This document shows, in pieces, positions 1 through 64,000 of a stretch of 64,000 nucleotides of DNA. The notes beneath the pieces are model-generated. The model was not told the origin of the DNA, ran no database searches, and saw only the letters and a program-made list of their open reading frames with translations. Numbering within the stretch: position 1 is the first letter of the stretch; the number at the start of each line of letters is the position of its first letter. The position numbers and the translations under genes were made by a program. Origin of the DNA: Phaeobacter piscinae (GTDB lineage Bacteria; Pseudomonadota; Alphaproteobacteria; Rhodobacterales; Rhodobacteraceae); contig NZ_CP010682.1 in assembly GCF_002407245.1 (NCBI RefSeq), positions 1 through 64,000 on the forward strand. Reading direction: 5' to 3'.

Positions 1-684
1 CTAGGATAGGATCGTCAGCTGATCCACATCTGCATCGATATCATGACAGGCGGCCAGCAGCCGCTCTTGCAGATGTGCGGTGACATAGTTGCCGTGAAAC
101 CGGCTTGGTGCGCGCAGGATCAGCCGACCCCCTGCCCTGCTCTCCCTGCTGAGTGCTTGTATCCATGCCGAATAGGTGGCCGGGTCTTCCTGATGCAAAA
201 CCGCCTTCGCCAGGCTCCACTCACTGCCATCGCTGATATCTGGCGCGGGTGCCGCTGTTCCTGTCATCAAAGGCACGACGTTTTTCTCAGGCGCGTCGCT
301 GCCACGCATCCGGTGATCAAAATCGGGGCCAACTGCCGCCCAGCACCCGCGAGTGTCCGTCAGGATACACTCCAGATCAAACCCATATTCGGTGACCCGC
401 CCGCGCGCCCCCTGCCGTTTGACCACCAGCCAGCCAAGGGCGCGTAACTTGGCCATCTCCCGCTTCACTGTGCGTTCATCGACGGACCACATCCGGGCAA
501 TCTCGCGTTGCCCGACCGCTAGTTCATTGCGTTGCCAATTATAGCGTGCAGTCATCAGGGTCATGAAACGCAGAACCAGACGCTGGGGCCCCTTCTCCAG
601 CGAGAGGGCATAGGTCCCCAACGCAGTGAGGATATCATATTTTAACGCCGCGGCCTGTCGCCCGACGGGTTTACTGGCAAGCAT
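1..684 (-). CDS. DnaA-like plasmid replication initiator
   Basis: Probable replication initiator of this replicon, 227 aa. Residues about 55-110 form a winged helix-turn-helix (QREIARMWSVDERTVKREMA) of the kind found in plasmid Rep proteins. Residues about 150-227 resemble the N-terminal domain of DnaA (W..AKAVL.....YSAWIQAL, then LILRAPSRFHGNYV). There is no AAA+ ATPase and no DnaA DNA-binding domain IV, so it is not chromosomal DnaA. DnaA-like replicases of this kind are known from Roseobacter-group plasmids. The ATG at 684 has a GAGGG ribosome site upstream. It is divergent from parA across an iteron-bearing region. The gene's stop codon is the first base of the window, so the record was probably linearised at the replicase. 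Confidence 0.75.
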   Translation of the reverse strand: MLASKPVGRQAAALKYDILTALGTYALSLEKGPQRLVLRFMTLMTARYNWQRNELAVGQREIARMWSVDERTVKREMAKLRALGWLVVKRQGARGRVTEYGFDLECILTDTRGCWAAVGPDFDHRMRGSDAPEKNVVPLMTGTAAPAPDISDGSEWSLAKAVLHQEDPATYSAWIQALSRESRAGGRLILRAPSRFHGNYVTAHLQERLLAACHDIDADVDQLTILS

Positions 685-952
685 GGCTGCCCTCTTGTCT
701 CCATCCGTTCTTGGATGGCTGCCTCTGTCGTCTCATGTTTGCCATGAGATCCTGTTGATTGTGATCGGGGCCACGTGGTGCTGCTAGCAGCGATTATCAG
801 TGAAGCCTGACCCGAACTCAACGTTTTTAAGTTGGTGTACCCGATTTGCGTCCAGAGATGCGATTCTGTCAAGAGCGCTGTTGTTTGCCTCTCGATCCCA
901 ATCCCATTTTTGACTCAAAAATTGGTATTCATGGTATTGGGTGACAACTTGG

Positions 953-1019
953 ACGTCCCCTATTAGGGCAAAAATGTCCCCCTATATGCAGCGGTGCTCA
1001 ATATCACGTCCCCCTATAT
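953..1019. repeat. Three iteron-like direct repeats
   Basis: Three copies of a short direct repeat: ACGTCCCCTAT at 953-963, ATGTCCCCCTATAT at 974-987 and ACGTCCCCCTATAT at 1006-1019. The first has four Cs, the others five. Spacing is 21 and 32 bases (about two and three helical turns). Direct repeats beside a plasmid replicase commonly bind the initiator; that role is inferred. Confidence 0.55.
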
Positions 1020-1118
1020 CGGCGAAGGAAACGCCATTTATCGTCCATGCGCGGCACCCACTACCGAATCGCATGCGCCCTGAAAAACAAGGGGTTTGCC
1101 TATCTTTCATCGCAGGCG

Positions 1119-1132
1119 GTCCCCGCGGGGAC
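1119..1132. promoter_or_regulatory. parS-like palindrome 1 (upstream of parA)
   Basis: Perfect 14-bp palindrome GTCCCCGCGGGGAC in the parA upstream region. The same word occurs inside parA, with close variants in parB and downstream of parB, so it is a good candidate for the ParB binding site, or for a ParA/ParB operator. Confidence 0.6.
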
Positions 1133-1255
1133 AGGACGCTCATTCGGACAATAATAGCTTTTGCGTTTTTTGCAAATTCGGCGTAAACCGATTTTCAGGT
1201 AGGAAAAGCGTCCGCTAGATCAAAAAGGGCGCACTACAGAGATCGAGGAGCAGAG

Positions 1256-2560
1256 ATGTTTACCCATCAAGACCTGGCAGACATGCAGGCACAATCGCTG
1301 AAAATGCAGAGTTGGATCCGACAGCAGACCTTCTCTCCCAAGATGGAAAAGACGCTGCGGCGGTTCTCCAGCTGGGAGGTGGCCGAGCTGATCTTTAAGG
1401 TGAACCAGTCCACCTTGCGCGGCCGTCTAGCAGCAGACCCCAGTCTGCCGCAGGGCCATGTCGAGGAAGACGGCCGCCAGCGCTGGTATTCGCTGGAGGA
1501 GATCAATGAGCTGCGCCGCCGCTTGAAGGTGAACCGCAAGTCGTTGATGCCCGAACGTCCCGCCGGAAAGCGGGCGCTGCGGGTGGCGATCTCCAACTTC
1601 AAAGGGGGCGCCGGCAAATCCACCGTAGCGCTGCATTTCGCCCATGCCGCCGCCTTGGACGGGTACCGTGTGCTCTGTGTTGATTTCGATCCGCAGGCCA
1701 CGCTCTCCCATTCCATGGGGCTGAGTGATGTGACGGAGGATTATACTGTCTGGGGCATCATGGCGCGCGATCTGGTGCGTGAGACTGAGCGCATGAACGC
1801 CAGCACCCGTGGTGCGGAGTCCGGGGCTGCCCTGCCCGAACGCCGACTGCCGGAGGCCATCACCGGCATGGGGCTTCAGGATCTGCGGATCAGCGACTTT
1901 GTCAAACCCACCAGCTGGCCCACGATTGATGTGATCCCCAGCTGTGCCAATGCCGCCTTTGTGGAATTTGCCTCTGCCCAGTACCGGCACCTCAATCCTG
2001 AGTGGTCGTTTTTTGCTGCGGTGTCGCGCTACCTCGATCAGCTGCCGTCAGAAGATTATGACATGATGATCTTCGATTGCCCGCCCGCGATTGGCTACCA
2101 GTCAATGAATGCGGTTTTTGCGGCAGACATGCTCTATATCCCGTCGGGTCCTGGTTACTGGGAATATGACTCCACGACCTCCTTCATCGGTCAGCTCTCC
2201 GAGGCGCTGGAGGATCTCTCTGCGTTCAATGGCGTTGTCCCCGCGGGGACGTTCAGCCTGCCGAAGGTGTTTCAGGAGGTGCGCTTCCTGCTGACCCGCT
2301 ATGAATCCGGTAATGATCTGCACCGGGCAATGCGCGACGCATTTGTAAAGGTGTTTGGCGACAGGATGACGGAGCACCCGATCGAGATGACCCGCGCGGT
2401 GGAGCAATCGGGACGCTTCCTGAGCTCAATCTATGAGATCGACTATCGGGATATGACGCGGGAAACCTGGCGGCGCGCGCGCGCCTCGTTTGATCAGGCT
2501 TACATGGAATTCAAGGATAATGCCCTGACCGCATGGGCCCAGTTGGAGGATGAGGCATGA
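1256..2560 (+). CDS. parA: Plasmid partition ATPase ParA (RepA of RepABC type)
   Basis: Partition ATPase of 434 aa, the length of RepABC-type RepA rather than small ParA. An N-terminal helix-turn-helix region (about 38-95, SSWEVAELIFKVNQSTLRGR) should bind the operator. The deviant Walker A box KGGAGKST (K116-T123) and the DFDPQATLS motif follow, then IFDCPPAIGYQS. It is expected to position plasmid copies on the nucleoid with ParB and to autoregulate. The ATG has a GAGGAG ribosome site. It overlaps parB by 4 bases (ATGA). A parS-like palindrome lies within the coding sequence at 2237-2250. Confidence 0.93.
   Translation: MFTHQDLADMQAQSLKMQSWIRQQTFSPKMEKTLRRFSSWEVAELIFKVNQSTLRGRLAADPSLPQGHVEEDGRQRWYSLEEINELRRRLKVNRKSLMPERPAGKRALRVAISNFKGGAGKSTVALHFAHAAALDGYRVLCVDFDPQATLSHSMGLSDVTEDYTVWGIMARDLVRETERMNASTRGAESGAALPERRLPEAITGMGLQDLRISDFVKPTSWPTIDVIPSCANAAFVEFASAQYRHLNPEWSFFAAVSRYLDQLPSEDYDMMIFDCPPAIGYQSMNAVFAADMLYIPSGPGYWEYDSTTSFIGQLSEALEDLSAFNGVVPAGTFSLPKVFQEVRFLLTRYESGNDLHRAMRDAFVKVFGDRMTEHPIEMTRAVEQSGRFLSSIYEIDYRDMTRETWRRARASFDQAYMEFKDNALTAWAQLEDEA
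2237..2250. promoter_or_regulatory. parS-like palindrome 2 (inside parA)
   Basis: Perfect copy of GTCCCCGCGGGGAC embedded in the parA reading frame. A 14-bp perfect match to the upstream site is unlikely by chance, so retention for ParB binding is plausible. Confidence 0.6.
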
Positions 2561-3699
2561 GCAAACGCAGAATGTTCGACATCGATTTTCCGTCGGAGCC
2601 CCCAGTCGCAAAACCAGAGGCCCCCTCCCCTGCCGCATCGGCCCCACAACCAGCAACCGGTGCGCCGGAGACGAAATCCGCCTTCCGCTCAGGCGAGGCC
2701 CGGCGCGGGCCGATGGCTACAGCGATCAGCGAAAACGCCGATGCGTTGCGGACGCGGGCTGAGGTGGAGCAGAATATCCGCGCCGAGAATGACCGGCTGG
2801 CGCATGAGTTTGTGCGGCTCAAGACGCTTGGCCTTGTGGTCGACCGGATCCCACTGGAGCAGATTTCCACCAGCAAGCTGATCCGCGACCGCGCGGTCAA
2901 TCGGGATCCTGATCTGCAAGAGTTGAAAGAGTCTATTCGCGATCTCGGCCTTTCCAATCCGATCCGGGTTGAGGAAGACGGCGATGGGTATCAGCTGGTT
3001 CAGGGGTTTCGCCGCCTGTCAGCCTATCGCGCGCTCTATGAGGAAACCGGGGATGAGCAGTTCAGGTTGATCCCGGCAGGCCTAGTTGCACGGGGAGAGA
3101 CACTGCAAGGTCTCTACCGCCGGATGGTGGATGAAAACCTCGTGCGGCGGGATATCTCTTTTGCCGAGATGGCACAGTTGGCGCTGTCTTATGCGCAGGA
3201 TCCTGAGACCGGTTCAGACTCTGTAGAAGAGTCTGTTGCGCTGCTTTATGCCTCGGCAGGGAGACAGAAGCGGAGCTATATTCGTCACTTCGCTGAGCTG
3301 CTGGAGTTGATTGGAGCAGAGCTGTCTTTTGCCGAAGCCATCCCGCGGGCGCTGGGGCTGGATCTGAAAAAACACCTCGTGGAAACCCCATCCGCCTTGC
3401 CTGCGCTCAAACAGCGCCTGCGCGAGCGGAGCTTCTCAAGTGCCGAGGAAGAACTGTCGCTGCTGCGCCAAGCGTTGAAGACACCGGCCTCCGACGTAAC
3501 GGAAGCCACCACCAGCCAGCGGGCTGGCATGGCCAAAACGACGCTGCGCTGCACTGTCCCTGCGGGGACAGTGCGCTGTCTTGCGCGGGATGGCCGCATC
3601 GAAATGGCGATGGAGCGTGATTTCTCAGCGGTTGATCAGCGCCGCTTAGAGACTGCGATCAGTGCGTTTTTCGACGCTTTGGATGGTGAGAATAGTTAG
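2557..3699 (+). CDS. parB: Plasmid partition protein ParB (RepB of RepABC type)
   Basis: Centromere-binding partition protein, 380 aa. Residues about 105-175 are the ParB/Srx-like domain, with SIRDLGLSNPIRV and QLVQGFRRLSAYRAL, the box that binds nucleotide and spreads along DNA. A helix-turn-helix region follows (about 190-265, DISFAEMAQLALSYA then RQKRSYIRHFAELLEL). The Pro-rich N-terminus would contact ParA. Translationally coupled to parA (overlap ATGA at 2557). A parS-like inverted repeat lies near the 3' end of the gene (3552-3573). A clear terminator follows 45 bases after the stop, closing the two-gene operon. Confidence 0.92.
   Translation: MSKRRMFDIDFPSEPPVAKPEAPSPAASAPQPATGAPETKSAFRSGEARRGPMATAISENADALRTRAEVEQNIRAENDRLAHEFVRLKTLGLVVDRIPLEQISTSKLIRDRAVNRDPDLQELKESIRDLGLSNPIRVEEDGDGYQLVQGFRRLSAYRALYEETGDEQFRLIPAGLVARGETLQGLYRRMVDENLVRRDISFAEMAQLALSYAQDPETGSDSVEESVALLYASAGRQKRSYIRHFAELLELIGAELSFAEAIPRALGLDLKKHLVETPSALPALKQRLRERSFSSAEEELSLLRQALKTPASDVTEATTSQRAGMAKTTLRCTVPAGTVRCLARDGRIEMAMERDFSAVDQRRLETAISAFFDALDGENS
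3552..3573. promoter_or_regulatory. parS-like inverted repeat 3 (inside parB)
   Basis: 22-base inverted repeat with 9-bp arms CACTGTCCC and GGGACAGTG around TGCG. Its core GTCCCTGCGGGGAC differs by one base from the two perfect sites upstream. It lies in the parB coding sequence. Confidence 0.55.
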
Positions 3700-3744
3700 G
3701 CCCACTTATTGGTAGAAGCTGCGCCCAGATAAGCGCGGAACAGA

Positions 3745-3771
3745 GGCTGTCCCAGTGGGGCAGCCTTTTTT
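3745..3771 (+). terminator. Rho-independent terminator of parAB
   Basis: Hairpin with 9-bp stem GGCTGTCCC/GGGGCAGCC (one U-G pair), loop AGT, followed at once by six Ts. It sits 45 bases after the parB stop. Confidence 0.9.
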
Positions 3772-4137
3772 CTTTTCAAGCCGTTAAGATATGAATACAC
3801 ATTAACCTTACCCGTTTCGCTGCCGATACGGGTCAATCATGTTGAGTGTCCCCACGGGGACAGAGAGGTCGCGATACGGGTGCCGCCGGACTATCACCGG
3901 TGGTGCATCGGGGGATGCGCTGTGTCGGGACTACCGGGCTGTCTATTGGGCGGTCCCGCTGCGCTGTGCAATTCGACTAAAAAGCAACCCTCTAAAACTG
4001 TTCTTGAGTTTGCGTTAAACTGTATGAATGGGGCATTAATGCGCGATAATTAAGGCACAATCCTGCCATCGTTCGCCCCGAGAACCAAACCCAAGGCAAC
4101 GCCGCCACACGCGGCACGAAGGTTTGGAGTGATCGAT
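3772..4137. other. Intergenic region with palindrome and direct repeat
   Basis: About 365 bases without a gene. It holds the palindrome-like GTCCCCACGGGGAC (3848-3861), two direct copies of CGATACGGGT (3824-3833 and 3872-3881) placed almost symmetrically around it, and an AT-rich stretch (about 3975-4050) that could carry the promoter of the next gene. No coding potential was recognised. Confidence 0.5.
3848..3861. promoter_or_regulatory. parS-like palindrome 4 (downstream of parB)
   Basis: GTCCCCACGGGGAC: the arms GTCCCC and GGGGAC are intact and one central base differs from the perfect sites at 1119 and 2237. It is flanked on both sides by CGATACGGGT repeats. Confidence 0.55.
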
Positions 4138-5436
4138 ATGGCATCAACCGATAGCGCGCAGGCAGACGTGACCCCAACGGTGGATCTGCGGGTTCCGGGT
4201 CAGGTCCGCGATGACGACGACTGGCTGGTGTCGACCTGGAACGCAGGACAATCACGGGACACCAAGTGGTCGCAGGACAATGTGCAGATCAATGCTGAGG
4301 GCGCGGTTGAGCTGCATCTGACATCTGAGAATGGCGCGGATGAGCGGACCTTCACCGGTGGGGAGATGCAATCCGAGGCCGCCCATGAGACCGGCACCTG
4401 GAGCTGGACAGCGCAGGCGCCGCAGATGCAGGACGGTACGGTTTTTGGCATGTTCCTCTATCAGGAGGACTATCGCAATGACCGTTGGCTGGAGTTCGAT
4501 TTCGAATTTGTCGGCGCTAACACCCGTCAGGCGCAACTGAGCATTCATATGGAAGCAGAGGATGGCAGCCGCGTGCGTCTCGCGGACGCCCCTGCGGGGC
4601 CACTGGTTGTCGACCTTGGGTTTGACGCGGCGGCGGGGCTGCACACCTACGAGATTGAGCTGACAGGTACAGGCGCGATTTTCCGGGTGGATGGCAAGGT
4701 TCTTGCCGATCTGAGCGGTGCCGATATGCCGGGGGGGCTGTGGTATTCCGGCGCGGTCAAGAGCTTTGCGGACCTCTGGGCTGTGTCGGAAAATCAGGCG
4801 GCATGGGCTGGGACTCCAGACCCGGACGCGCCGCCCTTGGTTGCCGTGATTACCGATGTGTCCCTGCCGGGACAGGAACGGGACGGTTCGCCCAACTTCG
4901 CAACCGAGCAGGAGGGGACCGATCAGGCAGAGGATCTGTTTGGCGGCGATGGCGCCGACCTGATCCACGGCGGCGCCGGAGCGGATCAACTGGTCGGCAA
5001 CAGTGGCGCAGATCATCTCTACGGGGATAAAGGCCGTGATATTCTACGCGGCAAAGGGGGCGATGATTTCCTATTTGGGGGGCGCGGCAAGGATCGTTTG
5101 GCCGGTGGCGGTGGAGAGGATGTTCTGGATGGCGGTATCGGTCGCGATCAGCTGCGGGGCGGGGGTGGTGCTGATACTTTTATCTTCAGCCAGGGCGGCC
5201 CTGCCGATCGGGTCAATGATTTCACCCTGTCCCACGGGGACGCTCTGGATCTGACCCGGTTCAACCTTGATGGCGCAGAACAACTGCGCTGGCTGGATGG
5301 GGAACGCGGCCGTGGGACACGCGACCTTTTGCAAGTCGAAGGGGAAGATGGCTGGATCAATGTTGCGGTGATTGATGACAGGGGAGAGGCGCTAACGCTG
5401 GATCTGCTTATCTCGCAGGACGCTATTCTGTTCTGA
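4138..5436 (+). CDS. RTX-type secreted glycoside hydrolase, family 16-like (ExsH/ExoK type)
   Basis: Probable secreted endo-beta-glycanase of 432 aa. The N-terminal half looks like a GH16 jelly roll; LEFDFEF (about residues 120-126) matches the family catalytic signature E-x-D-x-E. The second half (about 255-345) holds glycine-rich calcium-binding repeats of the GGxGxDxLxG type (LFGGDGADLIHGGAGADQLV and similar). There is no Sec signal; the C-terminal RTX region is typical of type I secretion. In Sinorhizobium the comparable ExsH trims succinoglycan to control chain length. The ATG at 4138 is preferred over GTG 4129 because GGAG lies 8 bases upstream. It opens the polysaccharide island. Transporter genes for its secretion are not in the window. 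Confidence 0.78.
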   Translation: MASTDSAQADVTPTVDLRVPGQVRDDDDWLVSTWNAGQSRDTKWSQDNVQINAEGAVELHLTSENGADERTFTGGEMQSEAAHETGTWSWTAQAPQMQDGTVFGMFLYQEDYRNDRWLEFDFEFVGANTRQAQLSIHMEAEDGSRVRLADAPAGPLVVDLGFDAAAGLHTYEIELTGTGAIFRVDGKVLADLSGADMPGGLWYSGAVKSFADLWAVSENQAAWAGTPDPDAPPLVAVITDVSLPGQERDGSPNFATEQEGTDQAEDLFGGDGADLIHGGAGADQLVGNSGADHLYGDKGRDILRGKGGDDFLFGGRGKDRLAGGGGEDVLDGGIGRDQLRGGGGADTFIFSQGGPADRVNDFTLSHGDALDLTRFNLDGAEQLRWLDGERGRGTRDLLQVEGEDGWINVAVIDDRGEALTLDLLISQDAILF

Positions 5437-5470
5437 TCAAGACGTAATGGACAGGTGTGTACATTGTTCT

Positions 5471-6385
5471 TTAGCGTTGCAAGGCATGCCAGCTCTCCCA
5501 GGGCAGGCTGTCACGTTTCAGCAGCGCTGGGAGCTGACGCAGGTCATCTGCGAAATAGGTCCGCAGCGTGGCGATGTCGCTGTCCCGGAGGGGCGGCACC
5601 ACTTCGCGCATATTCTGGCTGTTGGCGCGCAGCAGAGCCGACACCGGGCCGGTGGATTTCAGCCGTGCCAGACCATCCTCAAGCCCCGCCTTGCGCAGTT
5701 GATCCCCCCCCGCACGAAGCGCGCGGCGCAGGGTCGGCAGGCGGGGGCGGTCACTCTCGTTCCGGCGTTCGTGCAACACCGGTGAGACATGGCTGTCGTC
5801 CAGCCCGGCAAAGCGATAGACCTTCTGCGCGGCGGCAACCGGGTCCGCGCTGATCTCCTCTGCCAGCATCACCAAGACACGGTCGCGGCCAAGGGCGGCT
5901 AGCCAGCGGCCTAGATGACGGCTGTAGAGACCCTGTTCCAGATAGGCCGGATTGTTTGCCAGCCCCTCATGAAAGGGGAGGGGAGGGATGTGGCCCTTGA
6001 TCACCTCATGCAGGTGATTGGAATAGGCACGGGCCACCGGGTCACGCAGCAGGCAGACAATCTTGATCTCGGGATCGAAAGCGTTCAGCCGGTCGGGGCA
6101 GCGCGGGTCGTAGAAATAGGAGGGAGAGGCCTCGAACCTGACGGGCTTGTCGGCGCCATGGGTGAAATGGCTGCGATACCATTGATAGCCACGATCAAAA
6201 TAGGCGCTGAAGAAATCCAGTTCCTTCGGGTCAGACACGGCGGCGTCCGGATGGGCGCCAAGGGCGGCATGGATGAAGGTGGAGGCACATTTCTGCGCGC
6301 CAATCCCAACCAAGGTTGGACCGATCCGCGAAACTCCCGCATTTGTCTGGTGGTCGCCCTGTGGCGCTGCGGGTGTGGCGGTCAT
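5471..6385 (-). CDS. PAPS-dependent sulfotransferase
   Basis: Sulfotransferase domain protein, 304 aa, predicted to move sulfate from PAPS to a sugar hydroxyl. The 5'-phosphosulfate loop is visible near the N-terminus (IGAQKCASTFIHAAL) and the 3'-phosphate motif follows (CLLRDPVARAYSNHLHE). Cytoplasmic, no signal peptide. The start at 6385 (MTATPAAP) is chosen because GGAAAG precedes it; longer versions would overlap the divergent glycosyltransferase gene and add a sequence without domain character. Its place between a glycanase and glycosyltransferases suggests it sulfates the polysaccharide or its precursor. Confidence 0.82.
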   Translation of the reverse strand: MTATPAAPQGDHQTNAGVSRIGPTLVGIGAQKCASTFIHAALGAHPDAAVSDPKELDFFSAYFDRGYQWYRSHFTHGADKPVRFEASPSYFYDPRCPDRLNAFDPEIKIVCLLRDPVARAYSNHLHEVIKGHIPPLPFHEGLANNPAYLEQGLYSRHLGRWLAALGRDRVLVMLAEEISADPVAAAQKVYRFAGLDDSHVSPVLHERRNESDRPRLPTLRRALRAGGDQLRKAGLEDGLARLKSTGPVSALLRANSQNMREVVPPLRDSDIATLRTYFADDLRQLPALLKRDSLPWESWHALQR

Positions 6386-6557
6386 GGCGGGTCTTTCCGA
6401 AGGGGCGGCAGTTGCGCTTTGGCGTCTCTTGGCCGTCAGTCTTAGCAGTTTGAGGACACCGTGCCACGGGAAATGCCCGCCGAACCATGATCCGGGCAGG
6501 TCTGCCTTCGGATCTGGTCTCGTTGCGGCGCGGCGTGTTAGACATGTTCGGGGCAGA

Positions 6558-7835
6558 ATGGGCAGGCTAATGCAGGAACCGGCGGGGCAGGGGCGGTTGA
6601 TTTCGATCATCATGGCCAATCATCAGGGCGCGCGCTACCTGCGCGCTGCGCTGGCGTCTGTGCTGGCGCAAACGCACGATGACTGGGAGTTGATCGTGGC
6701 GGATGATGGCTCCAGCGATGGATCGGTTGAAATCCTGCAAGACGCCGCTGCGCAGGACGCCCGCGTGCGGGTGCTGCTGTGGGAGACCTCAAGCGGCCCG
6801 GCCGCTGCGCGTAATCGGGCACTGGCTGCTGCGCGCGGGGCATGGGTGGCCATCTGCGATTCCGACGACATCATGCACCCGGACCGGCTGCGGCGCCTTC
6901 TGTTGGCGGCTGAGAGGCTGGGCGCCGATGCGGTGGCCGATGATATGATCCATTTTGCAACCGAGCCGATGGCGGCGCCGCGCAGCGTTTTCGGACCGGA
7001 GCCGCAGGACCTGCCGCGCCAGATCAGCCCGGCGGATATGCTGCGGGTGCCCGAGCCGGGGGAGGCTGGCGCGCAGCTGGGCTATATCAAGCCGTTGATC
7101 CGACGCGAGACGCTGGGGACGCTGCGCTATGATGAAACGCTGACGATTGGTGAGGATCAGGATCTCTATCTGCGGCTGTTGCTGCAGGGGCGACGTCTGT
7201 GGTTGCTGCCAGAGGCGCTATATCTCTATCGGCGGCATCCGCAGTCCTTGTCTCATCGCTCCAGTCGGGCTCATGTTGAGGCGTCGCTTGCGGCGTTGGA
7301 GGGTTTGAGTGATCGATTGCAGTTCGATCAACACACTGAAATAACAAGTATTTTAAACCACCGGCGGCGGGCTTTACAGCGGCGGTTGTCCTTTGAAACG
7401 CTGGCAGAGGACCTGAGGCAACGTCGGTTGGCATCTGCTGCGGCACAGTTGTTGCGGGATCCGTCTTTGGTCTCGCAATTGGCGCGGGTGGCCTTGGCCA
7501 AGGCACGCGGTCGCAAGTCCGGCCGAAAGGTTGAGGGGGCATCTGACGCATCAGCGGAGGTGGTGCATCTGATCGGACCTGATGGGGCTGACACTACGCT
7601 GATGGGGGAGGGTGCGGGCACGCGGATCGCGGTCCCGATGCCGGAGGAACATGGCAGCCACAGCGTGCTTTGGGCTGATTTGTGCCATCGCGCATCACGG
7701 GGCGCGTTGACACTGACCTATGGCGACGCTGCGGGAGTGTCGGCGGCCTGGCGGGTTCCCGCGGCGGTGCATATCCGGGCGCGCTGTCCTGTGGTGTCTG
7801 ATCTCCCGCCACCCAAGGGTCAGTGTGATGGCTGA
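6558..7835 (+). CDS. Family 2 glycosyltransferase
   Basis: GT-A fold glycosyltransferase of 425 aa. Near the N-terminus it shows the NDP-sugar binding pattern ISIIMANHQGARYLRAAL and ELIVADDGSSDGS, then the metal-binding CDSDD (the DXD equivalent). IGEDQDLYLRLLL is the acceptor-site ED motif. The C-terminal 150 residues are not assigned. The ATG at 6558 is preceded by GGGG; an in-frame ATG at 6570 is also possible. Its last 8 bases overlap the next gene, a close paralogue, so the pair probably arose by tandem duplication. Likely adds a sugar to the lipid-linked repeat unit. Confidence 0.85.
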   Translation: MGRLMQEPAGQGRLISIIMANHQGARYLRAALASVLAQTHDDWELIVADDGSSDGSVEILQDAAAQDARVRVLLWETSSGPAAARNRALAAARGAWVAICDSDDIMHPDRLRRLLLAAERLGADAVADDMIHFATEPMAAPRSVFGPEPQDLPRQISPADMLRVPEPGEAGAQLGYIKPLIRRETLGTLRYDETLTIGEDQDLYLRLLLQGRRLWLLPEALYLYRRHPQSLSHRSSRAHVEASLAALEGLSDRLQFDQHTEITSILNHRRRALQRRLSFETLAEDLRQRRLASAAAQLLRDPSLVSQLARVALAKARGRKSGRKVEGASDASAEVVHLIGPDGADTTLMGEGAGTRIAVPMPEEHGSHSVLWADLCHRASRGALTLTYGDAAGVSAAWRVPAAVHIRARCPVVSDLPPPKGQCDG

Positions 7836-9144
7836 CCGGCGGCCGCAGGTTTCGGTGATCATGGCCAGCCGCAATGCTGTGGGGCATCTGCCCTTGGCCA
7901 TTGGGGCGGTGTTGGCGCAGACGCTGACAGATCTGGAGCTGATTATTGTCGATGACGCCTCGGAGGATGACAGCTGGGCGCTGATCTGCGCGGCAGCGGC
8001 CACCGATCCGCGGATCCGGGCGCAGCGGCGGTCACATAGTGGCGGCCCGGCCATCGCCCGCAATGATGCGCTGGCGCTGGCGCGCGGAGACTGGGTTGCT
8101 GTTTGCGACAGCGACGACAGCCAGCACCCGCGACGGCTGGAAATGATGCTAAACGCGGCGCAGGATCTGGCGGCGGATGTGGTCGCTGACGATATGATCC
8201 TGTTTTCTGAGCAGCCTATGGCGCGGGGCGCGACGATATTGGGTCAGCACGCCCCGAAAGTGGCCCGGATGCTCAATCTGAAAGATCTGGTGTTGAGTGG
8301 CGTAGATCCTGAAGGTATCAGCCATATCGGGTATCTCAAGCCCTTGATCAGGCGCCGTTTTCTGAGCGGCCTGCGTTATGATCCACGGCTACGGATTGGA
8401 GAGGATCACGACCTCTACCTGCGGCTGTTGCTGGCGGGCGCGAAGATGTGGGTGCTGCCAATGGCGGCCTATCTCTATCGTCGCCATGCGGCCTCAACCT
8501 CCTATCGCAATGTGCCGGGGGATCTGGCGGCGCAGATTGATGTGCTGGACGATCTGGCGGCGCAGGCGGGCAACGAGGATCTGGCGACATTGGCGGATAT
8601 CCGTCGGCGCGCCCTGTTGCGGCGCCATGCGCAGTTGGAGCTGGCATGGGATGTGCGGGCCGGTCACCTGATGCGGGCGCTGAGGCGTGTTGTGATGCGC
8701 CCTGATCACCTGCCTTGGCTGGCATCGGTAGTGCGCAATCGGGTGGAGCTGAAAATGCAGGCTGCTGCCTCGCGCCTGTGGCGACGCCCACAGTACTGGC
8801 GCCTTGGGCGCAGCAGCAATGGAGCAGGGGATCTGACATTGCCCATTGATGCGGACGGCGCACTGGATCTCAGCACCGCTGCGGCACCGGTTTGGGCGCG
8901 GATGTGTTGTGAGGCCTCCCGCAGGCCGGTGGAGGCCGAGGCGACGGATGCGCTGAGACAATCGGCGCTCTGGATGGTGCCAACTGTCCGGGCACTGGCA
9001 GCAGAGGCATCCGATGTTGCCAATGGGACGCGGGCGCAGGGCTCGGCATGTGCTATGGCTGGATTGGCAGACCGGGAGCGGGTAGCGGTGGAAAGCAGCG
9101 GACATCAACAGCACAGCGCAGGACCAGATGACACTGACGGTTGA
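7828..9144 (+). CDS. Family 2 glycosyltransferase (paralogue of the preceding gene)
   Basis: GT-A glycosyltransferase, 438 aa. Motifs match the upstream gene position by position: SVIMASRNAVGHLPLAI, ELIIVDDASEDDSW, CDSDDSQHP and IGEDHDLYLRLLL. The start at 7828 is inside the end of the previous gene (GTGATGGCTGA), indicating translational coupling. The C-terminal extension after about residue 270 resembles that of its neighbour only loosely, which suggests different acceptors. It overlaps the polymerase gene by 17 bases, so the three form one operon. Confidence 0.85.
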   Translation: MADRRPQVSVIMASRNAVGHLPLAIGAVLAQTLTDLELIIVDDASEDDSWALICAAAATDPRIRAQRRSHSGGPAIARNDALALARGDWVAVCDSDDSQHPRRLEMMLNAAQDLAADVVADDMILFSEQPMARGATILGQHAPKVARMLNLKDLVLSGVDPEGISHIGYLKPLIRRRFLSGLRYDPRLRIGEDHDLYLRLLLAGAKMWVLPMAAYLYRRHAASTSYRNVPGDLAAQIDVLDDLAAQAGNEDLATLADIRRRALLRRHAQLELAWDVRAGHLMRALRRVVMRPDHLPWLASVVRNRVELKMQAAASRLWRRPQYWRLGRSSNGAGDLTLPIDADGALDLSTAAAPVWARMCCEASRRPVEAEATDALRQSALWMVPTVRALAAEASDVANGTRAQGSACAMAGLADRERVAVESSGHQQHSAGPDDTDG

Positions 9145-10420
9145 GCCTCATCAGGACCCCCAGCGGCAGTCCGGGCCGGTGTCGGCATCTGTGCTGCGGC
9201 GCGGGGCAGGGCGCTGGTGGCTGACGCGGGGCCATCTGCATATGGCCTATCTGATCCTTGCGGCCATGTCTGGCACCGGGGTGGTCTATCGGCTGGGGTT
9301 TCAGTCGCCGGGCTGGATGGCGCTCTATGCGCTGACGATCCTGTGGTACCTGCGCGACTGGCGGCAGAGTGCTGCGATCCTGTGGCAGGCCTGGCCGGTG
9401 CTGATGCCCTGTGTCATCGCCATGGCTTCCACCCTGTGGAGCGTCAACCCGCCGGTCACGGCCTATCGCAGTTTTCAGCTGACGATGACCACACTGATCG
9501 CTGTGCGCATTGCCTCCGCCATCCCAGCCCATCACACGATGATTGTGGTCAGCCTGACCTCTGCGATTGGGGTGGCCTTGTCCTATCTGAATTCCATCGT
9601 GACGTTTCTGTCGCCAGCGTTTCATCCCAATGGGGCGTTGAAGGGCATTTATATGCACAAAAATTCCCTCGCCAAGGCGACGGTGAATGCGGCGCATGGG
9701 CTGGTGACGCTGGGGTTCTATTGGCGGCTGTCTATATTGGGCATGCTGGCGGCGGCCCTGATGATCCCGGTGCTGGGCATGGCACAATCCGCTGGCGCTT
9801 ATGTGACCTTTGCCATTCTGGCGATCTATGTGCCGGTTTTGTGGATCCGCCGTTGGGGCGGGACCGTGCGGCGGGTTGCGCTGCTGTTTTCGCTGATGGT
9901 GCTGTTTCTGGTGCCGCTCGCGATCTATATCTCAGGCATTGATGCGCTGGGGCTGCTGCTGGAGCGGTTGGGCAAGGACAGCACCCTGACCGGGCGCACG
10001 GTGATCTGGGCCTTTGGGCTGGAGGAAATCGCCAAAGCGCCGATTGGGGGCGTTGGGTTTGGGGCTTTCTGGTCGGTGCCGTCTTATGCGCGGCTTTATA
10101 TTGAGGCCTATGTCGATGAGGGGCTTTACTGGTTCCACAACAGCTATATTGAGCTGATGGTCGGCAATGGCCTGTTGGGGGCGGTGACCTTCTTCGGTTT
10201 GTTGATCGCGGTCGTGATCCGCTGTTTCCGCTGGTACCTGCAGGACGGTAGCGTGACCTCCGGGTATTACCTGTTTTACGTGCTGATCAATCTGGTCGCG
10301 GCGCTGTCGGACAATGTGATTTATAACGAACATTCGATCCGGCATATGCTGATCGCCATGGCTTGGATCTATGCCGGGCGGGCGCTGGGGCGCTGGCGGG
10401 ATGTACCGCCGCGGATCTGA
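9128..10420 (+). CDS. Wzy/ExoQ-type polysaccharide polymerase
   Basis: Polytopic inner-membrane protein of 430 aa with about ten hydrophobic segments, matching O-antigen ligase/polymerase family proteins and ExoQ of succinoglycan synthesis. ExoQ-like landmarks are YMHKNSLAKA near residue 175, a long periplasmic loop with LTGRTVIWAFGLEEI about residue 290, and FHNSYIELMVGNGLLGA about 335. It would join lipid-linked repeat units in the periplasm. It starts inside the upstream glycosyltransferase gene. Its stop codon directly abuts the stop codon of the converging sulfotransferase-like gene. Confidence 0.82.
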   Translation: MTLTVEPHQDPQRQSGPVSASVLRRGAGRWWLTRGHLHMAYLILAAMSGTGVVYRLGFQSPGWMALYALTILWYLRDWRQSAAILWQAWPVLMPCVIAMASTLWSVNPPVTAYRSFQLTMTTLIAVRIASAIPAHHTMIVVSLTSAIGVALSYLNSIVTFLSPAFHPNGALKGIYMHKNSLAKATVNAAHGLVTLGFYWRLSILGMLAAALMIPVLGMAQSAGAYVTFAILAIYVPVLWIRRWGGTVRRVALLFSLMVLFLVPLAIYISGIDALGLLLERLGKDSTLTGRTVIWAFGLEEIAKAPIGGVGFGAFWSVPSYARLYIEAYVDEGLYWFHNSYIELMVGNGLLGAVTFFGLLIAVVIRCFRWYLQDGSVTSGYYLFYVLINLVAALSDNVIYNEHSIRHMLIAMAWIYAGRALGRWRDVPPRI

Positions 10421-11215
10421 TCAGGGGCGGGTGGCGTTGCCAGTTGGGGCGATGCTGGGTGCCTCATCAAGCGGCAGGCCCATCGCCGCCTCAAGTGCCG
10501 GATCAAGCTGAGCCCTGATCCAGGCGCGGTCATCCGGTGTGATCAGGTGGCCCGGTGTTTTTGGTTTCACATCGCGATTGGACCACGACCAGCCATAATG
10601 CCCCTGCGGGACCTCCAGCCGCGTGTTACGGGGCACCGGGCTTTCAGTAGCGATACCGGAAATGATCTCGTCTGGGTTTTGGCTGATGGCCGCATGGGTG
10701 GTGTAGAGCACGCGCGCGCCGCGCTGTGGCAGGGACAGGAGTGCCTCGGCCTTGGCCCGCCGCAAGGCCAGCAGATTGGGAAAAGGCGCGCCGGTGATCG
10801 GATGCAGATCCTGATTGAGTGGCTGGCCCTTGCAGGGGCTGGTCTTTGGTAGATCGAACCATGCAGGCACGTCGACTTCGCTGCGCCATTCGGCGCGGAT
10901 GAACTCCGAGAAGGCGAGATCGCGCAGCTCAGGCACGCTGTGCCAGGGCTTGCCGTACATGCTTTCGAGCCATTGGAACGGATCACGGAAGATCACCACA
11001 TAGAGCACATCGGCAGGCAGCGCGATGAGGTTGGGGAACGCGTGTTTCCACATGTCATAGCGTGGGCGGGCTGCTGCGAAATTCTGCTGGATCAGTTGGT
11101 CAAGGAAATTGGTGCCGGAGCAGCGTTCGCCCAGAACCTGATAGTTCAGGACCGGTTGGCCAAGGCCGCGGCGACTGGCGATGCGGGCCTTGCGCAGGAG
11201 GGAGGTGAGCTGCAT
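10421..11215 (-). CDS. Sulfotransferase-like P-loop protein
   Basis: 264 aa protein with features of the sulfotransferase superfamily: a phosphate-binding loop near residues 28-40 (VLGERCSGTNFLDQLI) and a 3'-phosphate-type motif VVIFRDPFQWLESMYGK about residue 75. The cysteine-containing loop GERCSGTNF differs from the Lys-containing loop of the sulfotransferase at 5471, so the donor is less certain. It lies 7 bases downstream of the exoP-like gene on the same strand and should be cotranscribed with it. A role in decorating the exopolysaccharide is inferred from context. Confidence 0.62.
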   Translation of the reverse strand: MQLTSLLRKARIASRRGLGQPVLNYQVLGERCSGTNFLDQLIQQNFAAARPRYDMWKHAFPNLIALPADVLYVVIFRDPFQWLESMYGKPWHSVPELRDLAFSEFIRAEWRSEVDVPAWFDLPKTSPCKGQPLNQDLHPITGAPFPNLLALRRAKAEALLSLPQRGARVLYTTHAAISQNPDEIISGIATESPVPRNTRLEVPQGHYGWSWSNRDVKPKTPGHLITPDDRAWIRAQLDPALEAAMGLPLDEAPSIAPTGNATRP

Positions 11216-11222
11216 CCAGTCC

Positions 11223-13334
11223 TTACCCGTGATAATAGCGGTCGCGGGACCGTTTGGTCGCCCCGTAGAGCGGTTTTGCGGCGGCTTTCACCTTGGTCAG
11301 TACAATGCCGTCGGGGCTACGTCCGCCCTGTTCCAGCGCGCGCAGCGCATCGATAAAGACTGCCTGCCGGGTGGTGTTCCACTGCGCCAGAAGGATCAAC
11401 AGATCCGCGTGCTGGCCGATGATCCGCGCATCCGGCACCACAGAAATCGGCGGGGTGTCGAAGATGATGATATCCCAGTGGCTGCGGGCGACTGACAGCA
11501 GCTCGGTCAGGCCGCCTTGGCTGAGCAGATCTGCCGCACTGCCGGAGACGCTGCCGGCAGGCAGGATATCAGCCTGTCCCAGCACACCCGGCAACACGGC
11601 TTCTGCCAAGTCACAGCGCCCGGACAGCACGTCAAACAAGCCCGGTTTGCTGTTGCCATCCGCCAATGGGTCCGAGAGGTAATGACGGCGCAGGTCGCCG
11701 TCGACCAGCAGCACGGATTTGCCGATCTGCGCCATATTATGCGCCATCGCAGCAGACAACGTGGATTTGCCGTCGCCGCTCTCGGCAGAGGTGAAGACAA
11801 CCACTTGCGGCGGGACATCGCCCCGCGCCATCAGCAGCGTGGTGCGCAGATTGCGGATGGCCTCGCCATCGCGGGTCTGAGGGCCAAGCGCGCTGGCTTG
11901 TTCGGGGCGGATTTTCTGTGAAAACTGATCCAGCACGGCGATCACTGGCACCGATGTAAGCCCTGCGATCTGCGCTGCGGAATACAAGCGCGCGCGGGAG
12001 AGTTGCAGGACCACCACCAGCACTGTGCCGAGAAACCCGCCGAGAAAGACTGACAAAATCAGAATTTGGCCCTTGTTCGGCAGGGCGGGGCGGTCGGGGG
12101 GGAACGCGCGGGAGATCACCCGGCTGTCGGCCCGCTGCAGGCCGATTTGCATTGAGGTTTCGCGCAGCCGGTTCTGAAAATTCTCAAACAAGAGGCGGCT
12201 TGCTTCGGCGTCGCGTTCGGCCTGCACGACCTCAGTCAGCGCATCACTCTGGGTGGCGATTGTGATTTCCAGATCGGCCATGGACCGGCGGATCGCCTGC
12301 TCCTTGGCTTCTGCCTCGCGCAGGTCACGGGTGAGTTGTGCCAGAACGCTCCGCCAGCCGTCCTGCGGATTATCCGCCCGCGCCAGAATGGCACCATAGC
12401 CATTGCGCCGGGCCGCCAAACGCTGGTCCTCCACTGTCTGCAAAGTGGTGAATTCGGTCTGTCGGGCCTGTTGCTCTGCTACCTCTGCGGCCCGTTCAGC
12501 GAGGGCGCTGCGGAGCGATATCAGGCGGTTTTCCAGACCGATCAGCTGCGCCGGGCTGGTGACGTCGGCCTGCGCACGAATATCGGCGACCCGGCGCTCG
12601 TTCGCCTCCAGCTGGCTGCGCAGTTCCGTCACCCGCTCCGCCAGCCAACCTGTAGCCTGTTCGGTGACATTCAGTTTCACCGCCACCTGATTTTCGACAT
12701 AGGTATCGGCAAAGGCATTGGCGATATCCGCCGCCTTGAAGGGGTTCTCGCTCAGCACCCAGATTGAAAAGATATAGGTGTCCGGGATGTTGACGACCCG
12801 CGTATTGGCCAGAAGTGTCTGGATGACTTTCTCACGGACGAAGGCAGGATCGGGGGTAAGCGTGGTATCATAGACCTGCATCCCGAGGATGCGTTTGATC
12901 ATGTCCTTGAGCGCTTGCACCGGATTGAAGCCGGGATCGCGCAGCATCATGTTGAATTCCGGGTCAGAGATCAGATTGAGCCGATCAACAACCTGTCCGG
13001 CCAGCTCACGCCCGCCAAGGATATGGACTTCGGTACGGATCACCTCATCCGTGGCGGAGAGGCTGCTCACCACGCTTTCGATATCCACCACTTTCTCATC
13101 GCGGGTGTCGAGCACCAGCTGCACCTCAGCCCCATACAGAGGTGTGGCGGCGATATAGGCGCGCCAGATGCCAATGATCAGACCGATCAGCACACAGGCT
13201 GCGATTACCCAGCGTCCGCGCCAGATGATTGCAAAAATGGCACCGAGATCGAGCACCTCCTGACCGTCATCAGCGGCAAAGGACGTCTTAGGCGTGGACA
13301 CGTTGGTTGACCCCATCGTTATTGGTTTGCCCAC
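11223..13334 (-). CDS. exoP: Wzc/ExoP-type chain-length determinant and tyrosine autokinase
   Basis: 703 aa co-polymerase with fused kinase. The N-terminal Wzz domain starts with a membrane segment (about 35-55), is followed by a periplasmic coiled-coil-rich region (about 240-420, many Glu/Arg/Ala), then a second membrane helix after a proline-rich stretch (FPPDRPALPNKGQILIL). The cytoplasmic BY-kinase domain has SAESGDGKST (Walker A, about residue 520), LLVDGDLRR (A') and IIIFDTPP (B). The C-terminus ends in tyrosines (PLYGATKRSRDRYYHG), the usual autophosphorylation cluster. A GTG start with AGGGA upstream is chosen; ATG at 13316 lacks a ribosome site. Divergent from the exoA-like gene. Confidence 0.9.
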   Translation of the reverse strand: MGKPITMGSTNVSTPKTSFAADDGQEVLDLGAIFAIIWRGRWVIAACVLIGLIIGIWRAYIAATPLYGAEVQLVLDTRDEKVVDIESVVSSLSATDEVIRTEVHILGGRELAGQVVDRLNLISDPEFNMMLRDPGFNPVQALKDMIKRILGMQVYDTTLTPDPAFVREKVIQTLLANTRVVNIPDTYIFSIWVLSENPFKAADIANAFADTYVENQVAVKLNVTEQATGWLAERVTELRSQLEANERRVADIRAQADVTSPAQLIGLENRLISLRSALAERAAEVAEQQARQTEFTTLQTVEDQRLAARRNGYGAILARADNPQDGWRSVLAQLTRDLREAEAKEQAIRRSMADLEITIATQSDALTEVVQAERDAEASRLLFENFQNRLRETSMQIGLQRADSRVISRAFPPDRPALPNKGQILILSVFLGGFLGTVLVVVLQLSRARLYSAAQIAGLTSVPVIAVLDQFSQKIRPEQASALGPQTRDGEAIRNLRTTLLMARGDVPPQVVVFTSAESGDGKSTLSAAMAHNMAQIGKSVLLVDGDLRRHYLSDPLADGNSKPGLFDVLSGRCDLAEAVLPGVLGQADILPAGSVSGSAADLLSQGGLTELLSVARSHWDIIIFDTPPISVVPDARIIGQHADLLILLAQWNTTRQAVFIDALRALEQGGRSPDGIVLTKVKAAAKPLYGATKRSRDRYYHG

Positions 13335-13512
13335 GGCCGTCCCTGCGCTGCGCGACGCCGCAGAGGTGGCAAGTAGGTGGCAGGTCCAAGTTCATTAGAC
13401 TGCGCGCAAAAATCAATCTGTCGCAGCATAATCAGATCCGCTAGACAGGTCCATAACACGGAATGGAACAAACACCATGGGCAGCAGCGGGCAGAACGGC
13501 AAAGAGGGCGCC

Positions 13513-14565
13513 ATGAGCACCAGCACTGTGTCTGCGCCGGAAGATGCGCGTATTCTGGTTGTGATCCCAACCCTGAACGAAGCAAGGGCCATTCTGCCCT
13601 GTTTTGAAAGCCTGCTGCGTGACCCACTGCTGTGCGATCCTGCACGCGCCACTTTGGTGGTGGCGGATGGCGGCAGTACCGATGGGACACAGGACATCGT
13701 TCGGCGCTACGCTGAGACCAGCCCGATCAGGATACATCTGCTGCATAATCCCGACCGGATCCAATCGGCGGGGATCAATAGCGCGGTGGCAGAGCATGGC
13801 GATGGCGTTGACCTGCTGCTGCGGTGTGATGCCCATGCGATCTACCCGGCGGATTACGCGACCGCTTTGCTTGCGGCATTTCGGTCTGCGGAGGATGCGG
13901 TGTCGGTTGTGGTCGCAATGGATTCCCAAGGGACCAGCAGCTTTGGCAGGGCGGCGGCCTGGGTGGTGGATACGCCGCTCGGGTCCGGCGGGGCAGCCCA
14001 TCGTGGTGGGCGGGCCTCAGCCTATGTTGACCATGGTCATCACGCGCTGATGGATTTGACCTGGTTTCGCAAGGTGGGCGGGTATGATGCCGCCTTCAGC
14101 CACAATGAGGATGCGGAGCTGGACTGGCGATTGCGCGCTGCAGGCGGTCGGATCTGGCTGGCGGGTGATGTGCGGCTTGGCTATGTGATGCGCAGCACGC
14201 CCGCAGCCCTGTGGCGTCAATATCAGAATTACGGTGCCGGCCGCGCGGCGACGCTGATCAAGCATGGGATGCGACCACGGTTGCGGCAGATGGTGCCGGT
14301 GCTGAACCTCATTCTTTGCGCCATGGCGTTGGCGATCGCCCCTGTCTGGCCAGTCGCGCTGCTATGGCCCTTGGTCTATTTGGCAGCGGTTCTGGCGGTG
14401 ACTGCGGTGGCCTGTCTTCGACTGGGGGCCATCGGGGTTTGGTCCGGGGTGGCCCTCGTGGTGATGCATATGGCCTGGGCGCTTGGGCTGTTGCGGAGGA
14501 TGATTGGGTTTGGCCTTCGAACTGCCTTTGGTCGGATGCGCCGGATGCAGCGGGATGGAGGATGA
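13513..14565 (+). CDS. exoA: ExoA-like family 2 glycosyltransferase with C-terminal membrane segments
   Basis: 350 aa glycosyltransferase. ILVVIPTLNEARAIL, VVADGGSTDGT and LLRCDAHA give the GT-A nucleotide-sugar site; HNEDAELDWRLRAAGG is the acceptor/ED motif, and RQYQNYGAGRAATL matches the R/Q-rich motif of ExoA-type enzymes. Two to three hydrophobic helices at the end (from about 275) anchor it in the membrane. ExoA adds a glucose by a beta-1,3 bond in succinoglycan; the linkage here is unknown. The start at 13513 is preceded by AAAGAGGG; an upstream ATG (13477) is in frame but poorer. It heads a three-gene run of glycosyltransferases. Confidence 0.82.
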   Translation: MSTSTVSAPEDARILVVIPTLNEARAILPCFESLLRDPLLCDPARATLVVADGGSTDGTQDIVRRYAETSPIRIHLLHNPDRIQSAGINSAVAEHGDGVDLLLRCDAHAIYPADYATALLAAFRSAEDAVSVVVAMDSQGTSSFGRAAAWVVDTPLGSGGAAHRGGRASAYVDHGHHALMDLTWFRKVGGYDAAFSHNEDAELDWRLRAAGGRIWLAGDVRLGYVMRSTPAALWRQYQNYGAGRAATLIKHGMRPRLRQMVPVLNLILCAMALAIAPVWPVALLWPLVYLAAVLAVTAVACLRLGAIGVWSGVALVVMHMAWALGLLRRMIGFGLRTAFGRMRRMQRDGG

Positions 14566-14569
14566 GCGA

Positions 14570-15523
14570 ATGACCAAGCGGATCTCAGTCCTGCTGTGTA
14601 CATATCGGCGCCGCAGCGTTGTGGCGACGCTGGAGAGCCTGGCCGCGCTGCGCGCTCCGACGGGATACACGATTGGTATAATCGTTGCCGATAATGACGA
14701 GGCCCCCTCCTCGGAACATTGGGTGCGGGGGACGACTTCCTCCTGGCCGGTCAGTTATCTCCATGCGCCTGCGCGCAATATCTCGGTTGCGCGCAACGCA
14801 TGTCTGGCGGCGGCGCGCAAACGGCAATCTGAGTGGATTGCCTTTGTCGATGACGATGAGGTGGTACCTGCCGATTGGATCGAACAGCTGATGCGCCGGG
14901 CGGCGGACACCGGTGCAGATGTGATCTCAGGCCCGGCAATCGCGCGCTACCCTGAGGATGCGCCGGATTGGATGGTGGATCAGGACTGGCACAGCAATTG
15001 GCCAGAGCTGCGCAGCCCCAAGCAGACCGGAGCAGAGCAACCGCAGACCGCCCATAGCTGCAATGCGCTGATGCGATTTGCAGGTCAGCCCTGGGAGGGG
15101 CAGGTGTTCGATCTGGATCGCGGGACAAGCGGCGGCGAAGATACAGCCTATTTCTTTGCGTTGTCGCATATGGGCGCCCGGTTTGCGGTCTGCGCTGAGG
15201 CCCCGGTTTTTGAAGAGGTGGCACCAGAGCGGTTGCGTCTGGGGTGGCTGACCAAACGGCGGTTTCGCATGGGGCAGAGCTATGCGAGCGTCGCGCCCGG
15301 ATCACTGGCGCGGATACGGCTGGCAGGTGTTGCGCTGGCGAAGGTGGTCTATTGCACCGGTGCCGCGTTGCCAGCCTTGCCATCTGAAGCACGCCGCAAT
15401 TTCTGGCTGTTGCGCGGATTGCTGCATCTGGGGGTGCTTGCGGGATGCCTGGCCCTGCCACAACCCAAGATCTACGGCGCCCGCGCGGATCATGATGCTG
15501 CGTCCGAGCGGGTGCAGGGCTGA
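14570..15523 (+). CDS. exoM: ExoM-like family 2 glycosyltransferase
   Basis: 317 aa GT-A protein. ISVLLCTYRRRSVV at the N-terminus, IIVADNDE, then a conserved NISVARNACLAAA region and the metal-binding FVDDDEV about residue 95. GTSGGEDTAYFFAL is the acceptor-site motif. This domain pattern is that of ExoM/ExoO-type succinoglycan transferases. The start has a strong GGAGGATGA ribosome site that overlaps the end of the exoA-like gene (gap 4 bases), so translation is coupled. Confidence 0.8.
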   Translation: MTKRISVLLCTYRRRSVVATLESLAALRAPTGYTIGIIVADNDEAPSSEHWVRGTTSSWPVSYLHAPARNISVARNACLAAARKRQSEWIAFVDDDEVVPADWIEQLMRRAADTGADVISGPAIARYPEDAPDWMVDQDWHSNWPELRSPKQTGAEQPQTAHSCNALMRFAGQPWEGQVFDLDRGTSGGEDTAYFFALSHMGARFAVCAEAPVFEEVAPERLRLGWLTKRRFRMGQSYASVAPGSLARIRLAGVALAKVVYCTGAALPALPSEARRNFWLLRGLLHLGVLAGCLALPQPKIYGARADHDAASERVQG

Positions 15524-15526
15524 GCC

Positions 15527-16702
15527 ATGGCACGACTGGTCTGCTTTGCCTCTGATTTGACCGATGTGGCCCAGCTGCGGCGGCTGGCGTCATTTCAGGC
15601 GCTGGGGCATGAGGTGATCTCGGTCGCGTCGCGCAAGGGACCCTTGCCGGAGGTGAATTGGCAAAATATTGATCTGGGCGAAATTGGCCAGCATGGGCTG
15701 TTGCGACGCGGACGGCTGGCGCTGTCCACGGCACTGCGCGATCCACGGCTGTCACCACTGGTGCGGCAGGCCGATCTGCTGGTGGCGCGCAATGTCGATA
15801 TGCTGGCGCTGGCCGCCGCCCTGCGGCTGCGCAGCGGCGCTACCGCACCCATCGCCTATGAGGTGCTGGATATCCATTCGCTGTTTGAGGGCGCGCGCCT
15901 CAAATCCCGAGTAGCTCGCTGGGGCGAGCGGCGCCTGTTGGCAGGGGCGGAGGTTCTGTGGCTGTCATCGCCCGGATTTCACACCGGGTATTTTGCGCCT
16001 GTTCAGGGCTATGCGGGCCCCTGGCATCTGGTCGAAAACAAAGTGGTTGTGCCCGACGACATGCCGCGCCCTGTGCCAACCAACCGGGTGCGCAGCGGTG
16101 AGGCGCTGCGGTTGGGCTGGATCGGTGCCATCCGCTGTCGCCCGAGTTTTGAGCTGCTGCTGCGCGTGGCAAAACAGATGGGTCCTGCAATTGAGGTGCA
16201 TATTCACGGCAAGATCCACGACCATGTGCTTCCGGATTTTCACGCCCGGATCGCTGGCCTTGGCAATGTGATGTTCCACGGGGCCTATGCCTACCCCCAT
16301 GGTCTCGCCGCCTGTTATGACACTTGTGATGTCGTCTGGGCGCAAGATCTCTGGCAGATGGGCGACCCCTCGCGGAGCGGCAATTCCGATTTGCTGCTGC
16401 CCAACCGGATCTATGAGGCGGGCTGGCATGGTTGCCCGGTCATCGCGGTTTCGGGGACAGAAACTGGCCGCAAGATTGAGGAGAGTGGGCAGGGCTGGAC
16501 TCTGCGGACCGCGAATGCACAGGCGCTGATCGGGCTGTTACAGGATCTGACCCCGCCGAAGATTGCCGCCGTTCGCCAACGGATTGGGGAGCTGCCGGAG
16601 AAAGTGTTCCGTCAAACCCCGGCAGATGTGGTGGCGCTTTTGGCCTCGGCGGGGGTAGAGCCATGCAGCGCCGGTGCGCCGCCGTCGAAAAGCGGCGCAT
16701 AA
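15527..16702 (+). CDS. exoL: ExoL-like glycosyltransferase (GT-B fold)
   Basis: 391 aa. The N-terminal half has FASDLTDVAQLRRLASFQALGHEV, typical of the GT-B/ExoL group, followed by YEVLDIHSLFEG; the C-terminal half carries LGWIGAIRCRPSFELLL and the donor-site PNRIYEAGWHGCPVIA. ExoL is a glucosyltransferase in succinoglycan repeat-unit assembly, and gene order A-M-L on one strand agrees with that. It follows the exoM-like gene by 3 bases. Its last 91 bases overlap, tail to tail, the converging glycosyltransferase gene. Confidence 0.72.
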   Translation: MARLVCFASDLTDVAQLRRLASFQALGHEVISVASRKGPLPEVNWQNIDLGEIGQHGLLRRGRLALSTALRDPRLSPLVRQADLLVARNVDMLALAAALRLRSGATAPIAYEVLDIHSLFEGARLKSRVARWGERRLLAGAEVLWLSSPGFHTGYFAPVQGYAGPWHLVENKVVVPDDMPRPVPTNRVRSGEALRLGWIGAIRCRPSFELLLRVAKQMGPAIEVHIHGKIHDHVLPDFHARIAGLGNVMFHGAYAYPHGLAACYDTCDVVWAQDLWQMGDPSRSGNSDLLLPNRIYEAGWHGCPVIAVSGTETGRKIEESGQGWTLRTANAQALIGLLQDLTPPKIAAVRQRIGELPEKVFRQTPADVVALLASAGVEPCSAGAPPSKSGA

Positions 16703-17670
16703 AGCGACATGAACCGCTCGCCGCCGCAGCGCAGGGACAGGGTGTCGAGCACATAGTCGCGGGGCCGGTAGTCTGGCAGAGCGGTCCAGAAACGGTCGAA
16801 TTGTTCTTCGATATTGTTGATCTGAAACCGCCGCCCGCAGCGGTCGTCGAAATAGGGCACCGAACTTGGGGTCACATCACCCTGTACGAGCGCGCGCTGA
16901 GATGGATCGACCAGCTCCCCCTGATCCCAGGCAAAAACCGGCAGATTGGCCGACATAGCCTCCTGATAGGCCAACCCCTGTGTCTCATGCTCGGTGCAAA
17001 ACAATAGCGCACGGCTGCGACTGACCAGGTCACGGTATTGCGCGGGGGTGTGGTTTCCGTAGTCCAGCTCCCGCCAGCTGAGGCCGCGGGTGCTTAGAAT
17101 ATCGCGCAATGGCTGGATCAGGTCGGTTTCACGAGCCGTTTTCCGGTGCCAGCGCACCTTGTTGTAAAACAGCACATCAATGGATTTGGTCGCGCCGGAC
17201 ATATCGGGCCAGGCATCTGTATCGATCCCGACGAACATCGGCGCAAACTGGGCGCGGGTCTCTATCGGATTGAGCTGGATGGGCCAGCTTGATGGATAGG
17301 TCACCACCTTCAGGTTCAGCTGGCTGCGAATCGCGGCAAGCTCCTTTGGGTCGGGAACACGCCCGGGGCCGTAAATAGCGGGGTTTTGTAGTCCAAATCG
17401 AGCCAGTGGCGGCAGGTAGCCGCTCAACCCTATCGGGTGATCCGGGTGCCTGCGCGCAAAGCCAAAGTCATTTATGACCACGTCGTGGCCCAGCATTTGC
17501 AAGCTTTTGACGAGGTTCGTGAAGGCAACATAAAACCCTGTGCGGGGCTGCGCGCCCTTCATCAGGCGATAACCATAGCGCAGACGTTCGCGCAGCTGCG
17601 ACAGGTTCTGCCCGCCCGGAAAATCATAGGCCTTGAGGTCATAGCCATCAAAAAACAAAGGAATTTTCAC
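16612..17670 (-). CDS. Glycosyltransferase (GT-B type)
   Basis: 352 aa, probable GT-B transferase. The N-terminal half contains GFYVAFTNLVKSLQMLGHDVVINDFGFA, an acceptor-side feature. The C-terminal half has VLFYNKVRW near residue 165 and TEHETQGLAYQEAMSANLPVFAWDQGEL near 240, which matches the E-x7-E donor motif of family 4-like enzymes. Donor and acceptor cannot be read. It runs opposite to the ExoA/M/L block and its 3' end overlaps the ExoL-like gene by 91 bases. It closes the main polysaccharide island. Confidence 0.7.
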   Translation of the reverse strand: MKIPLFFDGYDLKAYDFPGGQNLSQLRERLRYGYRLMKGAQPRTGFYVAFTNLVKSLQMLGHDVVINDFGFARRHPDHPIGLSGYLPPLARFGLQNPAIYGPGRVPDPKELAAIRSQLNLKVVTYPSSWPIQLNPIETRAQFAPMFVGIDTDAWPDMSGATKSIDVLFYNKVRWHRKTARETDLIQPLRDILSTRGLSWRELDYGNHTPAQYRDLVSRSRALLFCTEHETQGLAYQEAMSANLPVFAWDQGELVDPSQRALVQGDVTPSSVPYFDDRCGRRFQINNIEEQFDRFWTALPDYRPRDYVLDTLSLRCGGERFMSLYAPLFDGGAPALHGSTPAEAKSATTSAGV

Positions 17671-17888
17671 GATGGCGGGTCCTGCGTTCTAACCGAGAGT
17701 AAAGCGCAATCAAACTAGCAGCGGTCTCAGGCGACGTCGATGGTTTATGCGCGCGGCGAGGGGGCCGCTGCTTCTGAGAGATCGTTAAAATGCGCGGCGT
17801 ATTGTCTTGGGCTTTCTTCTGGCGGCGGGACGCTTTGTTAACGGCTTGGCGACAGGCTGCTGCGATGTATTGGAAGGTGGAGTAAACG

Positions 17889-19049
17889 ATGTTGCTAAGA
17901 AAACTAACAACCGCGGCTGTTCTGGCTCTGGCGGTCCCGACGCTTGGACTGGCTGAGCAGGGTGTCTCTTCGACCGAGGTGCGCTTTGCGCAGGTTGCCG
18001 CGCTTGATGGGCCGGCTGCAGCACTGGGCCAGGGAATGCAGCTGGGGCTGAAGGCGGCTTTTGCCGAAGCAAATGCCGCAGGCGGTATCCACGGGCGCAG
18101 CATCGTTTTGGAGAGCATGGACGACAGCTACGAACCGGACAAATCTGTGGCGCTGGTCAAACAGGTGATTGAGGGTGATCAGCATATCGGCCTGATTGGC
18201 GCTGTCGGCACGCCGACCGCTTCGGCGACACAGCCGATTGCGACCGAGGCGGGACTGCCCTTCATCGGACCCTTCACTGGTGCTGGGTTCCTACGCGATG
18301 CCAGCCATGGAAATATCCTCAATGTGCGGGCCACATATGCGGCGGAAACCGAGGCTTGGATTGCCCATCTTGTTGATGAGCGGAACATGAAATCAATCGC
18401 GCTCCTGTATCAGGATGATGGGTTTGGCCGTGTTGGTCTGGCGGGTGTGACCGCCGCCCTGGAAAAGCGCGGCATGGCGCTGGTGGCCGAGGGGACCTAT
18501 ACGCGCAACACCACCGCCGTGAAAAAGGCGCTGCTGACCATTCGTAAGGCGAAACCCGATGCGGTGGTGATGGTCGGAGCCTACAAACCGGTTGCTGAGT
18601 TCATCAAGCTGTCACGCAAGCTGAAGTTCAACCCGACCTTTGTGAACATTTCTTTCGTCGGTTCCGATGCTTTGGCAAAGGAATTGGGGGACGCGGGCGA
18701 GGGTGTCATCATCAGCCAGGTCGTGCCGTTCCCATGGGATCAGTCGCTGCCTGTTGTGGCGCAATACCAGGCAGCGCTGAAAACGGTCGATGCTGACGCA
18801 GAGCCGGGGTTTGTGACGCTGGAGGGGTATCTGACCGGCCGTCTGGCGATCCGTGCTTTGGAGGACGCCGGGGCGGATCTGACCCGTGGCAGTTATCTCG
18901 CAGCCATGGCGGGACTGCGCGATGTGGATTTTGGCGGTGTTACCATGCGCTTTGGCCCGGATGACAATCAGGGCATGGACGATGTGTTCCTGACCCATAT
19001 CACCAAAGAGGGTGGGTTTCAGCCCGTCGTCGCGGGTGGTGAATCCTAA
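17889..19049 (+). CDS. Solitary periplasmic Leu/Ile/Val-type binding protein
   Basis: 386 aa type I periplasmic binding protein (LivJ/amide-binding family). A signal peptide of about 22 residues ends at LGLAEQ. LGQGMQLGLKAAFAEANAAGG and GLIGAVGTPTASATQPIA are typical of the ligand-facing first lobe; YQDDGFGRVG and AVVMVGAYKP of the second. No permease or ATPase genes are adjacent, whereas a chemoreceptor gene follows 100 bases downstream on the same strand. This suggests that it presents ligand to the receptor instead of, or as well as, feeding a transporter elsewhere. The ligand (amino acid, short amide or urea-like) is not predictable here. A stem-loop follows the stop at once. Confidence 0.87.
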   Translation: MLLRKLTTAAVLALAVPTLGLAEQGVSSTEVRFAQVAALDGPAAALGQGMQLGLKAAFAEANAAGGIHGRSIVLESMDDSYEPDKSVALVKQVIEGDQHIGLIGAVGTPTASATQPIATEAGLPFIGPFTGAGFLRDASHGNILNVRATYAAETEAWIAHLVDERNMKSIALLYQDDGFGRVGLAGVTAALEKRGMALVAEGTYTRNTTAVKKALLTIRKAKPDAVVMVGAYKPVAEFIKLSRKLKFNPTFVNISFVGSDALAKELGDAGEGVIISQVVPFPWDQSLPVVAQYQAALKTVDADAEPGFVTLEGYLTGRLAIRALEDAGADLTRGSYLAAMAGLRDVDFGGVTMRFGPDDNQGMDDVFLTHITKEGGFQPVVAGGES

Positions 19050-19060
19050 CGCAGCAATTG

Positions 19061-19114
19061 GTCGAGGCACACTTGGTGTCTCGACTGCCCGGCACCTGTC
19101 CGATTTCTCGGACA
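19061..19114 (+). terminator. Two stem-loops between binding protein and chemoreceptor
   Basis: First hairpin 19061-19085: 10-bp stem GTCGAGGCAC/GTGTCTCGAC with one G-U pair and loop ACTTG, 11 bases after the stop. Second 19097-19114: 7-bp stem TGTCCGA/TCGGACA with loop TTTC. No T run follows either, so they are better explained as an attenuator or RNA-stabilising elements than as full terminators. Confidence 0.55.
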
Positions 19115-19149
19115 GAGCCTAGTAGTTTTAATGACTTACGGAATTAATC

Positions 19150-21816
19150 ATGACAACGCAGACACGTAAACGCGCGACACGACGGTGGAACCCGTTGTCT
19201 AGTATTCGCGCCAAGATGTTTCTTATCCTGCTGGCTATGGCAGGCACTTCGGCAGCGATTGGATATGCCGTGACACAAGCGTTTGAGCACGTGTCTGCGG
19301 ATGTTCATGTCCTGACCGAGGACAAGCTGCCGGAACTGGAACTTAGCGGTCAGATGACCGCAGCTGCTGCCCGGACAAAAGACGCAATGGTCGCGGTTAT
19401 GCTGGCGGACACGCCGGGCGCGCTTGACTTCGCAAAAAGCGATGTTACCGCAGCGGTTCGGGCGCTGGATGGCGTGGTGGAGCAGCTGCCGCAGGTGCTG
19501 CGCGATGAATTCAAACCCGATGTGGTCATGGTTGAAGAGGCGCTGGAAGCCTCGATTACGGCGCGCACCGTCGCGTTCAAGAATGCCGCAGCGGTGATCG
19601 CTATGATGGAACAGCTTCAGGGCCTAAGCAGCGCCATGCAGGTCACGCTCGCTGAGATGGCGGATGACGCCTATTCGAACCTCTCAAAAGGCGGCGAACA
19701 GACGATGTCGGCGGTTGACGCAACATTGGTTGATCTGGTCGAAGTCAAATTCGCCACTCTGCAATCCCTGTTGCAGGCACGGGCAGAGATCAACCTGATC
19801 TCCGGGATTGCTCTGGCGATTGGCGAAACCGAGGATCGCGCGATGCAGTCGATCCTGACGGATTTGGCAAAGGCATCGGATGGGCGCCTGAACGATGTCA
19901 TTGATACGCTGGAGGTGGAGGCGCCCGGTGTGGTGCCGATCTTTGCCATTCGGGATGCCGCCGCTGTATTGCAGAAGGCGGTGTCGCGTGGACGTCTTCA
20001 GTCCAATGCCCTCCGCCAGGAGGTGCTGAGCGCGCGCCTGTCCAGTGATACGGAATTGTCGACGGCGGTTGATGATATGGTGTTTGAGGTGACATTGGCA
20101 GCTGAAGATGCCAGCGACGACAGCAAGAAGGCTATTCAGGGGTTGCTGACCAATGAAGTTGGCTTCCTCAATACTCTGCTGGAGATCAACACTTGGATCA
20201 GTAATTTTCAGGTCGCCGCACTGGATGTGGTGACTGCGCGGAGCATCGCGCAGACCCGGGCGGCAGCGGAACCCATGGAACAAGCGGCGGCGGCTCTGGC
20301 CGAGTATAGAACGTTTGACAATGGGCGGCTTGCAACCCAGCTCGACGAGATCATCACGATGGCGGAGCCGGATCAGGGGTTGGCGATTTTCCGTATTGCG
20401 TCGCTCACGGCGGATGCGGATGCCACCAAGGAGGCCAATGCAACCGCGAATGCAGTCTTGCAAATTGCGAGCCGTGCGTCCCTTTTGGGGTCAGGCAGCC
20501 GGGGCGAGATTGCTTATATGGCGGCGGATATTGCGACCACGGTCGATGAGGCCCGCGCCAATATCGAACGTTTGCTGATAATGGTCGCAGGTTTGTTGGT
20601 GATGGCATTGCTGCTGACCCATTGGCTGGTTCAACGCCCCCTGAATGCGATCAGCCGAACCACTGAACGGCTCGCCGATGGTGATCTGAGCCCGATCAAT
20701 GGATTTGATCGTACCAGTGATGAAATCTTCCGGATTGCACAGGCTCTCACGGTGTTTCGCGATGGTCTGGTTGAAAAAGAGGCGCTGTCCAAAGCCACAG
20801 AAGAGGAGCGGGCCGCTCACCAAGCCCAGCAGACCGCTGCCGTCACGGCTATCGGCAACGGTCTGGCGCGGCTGGCGCAGGGCGATCTCTCTGCCCGGAT
20901 CACCGAAGAGCTGACAGAAGGCTATGCGCAGCTGCAGACGGATTTCAACCTGACGGTCGAAACACTGAGCAGCACTGTGGTGGATATGGTGGATGTGGCT
21001 TCGTCCATACGCAACGGTGCGGATGAGATCAGCCAGGCTTCTGACGATCTGTCGCGGCGCACGGAAAGCCAGGCTGCAACGTTGGAAGAAACCGCCGCCG
21101 CCTTGGATGAGTTGACCGCCAGCGTGAAATCTGCGGCCGATGGTGCGCGCTCTGTTGAGGCGACCACCCAAGATGCAAAGAGCGAAGCCGTAAAGAACGG
21201 CAGCGTCGTCAACAGCGCGGTTTCTGCCATGACAGATATCGAGGAGAGCTCCAAACATATCGCGCAGATCATCGGCGTGATTGACGATATCGCGTTCCAG
21301 ACCAATCTTCTGGCGCTGAACGCGGGGGTTGAGGCGGCACGTGCCGGCGATGCCGGTCGCGGCTTTGCGGTTGTGGCCTCCGAAGTGCGGGGGCTGTCGC
21401 AACGCACCTCCGAGGCGGCGATGGAGATCAAGACGCTGATCAGCGAAAGCTCGAAAAAGGTCGATTATGGTGTCGAATTGGTGGGCAAGGCAGGCACTGC
21501 GCTGAGTGATATCGTGTTCCAGGTCGGGCAAATTTCGCAGCAGGTCTCTGAGATTGCCGATGGTGCTGCCTCACAGTCCACCGGTCTGCATGAGATCAAT
21601 ATCGGTATGTCGCAGCTGGATCAGGTGACCCAGCAGAACGCAGCGATGGTTGAGGAATCCACAGCGGCCAGCCATATGCTGCGCGGCGATGCAACCAAGC
21701 TGGCGGAACTGGTGTCAAACTTCACCGTGGCAGATGGCAATGCTTCGGCTGCTGCTGTGGAGACTCAGCAGGATGGATGGGATGAGGATCCCGACGCCTG
21801 GCAGATGACCGGGTGA
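19150..21816 (+). CDS. Methyl-accepting chemotaxis protein with large sensor region
   Basis: 888 aa chemoreceptor. Membrane helix 1 is at about 22-43 and helix 2 at about 475-497, leaving a 430-residue, largely helical periplasmic region, long enough to contact a binding protein. A HAMP domain follows (RPLNAISRTTERLADGDLSP), then a second HAMP-like segment (LARLAQGDLSARITEEL) and the signalling domain with the hairpin tip [20 protein letters not shown]. Start ATG at 19150. It shares an apparent transcription unit with the solitary binding protein upstream. A 12-bp perfect hairpin ends the unit. Confidence 0.93.
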   Translation: MTTQTRKRATRRWNPLSSIRAKMFLILLAMAGTSAAIGYAVTQAFEHVSADVHVLTEDKLPELELSGQMTAAAARTKDAMVAVMLADTPGALDFAKSDVTAAVRALDGVVEQLPQVLRDEFKPDVVMVEEALEASITARTVAFKNAAAVIAMMEQLQGLSSAMQVTLAEMADDAYSNLSKGGEQTMSAVDATLVDLVEVKFATLQSLLQARAEINLISGIALAIGETEDRAMQSILTDLAKASDGRLNDVIDTLEVEAPGVVPIFAIRDAAAVLQKAVSRGRLQSNALRQEVLSARLSSDTELSTAVDDMVFEVTLAAEDASDDSKKAIQGLLTNEVGFLNTLLEINTWISNFQVAALDVVTARSIAQTRAAAEPMEQAAAALAEYRTFDNGRLATQLDEIITMAEPDQGLAIFRIASLTADADATKEANATANAVLQIASRASLLGSGSRGEIAYMAADIATTVDEARANIERLLIMVAGLLVMALLLTHWLVQRPLNAISRTTERLADGDLSPINGFDRTSDEIFRIAQALTVFRDGLVEKEALSKATEEERAAHQAQQTAAVTAIGNGLARLAQGDLSARITEELTEGYAQLQTDFNLTVETLSSTVVDMVDVASSIRNGADEISQASDDLSRRTESQAATLEETAAALDELTASVKSAADGARSVEATTQDAKSEAVKNGSVVNSAVSAMTDIEESSKHIAQIIGVIDDIAFQTNLLALNAGVEAARAGDAGRGFAVVASEVRGLSQRTSEAAMEIKTLISESSKKVDYGVELVGKAGTALSDIVFQVGQISQQVSEIADGAASQSTGLHEINIGMSQLDQVTQQNAAMVEESTAASHMLRGDATKLAELVSNFTVADGNASAAAVETQQDGWDEDPDAWQMTG

Positions 21817-21848
21817 CGATCTTGATCGTCAGCCTGTTCGGTCTTTTG

Positions 21849-21880
21849 ACACCCGCAGCGGCTGATATCGCTGCGGGTGT
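21849..21880 (+). terminator. Terminator after the chemoreceptor gene
   Basis: Perfect 12-bp stem ACACCCGCAGCG/CGCTGCGGGTGT with loop GCTGATAT, followed by TTG. Strong stem, short T tract; may serve both converging transcripts. Confidence 0.75.
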
Positions 21881-21906
21881 TTGCTGTTGAACGGAGGCGG
21901 TCCACA

Positions 21907-22206
21907 TCATAACAGCGCAGCGTGGGAGAGGGCCACATAGGCTGTGACGCCTACTATCATGGTCCAGATGACGTTGTTTGTTAGTGCGGCAGTTCCCAGA
22001 GCAATGGCCGCCGCGATCCAAGTCTGGGGCGGTTGGTTTGCCAAGGACGTCGCAACCAGCGAGATCACGATCAGACCCGGCAGGCGGCCCAGCAAGGGGG
22101 CAAAGCGGGATTGCTGCACCCGATTGCCTGCGACCAGCCCAAGAACCCGGATCCCGAACGCCATCGCTGCGAGGCTCAGGATCAATCCCCATTCATTCAA
22201 TGTCAT
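21907..22206 (-). CDS. azlD: AzlD-family small membrane subunit
   Basis: 99 aa with three to four hydrophobic helices, the size and pattern of AzlD. It forms, with AzlC, a two-component inner-membrane exporter of branched-chain amino acids. The start ATG at 22206 overlaps the azlC stop by 4 bases, the usual azlCD arrangement. The divergent Lrp-type regulator upstream of azlC probably controls both. Confidence 0.82.
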   Translation of the reverse strand: MTLNEWGLILSLAAMAFGIRVLGLVAGNRVQQSRFAPLLGRLPGLIVISLVATSLANQPPQTWIAAAIALGTAALTNNVIWTMIVGVTAYVALSHAALL

Positions 22207-22922
22207 TGCGCGGGTACCTTTCTGCGTGGATTAAGGACAAGGACTGAAACGCCGGTCAGCGTACCGAGTAAAATGGCGTAGGCCGTTGGCATCTGTGCGG
22301 TGACCAAGGCGAAACTTGCAACGAAGCTTGTTGTCCAAGGCGCGAGATCGCCGGTGCCTTTCCACAGACCTCGGGCCATCGCGATGAAGGCAGCCGTAAA
22401 GGCAAAGCCGAGACCAAAGCGCTCCAAATCGCCGAAACTTGACCCGACCAGCGCGCCGAGGGCCGTTGATAGGGTCCAGACCGAAATCATCACGCAGCCG
22501 GATCCGATCAGGAAACCGGCGCCGATCTGGGGATCTTTGGCCCTTTCCGTCATTGTCAGCGCCCAGTTTTCATCACCAGTCATGTGGATCGTCAGCAGCT
22601 TTGTCCAGAGTGGCAGCCCGTGCAAAAGCGGTATCAGCGAGGCCACGATCCCGATGTAGCGCAGGTTCAGTGCGGCACCGGCCAGCACCGCGCCGAAAAG
22701 AGCCGAGCCGCTGGAGAATTGTTCAACCGCAACAATCTGCGAGGAACCGGCATGCACCAGACCACTCATCGTGACGATCCCCCACCACGGAAAACCGATC
22801 TGGGCTGCCAAAACGCCAAAGGCAAAGCCATAAAGCGCTGCGCCCAGTGCCAAGGGCAGGATTGCCAGCGCGCCTTGGGCCAGTGCTGCGGTCGGTATGT
22901 GCGGTGTGTGATGTGTCATCAC
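22203..22922 (-). CDS. azlC: AzlC-family branched-chain amino acid permease
   Basis: 239 aa inner-membrane protein of the AzlC family. Landmarks are PLALGAALYGFAFGVLA near residue 22, GLVHAGSSQIVAVEQF about 55 and LNLRYIGIVASL about 85, with MTGDENWALT at about 115. Together with AzlD it should export leucine, isoleucine or valine (or their analogues). It is transcribed away from the Lrp/AsnC regulator, the typical arrangement for an effector-induced exporter. Confidence 0.87.
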   Translation of the reverse strand: MMTHHTPHIPTAALAQGALAILPLALGAALYGFAFGVLAAQIGFPWWGIVTMSGLVHAGSSQIVAVEQFSSGSALFGAVLAGAALNLRYIGIVASLIPLLHGLPLWTKLLTIHMTGDENWALTMTERAKDPQIGAGFLIGSGCVMISVWTLSTALGALVGSSFGDLERFGLGFAFTAAFIAMARGLWKGTGDLAPWTTSFVASFALVTAQMPTAYAILLGTLTGVSVLVLNPRRKVPAQ

Positions 22923-23004
22923 ATTGTTTTATCAGCGGTGCGTGATGTTCCCTATCGCCCATTTTTGTGAATAGTGATCATGTCTGATCACATTGGCGGG
23001 AAAT

Positions 23005-23481
23005 ATGATGCAGGAAAGTCAGGTAGATGCCGCGGACCGTATGCTGTTGACGCAGCTGCAGCGGGACGCGCGCACAACGGTGCAGCAGATGGCGGAGAAA
23101 AGCGGTCTGTCCACCGCCTCAGTGCAGCGCCGCCTGCGGCGGTTGCGCGAAGCAGGTGTTCTGCAAAAGGAAGTTGCGCTGGTTGATCAGAAAAAGGTGG
23201 GGTTAGGCGTTACCGCGATTGTTTCGGTGGAGCTGGAACGGGACCGGCTTGAGCAGATTGACGCGTTTAAGCGAAAGGCGCGGATTGATCCGCAGGTACT
23301 GCATTTTTATTGCATCGCGGGTGACGCAGATTTTGTGATGGTTGTGGTGGCCCCGGACATTGCGGGCTACGAATCTTTTACCCACCGGTTTTTCTTTGCC
23401 GACAGCAATGTGCGCAAATTCCGCACCTCAATTGTGGTGTCGACTGAGAAAAGCACACAGGAGTTGCCGTTGGATATCTAG
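23005..23481 (+). CDS. Lrp/AsnC-family transcriptional regulator
   Basis: 158 aa. The N-terminal winged helix (DRMLLTQLQRDARTTVQQMAE then STASVQRRLRRLREAGVL) is followed by a RAM domain that binds amino acids (FKRKARIDPQVLHFYCIAGDADFVMVV). Start at ATG 23005 (GGCGGG upstream) rather than TTG 22993. Divergent from azlCD with about 80 bases between start codons, so it most likely senses a branched-chain amino acid and controls the exporter. Its 3' end converges with the MFS gene, 19 bases apart. Confidence 0.87.
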   Translation: MMQESQVDAADRMLLTQLQRDARTTVQQMAEKSGLSTASVQRRLRRLREAGVLQKEVALVDQKKVGLGVTAIVSVELERDRLEQIDAFKRKARIDPQVLHFYCIAGDADFVMVVVAPDIAGYESFTHRFFFADSNVRKFRTSIVVSTEKSTQELPLDI

Positions 23482-23500
23482 GGTCCAGACCCCAGCGCCA

Positions 23501-24817
23501 TCACGTGCGAGGGTGCAGATCGTCAACTACGACTGGGTGCCGGTGGTGCGGCCCATGGCCATAGGCCGCCAGATGTGGGTGGTCGGCGGGCAGGTCGGGG
23601 TGATCATGCGTCGCCGCCTCAGTCTGATGGGCGAGACCGGCATCGCCGCGCCAGAGCCGTGCGGCCAGCAGCAACCCGCCGCCAGCAAGGATTCCCAGCA
23701 GCAGGAACGTGGCATCGAACCCGGCGCGCGCGCCAATCTGCCCGGCGAGCGGGTAGGTCAGCAGCCAACAGGCGTGGCTAAGCGCAAATTGGGCCGCGAA
23801 CAGGGCGGGGCGATCTTCGGGCAGGGCGGACCGGCGCAGCAGTCGGCCGGTTGGGGTCTGGGCCAGGCTGAAACCAAAGCCGAGCAGGGCCCAAAGCGCC
23901 ACAAGAAGGCTGAAGCTGTCGGCCCATGGGCCGATCCACAGACCAATGGTCAACAGCGCGCCGCCTGCCAGCATCGGAGGGCGATCCGGCATATGGTCCA
24001 GCACCCGCGGCAGCAGCAGGGCGGCCACCATCGAGCCGCCGCCAAAGGCCGCCAGCGCGATGGCAACTTGGGGTTCATTGAGAGCAAAGTGACCTTTTAC
24101 CAGCACGACAGTGTTGACGATGACCATCGCGGAGGCCGCTGCGACCACCAGGTTCAATGCCAATAGACCGCGCAGTCTTGGGGTGGCGAAATAGAGCTGG
24201 ATACCGCGTGTTGTCCGGGTCCAGATGCTGCGTGGTGCGCTGGGTTGCGGCGACGGGATCGGTACGGAGACCACCAGAAGCGCGGAGGCAAGAAACCCGA
24301 TCACGGTTCCGGCAAACAGCACCTGGAAACTGACGATGGTGAGAAGCGCTGCTGCAAGCATTGGCGACAGCAGGCTTTCCAGATCATAGGCCAGCCGCGA
24401 CAGCGAGAGCGCCCTGGTATATTCGGCTTCGTCAGGCAGCACATCTGGAATGGTGGCTTGAAAGGTCGGCGTGAACCCGGCCGAGGCCGCCTGCATGAGA
24501 AAGATCAGGCTGTAAATTTGCCAGATCTCGGTGACGAAGGGCAGAGCGAGCGCAACAGCCGCGCGGATGAGATCAAGCATGACCAACATGACGCGCCGCG
24601 GCAGCTGGTATGCGAGGGCGGAGGCGATAGGCGCCAACCCGACATAGGCCAGCATCTTGATCGCAAGGGCTGTGCCAAGGACGACGCCTGCCTGCTCTCC
24701 CGCAATCTGCCAGGCCAGCAGGCCAAGCGCGACTGTTGCCAGCCCGGTTCCCAGCAGCGCGATGATCTGGGCCGCGAGAAGATGGCGGTAGGTTCGATTT
24801 GCGAGAACAGAGAGCAT
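23501..24817 (-). CDS. MFS transporter with histidine-rich C-terminus (NreB-like)
   Basis: 438 aa major facilitator with about 12 hydrophobic segments and a short loop LPRRVMLVMLDLIRA after helix 2 (the MFS motif A position is degenerate). The last 40 residues are cytoplasmic and rich in histidine (THDHPDLPADHPHLAAYGHG, then PHHRHP). The nickel exporter NreB has a comparable tail, so metal export is a reasonable hypothesis, but the core could equally be a siderophore or drug exporter of the same family. It stands alone: the regulator genes on either side belong to other units. Confidence 0.7.
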   Translation of the reverse strand: MLSVLANRTYRHLLAAQIIALLGTGLATVALGLLAWQIAGEQAGVVLGTALAIKMLAYVGLAPIASALAYQLPRRVMLVMLDLIRAAVALALPFVTEIWQIYSLIFLMQAASAGFTPTFQATIPDVLPDEAEYTRALSLSRLAYDLESLLSPMLAAALLTIVSFQVLFAGTVIGFLASALLVVSVPIPSPQPSAPRSIWTRTTRGIQLYFATPRLRGLLALNLVVAAASAMVIVNTVVLVKGHFALNEPQVAIALAAFGGGSMVAALLLPRVLDHMPDRPPMLAGGALLTIGLWIGPWADSFSLLVALWALLGFGFSLAQTPTGRLLRRSALPEDRPALFAAQFALSHACWLLTYPLAGQIGARAGFDATFLLLGILAGGGLLLAARLWRGDAGLAHQTEAATHDHPDLPADHPHLAAYGHGPHHRHPVVVDDLHPRT

Positions 24818-24885
24818 GCCGACCCAAGGTGCGTTATTGTCAGGATATGAGTCGGTTTGCCTATCTAGCCCGCTCGTCGCTGACC

Positions 24886-25797
24886 CTAGCTGCCCGCCGG
24901 TGCAGAGGCAATCGCGGCACTGATGCGGGCCTGAGATTGCAGCCAGCCAACAAGTGTTCGGACCTCCGGGCGGTGGCTGTTGCGATCAGATGGCAGGACC
25001 AGATGGTGACCATGTTGGGTCGAAAGTTCCGTGAGGCTGGCGCGCAGCAGCGTGCCACGCTCCAGATAGGGGCGGGCAAACACATCAGCGACCAGTGCAA
25101 CCCCCAGACCCCGATCTGCAAGTTCAAGGGCGATCAGCGACTGATCGACCTTGTAGGCGGGTTCGGGAATTGCGGCCTCCGGGGTGTGGCGCGCAAAGAA
25201 ATGGCGCCAAGTGTCGACGACACCGGTCATTTCGATCAGCGGTAGCTTGTGCAAATCGGGATAGGGTGCGCTGCCAAGCAGGCTGGGCGCGGCAACCGCG
25301 ATCACCTTGTTCTGCATCAAGGGTAGGACGCCTCCATCGCGCCAGCTGCCATCACCATAACGAATGTCGATATCGATGGCTTCCCCTTGGGACAATTCGC
25401 TCCACGAGGAGGACAGCACCCGCAGCCGACTGTCAGGGTAACGTGTTTTGTAGTCCTCAAGCAGAGGCATCAGCCACAGAAGGTTCAGCGAGGTCAGACA
25501 GCGGAGCGTCACCTCCTGCTGGATCCCGTTGCCAAAGAGATTCCAGGTGGTAGCGTCGATATCCGCAAATGCTTTGGCCACGATTGGCAGATAGGCATGT
25601 CCCAGACGGGTCAGGTTGAGCAGTTTATGGTCGCGGTGAAACAGCTTGTGCCCCAACTGCGCCTCCAGCCCGCGCACCTGATAGCTGACCGCAGAGGGGG
25701 TGAGGCCCAGCTCCTCCGCAGCCTGTGTGAAACTGCCGTGGCGGGCGCTGGCATCAAAGGCGCGAAGCCAGGTCATCGGGGGGAGATCGCGATACAT
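24886..25797 (-). CDS. LysR-family transcriptional regulator (GcvA-like)
   Basis: 303 aa. N-terminal helix-turn-helix PMTWLRAFDASARHGSFTQA, AEELGLTPSAVSYQVRGLE; C-terminal periplasmic-binding-like effector domain. The sequence near the HTH (LTPSAVSYQVRGLEAQLGHKLF) is typical of the GcvA branch. Divergent from the GMC oxidoreductase operon with about 100 bases between starts, so it probably activates that operon in response to its substrate. Confidence 0.88.
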   Translation of the reverse strand: MYRDLPPMTWLRAFDASARHGSFTQAAEELGLTPSAVSYQVRGLEAQLGHKLFHRDHKLLNLTRLGHAYLPIVAKAFADIDATTWNLFGNGIQQEVTLRCLTSLNLLWLMPLLEDYKTRYPDSRLRVLSSSWSELSQGEAIDIDIRYGDGSWRDGGVLPLMQNKVIAVAAPSLLGSAPYPDLHKLPLIEMTGVVDTWRHFFARHTPEAAIPEPAYKVDQSLIALELADRGLGVALVADVFARPYLERGTLLRASLTELSTQHGHHLVLPSDRNSHRPEVRTLVGWLQSQARISAAIASAPAGS

Positions 25798-25818
25798 GCG
25801 GCCAGAATACCTTTGCTG

Positions 25819-25850
25819 CGAATTTTTTTAAGGTGCTGACGAATTATTTT
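25819..25850. promoter_or_regulatory. Candidate LysR operator: AT-rich direct repeats
   Basis: Two copies of CGAATT followed by a T-rich run, at 25819-25829 and 25840-25850, exactly 21 bases (two helical turns) apart, in the interval between the LysR gene and the oxidoreductase operon. Function is inferred only from spacing and position. Confidence 0.35.
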
Positions 25851-25899
25851 TCGTTTCTGAATTTGTCACGTGCTTTGTAACGATCTGACGGCAGGAGAT

Positions 25900-27528
25900 A
25901 TGCGGGCGATCAGACAAGTGACGGGATTTGATTACATTATTGTTGGTGCGGGATCTGCGGGGTGTGTGCTGGCGGATCGGCTGAGCCGATCCGGGCGGCA
26001 TAAGGTGCTGATCCTGGAGGCCGGTGGGCGCGGACGTTCCCCCTGGATCGCCCTGCCGCTGGGGTATGGCAAGACGTTCTTCGATCCGGCGGTGAACTGG
26101 AAATATGAGAGCGAGCGCGAGGAAGCGCTGGCCGGGCGCGCGGTGTATTGGCCGCGTGGCAAGGGGGTTGGCGGCTCCGGTGCGATCAATGCGCTGGTCT
26201 ATGCGCGGGGAGTGCCCCAGGATTTTGACGATTGGGAGGCCGCTGGCGCCACAGGCTGGGGCTGGACGTCCGTCCAGCAGAGCTACGAGGCGATGGAAAC
26301 CCTGGTAGCGCCGGATGGGCAACGTCACGGAACCGGCCCGCTGCATGTGCAGGATGTGTCCGATCAGATCCACCCGGCGAACCGGCATTTCTTTGCGGCG
26401 GCGGCTGAACTGGGCCTGCCCAGCACCGATAATATCAATGATGCAAGCGGTGAAGGCGCGACGACCTATCGGATCAATACCAGTGGCGGGCGGCGCATGC
26501 ATTCCGCGCGGGCGTTTCTGGCCCCCGCGTTGAAGCGCAAAAACGTCACCTTGATGACTGACGCTCTGGTAGAACGGATCACCTTTGACGGGCGCCGCGC
26601 TGTTTCGGTGCAAGTGCGCCGGCGGGGGAGGTCCATGTCGATAGCGGCGGGACGGGAGATTATTCTCTCTGCCGGTGCGGTTGCCTCGCCCGGGCTGTTG
26701 CAGAGATCCGGCATTGGCCCTGCAGAGTTGTTGCGTCGGCATGGAATTGAGATCGTTGATGACCAGCCGCAGGTCGGTGGCAATCTGCAGGACCATCTGG
26801 GGATCAACTACTATTTCCGCGCCACTGAGCCAACATTGAACAATGTCCTGTCACCGCTGACGGGCAAGATCCGCGCGGCGCTGCACTATGCCCTGTGGCG
26901 ACGTGGGCCGCTGGCGCTGTCGGTGAACCAATGTGGCGGCTATTTCCGCAGTGGGCAATCGCTGACGCGGCCTGATCAGCAACTCTACTTCAACCCGGTG
27001 ACCTATACGACGACACCGGAGGGCAGGCGCGAGGTGATCCGTCCCGATCCCTTTGCCGGGTTTATTCTCGGCTTCCAGCCAAGCCGTCCCACAAGCCGAG
27101 GGCGGATCGATATTTGTAGCGCTGATATTTCCGCAGCACCGCTGATCCGGCCCAATTCGCTCGCAACCGAGGAAGATCGCGCGCAGGTCATTGCCGGTGG
27201 GCGGCTCTGTCAACGGCTGGCCACGACCGCGGCGCTGGACGGGCTGATCGAGGCGGCGATGGGGGCGGATCTGCGACAGATGAAGGATGCGGATATCCTG
27301 GCTGATTTCCGCGAACGCTGTGGCACGGTGTTTCATCCCATCGGCACCTGCCGCATGGGCACAGATGCCGGCACAAGCGTTGTCTGTCCGAAGCTGAAAC
27401 TACATGGGTTCGATGGTGTTCGGGTGGTGGACGCCTCGGTCTTTCCCAATATCACATCGGGCAATACCAATGCCCCAACCATGATGCTGGCCCATCGGGC
27501 CGCTGAACTTATTCTGGAGGCCGCATGA
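25900..27528 (+). CDS. GMC-family FAD oxidoreductase (choline/alcohol dehydrogenase-like)
   Basis: 542 aa flavoprotein of the glucose-methanol-choline family. FAD site YIIVGAGSAGCVLADRL at the N-terminus with the acidic end ILEAGG. GMC signature 1 is seen as GVGGSGAINALVYARG and signature 2 around GAVASPGLLQRSGIG. The catalytic His region FHPIGTCRMG (about 490) and GNTNAPTMMLAHRAAE near the end are present. ATG 25900 follows AGGAG closely; the GTG at 25870 is in frame but has no ribosome site. It should oxidise an alcohol to an aldehyde; the aldehyde dehydrogenase two genes on would take it to the acid. Overlaps the next gene by 4 bases. Confidence 0.88.
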   Translation: MRAIRQVTGFDYIIVGAGSAGCVLADRLSRSGRHKVLILEAGGRGRSPWIALPLGYGKTFFDPAVNWKYESEREEALAGRAVYWPRGKGVGGSGAINALVYARGVPQDFDDWEAAGATGWGWTSVQQSYEAMETLVAPDGQRHGTGPLHVQDVSDQIHPANRHFFAAAAELGLPSTDNINDASGEGATTYRINTSGGRRMHSARAFLAPALKRKNVTLMTDALVERITFDGRRAVSVQVRRRGRSMSIAAGREIILSAGAVASPGLLQRSGIGPAELLRRHGIEIVDDQPQVGGNLQDHLGINYYFRATEPTLNNVLSPLTGKIRAALHYALWRRGPLALSVNQCGGYFRSGQSLTRPDQQLYFNPVTYTTTPEGRREVIRPDPFAGFILGFQPSRPTSRGRIDICSADISAAPLIRPNSLATEEDRAQVIAGGRLCQRLATTAALDGLIEAAMGADLRQMKDADILADFRERCGTVFHPIGTCRMGTDAGTSVVCPKLKLHGFDGVRVVDASVFPNITSGNTNAPTMMLAHRAAELILEAA

Positions 27529-28700
27529 GCACGCCCTATTCAGCATCTGGCGCCGTCCCCGTTGGGGTCGATCGTGGCAAAGACGACTACGGCCCCCGGA
27601 TACATCGTATTGAAACCTTCTGCAGCCCCCTTGTCGGCTTTGTCCGAGTGACATCTGAGAACGGGCAGCAGGGCTGGGGGCAGGTTTCGACCTACAACAG
27701 CGATCTGACCTGTGAGATCCTCCATCGGCAAGTGGCGCCCTGGGCTTTGGGCCGGGGTATGGATGCGATGGAAGCGGTGATCGCGGAGATCCCGCTGCGA
27801 GAGCACAAATATCCCGGCACTTATTTGCGGCGCGCAATGGCGGGGCTTGATACCGCGGTTTGGGATTGGCGGGGCCGGGTGGCGGAGAAGCCTGTTGCGG
27901 AATTGCTGGGTGGATCAGCTGGTCCAATCCGTGCTTATGCGTCGTCGATGCGTCGCGACATCACGCCTGAAGATGAGGCGGAGCGGCTGAAAGCGCTACG
28001 CGATGATCTCGGGTTTGATGCCTTCAAGGTGCGGGTTGGCGCCGAATGCGGCGAAGACCGCGACGAATGGCCGGGGCGGACAGAGGCAATTATTCCCCAG
28101 ATCCGCGCCGCACTGGGGGACGGGGTGGCGCTCTTGGTTGATGGCAACTCCGGGTTCTCGCCCAACCGCGCGATTGAGGTGGGGCAGCTGCTGCAGGATC
28201 ACGGATATGAGCATTTTGAGGAACCCTGCCCCTATTGGATGCTGGAGCAGACCGCAGAGGTGACCCGTGCGCTGGATTTAGATGTGGCAGGCGGTGAGCA
28301 GGATTGGGATTTGCAGACCTGGCACCGCATGATCGAGATACGCGCGGTCGATATCATTCAGCCTGATATTCTCTATCTCGGGGGGATGACGCGGAGCATG
28401 GAGGTGGCCCGGCTTGGCGCTGCCGCCGGGCTTCCCTGCACGCCTCATTGCGCAAACCTGTCGATGGTGACGCTGTTCACGATGCATATGCTGCGCGCCG
28501 TTGATCTGCCCGGGCGTTATCTGGAGTTTTCAATTGAGGGCGCGGAGTATTACCCCTGGCAGCGCGATCTCTTTGTCACCGACCCGTTTGTGATCAGTGA
28601 TGGGCAGGCCGTGGTCCGCGATGTGCCCGGATGGGGTGTCGAGATCAATCCTGAGTGGCTGGCCACGTCGAAATACACCTGTAGTGAGGATACCCCATGA
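27525..28700 (+). CDS. Enolase-superfamily acid-sugar dehydratase (mandelate racemase subgroup)
   Basis: 391 aa. The metal ligands of the superfamily are placed at D206 (VDGNSGF), E232 (FEEPCP) and E258 (AGGEQDW). The basic residues at K168 and R170 (FKVRVG) and the dyad D281/H308 (QPDILYLGG, TPHCAN), 27 residues apart as in mandelate racemase, place it in the mandelate racemase/acid-sugar dehydratase subgroup. KxR in place of KxK is notable. It probably dehydrates or racemises a hydroxy acid. Four-base overlaps on both sides show a tight operon with the GMC oxidoreductase and aldehyde dehydrogenase. Substrate unknown. Confidence 0.85.
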   Translation: MSTPYSASGAVPVGVDRGKDDYGPRIHRIETFCSPLVGFVRVTSENGQQGWGQVSTYNSDLTCEILHRQVAPWALGRGMDAMEAVIAEIPLREHKYPGTYLRRAMAGLDTAVWDWRGRVAEKPVAELLGGSAGPIRAYASSMRRDITPEDEAERLKALRDDLGFDAFKVRVGAECGEDRDEWPGRTEAIIPQIRAALGDGVALLVDGNSGFSPNRAIEVGQLLQDHGYEHFEEPCPYWMLEQTAEVTRALDLDVAGGEQDWDLQTWHRMIEIRAVDIIQPDILYLGGMTRSMEVARLGAAAGLPCTPHCANLSMVTLFTMHMLRAVDLPGRYLEFSIEGAEYYPWQRDLFVTDPFVISDGQAVVRDVPGWGVEINPEWLATSKYTCSEDTP

Positions 28701-30181
28701 GCGTTGATCAGTTGAGTGCAGCCTATTTCGAGACCGGAACGCTGCCCGATCTGCCGCGTGATCACTTCATTGATGGGCGCGCTGTTGCACCCGGGGTCGG
28801 CGGGCGGATGGAGAGTTTTGACCCCGGGCGGGGTATGGCCTTTGCTGATTTTGCTGCGGGCGATGCGGCGGATGTTGATCATGCGGTCACCAGCGCCGTA
28901 GCCGGGTTTGAGGTCTGGAGTGCCACACCGCCTGCGCAGCGATGCGCCATCCTGAACGAAGCGGCCCGGCTGATGCGGCAGGAGGCGGAGCGTTTTGCCG
29001 GTGTTGAATGCGTCGATAGCGGCAAGACCCTGGCAGAGGCACGTGGTGATATCGCGGGGTCTGCCCGGCTGCTGGAGTATTACGCCGGCGCTGCGGACAA
29101 ATTGGACGGGCGCAGCGTGAACCTTGGCAATGACAATGCTGCGTTCACCCTGCGCGAACCGGTGGGTGTGACCGCCCATATCGTGCCATGGAACTATCCG
29201 ACCTCAACCTTGGTTCGTGGTATTGCGCCGGCGCTGGCGGCGGGGTGTTCCGCGGTTGTTAAACCGGCGGAGACAACGCCGTTCACGGCCCTGATGATTG
29301 CCGATCTGCTGATCCGCGCGGGGCTGCCTGCGGGCGTGGTCAATGTGGTGACGGGCACCGGAATTGCTGCAGGCGCGCCACTGGTTCGGGATCCGCGTGT
29401 GCGGCATGTTACCTTCACTGGATCGGTGGCCACCGGCGTTGGCGTGATGCAGAGCGTCGCCCCCAATGTGACCGGGCTGACATTGGAGCTGGGAGGTAAG
29501 TCCCCTCTTGTTGCCTTTGGTGACGCGGATGTGGATGCCGTGGTTGAGGGCGCGCTCTGGGCAATTTTCTCAAACGCGGGGCAGATCTGTTCCGCTGGGT
29601 CGCGGTTGGTGATCCAGCGCAGTCTTCATGCCGAGGTGCGTGACAAACTGGTGGCGCGGGCGCAGATGTTGCGGATGGGCCATGGGTTGCGCGGGCCGGA
29701 TATCGGTGCGGTAAACTCCGCCCGGCATTTGGCGCAGATAGCCGATCATGTCAGCCGCGCCCGGGCCCGCGGTGTCGAGATTGTCACCGGTGGTAAGGTT
29801 CTCTCCGATGTTGAGAGTGGCGCGGGCTGGTTTTATGCGCCGACCATCCTGGATAACCTTGCGGTCACTGATGATGCCGTCCTGCAGGAGATTTTTGGCC
29901 CTGTGTTGGCAATTCAGGTTTTTGACGACGAGGCTGAAGCGCTGGCATTGGCCAATGGCACCGAATTTGCGCTGGCGGCGGGTATCTATACCAAGGATAT
30001 CGCAACCGCGCTGCGTATGGCGCGGGGGGTTGATGCCGGGCAGGTGACCGTCAATGACTATTGGGCAGGCGGGATTGAGCTGCCGTTTGGCGGCAACCGT
30101 AAATCGGGGTTCGGGCGAGAGAAGGGGCTGGAAGGTCTGGATGCCTATACCAGAAGCAAGGCGATTACGTTGGCCGTCTGA
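28697..30181 (+). CDS. NAD(P)-dependent aldehyde dehydrogenase (betaine aldehyde dehydrogenase-like)
   Basis: 494 aa, normal length for the family. Rossmann region with IVPWNYPTSTLVRGIAPALA and VKPAETTPFTAL, FTGSVATGVGVM, the catalytic Glu in LELGGKSPLVAF and the catalytic Cys in NAGQICSAGSRL; QVTVNDYWAGGIELPFGG near the end matches the substrate channel of betaine-aldehyde-type enzymes. It probably oxidises the aldehyde made by the GMC enzyme. Last gene of the LysR-controlled operon; start overlaps the preceding stop by 4 bases. Confidence 0.88.
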   Translation: MSVDQLSAAYFETGTLPDLPRDHFIDGRAVAPGVGGRMESFDPGRGMAFADFAAGDAADVDHAVTSAVAGFEVWSATPPAQRCAILNEAARLMRQEAERFAGVECVDSGKTLAEARGDIAGSARLLEYYAGAADKLDGRSVNLGNDNAAFTLREPVGVTAHIVPWNYPTSTLVRGIAPALAAGCSAVVKPAETTPFTALMIADLLIRAGLPAGVVNVVTGTGIAAGAPLVRDPRVRHVTFTGSVATGVGVMQSVAPNVTGLTLELGGKSPLVAFGDADVDAVVEGALWAIFSNAGQICSAGSRLVIQRSLHAEVRDKLVARAQMLRMGHGLRGPDIGAVNSARHLAQIADHVSRARARGVEIVTGGKVLSDVESGAGWFYAPTILDNLAVTDDAVLQEIFGPVLAIQVFDDEAEALALANGTEFALAAGIYTKDIATALRMARGVDAGQVTVNDYWAGGIELPFGGNRKSGFGREKGLEGLDAYTRSKAITLAV

Positions 30182-30307
30182 CCAATTGCGCTACGGTTGG
30201 GAGCAGAATTTCTTAAAATCGACAAAAACACTCGTCTTTATGGTTGCAGCGGCATCGGAGTCATCCCATGTGTGGGCTGAGATGCCCGGTAACGCATAAG
30301 GTCTGAT

Positions 30308-30553
30308 ATGCCCAAGACGCCCAGCCCCTGTATTGATGTCTGCAAATTCAAACGTGAGGGTCACTGCATCGGCTGTTCGATGACCAAAGCGCAAAAGTCA
30401 CTCTTCAAGGGCTTGAAGAAGGACAGCCATCGGCGGGCCTTTGTCACTATGCTGACCTCGCAGCAGGGGCAGTTGGGCAAATACACCCATTGGGATATAG
30501 CCTACCGCAAAAAGCTGGGGAAACGAAAAATCGCGGCCGAGGAAATCCTCTGA
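30308..30553 (+). CDS. DUF1289 family small cysteine-rich protein
   Basis: 81 aa. The N-terminus has four cysteines in CIDVCKFKREGHCIGC, the mark of the DUF1289 family, suggesting a bound metal or Fe-S cluster. Lysine-rich C-terminus. ATG at 30308 with AAGG upstream. Function of the family is unknown. It lies alone, 126 bases after the aldehyde dehydrogenase gene, and converges with dps. Confidence 0.78.
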   Translation: MPKTPSPCIDVCKFKREGHCIGCSMTKAQKSLFKGLKKDSHRRAFVTMLTSQQGQLGKYTHWDIAYRKKLGKRKIAAEEIL

Positions 30554-30616
30554 CCGCGATCTATCCTGTGTCGCCACACCTGATCTGGTGAGGCTTCGTA
30601 TTGCCAGGCTGGTAGC

Positions 30617-31090
30617 TTAGCCAGCAAGATGCGAGCGCAGGAACCAGGCGAATTTCTCATGTGTCTGACCGCGCGCGATGCAAAGATCCTCGGTCAGCGT
30701 GTCCCCATGATCAGCGGCCAAGGCACCGCAGCCCGCGAGAGTTGAGGCCAACGTCTCCTGTGCTTCCATCATAATGCGGATCATTTCCTGATCTGTGGCA
30801 TGGCCGTCATGCTCGGCCACTTTGGAGCGTTTCAGCATCCCGGCCAAGGTCCCTTCGGCGTGGTCGTCCAGCGCGCGCACACGCTCCGCCAGATCATCTT
30901 GTCCGAGAAAGTGATCTTCGTAGATCTTCTGAAACAGATCATGCAGAGGGCCAAATGCCATGCCTTTAACGTTCCAGTGAAAATTCTGGGCCAGCATCGT
31001 GGTGACAGCGGTTTCTGCCACGGATTGGTTCAGCGCGTCGGCGATTGCGGTTTTTGCATCGGTCGAAAGTGCAGCAGCGGTCTGTGTCAT
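30617..31090 (-). CDS. dps: Dps-type ferritin-like DNA-protection protein
   Basis: 157 aa, normal Dps length. Ferroxidase residues are seen in NFHWNVKGMAFGPLHDLFQK (W, H, D) and DDLAERVRALDDHAEGT (D, E). It oxidises Fe(II) with peroxide, stores iron and shields DNA. The start is ATG 31090 with GGGGAA five bases upstream; the longer frame to 31153 lacks a ribosome site and crosses the predicted promoter region. A promoter and an Irr-type box lie directly upstream, so iron-responsive control is likely. Confidence 0.9.
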   Translation of the reverse strand: MTQTAAALSTDAKTAIADALNQSVAETAVTTMLAQNFHWNVKGMAFGPLHDLFQKIYEDHFLGQDDLAERVRALDDHAEGTLAGMLKRSKVAEHDGHATDQEMIRIMMEAQETLASTLAGCGALAADHGDTLTEDLCIARGQTHEKFAWFLRSHLAG

Positions 31091-31153
31091 CGTGTTCCCC
31101 ATTATTCCGTAATAAAATAGCTGGCTGGCAGAAGCTGGCTTGCTGTAAGCCAT

Positions 31154-31181
31154 ATAATACCTGACACGGGGTATAGATCAA
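31154..31181 (-). promoter_or_regulatory. Predicted dps promoter
   Basis: On the minus strand: -35 TTGATC (31176-31181) and -10 TATTAT (31154-31159), 16-base spacer, about 65 bases upstream of the dps start codon. The Irr-like box ends 5 bases upstream of the -35. Confidence 0.6.
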
Positions 31182-31186
31182 GAGTT

Positions 31187-31203
31187 TTTAGAATGATTCT
31201 AAG
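31187..31203. promoter_or_regulatory. Irr-type iron control element upstream of dps
   Basis: TTTAGAATGATTCTAAG matches the ICE/Irr consensus TTTAGAA-N3-TTCTAAA at 13 of 14 arm positions. It lies just upstream of the predicted dps -35 box and overlaps the 3' end of the upstream gene. Irr is the usual iron/haem regulator of alphaproteobacteria. Confidence 0.65.
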
Positions 31204-31756
31204 TCTGAGGAAATTGCTCGGAAATACGCCCCAGCAAAAACCCGATGTACCGGCGGCGGGCAGGGTCGATTTGCGACCTTAGCAAAAAGCAGAGGCTGTC
31301 GTAATCCTGCGCGGAAACACGCGACAGGCAGCGCAACACCCATGCTTCGTCGAATGAGATCTCCGTGGTACCGGGGCGAAACCATTTGATTCGGCGCGGC
31401 AGCGCCTCGGGGAGGCATTTAACAAATGTGTCGATATACGTGCGTCTGGCGTCCTCTCCATCAACGCAGAGCAGGGCGCAGGCCTCGAACAGGTCAGTAC
31501 GCGCGGCAGCTCGGCACCCCATCGCGGCAAGACGCAAGGTGTTGAGAATGCTATATTCATGTTCGTTGAATGCGGGCGCTTGGCGCAAGTCATCAGGGGC
31601 CTGCGCTTGCGGCAGGGGCAACGTCTGCACTGGCATCATAGGTGGTGGATCCGTCTGCTGTAACCCGCGTTTGGGCGCTCTGAATAATTCCTGACTAAAT
31701 ATATTGGTTTTAAGCGTGCTCACAAGAGGGGAAGATCCGCTTCCTGCGGAATTCAC
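31199..31756 (-). CDS. Hypothetical protein
   Basis: Up to 185 aa, no family recognised. The first 60 residues are low-complexity and Pro/Gln-rich (LPLPQAQAPDDLRQAPAF); the rest looks like a compact helical domain with three conserved-looking cysteines (MGCRAAARTDLFEACALLCV). The annotated start is GTG; no good ribosome site was found for it or for the ATG pair near 31639, so the N-terminus is uncertain. No signal peptide or membrane segment. Same strand as dps, but the dps promoter lies between, so it is probably a separate unit. Confidence 0.55.
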   Translation of the reverse strand: MNSAGSGSSPLVSTLKTNIFSQELFRAPKRGLQQTDPPPMMPVQTLPLPQAQAPDDLRQAPAFNEHEYSILNTLRLAAMGCRAAARTDLFEACALLCVDGEDARRTYIDTFVKCLPEALPRRIKWFRPGTTEISFDEAWVLRCLSRVSAQDYDSLCFLLRSQIDPARRRYIGFLLGRISEQFPQT

Positions 31757-31794
31757 GCAGTGCCCACTGTTCGGTGACGATGGCAGTACCGGGG

Positions 31795-32463
31795 TTAGGC
31801 GCGGTTTTCGGCGACCAATGTCAGCAGCTCTTCTTTGGTGCGGGAAATATGCCGGGTCAGGGCGGCGCAGGCGGCATTGACATCGCGCGCCTCGGCCAGG
31901 GCCAGCAGCTCGCGATGCTCTGCCCTGGCGGGTTCGCGCTGTTTCATCACGCTTAGATGCATGCGGATGAACCGGTCGGAGTGGAGGCTGAGGCCCTGCA
32001 GCATCTCATTGGTCAGTTTGCGTTCAGCCGCAGCATAAAGTGCGGAATGATAGCGGTGGTTCAACGCGCCCCATGTCGCGACATCGTCGGCGTCGTAGGA
32101 GGCATCCATCTCGTCCAGGATCTGACTGCATCGGGCAAAATCCGTGGTCGTCATCGCCGGAATTGAGCGACGGAACAGATCGACCTCGACCAGAATGCGC
32201 AGATCAAAGATCTCAGCGATTTCGCGCAGCGAGTGTTTGGTTACGGTGGCCCCGCGATTGTTTGTGAACAGCACCAAACCTTCGGCGTCCAAGCGCTTCA
32301 GTGCCTCGCGCACCGGCATGCGCGACACGTCATATTCTTCGGCCAAAGCCTCCTGACGGATCGGTTCCCCCTCCGCCAGTTCGCCGCTCAGGATGCGTTC
32401 GCGCAGATCAGCGGCGATGACGTCGGGGAGAGTGTTGCGGGAGATGGCACGCCTGGCTGCCAT
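31795..32463 (-). CDS. GntR-family regulator (FCD subfamily)
   Basis: 222 aa. N-terminal winged helix with LPDVIAADLRERILSGELAEGEPIRQEALAEEY abbreviated as the GntR signature (IRQEALAEEYDVSRMPVREA region, about 28-50), and a C-terminal FCD helical effector domain with the metal-binding histidines expected in LNHRYHSALYAA and HREL. Start at 32463 with GAGGTC upstream. It follows the proline-racemase-family gene by about 94 bases on the same strand, so it probably regulates that pathway. Confidence 0.87.
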   Translation of the reverse strand: MAARRAISRNTLPDVIAADLRERILSGELAEGEPIRQEALAEEYDVSRMPVREALKRLDAEGLVLFTNNRGATVTKHSLREIAEIFDLRILVEVDLFRRSIPAMTTTDFARCSQILDEMDASYDADDVATWGALNHRYHSALYAAAERKLTNEMLQGLSLHSDRFIRMHLSVMKQREPARAEHRELLALAEARDVNAACAALTRHISRTKEELLTLVAENRA

Positions 32464-32556
32464 TGAGACCTCATCAGTGGTGGTTGCGTCTGGTGCCTTT
32501 CGGCAGGGGTGGGCCGGGTGTGCCCTTTTGTGGTCGACCGATCAAGAGGATCCGCA

Positions 32557-33582
32557 TCACGCCCCCCAGGTGTCACTCAGGCGATAGCCTGTTGGCCAAG
32601 GATCGTCAGGGTCGAGCATGTGTTGATGGGTGCCGGTGATCCACCCCCGCCCACTGATTTCGGGTATGATTGCGGCGAGGTCACCCACGGTGGTTTGCGC
32701 CGCGATGCGGCCCTTAAAGCTTGAGCCGATGATGGAGATTGCCTCGAAGTCCTGTTCTGCGGTCATCTGCCCCTTGGCCAGCATAAGAGCCATCCGCGCT
32801 GATACAGCGGTACCGGTCGGAGAACGATCAACCTTACCGGGTTGGATCGTCACGGCCGAGCGACTGCGCAGGCCGGTTGCTGTCGGTGTGAGTGGTCCGC
32901 AGAATGCGCAGAAAGAAATATGTGCCCACTCCGGGTTGGTGGGATGGGCAAACCCCAGCTGCTCATTGGCTGCCGCAAGGATGCGGCTGCCGGTCTGGGC
33001 CAGCGTTTTGGCGTTTGTCTCGCAGATCTCAAGCTCCAGATCCGCAGCCTGAACCACCACAAAACTGTCGCCGCCATAGGCGGTATCTACATGCAGCGTT
33101 CCGATCCCGGGTACATTCAACGGAACGCCGATTTCGCCAGCAAAGCTGGGGACATTTTGAACATAGATGCGCTGCGCCTTGCCGTCCCTGCATTCGGCGC
33201 GGACGCGGACCAACCCACCGGGCGCCTCCAGCGTGAGATGGGTCTCCGGCTCCTGCATTGGCAGGATGCCACTGTCCAGCAGGACGGTGGCAACGCAGAT
33301 CGAATTTGACCCCGACATGGGCGGCGTGAACTCGGGTTCCATGATGATGAAACCCATATCGGCATCCGGATGTTTCGGTGGCACGAGAAGGTTCACATGC
33401 CGAAACACACCGCCGCGCGGTTCATTGAGCACGAAATTCCGCAAGGTCTGATCCTCTGCGATGAAAGAGCGCTGCTCCCAGAGGGTGGCGCCGGGCGGCG
33501 GGGCAACTCCGCCAACGATGACATCGCCCACTTCCCCCTCGGCATGAGCTGAAATTACATGTACGGTCTTGGTGCTGCGCAT
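32557..33582 (-). CDS. Proline racemase family enzyme (hydroxyproline epimerase/dehydratase type)
   Basis: 341 aa, the usual length. The family fold is clear from [31 protein letters not shown] and [11 protein letters not shown]. The two catalytic positions, normally Cys in MCGHG and DRSPCGTG, are S90 ([10 protein letters not shown]) and T256 ([13 protein letters not shown]). Cys/Cys and Ser/Cys members epimerise proline or 4-hydroxyproline, Cys/Thr members dehydrate trans-3-hydroxyproline; this Ser/Thr pair makes its reaction uncertain. Start 33582 with AGAGAGG upstream. It heads an operon with the GntR gene and is divergent from the XRE-cupin regulator, beside a Dpp transporter and an Xaa-Pro aminopeptidase. 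Confidence 0.83.
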
Positions 33583-33661
33583 CGGGCCTCTCTGAGGTTG
33601 GAAACAAGCGAAACGCCTCGCGAGGTCAATCGCAGGCTGTTTCTGATGTAGCACTTCAACA

Positions 33662-33671
33662 AATTTTAGTA
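33662..33671. promoter_or_regulatory. Shared motif AATTTTAGTA (copy 1)
   Basis: The 10-mer AATTTTAGTA, followed by TACG, between the divergent racemase-family and XRE-cupin genes. The same 10-mer occurs upstream of the Dpp operon at 34467-34476. Candidate operator of the XRE-cupin or GntR regulator. Confidence 0.4.
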
Positions 33672-33782
33672 TACGTTTTCCTAGCACTCGCGGCTCCACT
33701 ATCCGCAGGCCACCCCGAATGACCGGTTTGATGTCTTTGGATGGTATGATGCGAGGCTCGCCGAAATTTTCAGGATATCGAC

Positions 33783-34394
33783 ATGGACGTCTCAGGCACG
33801 CGCAAATCAGGCACCAACAAAAGAAGCCGGAAGAAAGACAACCCTGAACAGTTGGGCCATGCCATCCGCCGTCGTCGCAAGGCGATGGGAATGACAATGG
33901 TGCAGGTTGCCGAGGAAACCGAGCTGACGCCCGGCTTCATCTCACAGGTGGAACGTGGCATCAGCACGCCGTCGTTGTCGTCTCTGTTGTCGATTGCCGC
34001 CTCTCTGCAGACCACTGTGGAGCAACTGCTGAGTGTTGAGGAAGAATTCCGCGAATATATTCATAAGGATAATCGGCAAACCTACGCGTTGGGCGTGAAC
34101 GGCAGGCTTTACGAGAAACTGGGGCCGGGGTTCTCAGGCGCGCTGTGCTATCCTTCGATCATTCATCGACCTCCCGGCCATGTGTCAGAAAAAATGTGCC
34201 ATGAGGGGGAGGTGTTCTGCTATCTGATTTCGGGACAGCTCGAATATCATCTGGGCGACGCCGTGCATATCATGTCACCGGGGGATACTGTCCATCATGA
34301 TTGCTCAAAACCACATTATTCGATTGTGTTGAGCGAGGAAGAGGCTGTCGAACTCTGGGTCAGCACCATGCCGATGAAAAGCGCGTCGCCCTGA
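33783..34394 (+). CDS. XRE-family regulator with C-terminal cupin domain
   Basis: 203 aa. The N-terminal lambda-repressor-like helix-turn-helix spans about 24-80 ([40 protein letters not shown]). A cupin barrel follows (about 110-200, [30 protein letters not shown]) that should bind a small ligand. Proteins of this layout often control amino-acid or polyamine catabolism. It sits between the racemase-family gene and the Dpp operon, which begins 146 bases downstream, so both are likely targets. Confidence 0.88.
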
Positions 34395-34459
34395 CGGATT
34401 GTTCGGATCTGGTTTCCTCGGCGAAAGGAGCACGCTAATACCCTCATGACGCGTTTTGC

Positions 34460-34475
34460 TAAAAATAATTTTAGT
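34460..34475. promoter_or_regulatory. Candidate operator upstream of the Dpp operon
   Basis: CTAAAAATAATTTTAG, arms CTAAAA/TTTTAG around ATAA, about 65 bases upstream of the dppA-like start. It includes most of the AATTTTAGTA word shared with the racemase-family promoter region. Confidence 0.45.
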
Positions 34476-34540
34476 AATTTTAAAACTCGCGCTATGCTCC
34501 CTCCCATGAGACGGAGAATCGATCTGGGAGGATCTCACAA

Positions 34541-36127
34541 ATGACAAGAAAACTGGTGGCGGCTGCGGCCGCCCTAACCACAGTGTTGACCACGCCAGCC
34601 CTGGCGCAGGATCGCGGCGGCGTACTGAATTTCGCCCGCTATGATGGCTCCACGCTGATTGATCCGATCTATGCTGATCGAAACCCAGATATCTGGATGG
34701 TTGGCAGCCTGTTTGATACCTTGCTGCGCCCCAGTCAGGACGGGAACTCCGTCGTGCCTGGCCTCGCCGAGGCCTATGCTGTGTCAGAAGAAGGCACCAC
34801 CGTGACGCTGACCCTGCGCGAGGGCATCAAATTTTCCGACGGAACACCGCTCACTGGAGAAGATGTGGTGTTTTCGCTGAATCGCGCGCGTGATGCTGAT
34901 CTGAGCCCTTGGGCGGGTCTTCTCGGTACATTGGATACAGTTGCCAATAATGGAAATGAGGTCACGCTGACGCTTTCGGCGCCCGACCCCACGATCCTGT
35001 CGATGCTCGCCACCTTCACGACCGGCATTGTGTCCAAGGCGAGGTTCGAGGCCGCCGATGGCGCGACCGATCAGGAGAAATCCGCTGCTATATTTGCCGC
35101 GAAAAATGCTGGCGTCGGTACTGGGCCCTTTTACCTCTGCGGGTTTGAACAAGGGACCTCGATGGATTTCTGCGCCAATGAACACTACTGGCGCGCAGGT
35201 GCGGATGGCAAACCGCTGCCCTATCTGGAGGGTGTGCATTTTGAAATCATTCCGGATGATGCCACCCGCATCCTGAAGCTGCAGGCGGGCGAGATGGACG
35301 CGGCAGAGTTTATCCCGTTTTCACGCGTGGCTGAGCTGGAAGCAGATCAGAAGATTGATATGAATCTGTTCCCGTCAACCCGGATCATTTATTCGCCGAT
35401 CAATACGCGTCCGACGCGGGCGGATGGGTCGCCCAACCCGCTGGCCGATGCGCGCGTGCGCCAGGCGCTGAATTATGCCACCAACAAGAAGGCGCTGATT
35501 GGCCTTGTGCTGCAGGGCGCTGGCAAGCCGATGACCTCGCCGTTGATGGCGGCTGCGACGCAGTTGGCCACTGAAACCGATCCGCTCTACGGCTATGACA
35601 TGGACAAGGCAAAGGCGTTGATTGCCGAGGCCGGTCTGGCACCGGGCACTGAGATCACCTTTACCACTTTGGCCGGTTCCGCTGATGACAGCACCATCTT
35701 TGCAGCGCTGCAGCAGATGTGGGCGCCTCTGGGCATCCAGCTGAAGGTGGAGCAGGTGGACAATGCCACCCGTGGTGCCAAAAACCGGACGGGTGAGTTC
35801 GACATCCACACCTATGGCTGGGTCAATGACGTGAATGATCCAAGTCAGGTCACCGGTTGGCTGGGCTATTTCCCGACAGCGAAGGCGGTTGGCACGGGTT
35901 GGGAGAACGAGAAGTTCAACAGCCTGTTCGAAGCCTCGGCGACGGAAATGGATGCAGAGTCCCGCGCTGGCCAATATGCCGAGATGCAATCGATCTATGC
36001 AGAGGCGGCGCCATTGCTGTTCATGTATGAGACGCCGTTTGCCGTGGCCGTGGCCAAGAGTGTCAGCGGATATGTGCAGACGCCGTTGGGCAACAACCTG
36101 TTCGAGGAGGCGTCGATCAACCGTTGA
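34541..36127 (+). CDS. Dpp-type peptide ABC transporter, periplasmic binding protein
   Basis: 528 aa family 5 solute-binding protein. Signal peptide of about 22 residues ending TPALAQ. The family pattern appears in PGLAEAYAVSEEGTTVTLTL, REGIKFSDGTPLTGEDVVFSL and RVRQALNYATNKKALIGLVL. It should bind dipeptides or similar ligands and deliver them to the permease encoded next. A strong ribosome site (GGGAGG) precedes the ATG. A 9-bp stem-loop separates it from the permease gene. Confidence 0.9.
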   Translation: MTRKLVAAAAALTTVLTTPALAQDRGGVLNFARYDGSTLIDPIYADRNPDIWMVGSLFDTLLRPSQDGNSVVPGLAEAYAVSEEGTTVTLTLREGIKFSDGTPLTGEDVVFSLNRARDADLSPWAGLLGTLDTVANNGNEVTLTLSAPDPTILSMLATFTTGIVSKARFEAADGATDQEKSAAIFAAKNAGVGTGPFYLCGFEQGTSMDFCANEHYWRAGADGKPLPYLEGVHFEIIPDDATRILKLQAGEMDAAEFIPFSRVAELEADQKIDMNLFPSTRIIYSPINTRPTRADGSPNPLADARVRQALNYATNKKALIGLVLQGAGKPMTSPLMAAATQLATETDPLYGYDMDKAKALIAEAGLAPGTEITFTTLAGSADDSTIFAALQQMWAPLGIQLKVEQVDNATRGAKNRTGEFDIHTYGWVNDVNDPSQVTGWLGYFPTAKAVGTGWENEKFNSLFEASATEMDAESRAGQYAEMQSIYAEAAPLLFMYETPFAVAVAKSVSGYVQTPLGNNLFEEASINR

Positions 36128-36148
36128 TCGATTGCTTTGGACAACCAA

Positions 36149-36177
36149 GCGCCGTCAGCCCAGCTGGTTGACGGCGC
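36149..36177 (+). terminator. Intercistronic stem-loop after the peptide-binding protein gene
   Basis: Perfect 9-bp stem GCGCCGTCA/TGACGGCGC, loop of 11 bases containing the small palindrome CCAGCTGG, 22 bases after the stop. No T run. Probably protects or attenuates the transcript so that the binding protein is made in excess over the permease. Confidence 0.55.
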
Positions 36178-36195
36178 CTACGAACGGATGCCGAA

Positions 36196-37137
36196 ATGGC
36201 CACTATTCAGTATATTCTCAAGCGCCTGGCACTGATGGCGGTGACCTTCTTTTTGGTCATGATCATCATCTTTTTGCTGGTGCGCCTGTTGCCGGGGGAT
36301 CCGGCTATCGCCATTGCAGGGGATCGTGCGTCCGACGCTGATCTGGCTGCCATTCGCGAACGATTGGGGCTGAACCAACCCTTGGTGGTCCAGTTCTGGC
36401 AGTTCCTGTCCAACACCGTTCAGGGGGATCTGGGACGGTCGATCCTGATGCGCGCACCGGTGCTGGATGTGATTGCCAGTCGCCTGCCAACGACGCTGTT
36501 TCTGACCACCTATGCGGTGGCCTTGTCCGTGCTGATCGCGGGGCCGCTTGCTTTTGTTGCGGCACTCAACCGGGGGCGCTGGCCAGATGCGGTGATCCGA
36601 ACCGTCTTTCAGGTCGGTCTGTCGATGCCGGTGTTTTATATTGGACTGATATTGCTCACGTTTCTGGCGGCACAGCTGCGCTGGTTCCCGGTGGGCGGAT
36701 ATGGCGACAGTTTTGCGGAACGGCTCTACCACCTGTTTCTGCCGTCGGTGGCGGTGGCGCTCTACACCTCTGCGATCATCATGCGGAACCTGCGGTCGGC
36801 CATCGTTGAGGTGGTGGATGCGGAATATGTTGAATTTGCCCGAGCCAAAGGGCTGTCGGCCTGGCAGATCCTTGGGCGGCACGTGCTGCGAAATGCGCTG
36901 ATTTCCACAGTCACGCTGCTGGGTTTGTCCATTGGCAACCTAATGAGCGGCACTTTGGTTACCGAGACGGTATTCGCCGTTCCGGGGGTGGGCCGGTTGA
37001 TGCTGGAGGCGATTTTTGCCCGTGACTATCCGCTGATCCAGGGGCTGACCCTGACCTTTGCCGTGCTGGTGTCGATCGTGTTCCTGCTGACCGATCTGAT
37101 CCAAAGCGCCCTAGACCCGAGGATGCGCCTGACATGA
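36196..37137 (+). CDS. Peptide ABC transporter permease, DppB type
   Basis: 313 aa with six hydrophobic segments. The N-terminus ILKRLALMAVTFFLVMIIIFLLVRLLPGDP is the DppB/OppB start (first helix then RLLPGDP). The EAA loop that docks the ATPase reads EVVDAEYVEFARAKGLSAWQ and continues into RHVLRNALI. It overlaps the dppC-like start by 4 bases. Confidence 0.9.
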   Translation: MATIQYILKRLALMAVTFFLVMIIIFLLVRLLPGDPAIAIAGDRASDADLAAIRERLGLNQPLVVQFWQFLSNTVQGDLGRSILMRAPVLDVIASRLPTTLFLTTYAVALSVLIAGPLAFVAALNRGRWPDAVIRTVFQVGLSMPVFYIGLILLTFLAAQLRWFPVGGYGDSFAERLYHLFLPSVAVALYTSAIIMRNLRSAIVEVVDAEYVEFARAKGLSAWQILGRHVLRNALISTVTLLGLSIGNLMSGTLVTETVFAVPGVGRLMLEAIFARDYPLIQGLTLTFAVLVSIVFLLTDLIQSALDPRMRLT

Positions 37138-38000
37138 CTGATGCCACACTCCAGTCGCCCGAGGCGACACACCCGCAGCAGAGCCGGTGGCAGATTGCCC
37201 TGCGCAAACCCGGCTTCATGATTGGTGTCGCGATTATCGCAGTCTCGACGCTGCTGGCCATCGCGCCGGGGCTGTTCGCCCCATATGACCCCAACTTCAT
37301 TGACTATAACGCGGTGCGCCAGCCGCCGAGCTGGGCGCATCCCTTTGGCACCGACATGCTGGGCCGGGACAGTTTAAGCCGGGTGATCTCGGCCTATTCG
37401 GTGAATATGCAGATGGCAGTTCTGGCCACGGTTTTTGCGATGCTGATTGGCGTCACCATTGGCGCATTGGTCGGATATTATCGTGGTATTGCGGACATGA
37501 TCTTTGGCCGGGTGGTGGACGCGGTCATCACCTTTCCGTTTCTGGTTCTGGTGATTGCGGTTGTTGCCGTACTGGGGCCGGGACTGGTCAATATGTATAT
37601 CGCCATCACAGTGGTTGGCTGGGTGTATTACGCACGCCTGATGCGCGCCGAGGTGATCACCCAGATGGGCAACGATTATGCCTCAGCAGGGGTGGTGATG
37701 GGGTATTCAGACCGGCGGGTTATTTTTCGCCACCTTCTGCCCAATGCGATCACGCCGGTGATTGTCTACTGGATGACGGATATGTCGCTGGCAATCCTTC
37801 TGGGATCATCACTGGGATACCTCGGTCTTGGCGCGCAGCCACCGCAGGCGGAATGGGGTGTGCTGATCGCTGAGGGGCGCAATTTCATCACCACTGCCTG
37901 GTGGCTGAGCCTGATGCCGGGCATCGCCATCGTATTAACGGGTATCGGATTTTCATTGATCGGTGACGGGCTGGCTGATCTGCTCCGGCCCCGTGGTTGA
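37134..38000 (+). CDS. Peptide ABC transporter permease, DppC type
   Basis: 288 aa, second permease subunit. HPFGTDMLGRDSLSRVISAY after the first helix is the DppC hallmark (FGTDxLGRD). The EAA loop is seen as YASAGVVMGYSDRRVIFRHL followed by LPNAITPVIVY. Overlaps dppB by 4 bases; the dppD-like gene starts 27 bases downstream. Confidence 0.9.
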   Translation: MTDATLQSPEATHPQQSRWQIALRKPGFMIGVAIIAVSTLLAIAPGLFAPYDPNFIDYNAVRQPPSWAHPFGTDMLGRDSLSRVISAYSVNMQMAVLATVFAMLIGVTIGALVGYYRGIADMIFGRVVDAVITFPFLVLVIAVVAVLGPGLVNMYIAITVVGWVYYARLMRAEVITQMGNDYASAGVVMGYSDRRVIFRHLLPNAITPVIVYWMTDMSLAILLGSSLGYLGLGAQPPQAEWGVLIAEGRNFITTAWWLSLMPGIAIVLTGIGFSLIGDGLADLLRPRG

Positions 38001-38027
38001 CCCGTGACAAAGGCGGGGGAAGGACCA

Positions 38028-39026
38028 ATGACCATGCAAGAGACACATCCAGTTCTGGAGGTTCGCAACCTCTGTACCACCTTCCGGCGTGGTGGTGTGC
38101 TGCTGCCAGCGGTGCGTGATGTTAGTTTTGACCTGCGCCAGGGGGAGGTTCTTGGCCTGGTTGGGGAGAGCGGATCGGGCAAAAGCGTTACCCTGCGGTC
38201 GATCCTTGGGCTGACCCGGCGCCACGGCGAGGTCACGGGGGAGGTGCGCTGGAACGGGCGCGATATCTCCCGGCTGACGGATCGCCAGCTGCGCGGGGTA
38301 CGCGGCGGTGAGATTGCGATGATTTTTCAGGAGCCCATGACCTCGCTTAACCCGCTGTTGACCGTGGGTTTGCAACTGACCGAAACGCTGAAGGCCCATA
38401 CCGATCTGTCTCGCGCGGCGCGCCGGGACCGGGCCATTGAAATGCTGGATCACGTCGGGATCCCCGCTGCGGCCTCCCGGTTACAGGACTATCCGCATCA
38501 GTTTTCCGGAGGCATGCGCCAGCGGGTGATGATCGCCATCGCGCTGGCGGCGGAACCGAAGCTTCTGCTGGCGGATGAGCCGACCACCGCGCTGGATGTC
38601 ACCATTCAGGCACAGATTCTGGACCTGATCCTGCGTCTGTCGCAGGAGATGAACATGGGGGTTATTCTGGTCACCCATGATTTGGGGGTGGTGGCGCAAA
38701 CCTGTGAGAGCGTTGCGGTGATGTACGCCGGTCGCATCGTGGAACAGGGTGCGGTGCGACAGGTGTTGCGCGCGCCAAGGCATCCTTACACTGCCGGGCT
38801 GATGCGGTCGGTGCCCCAGGATATTGCGCCGCGCATGCCGCTCTATTCCGTGCCGGGCACACCGCCGAGCCTTGAGATGCTGCCGCGGGGCTGCGCCTAT
38901 GCGCCGCGTTGTGAGGGGCGGACGGAAGCCTGCCTCCGCACGCGTCCACCGCTGGAAACCATCAGTGCCGGGCGGCGCGCGGCCTGTTTCCATCCGGTGC
39001 CTTCCGTTCAGGGAGAAGTGGCATGA
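38028..39026 (+). CDS. Peptide ABC transporter ATPase, DppD type
   Basis: 332 aa. Walker [13 protein letters not shown]-loop [15 protein letters not shown], signature [16 protein letters not shown], Walker [13 protein letters not shown], and a C-terminal oligopeptide-transporter extension with conserved cysteines ([14 protein letters not shown]). The ATG at 38028 has GGGGGAAGG upstream; the GTG at 38004 is in frame but less likely. Overlaps the next ATPase gene by 4 bases. Confidence 0.9.
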
Positions 39027-40021
39027 CGCATCCGGTGATGGAGATTGATGACCTCAGCCTGACCTTTCAGCTGCCGCGCAGCCTGGTCGATGTGATACGC
39101 AACAGGCCCGGGCGCGCTGTGCGGGCGCTGAATGGCGTCAGCCTGGCGCTGCAAAAGGGCGAAACCCTTGGCGTTGTTGGTGAATCCGGATGTGGAAAAT
39201 CCACGTTGGCGCGCTGTATCGTGCGTCTCTATCAGCCGCAGAATGGCAGCATTCGCCACCACGGGCAGGATATTTTTGCTGAAGGGGCACGCAGCGATCG
39301 CAGCTATAATCGGCGCGTGCAGATGATGTTTCAGGACCCCTATTCCTCGCTCAATCCGCGTATGACCTGTGGTCAGATCCTGAGCGAAGCTTTGCACGTG
39401 CATAAGATGCGTCCGGCGGATGACATTCCGGCGCGGGTGGAGGAGCTGTTGGAGCTGGTCCGGCTGCCCGCTGATGCGGCTCAGAAACTGCCGCATGAAT
39501 TTTCCGGTGGCCAACGCCAGAGAATTGCGATTGCGCGCGCGCTGGCGGTGGAGCCAGAGGTGCTGATTGCTGATGAACTGGTGTCGGCGCTGGATGTCTC
39601 AGTTCAGGCGCAGGTGGTGAACCTGCTCCTGGAATTGCAGGAGCAACTGGATCTGACCATCCTGTTTGTCGCCCATGACCTGCGGCTGGTGCGTCATGTC
39701 TCGCACCGGGTGGCGGTGATCTATCTGGGCCGCATCGTTGAAATCGGCGACAGTGAGACCCTGTTTGCCAACCCTGCTCATCCCTATTCACAAGCCTTGC
39801 TGAGTGCGGCGCCCTCGCTTGACCCGGATGATACGGGCGATGCGATCCGGCTGGAGGGCGAGTTGCCCTCGCCGTTGAATGTACCGCCGGGCTGCCCGTT
39901 TCATGTGCGCTGTGCTCATGCCGCCGATGTCTGCAGGCGGGATGTTCCGCGCCTGCGCCCCCTTGGCGACCGGGGTGAGGTCGCCTGCCATCTTGCTGAA
40001 GAGATCTCTCAAAATGCCTGA
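39023..40021 (+). CDS. Peptide ABC transporter ATPase, DppF type
   Basis: 332 aa, partner of the DppD-like ATPase. GESGCGKSTLARCIV (Walker A), FQDPYSSLNPRMTCGQ (Q-loop), FSGGQRQRIAIARALA (signature), VLIADELVSALD (Walker B) and the Cys-containing tail (CPFHVRCAHAADVC). The Walker B box ends DELVSALD where DEPxSALD is usual, a change that does not touch the catalytic Glu. Overlaps the aminopeptidase gene by 8 bases, which ties peptide uptake to Xaa-Pro hydrolysis. Confidence 0.9.
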   Translation: MTHPVMEIDDLSLTFQLPRSLVDVIRNRPGRAVRALNGVSLALQKGETLGVVGESGCGKSTLARCIVRLYQPQNGSIRHHGQDIFAEGARSDRSYNRRVQMMFQDPYSSLNPRMTCGQILSEALHVHKMRPADDIPARVEELLELVRLPADAAQKLPHEFSGGQRQRIAIARALAVEPEVLIADELVSALDVSVQAQVVNLLLELQEQLDLTILFVAHDLRLVRHVSHRVAVIYLGRIVEIGDSETLFANPAHPYSQALLSAAPSLDPDDTGDAIRLEGELPSPLNVPPGCPFHVRCAHAADVCRRDVPRLRPLGDRGEVACHLAEEISQNA

Positions 40022-41816
40022 CACACTGCGCACGCCGCCGACGGCGGCCCGTATCGCTGATCTGCGTTTGGAACTGACCGCCCGCAATCTTGATGCCTTC
40101 ATCCTGCCCCGGTTTGATGCCCATCAGGGGGAGTATGTCGCCCCGCATGACGAACGTTTGGCCTATGTCACTGGGTTCACCGGTTCCGCCGGAATGGCGA
40201 TCGTGACGGCAGAGACCGTCGCGGTGTTCGTCGATGGCCGCTACAGGGTGCAGGTTGCACATGAATGTGCAGGCCCCGTGTTTTCGCGGCTGCACATCTT
40301 TGATCAGCCGCCGGAACACTGGCTGGCCTCGGTCGCGCGGAACGGCTGGCAGATAGGGTTTGACCCGATGCACCTGCCGCCAGGCTGGTATGACCGGTTT
40401 GCTGCGGCTTGCGCGCAGGCAGGCGCCGCAATGCAGCCGCAGCAGGACAATCCGGTGGATGCCATTTGGCAGGATCAGCCGTCCCCGCCATCGGGCAAAA
40501 TTACGGTGTTCCCTGTGCAATTGTCAGGGCGCAGTTGTGCCGAGAAATGCTTGGATTTGGGTGCGCATCTAAACGAGAAAGGCGCGGAATGTCTGGTCGA
40601 GACGCAGCCAGACAACATCGCGTGGTTGCTGAACGTGCGCGGTGACGATGTCGCGTTTAATCCAATGCCACAGTCTTTTCTCATCGTCGACCGGAGCGGC
40701 GCGATTGCATGGTTTGTAGATTCAGCCAAGCTGAATGACGAGGTGAAGGACCATCTTCCAGCCGCCGTGACGGCCTATCCAATGTCAGAATTTCTAAGCA
40801 CTCTGCGCCGTCTATGTGTCGCGGGCGCGGGGGTGCTGTTCGACCCTGATTTCTCACCCGTTGCTGTCCGCGAGACGATTGCAGAAGCAGGGGCCACGCC
40901 GGTCCCGATGGCCAGCGCGTTGACCCGGGCGAAAGCGATCAAGAATCCGGTGGAGCTGGCGGGGCTGCACAACTGTCATGTTCAGGATGGTGTTGCCTGG
41001 GCGGAGTTTTCATGCTGGCTCGCTGAAGCCGTCCCGGCCCGTGCCGCCCTTGGCCATCCGGTGACCGAACGCGAAGCCGAAGCGAAAATCCTCTCCTTTC
41101 GACAAGACCGCCCCGGTTTCTTGACCGAGAGTTTCCAGACAATCTCCGCCGCTGGGGGAAATGCTGCCATGTGCCATTACGCAGCCACCAACGGTCGGAA
41201 TGCGCCGATACTGCCAGAACACCCCTATCTGTTGGACAGCGGCGGCCAGTATGAGACAGGGACCACCGATGCCACCCGCAGCTATGCGTTTGACCTGCGC
41301 CCCGGAGGATACGACCGGGCCTATACGGCCGTGTTCAAAGCTTTCCATGCGCTTGCCACGCTGCGGTTTCCGCGCGGTACCCAAGGGCATCATATAGATG
41401 CGATCTGCCGACGCCCGCTCTGGGATCTGGGTCTTGATTACGATCATGGCACTGGTCATGGGATCGGGCACCGGCTGTCGGTTCACGAGCATCCCCAACG
41501 CATCGGTAAGCCCTTTAATCCGGTGGATCTGACTGCTGGCATGGTGGTGTCGATTGAGCCGGGCTACTATGAGGCTGACCAGTTTGGTATCCGCATCGAG
41601 AATATCTTTGAAATCATTGAGGAACAGAATGGTTTCTTGGCGTTCCGGAATATGACGTGGGCACCGATACAGACTGATATGCTGATCCCTGATGCATTGA
41701 CTGCGGCTGAACGGTTGTGGCTGAACAGCTATCATCGACAGGTGTCACAACGGCTGGCTCCGTTGCTAGGTGAGGCTGCACAGGCTTGGCTGTCTGCGGT
41801 GACTGCGGAGATCTGA
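40014..41816 (+). CDS. Xaa-Pro aminopeptidase (M24B)
   Basis: 600 aa, the three-domain long form. Two creatinase-like N-terminal domains precede the pita-bread domain from about 310. Metal ligands: D in LLDSGGQY, D in TTDATRSYAF, H in GTGHGIGHRLSVHEHP, E in VSIEPGYYE, E in GIRIENIFE. It removes the residue before proline in peptides. No signal peptide, so it acts in the cytoplasm. The start ATG at 40014 lies within the end of the DppF-like gene. Presence in the same operon as a peptide transporter beside a proline-racemase-family enzyme points to use of proline-rich peptides. Confidence 0.92.
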   Translation: MPDTLRTPPTAARIADLRLELTARNLDAFILPRFDAHQGEYVAPHDERLAYVTGFTGSAGMAIVTAETVAVFVDGRYRVQVAHECAGPVFSRLHIFDQPPEHWLASVARNGWQIGFDPMHLPPGWYDRFAAACAQAGAAMQPQQDNPVDAIWQDQPSPPSGKITVFPVQLSGRSCAEKCLDLGAHLNEKGAECLVETQPDNIAWLLNVRGDDVAFNPMPQSFLIVDRSGAIAWFVDSAKLNDEVKDHLPAAVTAYPMSEFLSTLRRLCVAGAGVLFDPDFSPVAVRETIAEAGATPVPMASALTRAKAIKNPVELAGLHNCHVQDGVAWAEFSCWLAEAVPARAALGHPVTEREAEAKILSFRQDRPGFLTESFQTISAAGGNAAMCHYAATNGRNAPILPEHPYLLDSGGQYETGTTDATRSYAFDLRPGGYDRAYTAVFKAFHALATLRFPRGTQGHHIDAICRRPLWDLGLDYDHGTGHGIGHRLSVHEHPQRIGKPFNPVDLTAGMVVSIEPGYYEADQFGIRIENIFEIIEEQNGFLAFRNMTWAPIQTDMLIPDALTAAERLWLNSYHRQVSQRLAPLLGEAAQAWLSAVTAEI

Positions 41817-41992
41817 TAGGGCCGCACTCACGTTGGAGCGATGAACACAGTGGCGTAAAAATTATCTCCAATCTGATTGAAATATGCTGGGTAAACCGGA
41901 TTGGACCTACGCATTGAATACATGGGTCAACACTTTGTTCAGGCAAATGTGGGAGGGATCGTTAACGACGAGCCTTCCAAGTGGAGATTTCA

Positions 41993-44137
41993 ATGCCAGC
42001 TCTGTTCAATACAATTTCAGGCAAGCTTCTTGCCGCGACCACGGTTGCCATCACCGGTTTGATGCTGTGCTTCAGCGTGTTCACGGCTCTCAATGAGTCC
42101 CAACAGGTTCGAGAGCGGGTCCTGGAAGGCGCATCCCAACGCGCTTCGGACATTGCCCAGAGCCTGTCTTCGCAGCTGGTTGAGGCGACCTCGGCCGCAT
42201 CTGCTCTTGGTGGAGCCTTGTCCGGCTACATTGAGGATGGCGAAGCGACCACCGCCGATCTGATCAAAATAATGGAAGGTGTACCAGGCCGTTACGATCT
42301 TGTGTTTTCCTCCTGGATGTCCGCAATCCCTGATGGCGCCACCGAGGATTTCATTACTGGATCCGAAGGCCGCAATGCGGATGGGATCTTCGCCGCCTAT
42401 TGGACCAAATCGGATGCGGGCGGGTTGAACTTCGAGACCTTCGAAGTTGATCCGAATGATACGTCCGAGTGGTATCGCCTGCCCATCGACAGCGGTGAGA
42501 GTGTGATCACTGAGCCATATCTTTCCAATGAGAACAGGCTGCTGACATCGGTGTCGGTCCCGGTCAACGCCAAAGGGCAGATCGTCGGTGTCGCGGGCGT
42601 AGATATCGTCCTCGACAATCTGGGCGACTTCGTTCGCGGGCTCTCCGTCTATGAGGGCGGCAGTGTGATGTTGTTGGGGCAGGGGGGCAAATGGCTCTCT
42701 CACCCGGACCCGGAGATGCTGGTCCAAGCCTTTGAAGGTGAGGAAGTCGCTGAATTTCAGGCTGCTGTTGAAACGGGTGAGGTGCAGATTGTCTCAGATC
42801 GCGCGGATGGATCTACACGTCTGTTCTACCCGTTTACCGCCTATGGCATGAACAAGACCTGGGTTGTGGTTCTGGATGTCCCACGCCACGTATTCGTCAA
42901 CCCCGTCAAGGCCAGCATTTATGAGCAGCTGATTACAAACGTGCTGTTGTTGGGTCTGACTCTGGCCACTATCCTTTTTTCGGTTCGTTCGCTCGTGCGG
43001 CGTCCTCTGGGCAGGATGCTCCGGGTCATGAAGGACCTGACCGAGGGCAAAGTCCATGAACCTGTTGATATTCCGAAACGAAAAGACGAGATAGCGGCGA
43101 TGGCTGTTTCCATCGAGACGCTGCGTCAGGGCCTAGCCTCCAAGGAAGAGCTGGAGGCAACTCAGTTGCGCGAGAAACAACAACAGGAAGAGGTTGTCAA
43201 AACGCTTGCACTACAACTCCAGCAATTGGCCGCTGGGCGGCTGGATGTCAAAATCCATGACGAGATGCCGCGCCAATATGAGGCGCTGCGCCAGGACTTC
43301 AACAACACGGTTGAACAACTGAGCAAGCTGATCACATCGGTCAATGACTCCGCTGACTCCATCGATACTGGGCTGACGGAAATTGCGTCTGCAACCAATG
43401 ATCTGTCCCAGCGGACTGAGCAATCAGCGCTGCAGCTGGAAGAGACAGCCGCCTCCCTGAGCGAGCTTACACAGAATGTGCAACATGTCGCCGGCGGCGC
43501 GCGCGAAACCGAGGCTCTGGTCACCTCAGTGAGTCAGAATGCAACCAACAGCTCAGCGGTTGCGCGTGAGACAGTGGATGCAATGGACTCTATTGCCGCG
43601 ACGTCCGAGCAGATCACGCGGATCACCGGCATGATTGATGACATCGCGTTCCAGACTAACCTTCTTGCTCTGAACGCCGGTGTAGAGGCCGCGCGCGCGG
43701 GTGAGGCAGGTCGCGGGTTTTCGGTTGTAGCAGCTGAAGTCCGCAGCCTCGCTCTGCGGTCATCGGAATCCGCCCTCGAAATCAAGAAGTTGATTGCTGC
43801 CTCTGAAGCGCAGGTGGCCCATGGTGTCGATCTTGTAGGCCGGACAAACGACTCACTCACCACGATCATGAATGCCATTGGCAGCATTTCTGAACATGTC
43901 GGCGATATTGCCAAGCAGGCGGACGAGCAATCTAGAGGGATTTCCGAGTTGAACGGGGCCATGAGCACGCTAGAGGCTGCGCAACAACAGAACGCTGCCA
44001 TGTGCGAAGAAACCGCTGCAGCCTGTAGCTCTCTGGATCATGAGACGACGAACCTGTCTCGCCTGGTGACATCCTTTCAGACCGGTGATCGCATAGAGGG
44101 TGAACGGAATTCGCACCGCTATGTCGCAGCCGCCTAG
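41993..44137 (+). CDS. Methyl-accepting chemotaxis protein with periplasmic Cache domain
   Basis: 714 aa chemoreceptor. First membrane helix about 10-30 ([19 protein letters not shown]); a double-Cache-type periplasmic sensor from about 40 to 310 ([31 protein letters not shown]); second helix about 315-335; HAMP ([20 protein letters not shown]); a second HAMP-like element ([18 protein letters not shown]); signalling hairpin with [23 protein letters not shown] 41993 has TGGAG six bases upstream; GTG 41981 is in frame. Cache domains of this kind often bind amino acids directly, so it may sense products of the upstream peptide island. Confidence 0.92.
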
Positions 44138-44950
44138 ATCAGGAATGGCTCTCTGATCAACAGTTATCACTGCATCAGCACTACACTCGGTAGCCAAGAT
44201 CTGTCTGGCGAGATGTTCCGAACAACATGACACTCCTTCCTGAAGGGCTTACAGGCAGATCGTCTGGGGGCTTCAGGTTGAGGGCTACTTGGGCCACCGC
44301 AGCTTGCTAGAGGCGGTGGCCCCTTGTTGCATATTGGCATCGGCGATGTGTATCGGCTCCGCTCAGCAACAGTTCGACGCATTGACTGGTGTTTCGGAAA
44401 TGGATCGGCAACCAACTCTTGCAGACTCCTGCTATATGTCTGGCACAGTCCCCCGGTCGGGTGGCGTTGGCACCTATTTCCATAGGACGAGGTTCGTAGC
44501 GTTGAAAGAAGACGGGGGCTTGGTCTTTGAATTGCCCCGCTCTCCAGGCTGGCTTTTGAACTGCGCACTGTCATCTTGGCGCATGGTTGGGGCTCGTGAT
44601 ATCCAACGGTGAGATATTTCTTGGTGGCACTTGCCGTTCTCTAATTCCGCATCGCTGACAGCACAGATTAGGTCGATTAGCCGCAAGATGACACAAAGGG
44701 CTCGAAGTTGCGACGAGCTTCAGCTTTCTCTCCGGACGCCTACATGGGGTAGCCGTCGATGCGGTAAGGATCGGATGGAAAGCTCGTTGCGGGGTGCAGC
44801 TTGGTCAATACCGAGAGCCGCGCAGAGAGCGGTGAAACGGCTTCACCGTGTTCAGTGAATTTCTACGTCAGGAACATGCAGCCCAGCATACGGCGGTGTT
44901 GAAGCCAGGCGTAAGGCTTGCTCCTCCAGACTGACCGGGGGTTGTCCGCG
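44138..44950. other. 813-base region without a recognisable gene
   Basis: Short open frames occur on both strands (for example 44289-44612 plus, 44167-44574 minus) but none shows a domain, a good ribosome site or the codon pattern of its neighbours. It may be a decayed gene or insertion-sequence scar between the chemoreceptor and the flippase gene. No inverted terminal repeats were found by eye. Confidence 0.5.
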
Positions 44951-46444
44951 TTATTGCGCGCAATTGTTCCTGTTGCTTCGGATCTTGCTGACAATCTGAT
45001 GGAGCCGGTCCCCCCCAACCAGAAGGATCATAGCAACATAGGTGGGGATAGCCACGGCAAACTGCGCCAACAGTTGCGAGGTCCCATACATCGGAGGTCC
45101 CAATTCGCGCAGCGTAAATAGGGCGATGGCCATCATGGATACAGATATCAGGGCCGGTCGCAGGGAATCGAATATATAGGTTGCCACCGACATATCGAGT
45201 ATCCTCAGGGTTTTGCGTGTCGCAATTGGCCACAGCAGGAAGGAGATGCCCACGAGCGCGGACATGATCCGGTTCAGGCCTTCAGGTGCCAGCAGCAGAA
45301 TTGCTGCAAATCCCGACAGGCTGACCACACATTCGAAGCCGAACCACCATCTTGCATGGCCTGAGAACCGAACCAGAGAAGCCTGCATGACGCCGATGCT
45401 CATCATCAGGCTCAGCATGGCAAAGCATTGCAGCGGATAGATTGCCGCCAGCCATTTGCTGCCAAAGACAAAGGGGATGGCTGTTGGTGCCACGATGATA
45501 AAGCCGATGAACAACGGAAAGGCAGCTGTTGCTGCGGCAAAGCTGCTGAGGATAAACGCCTCGCGGCGCTGATCTTTTTCCGCTTGGAGGCTGGCGAACA
45601 GGACTCTGGTGACTGGCAGCAGGGTCCCAATGGTCAGCTCCTGCAGGATCTCGCAGATCCTTCGGGCGAAGAAGAAAATGCCGAGCACAGCCGGCCCTGC
45701 AACAATCCCCAGAAGAATCTGGTTGATCTTGGTCGGTTCGATCATCCGCCCGCCCATGGTGAACAGGGTAAAACCGCGCAAATCTCTCAGCGCCGCACGG
45801 GAAAGCTGAAATCCCGGACGCCAATCCGCAGTCCAATAGGACACAATGCAGCCAACTACTGCTGTGATGACCTGTGCCATGATCAGCGCCCAGATGGCAT
45901 AGCCTTGTAGGACAAGCAGCAGGCAACCCGCCGCACCCAACCCGTTGGCCAGCGTTGTGCGCAGGGCGATATGGCGAAACTCCATGCGCCGGTTCACCAA
46001 GGCGGCGGGGATATTTCCAAGCGATACGAAGAGGATGCGCAGGGACAAGACCGGCAGAATGACTGCCAGCACATCGAGACTGGTCCAGCTTGCGATCAGC
46101 GGGGCTGTGAAAACCAAGACCGCGATCGCGGCCAAGGCAATGGCCATGGTCAGCCAGAATGCGCTGTCCAGATGCGCCTGCCTCAGATCGCTGCGTTGAA
46201 TAATGGCGTCGCCCAGGGGGAGGGGCACCAAGGTCATCACCCAGATCACAATTGATGTCGCAAGGGCCACCGCGCCAAAATCGGCAGGCTCCAGCAGCAG
46301 CGAGGTGACGAGGAAAACAACAACGGTGAGACCATTGCTGACCATGATGTTGACGAAAGACCAGAACACCCCGAGCAACGCGAGGCGGCCGCGGCCTCTT
46401 GATACATGGCTCAGTGTTGATGCGTCGGTATTGCTGTCGTGCAT
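44951..46444 (-). CDS. Polysaccharide flippase (Wzx/WzxC/ExoT type)
   Basis: 497 aa MOP-superfamily membrane protein with 12 to 14 hydrophobic segments. The N-terminal region GVFWSFVNIMVSNGLTVVVF and LLLEPADFGAVALA is typical of lipopolysaccharide/exopolysaccharide flippases. It would carry lipid-linked repeat units across the inner membrane. It is upstream-linked to the priming transferase gene (120 bases apart, same strand) and about 27 kb from the main polysaccharide island, which lacks both functions, so the two blocks very probably serve one pathway. Confidence 0.85.
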   Translation of the reverse strand: MHDSNTDASTLSHVSRGRGRLALLGVFWSFVNIMVSNGLTVVVFLVTSLLLEPADFGAVALATSIVIWVMTLVPLPLGDAIIQRSDLRQAHLDSAFWLTMAIALAAIAVLVFTAPLIASWTSLDVLAVILPVLSLRILFVSLGNIPAALVNRRMEFRHIALRTTLANGLGAAGCLLLVLQGYAIWALIMAQVITAVVGCIVSYWTADWRPGFQLSRAALRDLRGFTLFTMGGRMIEPTKINQILLGIVAGPAVLGIFFFARRICEILQELTIGTLLPVTRVLFASLQAEKDQRREAFILSSFAAATAAFPLFIGFIIVAPTAIPFVFGSKWLAAIYPLQCFAMLSLMMSIGVMQASLVRFSGHARWWFGFECVVSLSGFAAILLLAPEGLNRIMSALVGISFLLWPIATRKTLRILDMSVATYIFDSLRPALISVSMMAIALFTLRELGPPMYGTSQLLAQFAVAIPTYVAMILLVGGDRLHQIVSKIRSNRNNCAQ

Positions 46445-46564
46445 TCTGGTCGTCCCGCTATTGCAGTGAGGGAAGCTGATGCCGCGCGGCTCTCCGCCGC
46501 TGACACAGGCTGTGATCCCTTTTGCCTTCGTCCGGACAGTATCGCATAGGGCTTAATGGCGTCT

Positions 46565-47248
46565 TTACCGTCCGGTCCGGGCGATAACCGACAGGCCCGT
46601 CAACAGGATCAGTTTGATATCAAAGCTGAATGTCCGGCGTGCGAGGTAATCAATATCAAAAGAGACGCGATCCTCATAGCTGACATCATTGCGCCCGGAT
46701 ACCTGCCACAAGCCAGTGATTCCCGGTTTCTGGCTAAGGTAGATTGGCGCAGCGGAGCCATATTTGCTCAACTCGCACCGCACGATTGGCCGTGGCCCGA
46801 CAAAGCTCATATCGCCGCGCAGCACATTCCAGATCTGCGGCAGCTCGTCCAGGCTGCTGCGGCGCAGGAACAGGCCCAGGCCGGTGATCCGCGGGTCCCG
46901 GCTCAGCTTACGGTCGCGCGCCCATTCTTGAGCTGCCTTGGCGTCGGTTTTCAGATGTTCGGCCAAAACGTCCTCGGCACCGTGGATCATGGTGCGGATT
47001 TTCCAGCAGGTGAAGGGGGTGCCGTCCTTCCCGATGCGCGCGTGGCCGAAGAAGCCCGGCCCCCCGTCGCGTCGGCTGATCACCCACAGAAGGGCAATCA
47101 CCGGCGTAAGTACCGGAAACAGTATCAGGGCCAAGAGGATATCCAGAAGGCGTTTTCCAATCATGGCGTACAGGCCAATACGCCGTGGATCGGCCTGCTC
47201 GCAGCCAACTGGTGAGCGCAGGTTGTCGAAATTTGTGATGTCGCTCAT
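46565..47248 (-). CDS. exoY: Undecaprenyl-phosphate sugar-1-phosphate transferase (ExoY type)
   Basis: 227 aa priming transferase of polysaccharide synthesis. One N-terminal membrane helix follows the family start (IGKRLLDILLALILFPVLTP). The catalytic region has GHARIGKDGTPFTCWKIRTM, LGLFLRRSSLDELPQIWNVL (with the conserved DELPQ) and GDMSFVGPRP. It should move hexose-1-phosphate, in ExoY galactose-1-phosphate, to undecaprenyl phosphate. Start 47248 has GGGGTAAG upstream. It precedes the flippase gene on the same strand. Confidence 0.9.
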   Translation of the reverse strand: MSDITNFDNLRSPVGCEQADPRRIGLYAMIGKRLLDILLALILFPVLTPVIALLWVISRRDGGPGFFGHARIGKDGTPFTCWKIRTMIHGAEDVLAEHLKTDAKAAQEWARDRKLSRDPRITGLGLFLRRSSLDELPQIWNVLRGDMSFVGPRPIVRCELSKYGSAAPIYLSQKPGITGLWQVSGRNDVSYEDRVSFDIDYLARRTFSFDIKLILLTGLSVIARTGR

Positions 47249-47602
47249 GTCTTACCCCGATCTCCAACCTCGCGGTGTCAACGTGAATGTCGACAGGGTC
47301 GCTATTTGCTCTTGGTGGCTGCGACCTCATCCGCCTTTCCTAAGATTTGATTCAAATTCGTGGCAAGAATTTGTCTTAAACAGAGTATTGCTTGGGCGCT
47401 GTCTGATTGCCGGGGCTGCGTCGGAGGCCGGCGCGGCCGATGGAACGTGTGGCTGACTCCGACGCCGACATCTCTGATGCCCGCTGCTCAGCCACCTGTG
47501 TCGGCTGAATTGACAGCTCTGGTGTAACCTATTAATTTGATATTCGAAATAAATAGCCCACATCAGGACTGGTCGGGGTTCTGTAGCCAAGGACACCCAT
47601 TT
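47249..47602. promoter_or_regulatory. Promoter region between exoY-like and mutarotase genes
   Basis: About 350 bases between divergent genes. The only strong feature is an AT-rich dyad at 47532-47555 near the mutarotase start that resembles the one in front of xylF. A partly AT-rich stretch at 47330-47395 could hold the exoY promoter. Confidence 0.45.
47532..47555. promoter_or_regulatory. Candidate ROK operator upstream of the mutarotase gene
   Basis: TTAATTTGA followed by TAT and TCGAAATAAATA. The half TTAATTTGA is identical to the left arm of the xylF upstream dyad (52862-52870), and TTC.AAA follows at the same distance in both. It lies 48 bases upstream of the start codon. Confidence 0.6.
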
Positions 47603-48664
47603 ATGCCATCAGCCAGCCAGTCATCTATTGGAGCATCCTCTCCGCCGCACGCGCATCTGCCGGAGACTGCCGCTGATCATCTGCGATGGCTGGATCTGGA
47701 GACTGATCATCTGCGACTTCGGGTCCTCAACTTCGGCGCGGTCACGGCACGGCTGGACCTGCGCGTCGGCGACGTTTGGGTGCCGATGGTTCTGGGCTAT
47801 CATGATATGGTCTCCTATCTGGGGGACCCTTTCTATCTGGGCGCTATTGTTGGCCGGGTGGCCAATCGCGTTGGCGGCGCGGGTTTCGATCTGGCGGGGC
47901 GGCTGGTTGCACTGGATGCCAATGAGGGGGGCAATCAGCTGCATGGTGGGACGGCGGGTCTCGGGCGGGTGTTTTGGGAAATCCAGCAGGTGGCCGATGA
48001 TGCGGCGGAGCTGAGATATACCTCAGCTGATGGTGAGAATGGCTATCCCGGGTGCGCTGAATTCCTGCTGCGGATCACAGTGTCCGGCGCCAGTGTCAGC
48101 TATGATATGAGTGCCAGCGTTGATCAGACGACACCAATCAATCTGGCGCAGCACAATTACTATACGCTGGGTGTCACCGGCGACATTTGGGGGCATCGCC
48201 TCCGCTGTCCTGCGACCGCCTATCTTCCGCTTCGCCCGGACGGGGTGCCAACAGGCGCGATTGCGCCTGTCGCGGGGACCTCGTTGGATTTTACCCTTGG
48301 GCAGTCTTTTGCAGAGCTGGATCCACAGCGGCGCGGGACCGACACTCATGTCATCTTTGCCAAGGGTGCCGATAGCCATATGCCGGAGGTTGCGACGTTG
48401 ACTGCTCCAAACGGGGTCGCCATGCGGGTTTTTTCGGATCAGCCGGGTGCGCAGATCTATACCGCAACACATCTGAACAGCGCGGTGGCGGCACAGGGCG
48501 GGCAGCAGCTAGCACCCTTTGCCGCTGTCTGTATTGAGCCGCAGGGGTTCCCGGATGCGGTCAATCAACCTGATTTTCCAAGTGTTATGGTGCACCCAGG
48601 GCGGCCGTATCATCAGAGATTATCATTGAATTTCTCAACAAATGAGGCGGATCAGGATGACTGA
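47603..48664 (+). CDS. Aldose 1-epimerase (mutarotase)
   Basis: 353 aa galactose-mutarotase-family enzyme that interconverts alpha and beta sugar anomers. Family motifs: GAIVGRVANRVGGAGFDLAG, GNQLHGGTAGLGRVFWEIQ (His base) and INLAQHNYYTLGV (second catalytic His). The catalytic Glu lies in CIEPQGFPDAVN. ATG 47603 with AAGGAC upstream. A ROK-type operator shared with xylF precedes it, so it probably serves the sugar taken up by the xylose-type transporter. Its last 8 bases overlap the di-haem peroxidase gene. Confidence 0.88.
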   Translation: MPSASQSSIGASSPPHAHLPETAADHLRWLDLETDHLRLRVLNFGAVTARLDLRVGDVWVPMVLGYHDMVSYLGDPFYLGAIVGRVANRVGGAGFDLAGRLVALDANEGGNQLHGGTAGLGRVFWEIQQVADDAAELRYTSADGENGYPGCAEFLLRITVSGASVSYDMSASVDQTTPINLAQHNYYTLGVTGDIWGHRLRCPATAYLPLRPDGVPTGAIAPVAGTSLDFTLGQSFAELDPQRRGTDTHVIFAKGADSHMPEVATLTAPNGVAMRVFSDQPGAQIYTATHLNSAVAAQGGQQLAPFAAVCIEPQGFPDAVNQPDFPSVMVHPGRPYHQRLSLNFSTNEADQDD

Positions 48665-50009
48665 GTATTGGCGTCGGAACGGTCTTCTGGGGTGTGTTAT
48701 CGCTGGTCTGAGCCTTGTGGCCTATACCAACGCTGTCATCGCGGAGACCAAGCATCAGCCCTTGGATCTTGGACAACGTCCGAGTTTCGCGCTGATGGAT
48801 CAGGCACAGGTCGAGTTGGGGCAGTTGTTGTTCTACGATCCGATCCTGTCAGGCAATCGCAACATCAGCTGCGCCAGCTGTCATCATCCGCGGTTTGGCA
48901 CTGGTGATGGTGTGTCGCTGTCGTTGGGTGAAGGCGCCAACGGGCTGGGCCCCAAACGACAGGTGGATCCCGAAAACCTGCCGGAGCAACGCATCCCGCG
49001 CAATGCGCCCGCACTTTGGAACCTTGGCGCGCGCGGGATGGATGTGATGTTTCATGACGGTCGTCTGGAGGCAGATCCCGCCTACGGGTCAGGTATTCGG
49101 ACGCCGTTGGAGGGCGATATGCTGTCTGGGTTTGACTCGGCGCTGTCTGCCCAGGCGATGTTTCCGGTGCTTTCAGCAGATGAGATGGCGGGCCACTACG
49201 GCGAAAACGAGGTGTCCCGCGCGGTGCGTCTGGGTCAGTTGAGTCATCCGGGGGGCGCCTGGGATCTGGTCGCAGGTCGGGTGGCGGATATTCCGGAATA
49301 CAGGCAGCGGTTTGATCGCGTGCTAGGCGCTGGGGCTCCCATTCGGTTCACGGATATCGGCAATATGCTTGCCGCCTTTATCCGGTTTGAGTGGCGGGCC
49401 GATGACAGCCCGTTTGATCGTGCGCAGATGGAGGGAGAGCCGCTGCCACCCGTTGCGGCGCGGGGGCAGGGCTTGTTTTATGGCGCAGCAGGCTGCAGCC
49501 AATGCCATTCCGGCTGGTTGCAGACGGACAATGGGTTTCACGCAATCGCAATGCCACAACTCGGACCGGGAAAGGCGGCGCGGTTTGAAGCGCATGCCCG
49601 CGATGAAGGTCGGCTACGTGTCACCGGAACCCCTGATGATGCGTATAGGTTTCGCACCCCCTCGCTGCGGAATGTGGCGCTGACGGCCCCCTATGGGCAC
49701 AGCGGCGCCTATGCCACGCTGGAGGCGGTTGTGCGTCATCATCTGGACCCGCTGGACGCGTTGATGGCATATGACCGCAGTCAGGTGGTTCTGCCTGCAC
49801 TTCCGGGCGTGGTAGATTGGGCCGCATTGGATGATCCTGCGGAGGTGCAGCGTATCGCATCCGCCAATGATTTGGCGCCTGTTGCGCTGAGTGACGGTGA
49901 GATCGCCGATCTTGTTGCCTTTCTTGAGGCTCTGACCGATAGCACTGCGGCGGCGGGGCGGCTTGGCGTACCTGATACCGTGCCCTCAGGCCTGCCCGTG
50001 GAGCAGTAG
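48657..50009 (+). CDS. Di-haem cytochrome c peroxidase / MauG-family protein
   Basis: 450 aa. A signal-like hydrophobic segment at about 10-28 ends AVIAE, so the protein is periplasmic. Two c-type haem sites: C72-x-x-C-H76 (CASCHHP) and C280-x-x-C-H284 (CSQCHSG), the spacing of bacterial di-haem peroxidases and MauG. FRTPSLRNVALTAPYGHSGAYATL near the end is a family signature. It may reduce peroxide or oxidise a partner protein. The gene starts inside the mutarotase gene (ATG 48657; ATG 48642 also possible), so a sugar-responsive operon carries it. It converges with the FG-GAP/ASPIC gene, 12 bases apart. Confidence 0.85.
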   Translation: MTEYWRRNGLLGCVIAGLSLVAYTNAVIAETKHQPLDLGQRPSFALMDQAQVELGQLLFYDPILSGNRNISCASCHHPRFGTGDGVSLSLGEGANGLGPKRQVDPENLPEQRIPRNAPALWNLGARGMDVMFHDGRLEADPAYGSGIRTPLEGDMLSGFDSALSAQAMFPVLSADEMAGHYGENEVSRAVRLGQLSHPGGAWDLVAGRVADIPEYRQRFDRVLGAGAPIRFTDIGNMLAAFIRFEWRADDSPFDRAQMEGEPLPPVAARGQGLFYGAAGCSQCHSGWLQTDNGFHAIAMPQLGPGKAARFEAHARDEGRLRVTGTPDDAYRFRTPSLRNVALTAPYGHSGAYATLEAVVRHHLDPLDALMAYDRSQVVLPALPGVVDWAALDDPAEVQRIASANDLAPVALSDGEIADLVAFLEALTDSTAAAGRLGVPDTVPSGLPVEQ

Positions 50010-50021
50010 GCCCGGGCGGGG

Positions 50022-51578
50022 CTACTGGATCACTGTAATATGCTGGTTGGGTGGCACCGCCTGCCACTCGGTTGTCTCTCCATCCGGCCAGATCACACGC
50101 AATCGCAGGCCCTGCGCCTCTCCCAGGCCAAAATGTAGATCGCCGAAGGAACCGCCCGCGTGACCTCCACCAACCGTGATTTCGCGGGTATGGATCCGGG
50201 TTCCGGTGTCCAGCTCGACAAAGGCACCGATGGCTTGGGTGTTCGGCGCAGCGCCCCGCAACGACAGGGAGAGCCAGTTACCTGTGGCTTGAGTGGCGTT
50301 CTGATAGAGCTCCATCGGCGCGCGACGGTTGACCACGGCGAGGTCAAGGCGACCATCCAGATTGAAGTCACGCAGAACGGCGCCACGAGACCGGGCCATG
50401 CTGGCGATTTGTGCCGCTGCGGCGGCATCCGTAAATCGCCCGTCAACACCTTGGATCAAAAGCGTATTTGGGTCACGCATGGCGGCGTCTGGCATCTGTT
50501 CCACATTGCCTTTGGTCACGAAGATATCGTCACGTCCGTCGTTGTTCACATCACCGAAATCCGCATGCCATCCGGTGGAGGGTCGCCCGTCGCCGCCGCT
50601 GGTTGGACGGTGGGCGGTTGTTCCGTAGTCGTAGGTCACATCGCGGTAGGACGGGCCGATACCGGCCGGATCAAACAGCTGAAGTTTCTGATCCCCCATT
50701 GAGGTGAGATAGACATCAGAGAACCCATCGCCATTGAGATCGCGCGACGCGATACCCATGCCCCAGAGGTGATAGGGGGCCCAGCCGTCATCCTGCTGGT
50801 ATAGCACGGGCGGCGTGGTCATCTTCCACATCTGTTCCTGCCCGTCGCGGACGTAATAGTGCCGATCATTGCTGATGCGCAGGTCGGCGCGCCCCTGCGC
50901 AGGCCCGTCCGCGCGTCGGTGCCAGTTGGTGAACAGCATGGATAGGGCACAATAGCCGGGTTTGAGCCTGTTTGGCGGGCCATATCTGCTCCCCTCGGGG
51001 CGATAAAGCAGCGTGTCATCGCAGGCCTCAAAAGGACCATCCGGGTTGCTCCGGTCTACGTAGGTGCCGAAGGCCAGAGTGGGGAGTTGCGCCCCATTTT
51101 CCCATGTCGCGGAGAAGGCAGTGGTCCAGTGATCACCACTGGAAAATCCAAGATCATCAAATGGTTCGAACTGGCAGTCTCCGGTGCCACGCAGCAATTG
51201 GTCGGCGCCGACACGCAACAGGGCGAGATCCAGAATCCCGTCACCGTCAATATCCAGCGGATAGATGCCGGTGACCCCCGTTTGCGCCAAGGCTTCTGGC
51301 GTATCGGCGGTAAACTGCACATTTGCACCGGGGGTCTTGGTCCGATTCATCATCAACTGAACCGGGTTGCTGCCACCTGCGGCCACCAGATCGGGAAACC
51401 TGTCGCCGTTGCAATCCAGCGAAGCCAGCCCGCCGCCCACGAAATGCTCCCAGCCGCCATCATAGATATGCGCGGCGATCGGGCGTGGGGTGAAGACGGG
51501 CGGCTCAGATCCGTTGGCAAATGCAATCTGCGGCAGAAGGCACAGTGGCGCCAGAAGTAGACGGACCCTAACTGGCAT
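50022..51578 (-). CDS. FG-GAP/VCBS-repeat protein with ASPIC/UnbV domain (CRTAC1-like)
   Basis: 518 aa exported protein. Signal peptide about 1-22 (MPVRVRLLLAPLCLLPQIAF). Five or more FG-GAP-like calcium-binding repeats: DCNGDRFPDLV, DIDGDGILDLALL, DLNGDGFSDVYLT, DVNNDGRDDIFVT, DFNLDGRLDLAVV. The last 90 residues form an ASPIC/UnbV domain (GNWLSLSLRG, then ITVGGGHAGGSFGDLHFGLG). Predicted beta-propeller with an adhesive or enzyme-partner role; the family is poorly understood. The true start (51578) overlaps the ROK gene by 11 bases, so both are cotranscribed. Proteins of this type often sit beside di-haem peroxidases, as here. Confidence 0.8.
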   Translation of the reverse strand: MPVRVRLLLAPLCLLPQIAFANGSEPPVFTPRPIAAHIYDGGWEHFVGGGLASLDCNGDRFPDLVAAGGSNPVQLMMNRTKTPGANVQFTADTPEALAQTGVTGIYPLDIDGDGILDLALLRVGADQLLRGTGDCQFEPFDDLGFSSGDHWTTAFSATWENGAQLPTLAFGTYVDRSNPDGPFEACDDTLLYRPEGSRYGPPNRLKPGYCALSMLFTNWHRRADGPAQGRADLRISNDRHYYVRDGQEQMWKMTTPPVLYQQDDGWAPYHLWGMGIASRDLNGDGFSDVYLTSMGDQKLQLFDPAGIGPSYRDVTYDYGTTAHRPTSGGDGRPSTGWHADFGDVNNDGRDDIFVTKGNVEQMPDAAMRDPNTLLIQGVDGRFTDAAAAAQIASMARSRGAVLRDFNLDGRLDLAVVNRRAPMELYQNATQATGNWLSLSLRGAAPNTQAIGAFVELDTGTRIHTREITVGGGHAGGSFGDLHFGLGEAQGLRLRVIWPDGETTEWQAVPPNQHITVIQ

Positions 51579-52782
51579 GGCTTGCAACCTCGCGGATGGT
51601 GAGGGCCGAGACTTCTTCAATCGCATAGGCTGCGGCGCCTTTCGCCCACATCTGATTGCCCCAGCCATGCACGCGCACCTCTGGTAAGGGGCCATCCACC
51701 TGCACCACCCAGCGGCGCATTTCTTCGACCACTTTGTCGGAGGACAGGTATCCAAAGGCCAACTGCGCGCCGGCCAGGACGATCATCTGAGGGTCGAAGA
51801 TATTGACAATGTTTGCCAGACCCATGGCAAACATCCGTCCGGCGCGGTCGAGGATGGATTGTGCCATCATGTCGCCATCAGCCACCGCTGCATAAAGCGA
51901 AGCAAGATCTTTGTGCCGCTCGACTCCACTGGTGATATTTGCCTCGCGCAGCAGAGCATAGTCGCCAACATAGGCCTCCAGGCAGCCACGTTGCCCGCAT
52001 TGGCAGAGCGCGCCTTCCAGCTGCACCTTGATATGGCCGAACTCCGCACCGCAGCCACGCGCGCCGCGATAGATCTGGTTGTCAATAACGATGCCCATGC
52101 CGACCCCGTGCTCGACGGTGACAACGACAAAGTTGCTGCGGGTGTCGCCTTCGCCGAACAGATGCTCTGCTTTGGCGACCAGGTTGGCGTCATTGTCGAT
52201 GAACACCGGCATGCTGAGGTGCGACTTTAGCGCACTTCCGAGGTCAATGTTGCGCACATTGAGCGATGAGGACCAATAGATGAAGTTTCGCTCCGCATCC
52301 ATGACACCTGCCATGCCGATGCCGACGCCGGAGATCTGCGCGCGGGTCAGCCCACCTTTGGCGCAGCTTTGATCCAGCGCCTCGACAATTTTCTCGCACA
52401 GGGCATCCGGGGACATCTGACCGCCACGCAGGGGCATTTCGTGGCTGATCAATTCGGTGCCTTCGAAATCGGTGATCAGCGTGGTGATGGCGTGATGGGA
52501 CAGTTTTAACCCGGCGATATGATGTGCGCTGCCCCGAATTTTGAGGGCAACCCGTGGGCGGCCCCGTTTGGCACCGCGTGCGGTGTCGGGGCTGACCTCC
52601 TCGATCAATCCGGCAGCCAGCAGCTCAGCAGTGATTGCGGTGACAGTGGCCGGGCTGATCCGGGTGATCTGGGCAATATCGATTCGGGCGATCTGCCCGG
52701 CGGCGCGTATGGTATCAAATACCTGTAGGCGGCTGCTTTCGCGCAACTCGCCGGAATGTGAAAGCCTGTCCGATTTGACCAC
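51568..52782 (-). CDS. ROK-family sugar-responsive repressor (XylR/NagC type)
   Basis: 404 aa. N-terminal winged helix (about 18-75, ESSRLQVFDTIRAAGQIARI, RISPATVTAITAELLAAGLI); C-terminal ROK sugar-kinase-like domain with the zinc motif CQCGQRGCLEAYVG about residue 240. GVGIGMAGVMDAE and VEHGVGMGIV bind sugar in relatives. GTG start with AGGGGGA upstream. Divergent from xylF with a 33-base dyad in between, so it very likely represses the transporter until its sugar is present. The FG-GAP/ASPIC gene is downstream in the same transcript. Confidence 0.9.
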   Translation of the reverse strand: MVKSDRLSHSGELRESSRLQVFDTIRAAGQIARIDIAQITRISPATVTAITAELLAAGLIEEVSPDTARGAKRGRPRVALKIRGSAHHIAGLKLSHHAITTLITDFEGTELISHEMPLRGGQMSPDALCEKIVEALDQSCAKGGLTRAQISGVGIGMAGVMDAERNFIYWSSSLNVRNIDLGSALKSHLSMPVFIDNDANLVAKAEHLFGEGDTRSNFVVVTVEHGVGMGIVIDNQIYRGARGCGAEFGHIKVQLEGALCQCGQRGCLEAYVGDYALLREANITSGVERHKDLASLYAAVADGDMMAQSILDRAGRMFAMGLANIVNIFDPQMIVLAGAQLAFGYLSSDKVVEEMRRWVVQVDGPLPEVRVHGWGNQMWAKGAAAYAIEEVSALTIREVASHAS

Positions 52783-52855
52783 CGTATTTCCCCCTTATTG
52801 TCGGGCGGGTTATCGCAGGAAACGACCGACCGACAAGATATCCGAGCTCATGATA

Positions 52856-52888
52856 CATTATTTAATTTGAGTTTCAAAAAAAATAATG
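52856..52888. promoter_or_regulatory. ROK operator-like dyad between ROK gene and xylF
   Basis: 33-base dyad: left arm CATTATTTAATTTGA (52856-52870), centre GTT, right arm TCAAAAAAAATAATG (52874-52888); 13 of 15 arm positions are complementary. It lies between the divergent ROK and xylF genes, 81 bases before the xylF start, and shares TTAATTTGA..TTC.AAA with the mutarotase upstream site. Confidence 0.7.
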
Positions 52889-52968
52889 TTAGGGATATCA
52901 GGACGGGCATGTAGCGAGGGGGGACCTGACTGCTGCACGGGCCCGCAACGACCCGAGGGAGGAAAACA

Positions 52969-53994
52969 ATGAAATTCTTGAGTGGCGTATCCGCACTAGC
53001 TTTTGCCGCAACCGCGAGCATGGCCCTTGCCGAAGATGTGACCGTTGGCGTCAGCTGGTCGAACTTTCAGGAAGAACGCTGGAAAACCGACGAAGCCGCG
53101 ATCAAGGCCGCACTGGAAGCAAAAGGTGCAACCTATGTGTCTGCAGATGCGCAGTCATCTTCGGCAAAGCAGCTTTCTGACATCGAAAGCCTGATCGCAC
53201 AGGGCGTTGATGCGCTGATCGTACTGGCCCAGGATGCCCAGGCCATCGGCCCGGCCGTGCAGGCCGCCGCAGACGAGGGCATTCCTGTTGTTGCCTATGA
53301 CCGCCTGATCGAAGACGGCCGTGCGTTCTACCTGACCTTTGACAACGTCGAAGTGGGCCGGATGCAAGCGCGCGCCGTGCTGGAAGCGCAACCCAGCGGC
53401 AACTATGTGATGATCAAGGGCTCGCCCACCGATCCAAACGCCGACTTCCTGCGCGGTGGACAGCAGGAGATTATTCAGGCGGCAATTGACAGCGGTGATA
53501 TCAAAATCGTTGGTGAGGCCTATACCGATGGTTGGCTGCCGGCCAATGCACAGCGGAACATGGAGCAGATCCTGACCGCTAATGACAACAAGGTTGATGC
53601 GGTTGTCGCCTCCAATGATGGCACCGCCGGTGGTGTTGTCGCCGCGCTGACCGCGCAGGGCATGGAAGGCATCGCGGTTTCCGGTCAGGATGGGGATCAC
53701 GCTGCACTCAACCGTGTTGCTAAGGGCACGCAGACTGTATCTGTCTGGAAAGACGCCCGTGATCTGGGCAAGGCTGCGGCAAACATCGCGGTTGAAATGG
53801 CCGAAGGTGCTGCCATGGGTGATGTTGCGGGCGGCGCTGCCTGGACCTCCCCTGCGGGCACTGAGCTGACCGCTCGCTTCCTGGAACCGATCCCGGTAAC
53901 CGCCGACAACCTGTCGGTTGTTGTGGATGCTGGATGGATCACCAAAGAAGCGCTGTGCCAAGGTGTGACCAACGGCCCCGCGCCCTGCAACTAA
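52969..53994 (+). CDS. xylF: Xylose-type ABC transporter, periplasmic binding protein
   Basis: 341 aa ribose/xylose-family binding protein. Signal peptide about 1-21 (ends SMALAED). XylF features: [50 protein letters not shown] and [19 protein letters not shown], with a C-terminal cysteine pair as in XylF. GGGAGG ribosome site. Two ABC genes follow. A 9-bp stem-loop separates it from the permease gene. The operator-like dyad upstream predicts ROK control. Xylose is the likely ligand, but no xylA or xylB is in the window. Confidence 0.9.
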
Positions 53995-54034
53995 GCTGCG
54001 GCTGAGAACGCTCGGCTGCTGCGTTTCAAACCGG

Positions 54035-54074
54035 CGCGCGCCCACAATACGGTCCTGATCGGATCGGGCGCGCG
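54035..54074 (+). terminator. Intercistronic stem-loop after xylF
   Basis: Perfect 9-bp GC stem CGCGCGCCC/GGGCGCGCG, with a 22-base loop holding a small internal palindrome near GATCGGATC, located 41 bases after the xylF stop. No T run. Probably an attenuating or RNA-protecting element. Confidence 0.55.
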
Positions 54075-54112
54075 TCCCTCCTTTAAATACCGCTGATCAC
54101 TGGAGTTCGGAT

Positions 54113-55414
54113 ATGACCGAAACCACGTCTCAGCCGATCCCCGAACACAGCAAGCGTGGCCTGTTCCAGCAATTGGAACTGGACGTCCGCCTATTGGGAA
54201 TGATCGGTGCCTTTGTCATCTTGTGCATTGGATTCAACATCCTGACGGATGGGCGTTTCCTGACGCCGCGCAATATCTTTAACCTGACCATTCAGACCGT
54301 GTCGGTGGCGATCATGGCCACGGGCATGGTGTTTGTGATCGTGACCCGTCACATTGACCTGAGTGTCGGCGCGCTGCTGGCGACCTGCTCGGCGGTGATG
54401 GCCGTGGTGCAGACGGATGTGCTGCCGGATATGTTGGGTCTTGGCCTCAACCATCCTGCCACCTGGATCATCACCGTCGCCGTGGGCCTCACCATTGGTA
54501 CGCTGATCGGTGCCTTTCAGGGGTGGATGGTGGGCTTTCTGACCATTCCGGCCTTTATTGTGACGCTGGGCGGATTTCTGGTCTGGCGCAATGTGGCCTG
54601 GTACCTGACCGATGGTCAGACGATTGGCCCGCTCGACAGCACCTTTCTGGTCTTTGGCGGCACCTCCGGCACATTGGGCACCACGCTGAGCTGGGCGGTT
54701 GGGATCGTTGCGACCGTTCTGGCGCTGGCCGCATTGTGGAACAGCCGCCGGGCCAAGCAAGGACATGGCTTCCCGGTGAAGCCAGCCTGGGCGGAAGCGG
54801 TGATCGCCGGTACTGTTGCCGCGTCCATCCTTGGTTTTGTTGCCGTCCTCAATGCCTATCAAATCCCCGCCCGCCGTCTGAAGCGGATGATGGAGGCGCA
54901 GGGAGAAACCATGCCCGAGGGGCTGGTCGTTGGCTATGGTCTGCCGATTTCGGTATTGATCCTGATTGCTACCGCTGTGGTGATGACAATTATCGCCCGC
55001 CGGACGCGTCTGGGGCGGTATATCTTTGCGACTGGCGGCAACCCTGATGCGGCTGAGCTGTCTGGCATCAACACGCGGCTTCTGACGGTGAAGATTTTCG
55101 CCCTCATGGGGTTCCTCTGTGCGCTATCTGCTGTTGTGGCGTCGGCGCGACTGGCGAACCACTCAAATGATATCGGCACCTTGGATGAACTGCGCGTCAT
55201 TGCGGCGGCAGTCATCGGCGGCACGGCCCTGTCTGGCGGCTTTGGCACGATTTACGGTGCGATCCTTGGCGCGTTGATCATGCAGAGTCTGCAATCGGGT
55301 ATGGCCATGGTTGGTGTCGATGCACCGTTTCAGAATATCGTTGTCGGCACAGTGCTGGTCGCGGCAGTCTGGATTGATATCTTGTACCGTAAACGTGTGG
55401 GGGCCCGGATATGA
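54113..55414 (+). CDS. xylH: Xylose-type ABC transporter permease
   Basis: 433 aa, about ten hydrophobic helices, longer than ribose-type permeases and fitting Xyl[20 protein letters not shown] and [21 protein letters not shown] in the first half, and [20 protein letters not shown] with [20 protein letters not shown] in the second, are typical family motifs. The segment about 205-265 is unusually hydrophilic ([16 protein letters not shown]). Overlaps xylG by 4 bases. Confidence 0.9.
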
Positions 55415-56193
55415 GCACCGCAAAAGAGCTGCGCGCCGCAGGCGCCACCCCGCTGGTCGAGATGAAGGATATTTCGATCTCCTTCGGCGGCATCAAAGCC
55501 GTGGACCACGTCAGCGTCGACCTTTACCCGGGTGAGGTTGTCGGATTGCTGGGCCACAACGGTGCCGGGAAATCCACCCTGATCAAGGTGTTGTCCGGCG
55601 CTTACCAGATGGACGCCGGTGAAATCCGGGTCAATGGCGACAGGGTTGAGATCACCAATCCGCGGGATGCGCGGTCGCATAATATCGAGACGATCTATCA
55701 GACGCTGGCGCTGGCGGATAACCTTGATGCGGCCTCAAACCTGTTTCTGGGGCGTGAGCTGGTGACTCCGTTTGGATTGGTCGACGACTCCGCAATGGAG
55801 GCCGAGTGCCGCAAAATCATGAACCGGTTGAACCCGAATTTCCAGAAGTTCTCAGAACCGGTGTCGGCGCTTTCCGGTGGCCAACGCCAGTCGGTGGCCA
55901 TTGCAAGGGCGGTGTATTTCAACGCCAAAATCCTGATCATGGATGAGCCGACCGCAGCCCTTGGTCCACATGAGACGCAGATGGTGGCAGAGCTGATCCA
56001 GCAGCTGAAGGCACAGGGGATCGGGATTTTCCTGATCGACCATGACGTCAATGCGGTGATGGAGCTGTGTGACCGTGCCTCTGTCATGAAGAATGGTCAG
56101 CTGGTCGGCACCGTTGATATTGACGATGTCACCGATGACGACCTGCTGAGTATGATTATTCTGGGTAAGCGGCCGGGAGAAGCGGCTGCCTGA
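55411..56193 (+). CDS. xylG: Xylose-type ABC transporter ATPase (single-domain)
   Basis: 260 aa. Walker [11 protein letters not shown]-loop-like [13 protein letters not shown], signature [16 protein letters not shown], Walker [14 protein letters not shown]-loop [10 protein letters not shown]. Enterobacterial XylG has two fused ATPase domains (about 500 aa); this is a half-length single-domain form, so two copies probably form the dimer, as commonly seen in Rhodobacteraceae. Starts within the xylH end. A terminator follows 21 bases after the stop. Confidence 0.9.
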
Positions 56194-56214
56194 GGCAACA
56201 AGGTTTTGACAAAA

Positions 56215-56240
56215 GGGGCTGCCATTGGCGGCCCCTTTTT
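56215..56240 (+). terminator. Rho-independent terminator of xylFHG
   Basis: 9-bp stem GGGGCTGCC/GGCGGCCCC with one U-G pair and loop ATT, followed by five Ts; the flanking AAAA/TTTT can extend it. Confidence 0.9.
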
Positions 56241-56269
56241 GCGGTTTCCCTGGCTTGCGGGGCGGCAGG

Positions 56270-56299
56270 TTGAATTCTACAGTCTATGTAGATTTTTAT
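56270..56299 (+). promoter_or_regulatory. Predicted MerR-type promoter with operator
   Basis: -35 TTGAAT (56270-56275), -10 TTTTAT (56294-56299), 18-base spacer. The spacer holds the inverted repeat CTACA-N5-TGTAG (56277-56291). Long spacers with a central dyad are typical of promoters bound by MerR-family activators; here it precedes the merR-type gene itself, suggesting autoregulation. Confidence 0.55.
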
Positions 56300-56318
56300 G
56301 GGCGCTGGGGGAAACAGC

Positions 56319-56747
56319 ATGCTGACGATTGGGACATTGGCCAAACGCACCGGGACAAAGGTGCAGACCATTCGCTACTATGAACAAATCGGTTTAATGC
56401 CGGAACCGGGCCGAACCGCGGGCGGGCAACGTCGGTATGGCCATACCGAGCTGGATAGATTGGCCTTTATCCGCCATGCCCGGCAACTGGGGTTTCCGTT
56501 GGAGGCCATTCGCGAATTGCTGGATCTGGCGGATCATCCCGGTCAATCATGTTCCAATGCGGATTCCATTGCGCAACGGCAGCTGAAGCAAGTGGCGGAC
56601 CGGATCGCTCGACTCGAAGCCCTGCAGACTGAGTTGCAGCGAATGATCTGCGATTGTGCTGGCGGTACGGTCGCCGAATGTCGCGTTCTGGAGGTGTTGC
56701 GGGATCATTCCGAATGCCTGACCAATCATGATGAAATCGGGGCCTGA
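56319..56747 (+). CDS. MerR-family metal-responsive regulator
   Basis: 142 aa. N-terminal winged helix (TIGTLAKRTGTKVQTIRYYE, QIGLMPEPGRTAGGQRRYG), long dimerisation helix (SIAQRQLKQVADRIARLEAL) and C-terminal metal loop with cysteines ICDCAGGTVAECRVLEVLRD ending HSECL; a further cysteine precedes the helix (GQSCSN). The cysteine layout is similar to ZntR/CadR/PbrR-type regulators of divalent soft metals. ATG 56319 preceded by GGGGGA. No metal exporter gene is adjacent, so its target is elsewhere or only itself. Confidence 0.82.
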   Translation: MLTIGTLAKRTGTKVQTIRYYEQIGLMPEPGRTAGGQRRYGHTELDRLAFIRHARQLGFPLEAIRELLDLADHPGQSCSNADSIAQRQLKQVADRIARLEALQTELQRMICDCAGGTVAECRVLEVLRDHSECLTNHDEIGA

Positions 56748-56759
56748 TCAGATTTTTGG

Positions 56760-57116
56760 TCACGCCTCATCATGGCCAAGCGCACGCAACAGCATTCGGC
56801 GCTGGTGATCTTGCCCACCGAAGAACACCGCCAGCACGCGCAGCTGTTGGCCTGTCTCGTTGAGATCAAAATAGAAGATGGCACGCCCCTTTGTGACGCT
56901 GCGCAGGCCCGGCGCAATGTCGGTGCGCAGCGTGCCTTGGTGGGGCGCTTGCCCCAATGCCTCAACCGCGTCGTCAATCTCTGTCAGACGTGTCGCGGCG
57001 CGTTCAAACGCGGTCTCTGTGTCCTCACCAAAGCTGATGGCGGCTTCAAAGAGAAAGTCGAAAATAGCCTCCAGGTCTCGGTCGATCGCTTCGGCGCGAT
57101 CAACCCGGTAGATCAT
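56760..57116 (-). CDS. RelE/ParE-family toxin
   Basis: 118 aa. YRVDRAEAIDRDLEAIFDFL at the N-terminus and LRSVTKGRAIFYFDLNE followed by LRVLAVFFGGQDH near the C-terminus match ParE/RelE toxins, which poison gyrase (ParE) or cleave ribosomal mRNA (RelE). It follows, and overlaps by 17 bases, the antitoxin gene. Acts as plasmid addiction module if functional. Converges with the merR-type gene, 12 bases apart. Confidence 0.83.
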   Translation of the reverse strand: MIYRVDRAEAIDRDLEAIFDFLFEAAISFGEDTETAFERAATRLTEIDDAVEALGQAPHQGTLRTDIAPGLRSVTKGRAIFYFDLNETGQQLRVLAVFFGGQDHQRRMLLRALGHDEA

Positions 57117-57375
57117 GCTGCATCCGTTTCCGTTTCAGAAGATCAGCTGTGCGTTGACGGCCATCTGATGCACTGACAAAGGCACCATCGCGCCGCTCTG
57201 CAATCAGGGCGCGCAGGGCTGCGGTATCTGCACGGCGTGCCTCTGTTTCTTCGCGCAGAAGTTCAAGACCCTGTTGCAACACCGCGCTAAGGCTCGAATA
57301 CCGGCCTTCCGCGACCAAGGTGCGGGCAAAGTCATCCTGCGCTTCGGTCAAGGAGATGGAGGCTTTGACACTCAT
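57100..57375 (-). CDS. ParD-family antitoxin
   Basis: 91 aa. Ribbon-helix-helix-like N-terminus SVKASISLTEAQDDFARTLV, then a helical segment EGRYSSLSAVLQQGLELLRE that dimerises, and an Arg-rich tail that would wrap the toxin. It precedes the toxin gene on the same strand and overlaps it by 17 bases, the standard antitoxin-first order. It should neutralise the toxin and repress the operon. Confidence 0.83.
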   Translation of the reverse strand: MSVKASISLTEAQDDFARTLVAEGRYSSLSAVLQQGLELLREETEARRADTAALRALIAERRDGAFVSASDGRQRTADLLKRKRMQHDLPG

Positions 57376-57416
57376 ATCGTACCTGATGTTGCGGGCTGAC
57401 TAGTACCATGCCTACA

Positions 57417-58139
57417 CTACTCAGTAGCATATTTCAATCCGGCGCTGAATAGGCCGCGCAACGCAACGATGATCCAGCCCAGACCGGCCAAGGCAACAAC
57501 GAGCAAGTTGTCGCTGCCCCACTGATTGATGACGATGCCACCGACAGCCCAGCAGATGGCAACAGTGTAGGTCCAAGCTGAGGGGCTGCCTGTCTGTACC
57601 AGAAGCGCTACGACCAAGGCGATGATGAGGCATAGTATTCCGGACAGCTGCGGGTCCATCAGGCCATATCCCGGAAGGACAATGCTAATAGATACAGCAG
57701 AAGCGACAGTTAACCACCCGGCGTAGAGCCCCACGGGCCCTCGCTTCCAGATCCTGTCATTCCGACCAGCGCAGCGCATTGCGAGAGTCGCGGTGGCAGC
57801 CATCGCCACTATCATGAACGTGGCAAGAATCGGCGAAATGTTTGCAACCCACAGCCAGCAGGTACCGATAACCAGGCTGACCGCCAAGTATCTTCGCATT
57901 TCATGCCAAGACGGATCCTCGGCCGCACGAAGTGCGCCGTAGCCCGCCCCTACAATGAGCCAGAGATAGATCACGGGCCAGATCGAAAAAGTCGGGCCTA
58001 TCGGCTGTATAATCGGTTGGGGTTGCGGGTAGGGCAACTGGTCGGCGGTGTAGCCGGTGAACGGGTTCGTCACCAACGGTGCTGCCGCAAATGCTACGGC
58101 GAGCAGAAAAGTGAGGTAGGCCAATGTCTGCTTGCTCAT
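57417..58139 (-). CDS. TspO/MBR-like multi-pass membrane protein
   Basis: 240 aa with six to seven hydrophobic segments and many tryptophans. FSIWPVIYLWLIVGAGYGAL and CWLWVANISPILATF resemble the tryptophan-rich sensory protein (TspO) family, but the chain is longer than the usual 160 aa, so it belongs to an extended variant or a different small-membrane family. TspO proteins bind porphyrins. The start is ATG 58139. It lies between the toxin-antitoxin pair and the DNA ligase genes and has no obvious functional link to either. Confidence 0.5.
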   Translation of the reverse strand: MSKQTLAYLTFLLAVAFAAAPLVTNPFTGYTADQLPYPQPQPIIQPIGPTFSIWPVIYLWLIVGAGYGALRAAEDPSWHEMRRYLAVSLVIGTCWLWVANISPILATFMIVAMAATATLAMRCAGRNDRIWKRGPVGLYAGWLTVASAVSISIVLPGYGLMDPQLSGILCLIIALVVALLVQTGSPSAWTYTVAICWAVGGIVINQWGSDNLLVVALAGLGWIIVALRGLFSAGLKYATE

Positions 58140-58217
58140 GGGATTTGGTACTCGCTTTTGTTCACGCGGATGGTCTGGGTAGGAATTATCTGAGTATTCC
58201 TATTTACTTACACAACC

Positions 58218-59777
58218 TTAAAGGAACCCTCTCAATTCCTCGATCGAGCCTGCTTCTAACGGTGGTTTATCGGTTCGGATGCGATTGATCCGGGGAAACC
58301 TCATGGCGAGCCCGCTTTTGTGACGGCTCGATTCATTCAAACCCTCAAAGGCAATTTCCAGCACCAGTTCAGGCTTTACCGCCCGGACAGGGCCAAAGCG
58401 ATCAATTGTATTATTGCGGACAAATCGGTCCAGTTCCTTCAATTCGGCGTCGGTGAATCCGAAATATGCCTTGCCTACTGGTACCAGTTGGTCGCCATCC
58501 CATACGCCAAAGGTGAAATCGGAATAGTAGCCTGAACGCTTGCCATGCCCGCGCTGTGCATAGAGCATGACCGCATCCACAAGCATTGGATCACGTTTCC
58601 ATTTGAACCAGTTGCCGCGCTTGCGCCCCGCTATATAGGCGCTGTCGCGGCGCTTGATCATAACGCCTTCTATCACGCTGTTTGGTGGATCCGCGCGCAG
58701 TTTCGCCAGATCTTCCCAAGTCTCAAAGTCAAGCGGCAGAGAACGATCAATACGCGGATCATTCAGATCTGTGACGCAGGCTTGCAAATGGGTCTGGCGA
58801 TCAACCAATGTGCGGGACCTCAGATCCTCGCCATTCCAGAACAGTACATCGTAGACCCGTAGCGCAGCGGGATGGCTTGCCAACATGGCTTTTCCAACCT
58901 TCTTGCGACCCAGCCGCTTCTGTAGATCGCCAAAGGGGGCAACGATGTCCTCACGCTTTACCAGCAGCTCACCATCCAGCACCCCGTCAAAATTCAACGC
59001 TTCGATCACATCGGGAAAGGATCCGGAGATATCTTCACCGGTGCGCGAATACAGTCGTCTTGTCCCGTCGTCGTTCACGGCTTGAACACGGATGCCGTCC
59101 CATTTCCATTCCGCGACGAAGTCTGCCGGTGAGAGGCTGGCGAGGTCTTCCAGATCGGTGCCGGTGGACAGCATGACCGGGCGGAAGGGGGCCGCGGCAA
59201 GGTTCACGGGTTTTTCGCCACCCTCTAGCCAAGCAAACAGAGGCAGATATGGCGGGGTCAGCCCGTGCCAGAGCTCTTCTATCTCGGTGACATCAACATT
59301 GCCAAACTGGGCCAGCGCGCTGCGCGCCAACCGGGCAGAGACACCAACGCGCAGACCACCTGTCGCCAACTTCAGATAAGCATAGCGCTGCGTCGGGGTC
59401 ATCTGTGACAACCGCCGAGCGATGAGTGCGGGGAGTTGTGCTTTGGCGGTGCTGGTCAGTTCATGCACCGCATCGGCCAGCGACAGGTCAATCACCGTGT
59501 CGGAGTGCGGCCAGATCAGGGCCACGGTTTCCGCCAGATCACCGACAAAATCGTAGGACAGGCGGAACAGCTCTGCGTCTGTCTCCTCTGCCACCAGACC
59601 GCGCAGCAGGGAGGGTGTTACGTTGCGCAGGGCAAGGTCACCGGTGATGGCCGCAAGCGCATAGCCCCGGTCCGGGTCCGGGATGGCGTCAAACGCGGTC
59701 TTTAAATGTGCAATCTTGCCATTCCGCGATGGCGTGAAGGCGAGTTGCTCCAAAAGCTCGGCGAAGGCCTGCATCAC
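58218..59777 (-). CDS. ATP-dependent DNA ligase
   Basis: 519 aa ligase of the bacterial LigB/LigC-like group. The adenylated lysine is K225 in EWKWDGIRV; motif III is seen as DGVLDGELLV, IV as VIEGVMIKR, V as GNWFKWKR. N-terminal helical DNA-binding domain (about 1-200) and C-terminal OB-fold domain. It overlaps the exonuclease gene by 4 bases; such ligase-exonuclease pairs often also have an Lhr helicase and a phosphoesterase, which are absent here. Probable role in double-strand break or nick repair. Confidence 0.92.
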   Translation of the reverse strand: MMQAFAELLEQLAFTPSRNGKIAHLKTAFDAIPDPDRGYALAAITGDLALRNVTPSLLRGLVAEETDAELFRLSYDFVGDLAETVALIWPHSDTVIDLSLADAVHELTSTAKAQLPALIARRLSQMTPTQRYAYLKLATGGLRVGVSARLARSALAQFGNVDVTEIEELWHGLTPPYLPLFAWLEGGEKPVNLAAAPFRPVMLSTGTDLEDLASLSPADFVAEWKWDGIRVQAVNDDGTRRLYSRTGEDISGSFPDVIEALNFDGVLDGELLVKREDIVAPFGDLQKRLGRKKVGKAMLASHPAALRVYDVLFWNGEDLRSRTLVDRQTHLQACVTDLNDPRIDRSLPLDFETWEDLAKLRADPPNSVIEGVMIKRRDSAYIAGRKRGNWFKWKRDPMLVDAVMLYAQRGHGKRSGYYSDFTFGVWDGDQLVPVGKAYFGFTDAELKELDRFVRNNTIDRFGPVRAVKPELVLEIAFEGLNESSRHKSGLAMRFPRINRIRTDKPPLEAGSIEELRGFL

Positions 59778-60787
59778 TCTGCCTCCTCCTCATAGCCGAC
59801 GAGCCTCAGGGGGCGGGCGGTGATCTGGTTCAACTCGCACCAGCGGACCAGCGCGTCCTCACGGCCGTGAGTTACCCAGACTTGTTTCGGGTTGAGATCC
59901 TTGATGGTGCGGGTCAGATCCGGCCAATCCACATGGTCGCTGAGGATCAGGGGCAGTTCGACGCCCCGCTGCCGGGCGCGGGCACGCACCTGCATCCAGC
60001 CGCTGGCAAAACAGATGACCGGATCGGGAAAGCGCTGCGCCCAGGTCGCGGCAAAGGCGGAAGGCGGGCCAAGAATAATCTGGCCTTTAAATGCCGCTTT
60101 GCCTTCTTTGGTGGTGGCCGGACGCAGTTCTCCCAAATCGATCCCCTGCGCGATGTGGTAGTCACATAAGCGCTGCAAGGCACCGTGGATATAAATCGGC
60201 TGATCCCAACCCGCCTGCCGCAACAGCGCGATGACGCGTTGCGCCTTGCCCAATGCGTAGGCCCCGACAAGGTGGCAGCGCTCAGGTTGGGACGCAACAG
60301 AGCGCAGCAGTTTTTCGATTTCGGACTGCGGACTGGGGTGGTTGAACACCGGCAGACCGAAGGTGGCCTCGGTCACGAAAACGTCGCAAGGGGCCAGTTG
60401 AAAAGATGCGCAGGCGGGGTTGTCCACGCGGGCATAGTCACCTGAAACGGTGATGGCGGTATTGCCGTCGTCGACAGTAATCTGACAAGAGCCCAACACA
60501 TGGCCGGCGGGCGTAAACCGCGCGTCAATGCCGTCCACTTCCGTCCTTTCTTCAACGGCAATACGGGTGGCGCAGAAGTCCTCACCATAGCGTATTGCCA
60601 TGATATCCAGCGTCTGGGGGCTGGCCCAGACCGTGCCGTGACCGGCGCGGGCATGATCGGCATGCCCATGGGTGATCATCGCGCGGGGCACCGGGCGTAT
60701 TGGATCGATGTAGAAATCCCCCGCCGGGCAATAGAGGCCATCCGGCTGGGGGTGCAGTAACTCCTCCGGCAGGCGTTTTGCGCTCAC
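59774..60787 (-). CDS. Ligase-associated exonuclease (metallo-beta-lactamase fold)
   Basis: 337 aa metallo-beta-lactamase/beta-CASP-type protein. The metal motif is THGHADHARAGH near residue 40 and a second histidine motif near TPAGHVLGSCQI about 95. Family members named ligase-associated DNA exonuclease resemble mRNA 3'-end processing exonucleases. ATG 60787; ends within the ligase start (4-base overlap). It probably trims DNA ends before ligation. Confidence 0.88.
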   Translation of the reverse strand: MSAKRLPEELLHPQPDGLYCPAGDFYIDPIRPVPRAMITHGHADHARAGHGTVWASPQTLDIMAIRYGEDFCATRIAVEERTEVDGIDARFTPAGHVLGSCQITVDDGNTAITVSGDYARVDNPACASFQLAPCDVFVTEATFGLPVFNHPSPQSEIEKLLRSVASQPERCHLVGAYALGKAQRVIALLRQAGWDQPIYIHGALQRLCDYHIAQGIDLGELRPATTKEGKAAFKGQIILGPPSAFAATWAQRFPDPVICFASGWMQVRARARQRGVELPLILSDHVDWPDLTRTIKDLNPKQVWVTHGREDALVRWCELNQITARPLRLVGYEEEAE

Positions 60788-60980
60788 GGGATTGGCTCCT
60801 TCGTGTCAAACCAACGGGTATCGGGAAGAAGCTAACCCAATCAGGTGTTTGGACAAGGGCTGTGGTGCTATCGACTGACAAATTCAGTGTTAAATGGATG
60901 GGGCTGGAACTATCTGCGGAGTCACGCGTTTTGCCCTTTGTGACGCAGCCATCCCAAAATATCAGCTGAGGAGACGACCC

Positions 60981-62315
60981 GTGGCGCAGAAGAATTTGAC
61001 GCAAGGGGGGGTCTGGTGTGCGCTTGCAGCAGTGTCTGCACCAATGTCGCTGGGCATTCTGGGCGTGTTGAGCGTTGGTCTGGCTGATGCCTATTTCCTA
61101 GGTCAATTGGGAGAGGCACCGCTTGCGGCTGTAGGGTTCATCTATCCCGTGACAACAGCGGTGACATCGCTGTCGATCGGCCTGTCCGCTGGTGCAAATG
61201 CGGCAATTTCTCAAAGTCTGGGACGCGGCGATAGCGAGGCTGAAACCAACAGGCTGTCGATCCACGCCATCGTCTTGGGCACCGTGGTTGCGACATTGGT
61301 GGCGCTGGCGTTTTACCTGGGCGCGGGCGCTCTGTTCTCGGTGATGGGCGCGAAGGATGATGTGCTGGCAGAGGCGCGGTCTTATGCGCCATTCTGGGCG
61401 CTGTCGTTCCCGTTTTTAGTCGGCATGGCGCTATTGAATGCGGTGTTCCGGGCGCATGGGGATGGCGCAACCTCGGCGATGATCATGTTGGTGGCAGCCG
61501 TTCTTAATATCGCGCTGGACCCGGTCCTGATCTACGGGCTCGGCCCGGTGCCGGAGATGTCGACTGCCGGGGCTGCACTTGCCACTGCTATAGCGCGGGT
61601 TCTGACGCTGATTGGGGCTTTTAGCTACGCGCTTCGGATCGGGGTCATTCGCCCGCCAGAGGTGTTCACCGATGGCATCGGCGGTTCTGTGCGCGAGGTT
61701 ATCCGTGTTGGCCTCCCGGCCGCATTTTCAAATGCGATCAACCCGGCCGGAATGGCGATGGTCACAGCCGCGGCGGCGACGCTGGGTGATACTGTCGTTG
61801 CCGGGCTCGGGGCTGCACAGAGGGTGCAATCGGTGGCTCTTGTTCCATTGCTGGCGCTGTCGGCGGGTATCGGGCCTGTTGTCGGGCAGAACTGGGGCGC
61901 GGATCAGCAGGCGCGTGCGCGTCTGGCAGTGTGGCGATCGTGGCAATTCTGCGTCGGATACGGGCTGGCCGTGGCTTTGGCGCTGACGCTGTTTGCATCT
62001 AACATTGCGGGGCTCCTTTCGTCAGATCAGGGGGCGGCTGCAACGACCGCGCAATACCTGCGCATCGTCAGCTGGAGCTTTCTCGGGTATGGCGTTTTGG
62101 TGACCGCCAACGCCGCGATGAATGCGCGTTCCAAAGCTGTTTGGTCGATGGGTTTGAGCCTGATGCGGATCTTTGCGGTCTATGTGCCGCTGGCGTGGCT
62201 GGGTGTCTGGATGTTTGGTTATGCAGGCATTCTTGGCGCTGCGGTAATCGCCAATCTGGCGGCTGTTCCGGGCGCTTATTTCACCGGTCGCAGGACGGGA
62301 TTGGTGGCGCGCTGA
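60981..62315 (+). CDS. MATE-family multidrug/metabolite exporter
   Basis: 444 aa, about 12 hydrophobic helices with the internal two-fold repeat of the MATE family (SVGLADAYFLGQLGEAPLAA in the first half, GMAMVTAAAATLGDTVVAGL in the second). Exports drugs or metabolites with a Na+ or H+ gradient. Start GTG 60981 with GGAG 7 bases upstream is preferred; the ATG-type starts upstream (60894) add a segment with no membrane or domain character. Stands alone, converging with topoisomerase IB. Confidence 0.87.
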   Translation: MAQKNLTQGGVWCALAAVSAPMSLGILGVLSVGLADAYFLGQLGEAPLAAVGFIYPVTTAVTSLSIGLSAGANAAISQSLGRGDSEAETNRLSIHAIVLGTVVATLVALAFYLGAGALFSVMGAKDDVLAEARSYAPFWALSFPFLVGMALLNAVFRAHGDGATSAMIMLVAAVLNIALDPVLIYGLGPVPEMSTAGAALATAIARVLTLIGAFSYALRIGVIRPPEVFTDGIGGSVREVIRVGLPAAFSNAINPAGMAMVTAAAATLGDTVVAGLGAAQRVQSVALVPLLALSAGIGPVVGQNWGADQQARARLAVWRSWQFCVGYGLAVALALTLFASNIAGLLSSDQGAAATTAQYLRIVSWSFLGYGVLVTANAAMNARSKAVWSMGLSLMRIFAVYVPLAWLGVWMFGYAGILGAAVIANLAAVPGAYFTGRRTGLVAR

Positions 62316-62324
62316 AAGCGCCGT

Positions 62325-63302
62325 TCAACCGGCATTGAGGAAATCAATTAGTCTATCCTCCCCCAAGCGTAGCCCGCTGATTTGGCGCTGTGGCAAAGCG
62401 CTCAGCCGTGCTGCACGTTGAGGGTCTGGTAGCTCGGCCAATGCGATGATCTGCGGATGGATATAGCTGTTGCGGGCGATGGTTGGGGTGTTGTGTAGCC
62501 GCTCTGCAGCGGCTTCGGCCATCGCGGTGATGGTCAGGGTTGGGGCATCGAGAGCGACGGTAAATGCGGCGTGGCTGCCGTTCCAGGTGCGCAGGGTCTT
62601 GGCGGAGACCCCATCGCCGCAGAGCTCAGCCAAAACTTCCTGCACCTGCTCTGACCGCACGGCGCGGGCATTGCCGTCGGCGTCGACCCAAGAGATCAGT
62701 TCGGGACCGGCCAGATCCTGTGAGCGTTCAAGAATGCGTTGCAACGCAGGGCCACGTAGGGATTTCTCCACGGTCTGGCCACCCTTCGCCGTATATCTCA
62801 GCTGTATCACCTGCCCCGAAAAGGCGACGTGACGCGGGCGCAATGTGGTGGCGCCGTAGCTGCCGTTCTCCTCGGTGTAGCTGGGATTTCCAATTCTGAG
62901 CGAGCCGCGATCCAACAGGGCGAGTACGGCGGCGATCGCGGTTTCTTCGTCTCCAACAGGGCCGGTCAACCTGTCGCTGATCCAGCGGCGCAACACGGGT
63001 AGGCGCTCCCCAAAGATGCCGAGCTGGGCAAATTTCTGTTCGGCGCGGTGCGCCTGCCACTCAGGGTGATAGCGATATTGCTTCCGATCGCGGGCGTCGC
63101 GCCCGGTGGCTTGAAGATGGCCATTGGATAGTGGGCACAACCAGACATCTGTGTAGGCAGGCGGGACGCCCAAACCATTCAGTCGCGCCCGTTCCGCCGC
63201 ATCGCCGATATGACTGCCATCGGGCATGTAGTAGGAAAACCCGCGGCCTCGACGGCGGCGGGTAACACCGGGCTGATCATCCGTGTAGTAGACCAGTTTC
63301 AT
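62325..63302 (-). CDS. DNA topoisomerase IB
   Basis: 325 aa, the short bacterial topoisomerase IB (poxvirus-like). It nicks one strand and relaxes supercoils. The catalytic tyrosine is Y280 in ARNSYIHPQII; other family landmarks are TGRDARDRKQYRYHPEW (about 66-82; the usual RDARGRKQ has D in place of G), IGNPSYTEENGSYGATTLR and AKTLRTWNGSHAA (catalytic Arg). Encoded 9 bases from the converging MATE stop. Confidence 0.92.
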   Translation of the reverse strand: MKLVYYTDDQPGVTRRRRGRGFSYYMPDGSHIGDAAERARLNGLGVPPAYTDVWLCPLSNGHLQATGRDARDRKQYRYHPEWQAHRAEQKFAQLGIFGERLPVLRRWISDRLTGPVGDEETAIAAVLALLDRGSLRIGNPSYTEENGSYGATTLRPRHVAFSGQVIQLRYTAKGGQTVEKSLRGPALQRILERSQDLAGPELISWVDADGNARAVRSEQVQEVLAELCGDGVSAKTLRTWNGSHAAFTVALDAPTLTITAMAEAAAERLHNTPTIARNSYIHPQIIALAELPDPQRAARLSALPQRQISGLRLGEDRLIDFLNAG

Positions 63303-63376
63303 TGCATTGATCCCTGTCTCAACAACGATGGACCATGAGGTTGGGGGCCGCCCGAGGTCAGGCGGCCCTCACGATA

Positions 63377-64000
63377 TCAGCTCATAACCATGACTGATTT
63401 GACGTTCACAAATTCTTTCATGCCAAAGCCGCCGTGTTCCCGACCATAACCGGAATCCTTGACACCACCGAAAGGCATGTTGGGGATCGCAAGGCCGAAC
63501 CCGTTGATGAACACCATCCCCGTGTCGAAGTGATCACGGGCGAGGGCAAGAGCCTTCTCGGTGTCCTTGGTCATGATGCCGCCACCAAGGCCAAAGCGGC
63601 TGTCGTTGGCGATGCGCATGGCGTCATCCTCGTCCTGCGCGCGGATCAATGCGGCGACCGGGCCGAAGAGTTCATCATCATAGGCGGGTTGGCCGGGGGT
63701 CACATTCTCAAGAACGGTGGCCGGGTAGAAGAAACCATCGCCATCTGGCATCTCACCACCGCAAAGCAGTTTGGCACCACCTTCGAGACTGTCTTTCACC
63801 TGTTGATGAAGATCGTCGCGCAGGTCCTTTCGCGCCATCGGCCCGATGTCGGCATCTTCCCCCATCGGGTCACCAGGGGTGACCCGCTTCATCGCCTCGA
63901 CATAGGCGTCGCGGAACTGATCATAGATGGCGTCCACCACGATGAAACGCTTGGCGGCAATGCAGGTTTCGCCATTGTTGTAGGTCCGGCCATTGACGCA
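63377..64000 (-). CDS. Aldehyde dehydrogenase, partial (succinate-semialdehyde dehydrogenase-like)
   Basis: C-terminal 207 residues, with the 5' part beyond the window end. The frame is open to 64000, where GETCIAAKRFIV carries the catalytic Cys. LFGPVAALIRAQDEDDAMRI, FDTGMVFINGFGLAIPNMPFGG and the C-terminal MKEFVNVKSVMV match short-form succinate-semialdehyde dehydrogenases (GabD/YneI). Substrate not provable from this fragment. The gene continues past the end and is read toward topoisomerase IB. Confidence 0.87.
   Translation of the reverse strand, partial: CVNGRTYNNGETCIAAKRFIVVDAIYDQFRDAYVEAMKRVTPGDPMGEDADIGPMARKDLRDDLHQQVKDSLEGGAKLLCGGEMPDGDGFFYPATVLENVTPGQPAYDDELFGPVAALIRAQDEDDAMRIANDSRFGLGGGIMTKDTEKALALARDHFDTGMVFINGFGLAIPNMPFGGVKDSGYGREHGGFGMKEFVNVKSVMVMS

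What the first reader, a model, noticed from the sequence alone, without database searches (positions are those of the whole stretch)
47532..52888. One AT-rich dyad links xylF, the mutarotase and the di-haem peroxidase in a predicted ROK regulon
Seen: between the divergent ROK gene and xylF there is a 33-base dyad with 13 of 15 complementary arm positions (52856-52888). A matching site TTAATTTGA..TTC.AAA lies 48 bases before the mutarotase gene (47532-47555), 5 kb away. The mutarotase gene overlaps the di-haem peroxidase gene. Established: ROK repressors bind AT-rich dyads next to sugar operons. Inference: one repressor controls transporter, mutarotase and a redox protein.
Basis: partly seen in the sequence, partly recalled or inferred. 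Interest (0 to 1): 0.72.

Follow-up and report, generated by a model that had tools for sequence, protein, structure and literature searches.

The report
Xylose repressor regulon with redox pair
A marine bacterium's sugar repressor very probably switches two neighbouring gene sets from matching DNA sites, one for taking up xylose or glucose and one carrying a sugar enzyme and a two-haem protein, and similar layouts recur in dozens of related genera together with an unstudied pair of apparently exported redox proteins.

Summary
Both sites are real and non-random. A matrix built only from relatives' xylF-upstream sites scores the mutarotase site 32.3 bits; 20 shuffled windows reach 8.0 at most. 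In 100 related loci the operator lies in 73 of 81 gaps upstream of a divergent xylF and heads 19 of 21 xylB-first operons, with hits elsewhere in two loci. With rok present, 73 of 77 xylF upstream regions carry it; without, 0 of 5.

In 12 of 100 loci the mutarotase follows xylA. Phaeobacter keeps xylAB elsewhere, so the operator fronts the mutarotase. This is an in silico XylR-type ROK regulon, a known kind.

The unusual part is a redox pair: a CRTAC1-like (ASPIC/FG-GAP) propeller protein encoded with rok, convergent with a di-haem peroxidase. Of 83 genomes with the close peroxidase, 79 have the propeller. The peroxidase family has His (69 of 71 rows) where bCCPs have Met and MauG Tyr.

Against: peroxidase-first operons carry the operator in only 1 of 44 loci; a plasmid lookalike scores 20.5 bits. 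Binding, inducer and function are untested.

The parts
47511..47516 (+). TTGACA, probable -35 box of the mutarotase-peroxidase operon
   Evidence: invariant in 6 of 6 genus sequences aligned; promoter role inferred; the sigma-70 scan found none at its threshold
47530..47554 (+). ROK operator 2 (half-sites ATTAATTT / AAATAAAT with 8 bases between), overlapping the probable -10 region
   Evidence: PWM 32.3 bits, matrix made without it; conserved half-sites; palindromic pattern hit on both strands
47603..48664 (+). aldose 1-epimerase (mutarotase)
   Evidence: PF01263, 182.6 bits
48657..50009 (+). di-haem CCP/MauG-superfamily enzyme, two CxxCH, His362 at the sixth-ligand position; overlaps the mutarotase gene by 8 bases
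   Evidence: PF03150; alignments
50022..51578 (-). FG-GAP/ASPIC (CRTAC1-like) beta-propeller protein, apparently exported (leader read by eye); start overlaps the rok stop; convergent with the di-haem gene
51568..52782 (-). ROK-family repressor (predicted XylR-type)
   Evidence: PF00480, 185.9 bits, with N-terminal MarR/HTH models just under their cut-offs; PDB matches include Mlc and XylR
52850..52877 (-). probable rok-aspic promoter TTGAAA-16-TATCAT, its -35 inside operator 1
   Evidence: consensus scan, 10 of 12; shuffles give 0.4 such sites on average
52856..52888 (+). ROK operator 1 (33-base dyad; 25-base core 52860-52884) between rok and xylF
   Evidence: all 25 core positions invariant in 7 of 7 genus sequences; 73 of 81 relatives' gaps hit
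52969..53994 (+). xylF, D-xylose ABC transporter substrate-binding protein
   Evidence: TIGR02634, 480.6 bits, above cut-off 389.55
54113..55414 (+). xylH, sugar ABC transporter permease
   Evidence: PF02653
55411..56193 (+). xylG-type short (260 aa) ABC ATPase
   Evidence: PF00005; TIGR02633 196.0 bits, below its cut-off for the 500-aa form

Best explanation
The ROK protein is a local XylR-type repressor with one operator type, about 25 bp (ATTTAATTT-N8-AAATAAAT-like). Operator 1 lies between the divergent rok and xylF genes over probable promoter elements of both, so bound repressor should shut off xylFHG and its own rok-aspic operon. Operator 2 lies over the probable promoter of the mutarotase-peroxidase operon. 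Sugar (xylose, possibly glucose) would bind the ROK domain and release DNA. The regulon looks ancestral: relatives have longer xylB-xylA-mutarotase-peroxidase operons behind operator 2. In Phaeobacter the catabolic genes sit elsewhere and the mutarotase has become first. The co-encoded redox pair (CRTAC1-like propeller plus di-haem peroxidase) is an apparently exported module that travels with the sugar locus and most likely does peroxide-linked chemistry in the periplasm. Shown: sites, conservation, dependence on rok presence, gene order. Inferred: binding, repression, inducer, export and function of the redox pair.
For: Independent PWM hit on the mutarotase site. 73 of 81 divergent xylF gaps, 19 of 21 xylB-first and 2 of 2 xylA-first operons carry the site, two loci have hits elsewhere in 1.285 Mb, 0 of 1620 shuffled gaps reach the threshold; none of the 81 gaps contains a training 25-mer. 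73 of 77 with rok against 0 of 5 without. Footprints in the genus. ROK domain; N197, H250, three Cys and E269 in 79 of 79 and D198, E247 in 78 of 79 ROK rows. xylF equivalog. R. pomeroyi mutant screens assign xylFGH glucose and xylose (PMC10130141, passages). rok directly upstream of ASPIC on the same strand in 72 of 78 loci with rok; redox pair co-occurrence 79 of 83 and convergent adjacency 59 of 70.
Against: No binding or expression data. 4 of 77 rok-bearing loci score under 14 (L151 9.9, L197 11.9, L198 13.2, L234 9.3). 43 of 44 loci with the peroxidase gene first have no operator in front of it; the one that does (L167) has it between the peroxidase and a divergent xylB, so ROK control of the peroxidase is lineage-specific. 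In this genome xylAB is outside the predicted regulon. A lookalike on a small contig scores 20.5 bits near an Eco57I-type methylase gene, so the matrix is not perfectly specific or the regulon has an odd extra member. The rok-absent group is only 5 loci, two of them with a distant (49%) xylF, and loci are related by descent, so Fisher p (4.6e-6) overstates independence.
Confidence: 0.82

Rival explanations
1. The AT-rich repeats are conserved promoter elements, or sites of another AT-preferring regulator, and not ROK operators.
For: They overlap probable -35 and -10 boxes: TTGACA is invariant before operator 2 and TTGAAA-16-TATCAT lies in operator 1. Many DNA-binding proteins prefer AT-rich dyads (recalled).
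Against: A palindromic two-half-site pattern; absent upstream of xylF in all 5 loci without rok, present in 73 of 77 with it; hits elsewhere in only two loci in 1.285 Mb.
Confidence: 0.1
2. ROK controls only xylFHG and itself; the mutarotase site is a chance or decayed copy.
For: Operator 2 scores lower than operator 1 in all 6 genus genomes where both are held (22.8-32.3 against 41.5), and its middle varies.
Against: Half-sites conserved while flanks diverge (15 of 25 against 27 of 180 invariant); same position in 21 of 23 longer operons headed by xylB or xylA.
Confidence: 0.06
3. Function of the redox pair: the di-haem enzyme is a MauG-type maturase that oxidises residues of the propeller protein.
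For: Phylogenetic co-occurrence (79 of 83); many invariant Trp and Tyr in the propeller (W43, W151, W272, W337, Y173, Y241, Y242); superfamily precedent (MauG).
Against: His in place of the axial Tyr in 69 of 71; Y-to-H changes in BthA and MauG abolish the bis-Fe(IV) signal while BthA Y463H keeps peroxidase activity (PMC6405878, passages). The same aromatic residues are kept in 8 to 10 of 10 propeller homologues with no di-haem gene nearby (10 chosen of 30 such loci).
Confidence: 0.1
4. Function of the redox pair: the di-haem enzyme is an ordinary periplasmic H2O2 peroxidase and the neighbourhood is historical.
For: Conserved E176, taken as the distal Glu, in 71 of 71; both CxxCH conserved; peroxidase-type relatives in the PDB.
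Against: Frequent convergent linkage to the propeller and xyl genes in dozens of genera; Met-His ligation typical of bCCP not met.
Confidence: 0.35

Closest known systems
XylR (ROK) regulons of Firmicutes and Thermotoga
   Same: ROK repressor, HTH plus sugar-kinase-like domain, predicted autoregulation, controls xylFGH/xylA/xylB from inverted repeats; clostridial XylR uses a 25-bp AT-rich inverted repeat, validated by EMSA (PMC2873477, passages). Thermotoga XylR responds to xylose and, in vitro, glucose (PMC3750489, passages).
   Different: Different motif; this regulon includes a mutarotase and an apparently exported redox pair; in this genome xylAB is outside it.
Ruegeria pomeroyi xylFGH (SPO0861-0863)
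   Same: A marine Rhodobacteraceae xylFGH; mutant screens assign it glucose and xylose (PMC10130141, passages).
   Different: That paper's main text has no hit for ROK; I did not inspect its neighbouring genes.
Bacterial di-haem peroxidase (bCCP), MauG, BthA
   Same: PF03150 superfamily, two CxxCH, conserved Glu taken as the distal Glu.
   Different: His at the sixth-ligand position instead of Met (bCCP) or Tyr (MauG, BthA; ligands from PMC6405878). His in FHDGR (65 of 71) where a PDB bCCP reads FWDGR; that alignment piece is not significant by score.
CRTAC1 (cartilage acidic protein 1) / ASPIC-UnbV proteins

Membership tests
XylR-type ROK repressor | N-terminal HTH plus ROK domain | tested here: met
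   PF00480 185.9 bits; three HTH models at 18-69, each just under its curated cut-off; aligned over residues 2-341 to full-length Mlc
XylR-type ROK repressor | Zinc motif CxCGxxGCxE and sugar-contact residues (roles recalled) | tested here: met
   C260, C262, C267, E269, N197 and H250 in 79 of 79; D198 and E247 in 78 of 79
XylR-type ROK repressor | Conserved inverted repeat upstream of xylose transport or catabolic operons and of its own gene | tested here: met
   73 of 81 and 21 of 23; the site lies between rok and xylF; occupancy by the protein not tested
XylR-type ROK repressor | Binds the operator and is released by xylose | not testable with these tools
   needs EMSA
bCCP (Met-His di-haem peroxidase) | Met as axial ligand of the six-coordinate haem | tested here: not met
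   column 362 is His in 69 of 71, Met in 1, gap in 1; aligns to Met of 3o5c
bCCP (Met-His di-haem peroxidase) | Two CxxCH and distal Glu | tested here: met
   C280, C283, H284 and E176 in 71 of 71; C72, C75, H76 in at least 97% of 71 rows; that E176 is the distal Glu is my reading
MauG | Tyr as axial ligand | tested here: not met
   His362 aligns with the residue that is Tyr in wild-type and His in the best-matching MauG chain, 3orv; numbering Tyr294 and the Y294H variant from PMC6405878 and recall
MauG | TTQ_mauG equivalog cut-off | tested here: not met
   TIGR03791 110.3 bits against 443.85
His-Xaa-Ser system MauG-like (TIGR03981) | equivalog cut-off | tested here: not met
   243.5 bits against 340
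CRTAC1 / ASPIC-UnbV family | FG-GAP repeats plus ASPIC domain on a beta-propeller | tested here: met
D-xylose-binding protein XylF | TIGR02634 cut-off | tested here: met
   480.6 against 389.55
GalM (galactose-1-epimerase) | TIGR02636 cut-off | tested here: not met
   195.3 against 397.65; Pfam Aldose_epim is met

The most novel reading that the evidence does not exclude
The sugar locus encodes an uncharacterised periplasmic redox system: a His/His-ligated di-haem enzyme, a class apart from bCCP and MauG, that works on or with a CRTAC1-like beta-propeller. Together they modify or oxidise sugars (or a protein that does) with peroxide before uptake, induced by the same ROK repressor as the transporter. 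Other homologues of the propeller (about half identical) instead follow a PAP2-superfamily gene (5 of 5 tested, three with a weak vanadium chloroperoxidase signal), as if the propeller partners alternative peroxide enzymes.
Probability: 0.15. Interest if true: 0.8.

Novelty: new variant of a known kind. Interest (0 to 1): 0.5.

Why it matters
It gives a testable operator and regulon for sugar uptake across a large marine family. It also draws attention to a propeller/di-haem pair kept beside xyl genes in dozens of genera; the listings of my literature searches on the pair showed no paper about it. If the pair acts on sugars or on a partner protein, it would be a new periplasmic step in sugar use.

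Tried and rejected
Pattern with five Ns between the halves: my error, no hits; redone with two.

Third lookalike on a 23.7 kb contig (C6:2094, 2 mismatches): it lies inside a listed 1119-aa ORF, about 185 bases after its first start codon, whose product matches Eco57I/N6-methylase models. I first took it for chance, but it scores 20.5 bits with the matrix, so I leave it open.

Relaxed half-site pattern in the own genome: 12 forward and 9 reverse matches against 5 and 1 for the reversed control. Besides the two sites, the nine other places give best scores of 13.4 or less in the stretches fetched around them (L101-L103, L105-L108, L110, L111). The genome was not scanned with the matrix itself.

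Scan of 61 relatives with the strict pattern: 46 had a match at up to 2 mismatches, but control counts were of similar size in many genomes, the match-rich ones above all; not used. The 20 kb around own xylAB has no PWM hit of 9 or more. The di-haem AlphaFold model was poor (pLDDT 59.5) and was not used. The idea that the mutarotase is an odd lone target was dropped after relatives showed xyl genes ahead of it. A MauG-like maturase as the leading idea was lowered by His362. In the PDB second look a family not listed is not excluded.

Rows and thresholds: of 111 ASPIC-positive genomes (198 searched), 8 with under 75 bits were dropped; of the other 103, two were of the own genus and one (G147) was missed, leaving 100 loci. 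Loci are short stretches (3-14 kb), some cut by contig ends, so gene counts are lower bounds. The 14-bit PWM and 440-bit di-haem thresholds were set after seeing the lists. In one search, 20 of 21 operon-head rows were kept for the consensus.
Full report
What was checked. Both sequence features exist at the stated places. The 33-base dyad at 52856-52888 has 13 of 15 paired arm positions, and the second site starts at 47532. The mutarotase ATG is at 47603, and its stop overlaps the di-haem gene start by 8 bases. The strict shared pattern has only these two exact matches in the 4.13 Mb genome, but it was read off these two sites, so I built an independent test.

Independent test. A position weight matrix was made from 10 xylF-upstream sites of relatives found with the ROK protein (gaps shown in 15, matrix in 18). 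None of its members is a mutarotase-upstream site. It scores the window's mutarotase site at 32.3 bits; the next unrelated place in the window scores 12.7 and the best of 20 shuffled windows 8.0. The window's xylF site (41.5) is not independent, because one training site is identical. The whole genome was not scanned with the matrix. Among places that looser patterns picked out, one (C6:2094, a 23.7 kb contig, near an Eco57I-type methylase gene) scores 20.5 and is unexplained; the nine other places outside the two sites score 13.4 or less.

Wide test. The ASPIC/FG-GAP protein encoded after rok was searched in 198 genomes of the family, from 197 genera: 111 matched. 100 loci were taken. Of these, 82 hold xylF, 78 rok, 70 the di-haem gene, 64 xylB, 27 xylA and 16 a recognisable mutarotase (lower bounds, because stretches are short). 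Of 81 gaps upstream of a divergent xylF, 73 hold a site of 14 bits or more, and none of 1620 shuffled gaps does; no gap contains a training 25-mer. The operon that converges on ASPIC carries the site within about 300 bases of its first recognised gene in 19 of 21 cases when that is xylB, 2 of 2 when xylA, and 1 of 44 when the di-haem gene; that one (L167) lies between the di-haem gene and a divergent xylB. Two loci have a hit elsewhere in 1,285,343 bases; one of these (L240) is upstream of rok on a short contig where xylF is missing. Sorted by the regulator, 73 of 77 xylF upstream regions carry the site when rok is in the locus and 0 of 5 when it is not; two of those five have a distant xylF (49%). 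The loci are related by descent, so the counts are not independent events.

Close relatives. In the six genus sequences whose mutarotase upstream region is held, TTGACAG and two half-sites (TTAATTT, AAATAAAT) are invariant while the 8 bases between them and most of the flanks vary (15 of 25 against 27 of 180 invariant columns). In seven xylF gaps all 25 operator positions are invariant, against 37 of 145 in the flanks.

Anatomy and mechanism. rok and the ASPIC gene overlap and form one minus-strand unit; mutarotase and di-haem genes overlap and form one plus-strand unit; the two units converge. Operator 1 covers a probable rok -35 (TTGAAA-16-TATCAT) and lies over the probable xylF promoter. 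Operator 2 lies just after an invariant TTGACA, so bound repressor should cover the -10 region (inference). The ROK protein has the ROK domain and weak HTH matches, aligns along most of its length with Mlc, and keeps the zinc cysteines in 79 of 79 rows and the putative sugar contacts in 78 or 79 of 79 (roles recalled). The transporter passes the XylF cut-off, and Ruegeria pomeroyi mutant screens assign xylFGH both glucose and xylose (PMC10130141, passages), so either sugar could be the inducer.

Evolution. In 12 of the 100 loci the mutarotase lies next to xylA in one operon, as in L006, where the operator precedes xylB. In the window's genome xylA (over its equivalog cut-off) and an FGGY kinase gene are on another contig, C1, next to a LacI-family gene, with no PWM hit of 9 or more in 20 kb. 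The simplest reading is that the operon behind operator 2 lost its first genes in the Phaeobacter lineage and the mutarotase moved up; no tree was built to test this. The window locus is 98.4% identical to plasmids of about 221 kb of Phaeobacter piscinae.

Literature. The listings of searches (and of 26 and 32, capped at 20 of 81 and 20 of 216) showed no paper describing this ROK regulon in Rhodobacteraceae; 27 (no paper), 48 (20 of 53 listed) and 87 (3) showed none on the pair. I saw passages of five papers only (PMC10130141, PMC6405878, PMC4052901, PMC2873477, PMC3750489). The library lacks most subscription papers, and Wiegmann et al. 2014 on P. inhibens carbohydrate use was not held. RegPrecise may list a related regulog; I could not check.

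Verdict. The regulon is a well-supported prediction and in itself a new member of the XylR/ROK kind; the co-inherited redox pair makes it a variant. Control of the di-haem gene by ROK is predicted in the window's lineage and in loci with the longer operon, not everywhere.

Noticed in passing
G000:C6:2094-2111 (L046, L003): A third operator-like site in the genome, 20.5 bits, near the start of an Eco57I/N6-methylase-type gene on a 23.7 kb contig. Chance or an odd regulon member: unresolved.
   Followed up: partly
G000:C1:1315414-1316736 (L242:6415-7746): A second di-haem CCP/MauG paralogue (50% identity) lies between a TRAP transporter gene and a mannitol-dehydrogenase plus ABC transporter operon, again beside sugar/polyol genes.
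   Followed up: partly
L214, L216, L219, L223, L230: ASPIC homologues without a di-haem neighbour directly follow a PAP2-superfamily gene, three of five with a weak vanadium chloroperoxidase signal.
   Followed up: partly
window 55411-56193: The xylG-type ATPase is 260 aa, about half of the usual two-domain XylG; matches of this length recur in relatives.
   Followed up: no
whole window (contig C2): The locus sits on a replicon matching Phaeobacter plasmids of about 205-268 kb in the 20 rows listed; 57 of 61 plasmid records with a match are Phaeobacter.
   Followed up: no
L093:7707-8768 (G000:C1): Own xylAB are preceded by a LacI-family regulator gene, so transport and catabolism of xylose may answer to different regulators in this genome.
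   Followed up: partly
L235, L236, L237: In three distant loci the ASPIC gene, not rok, is next to xylF and rok lies further on in the same direction, yet the operator is still present.
   Followed up: no
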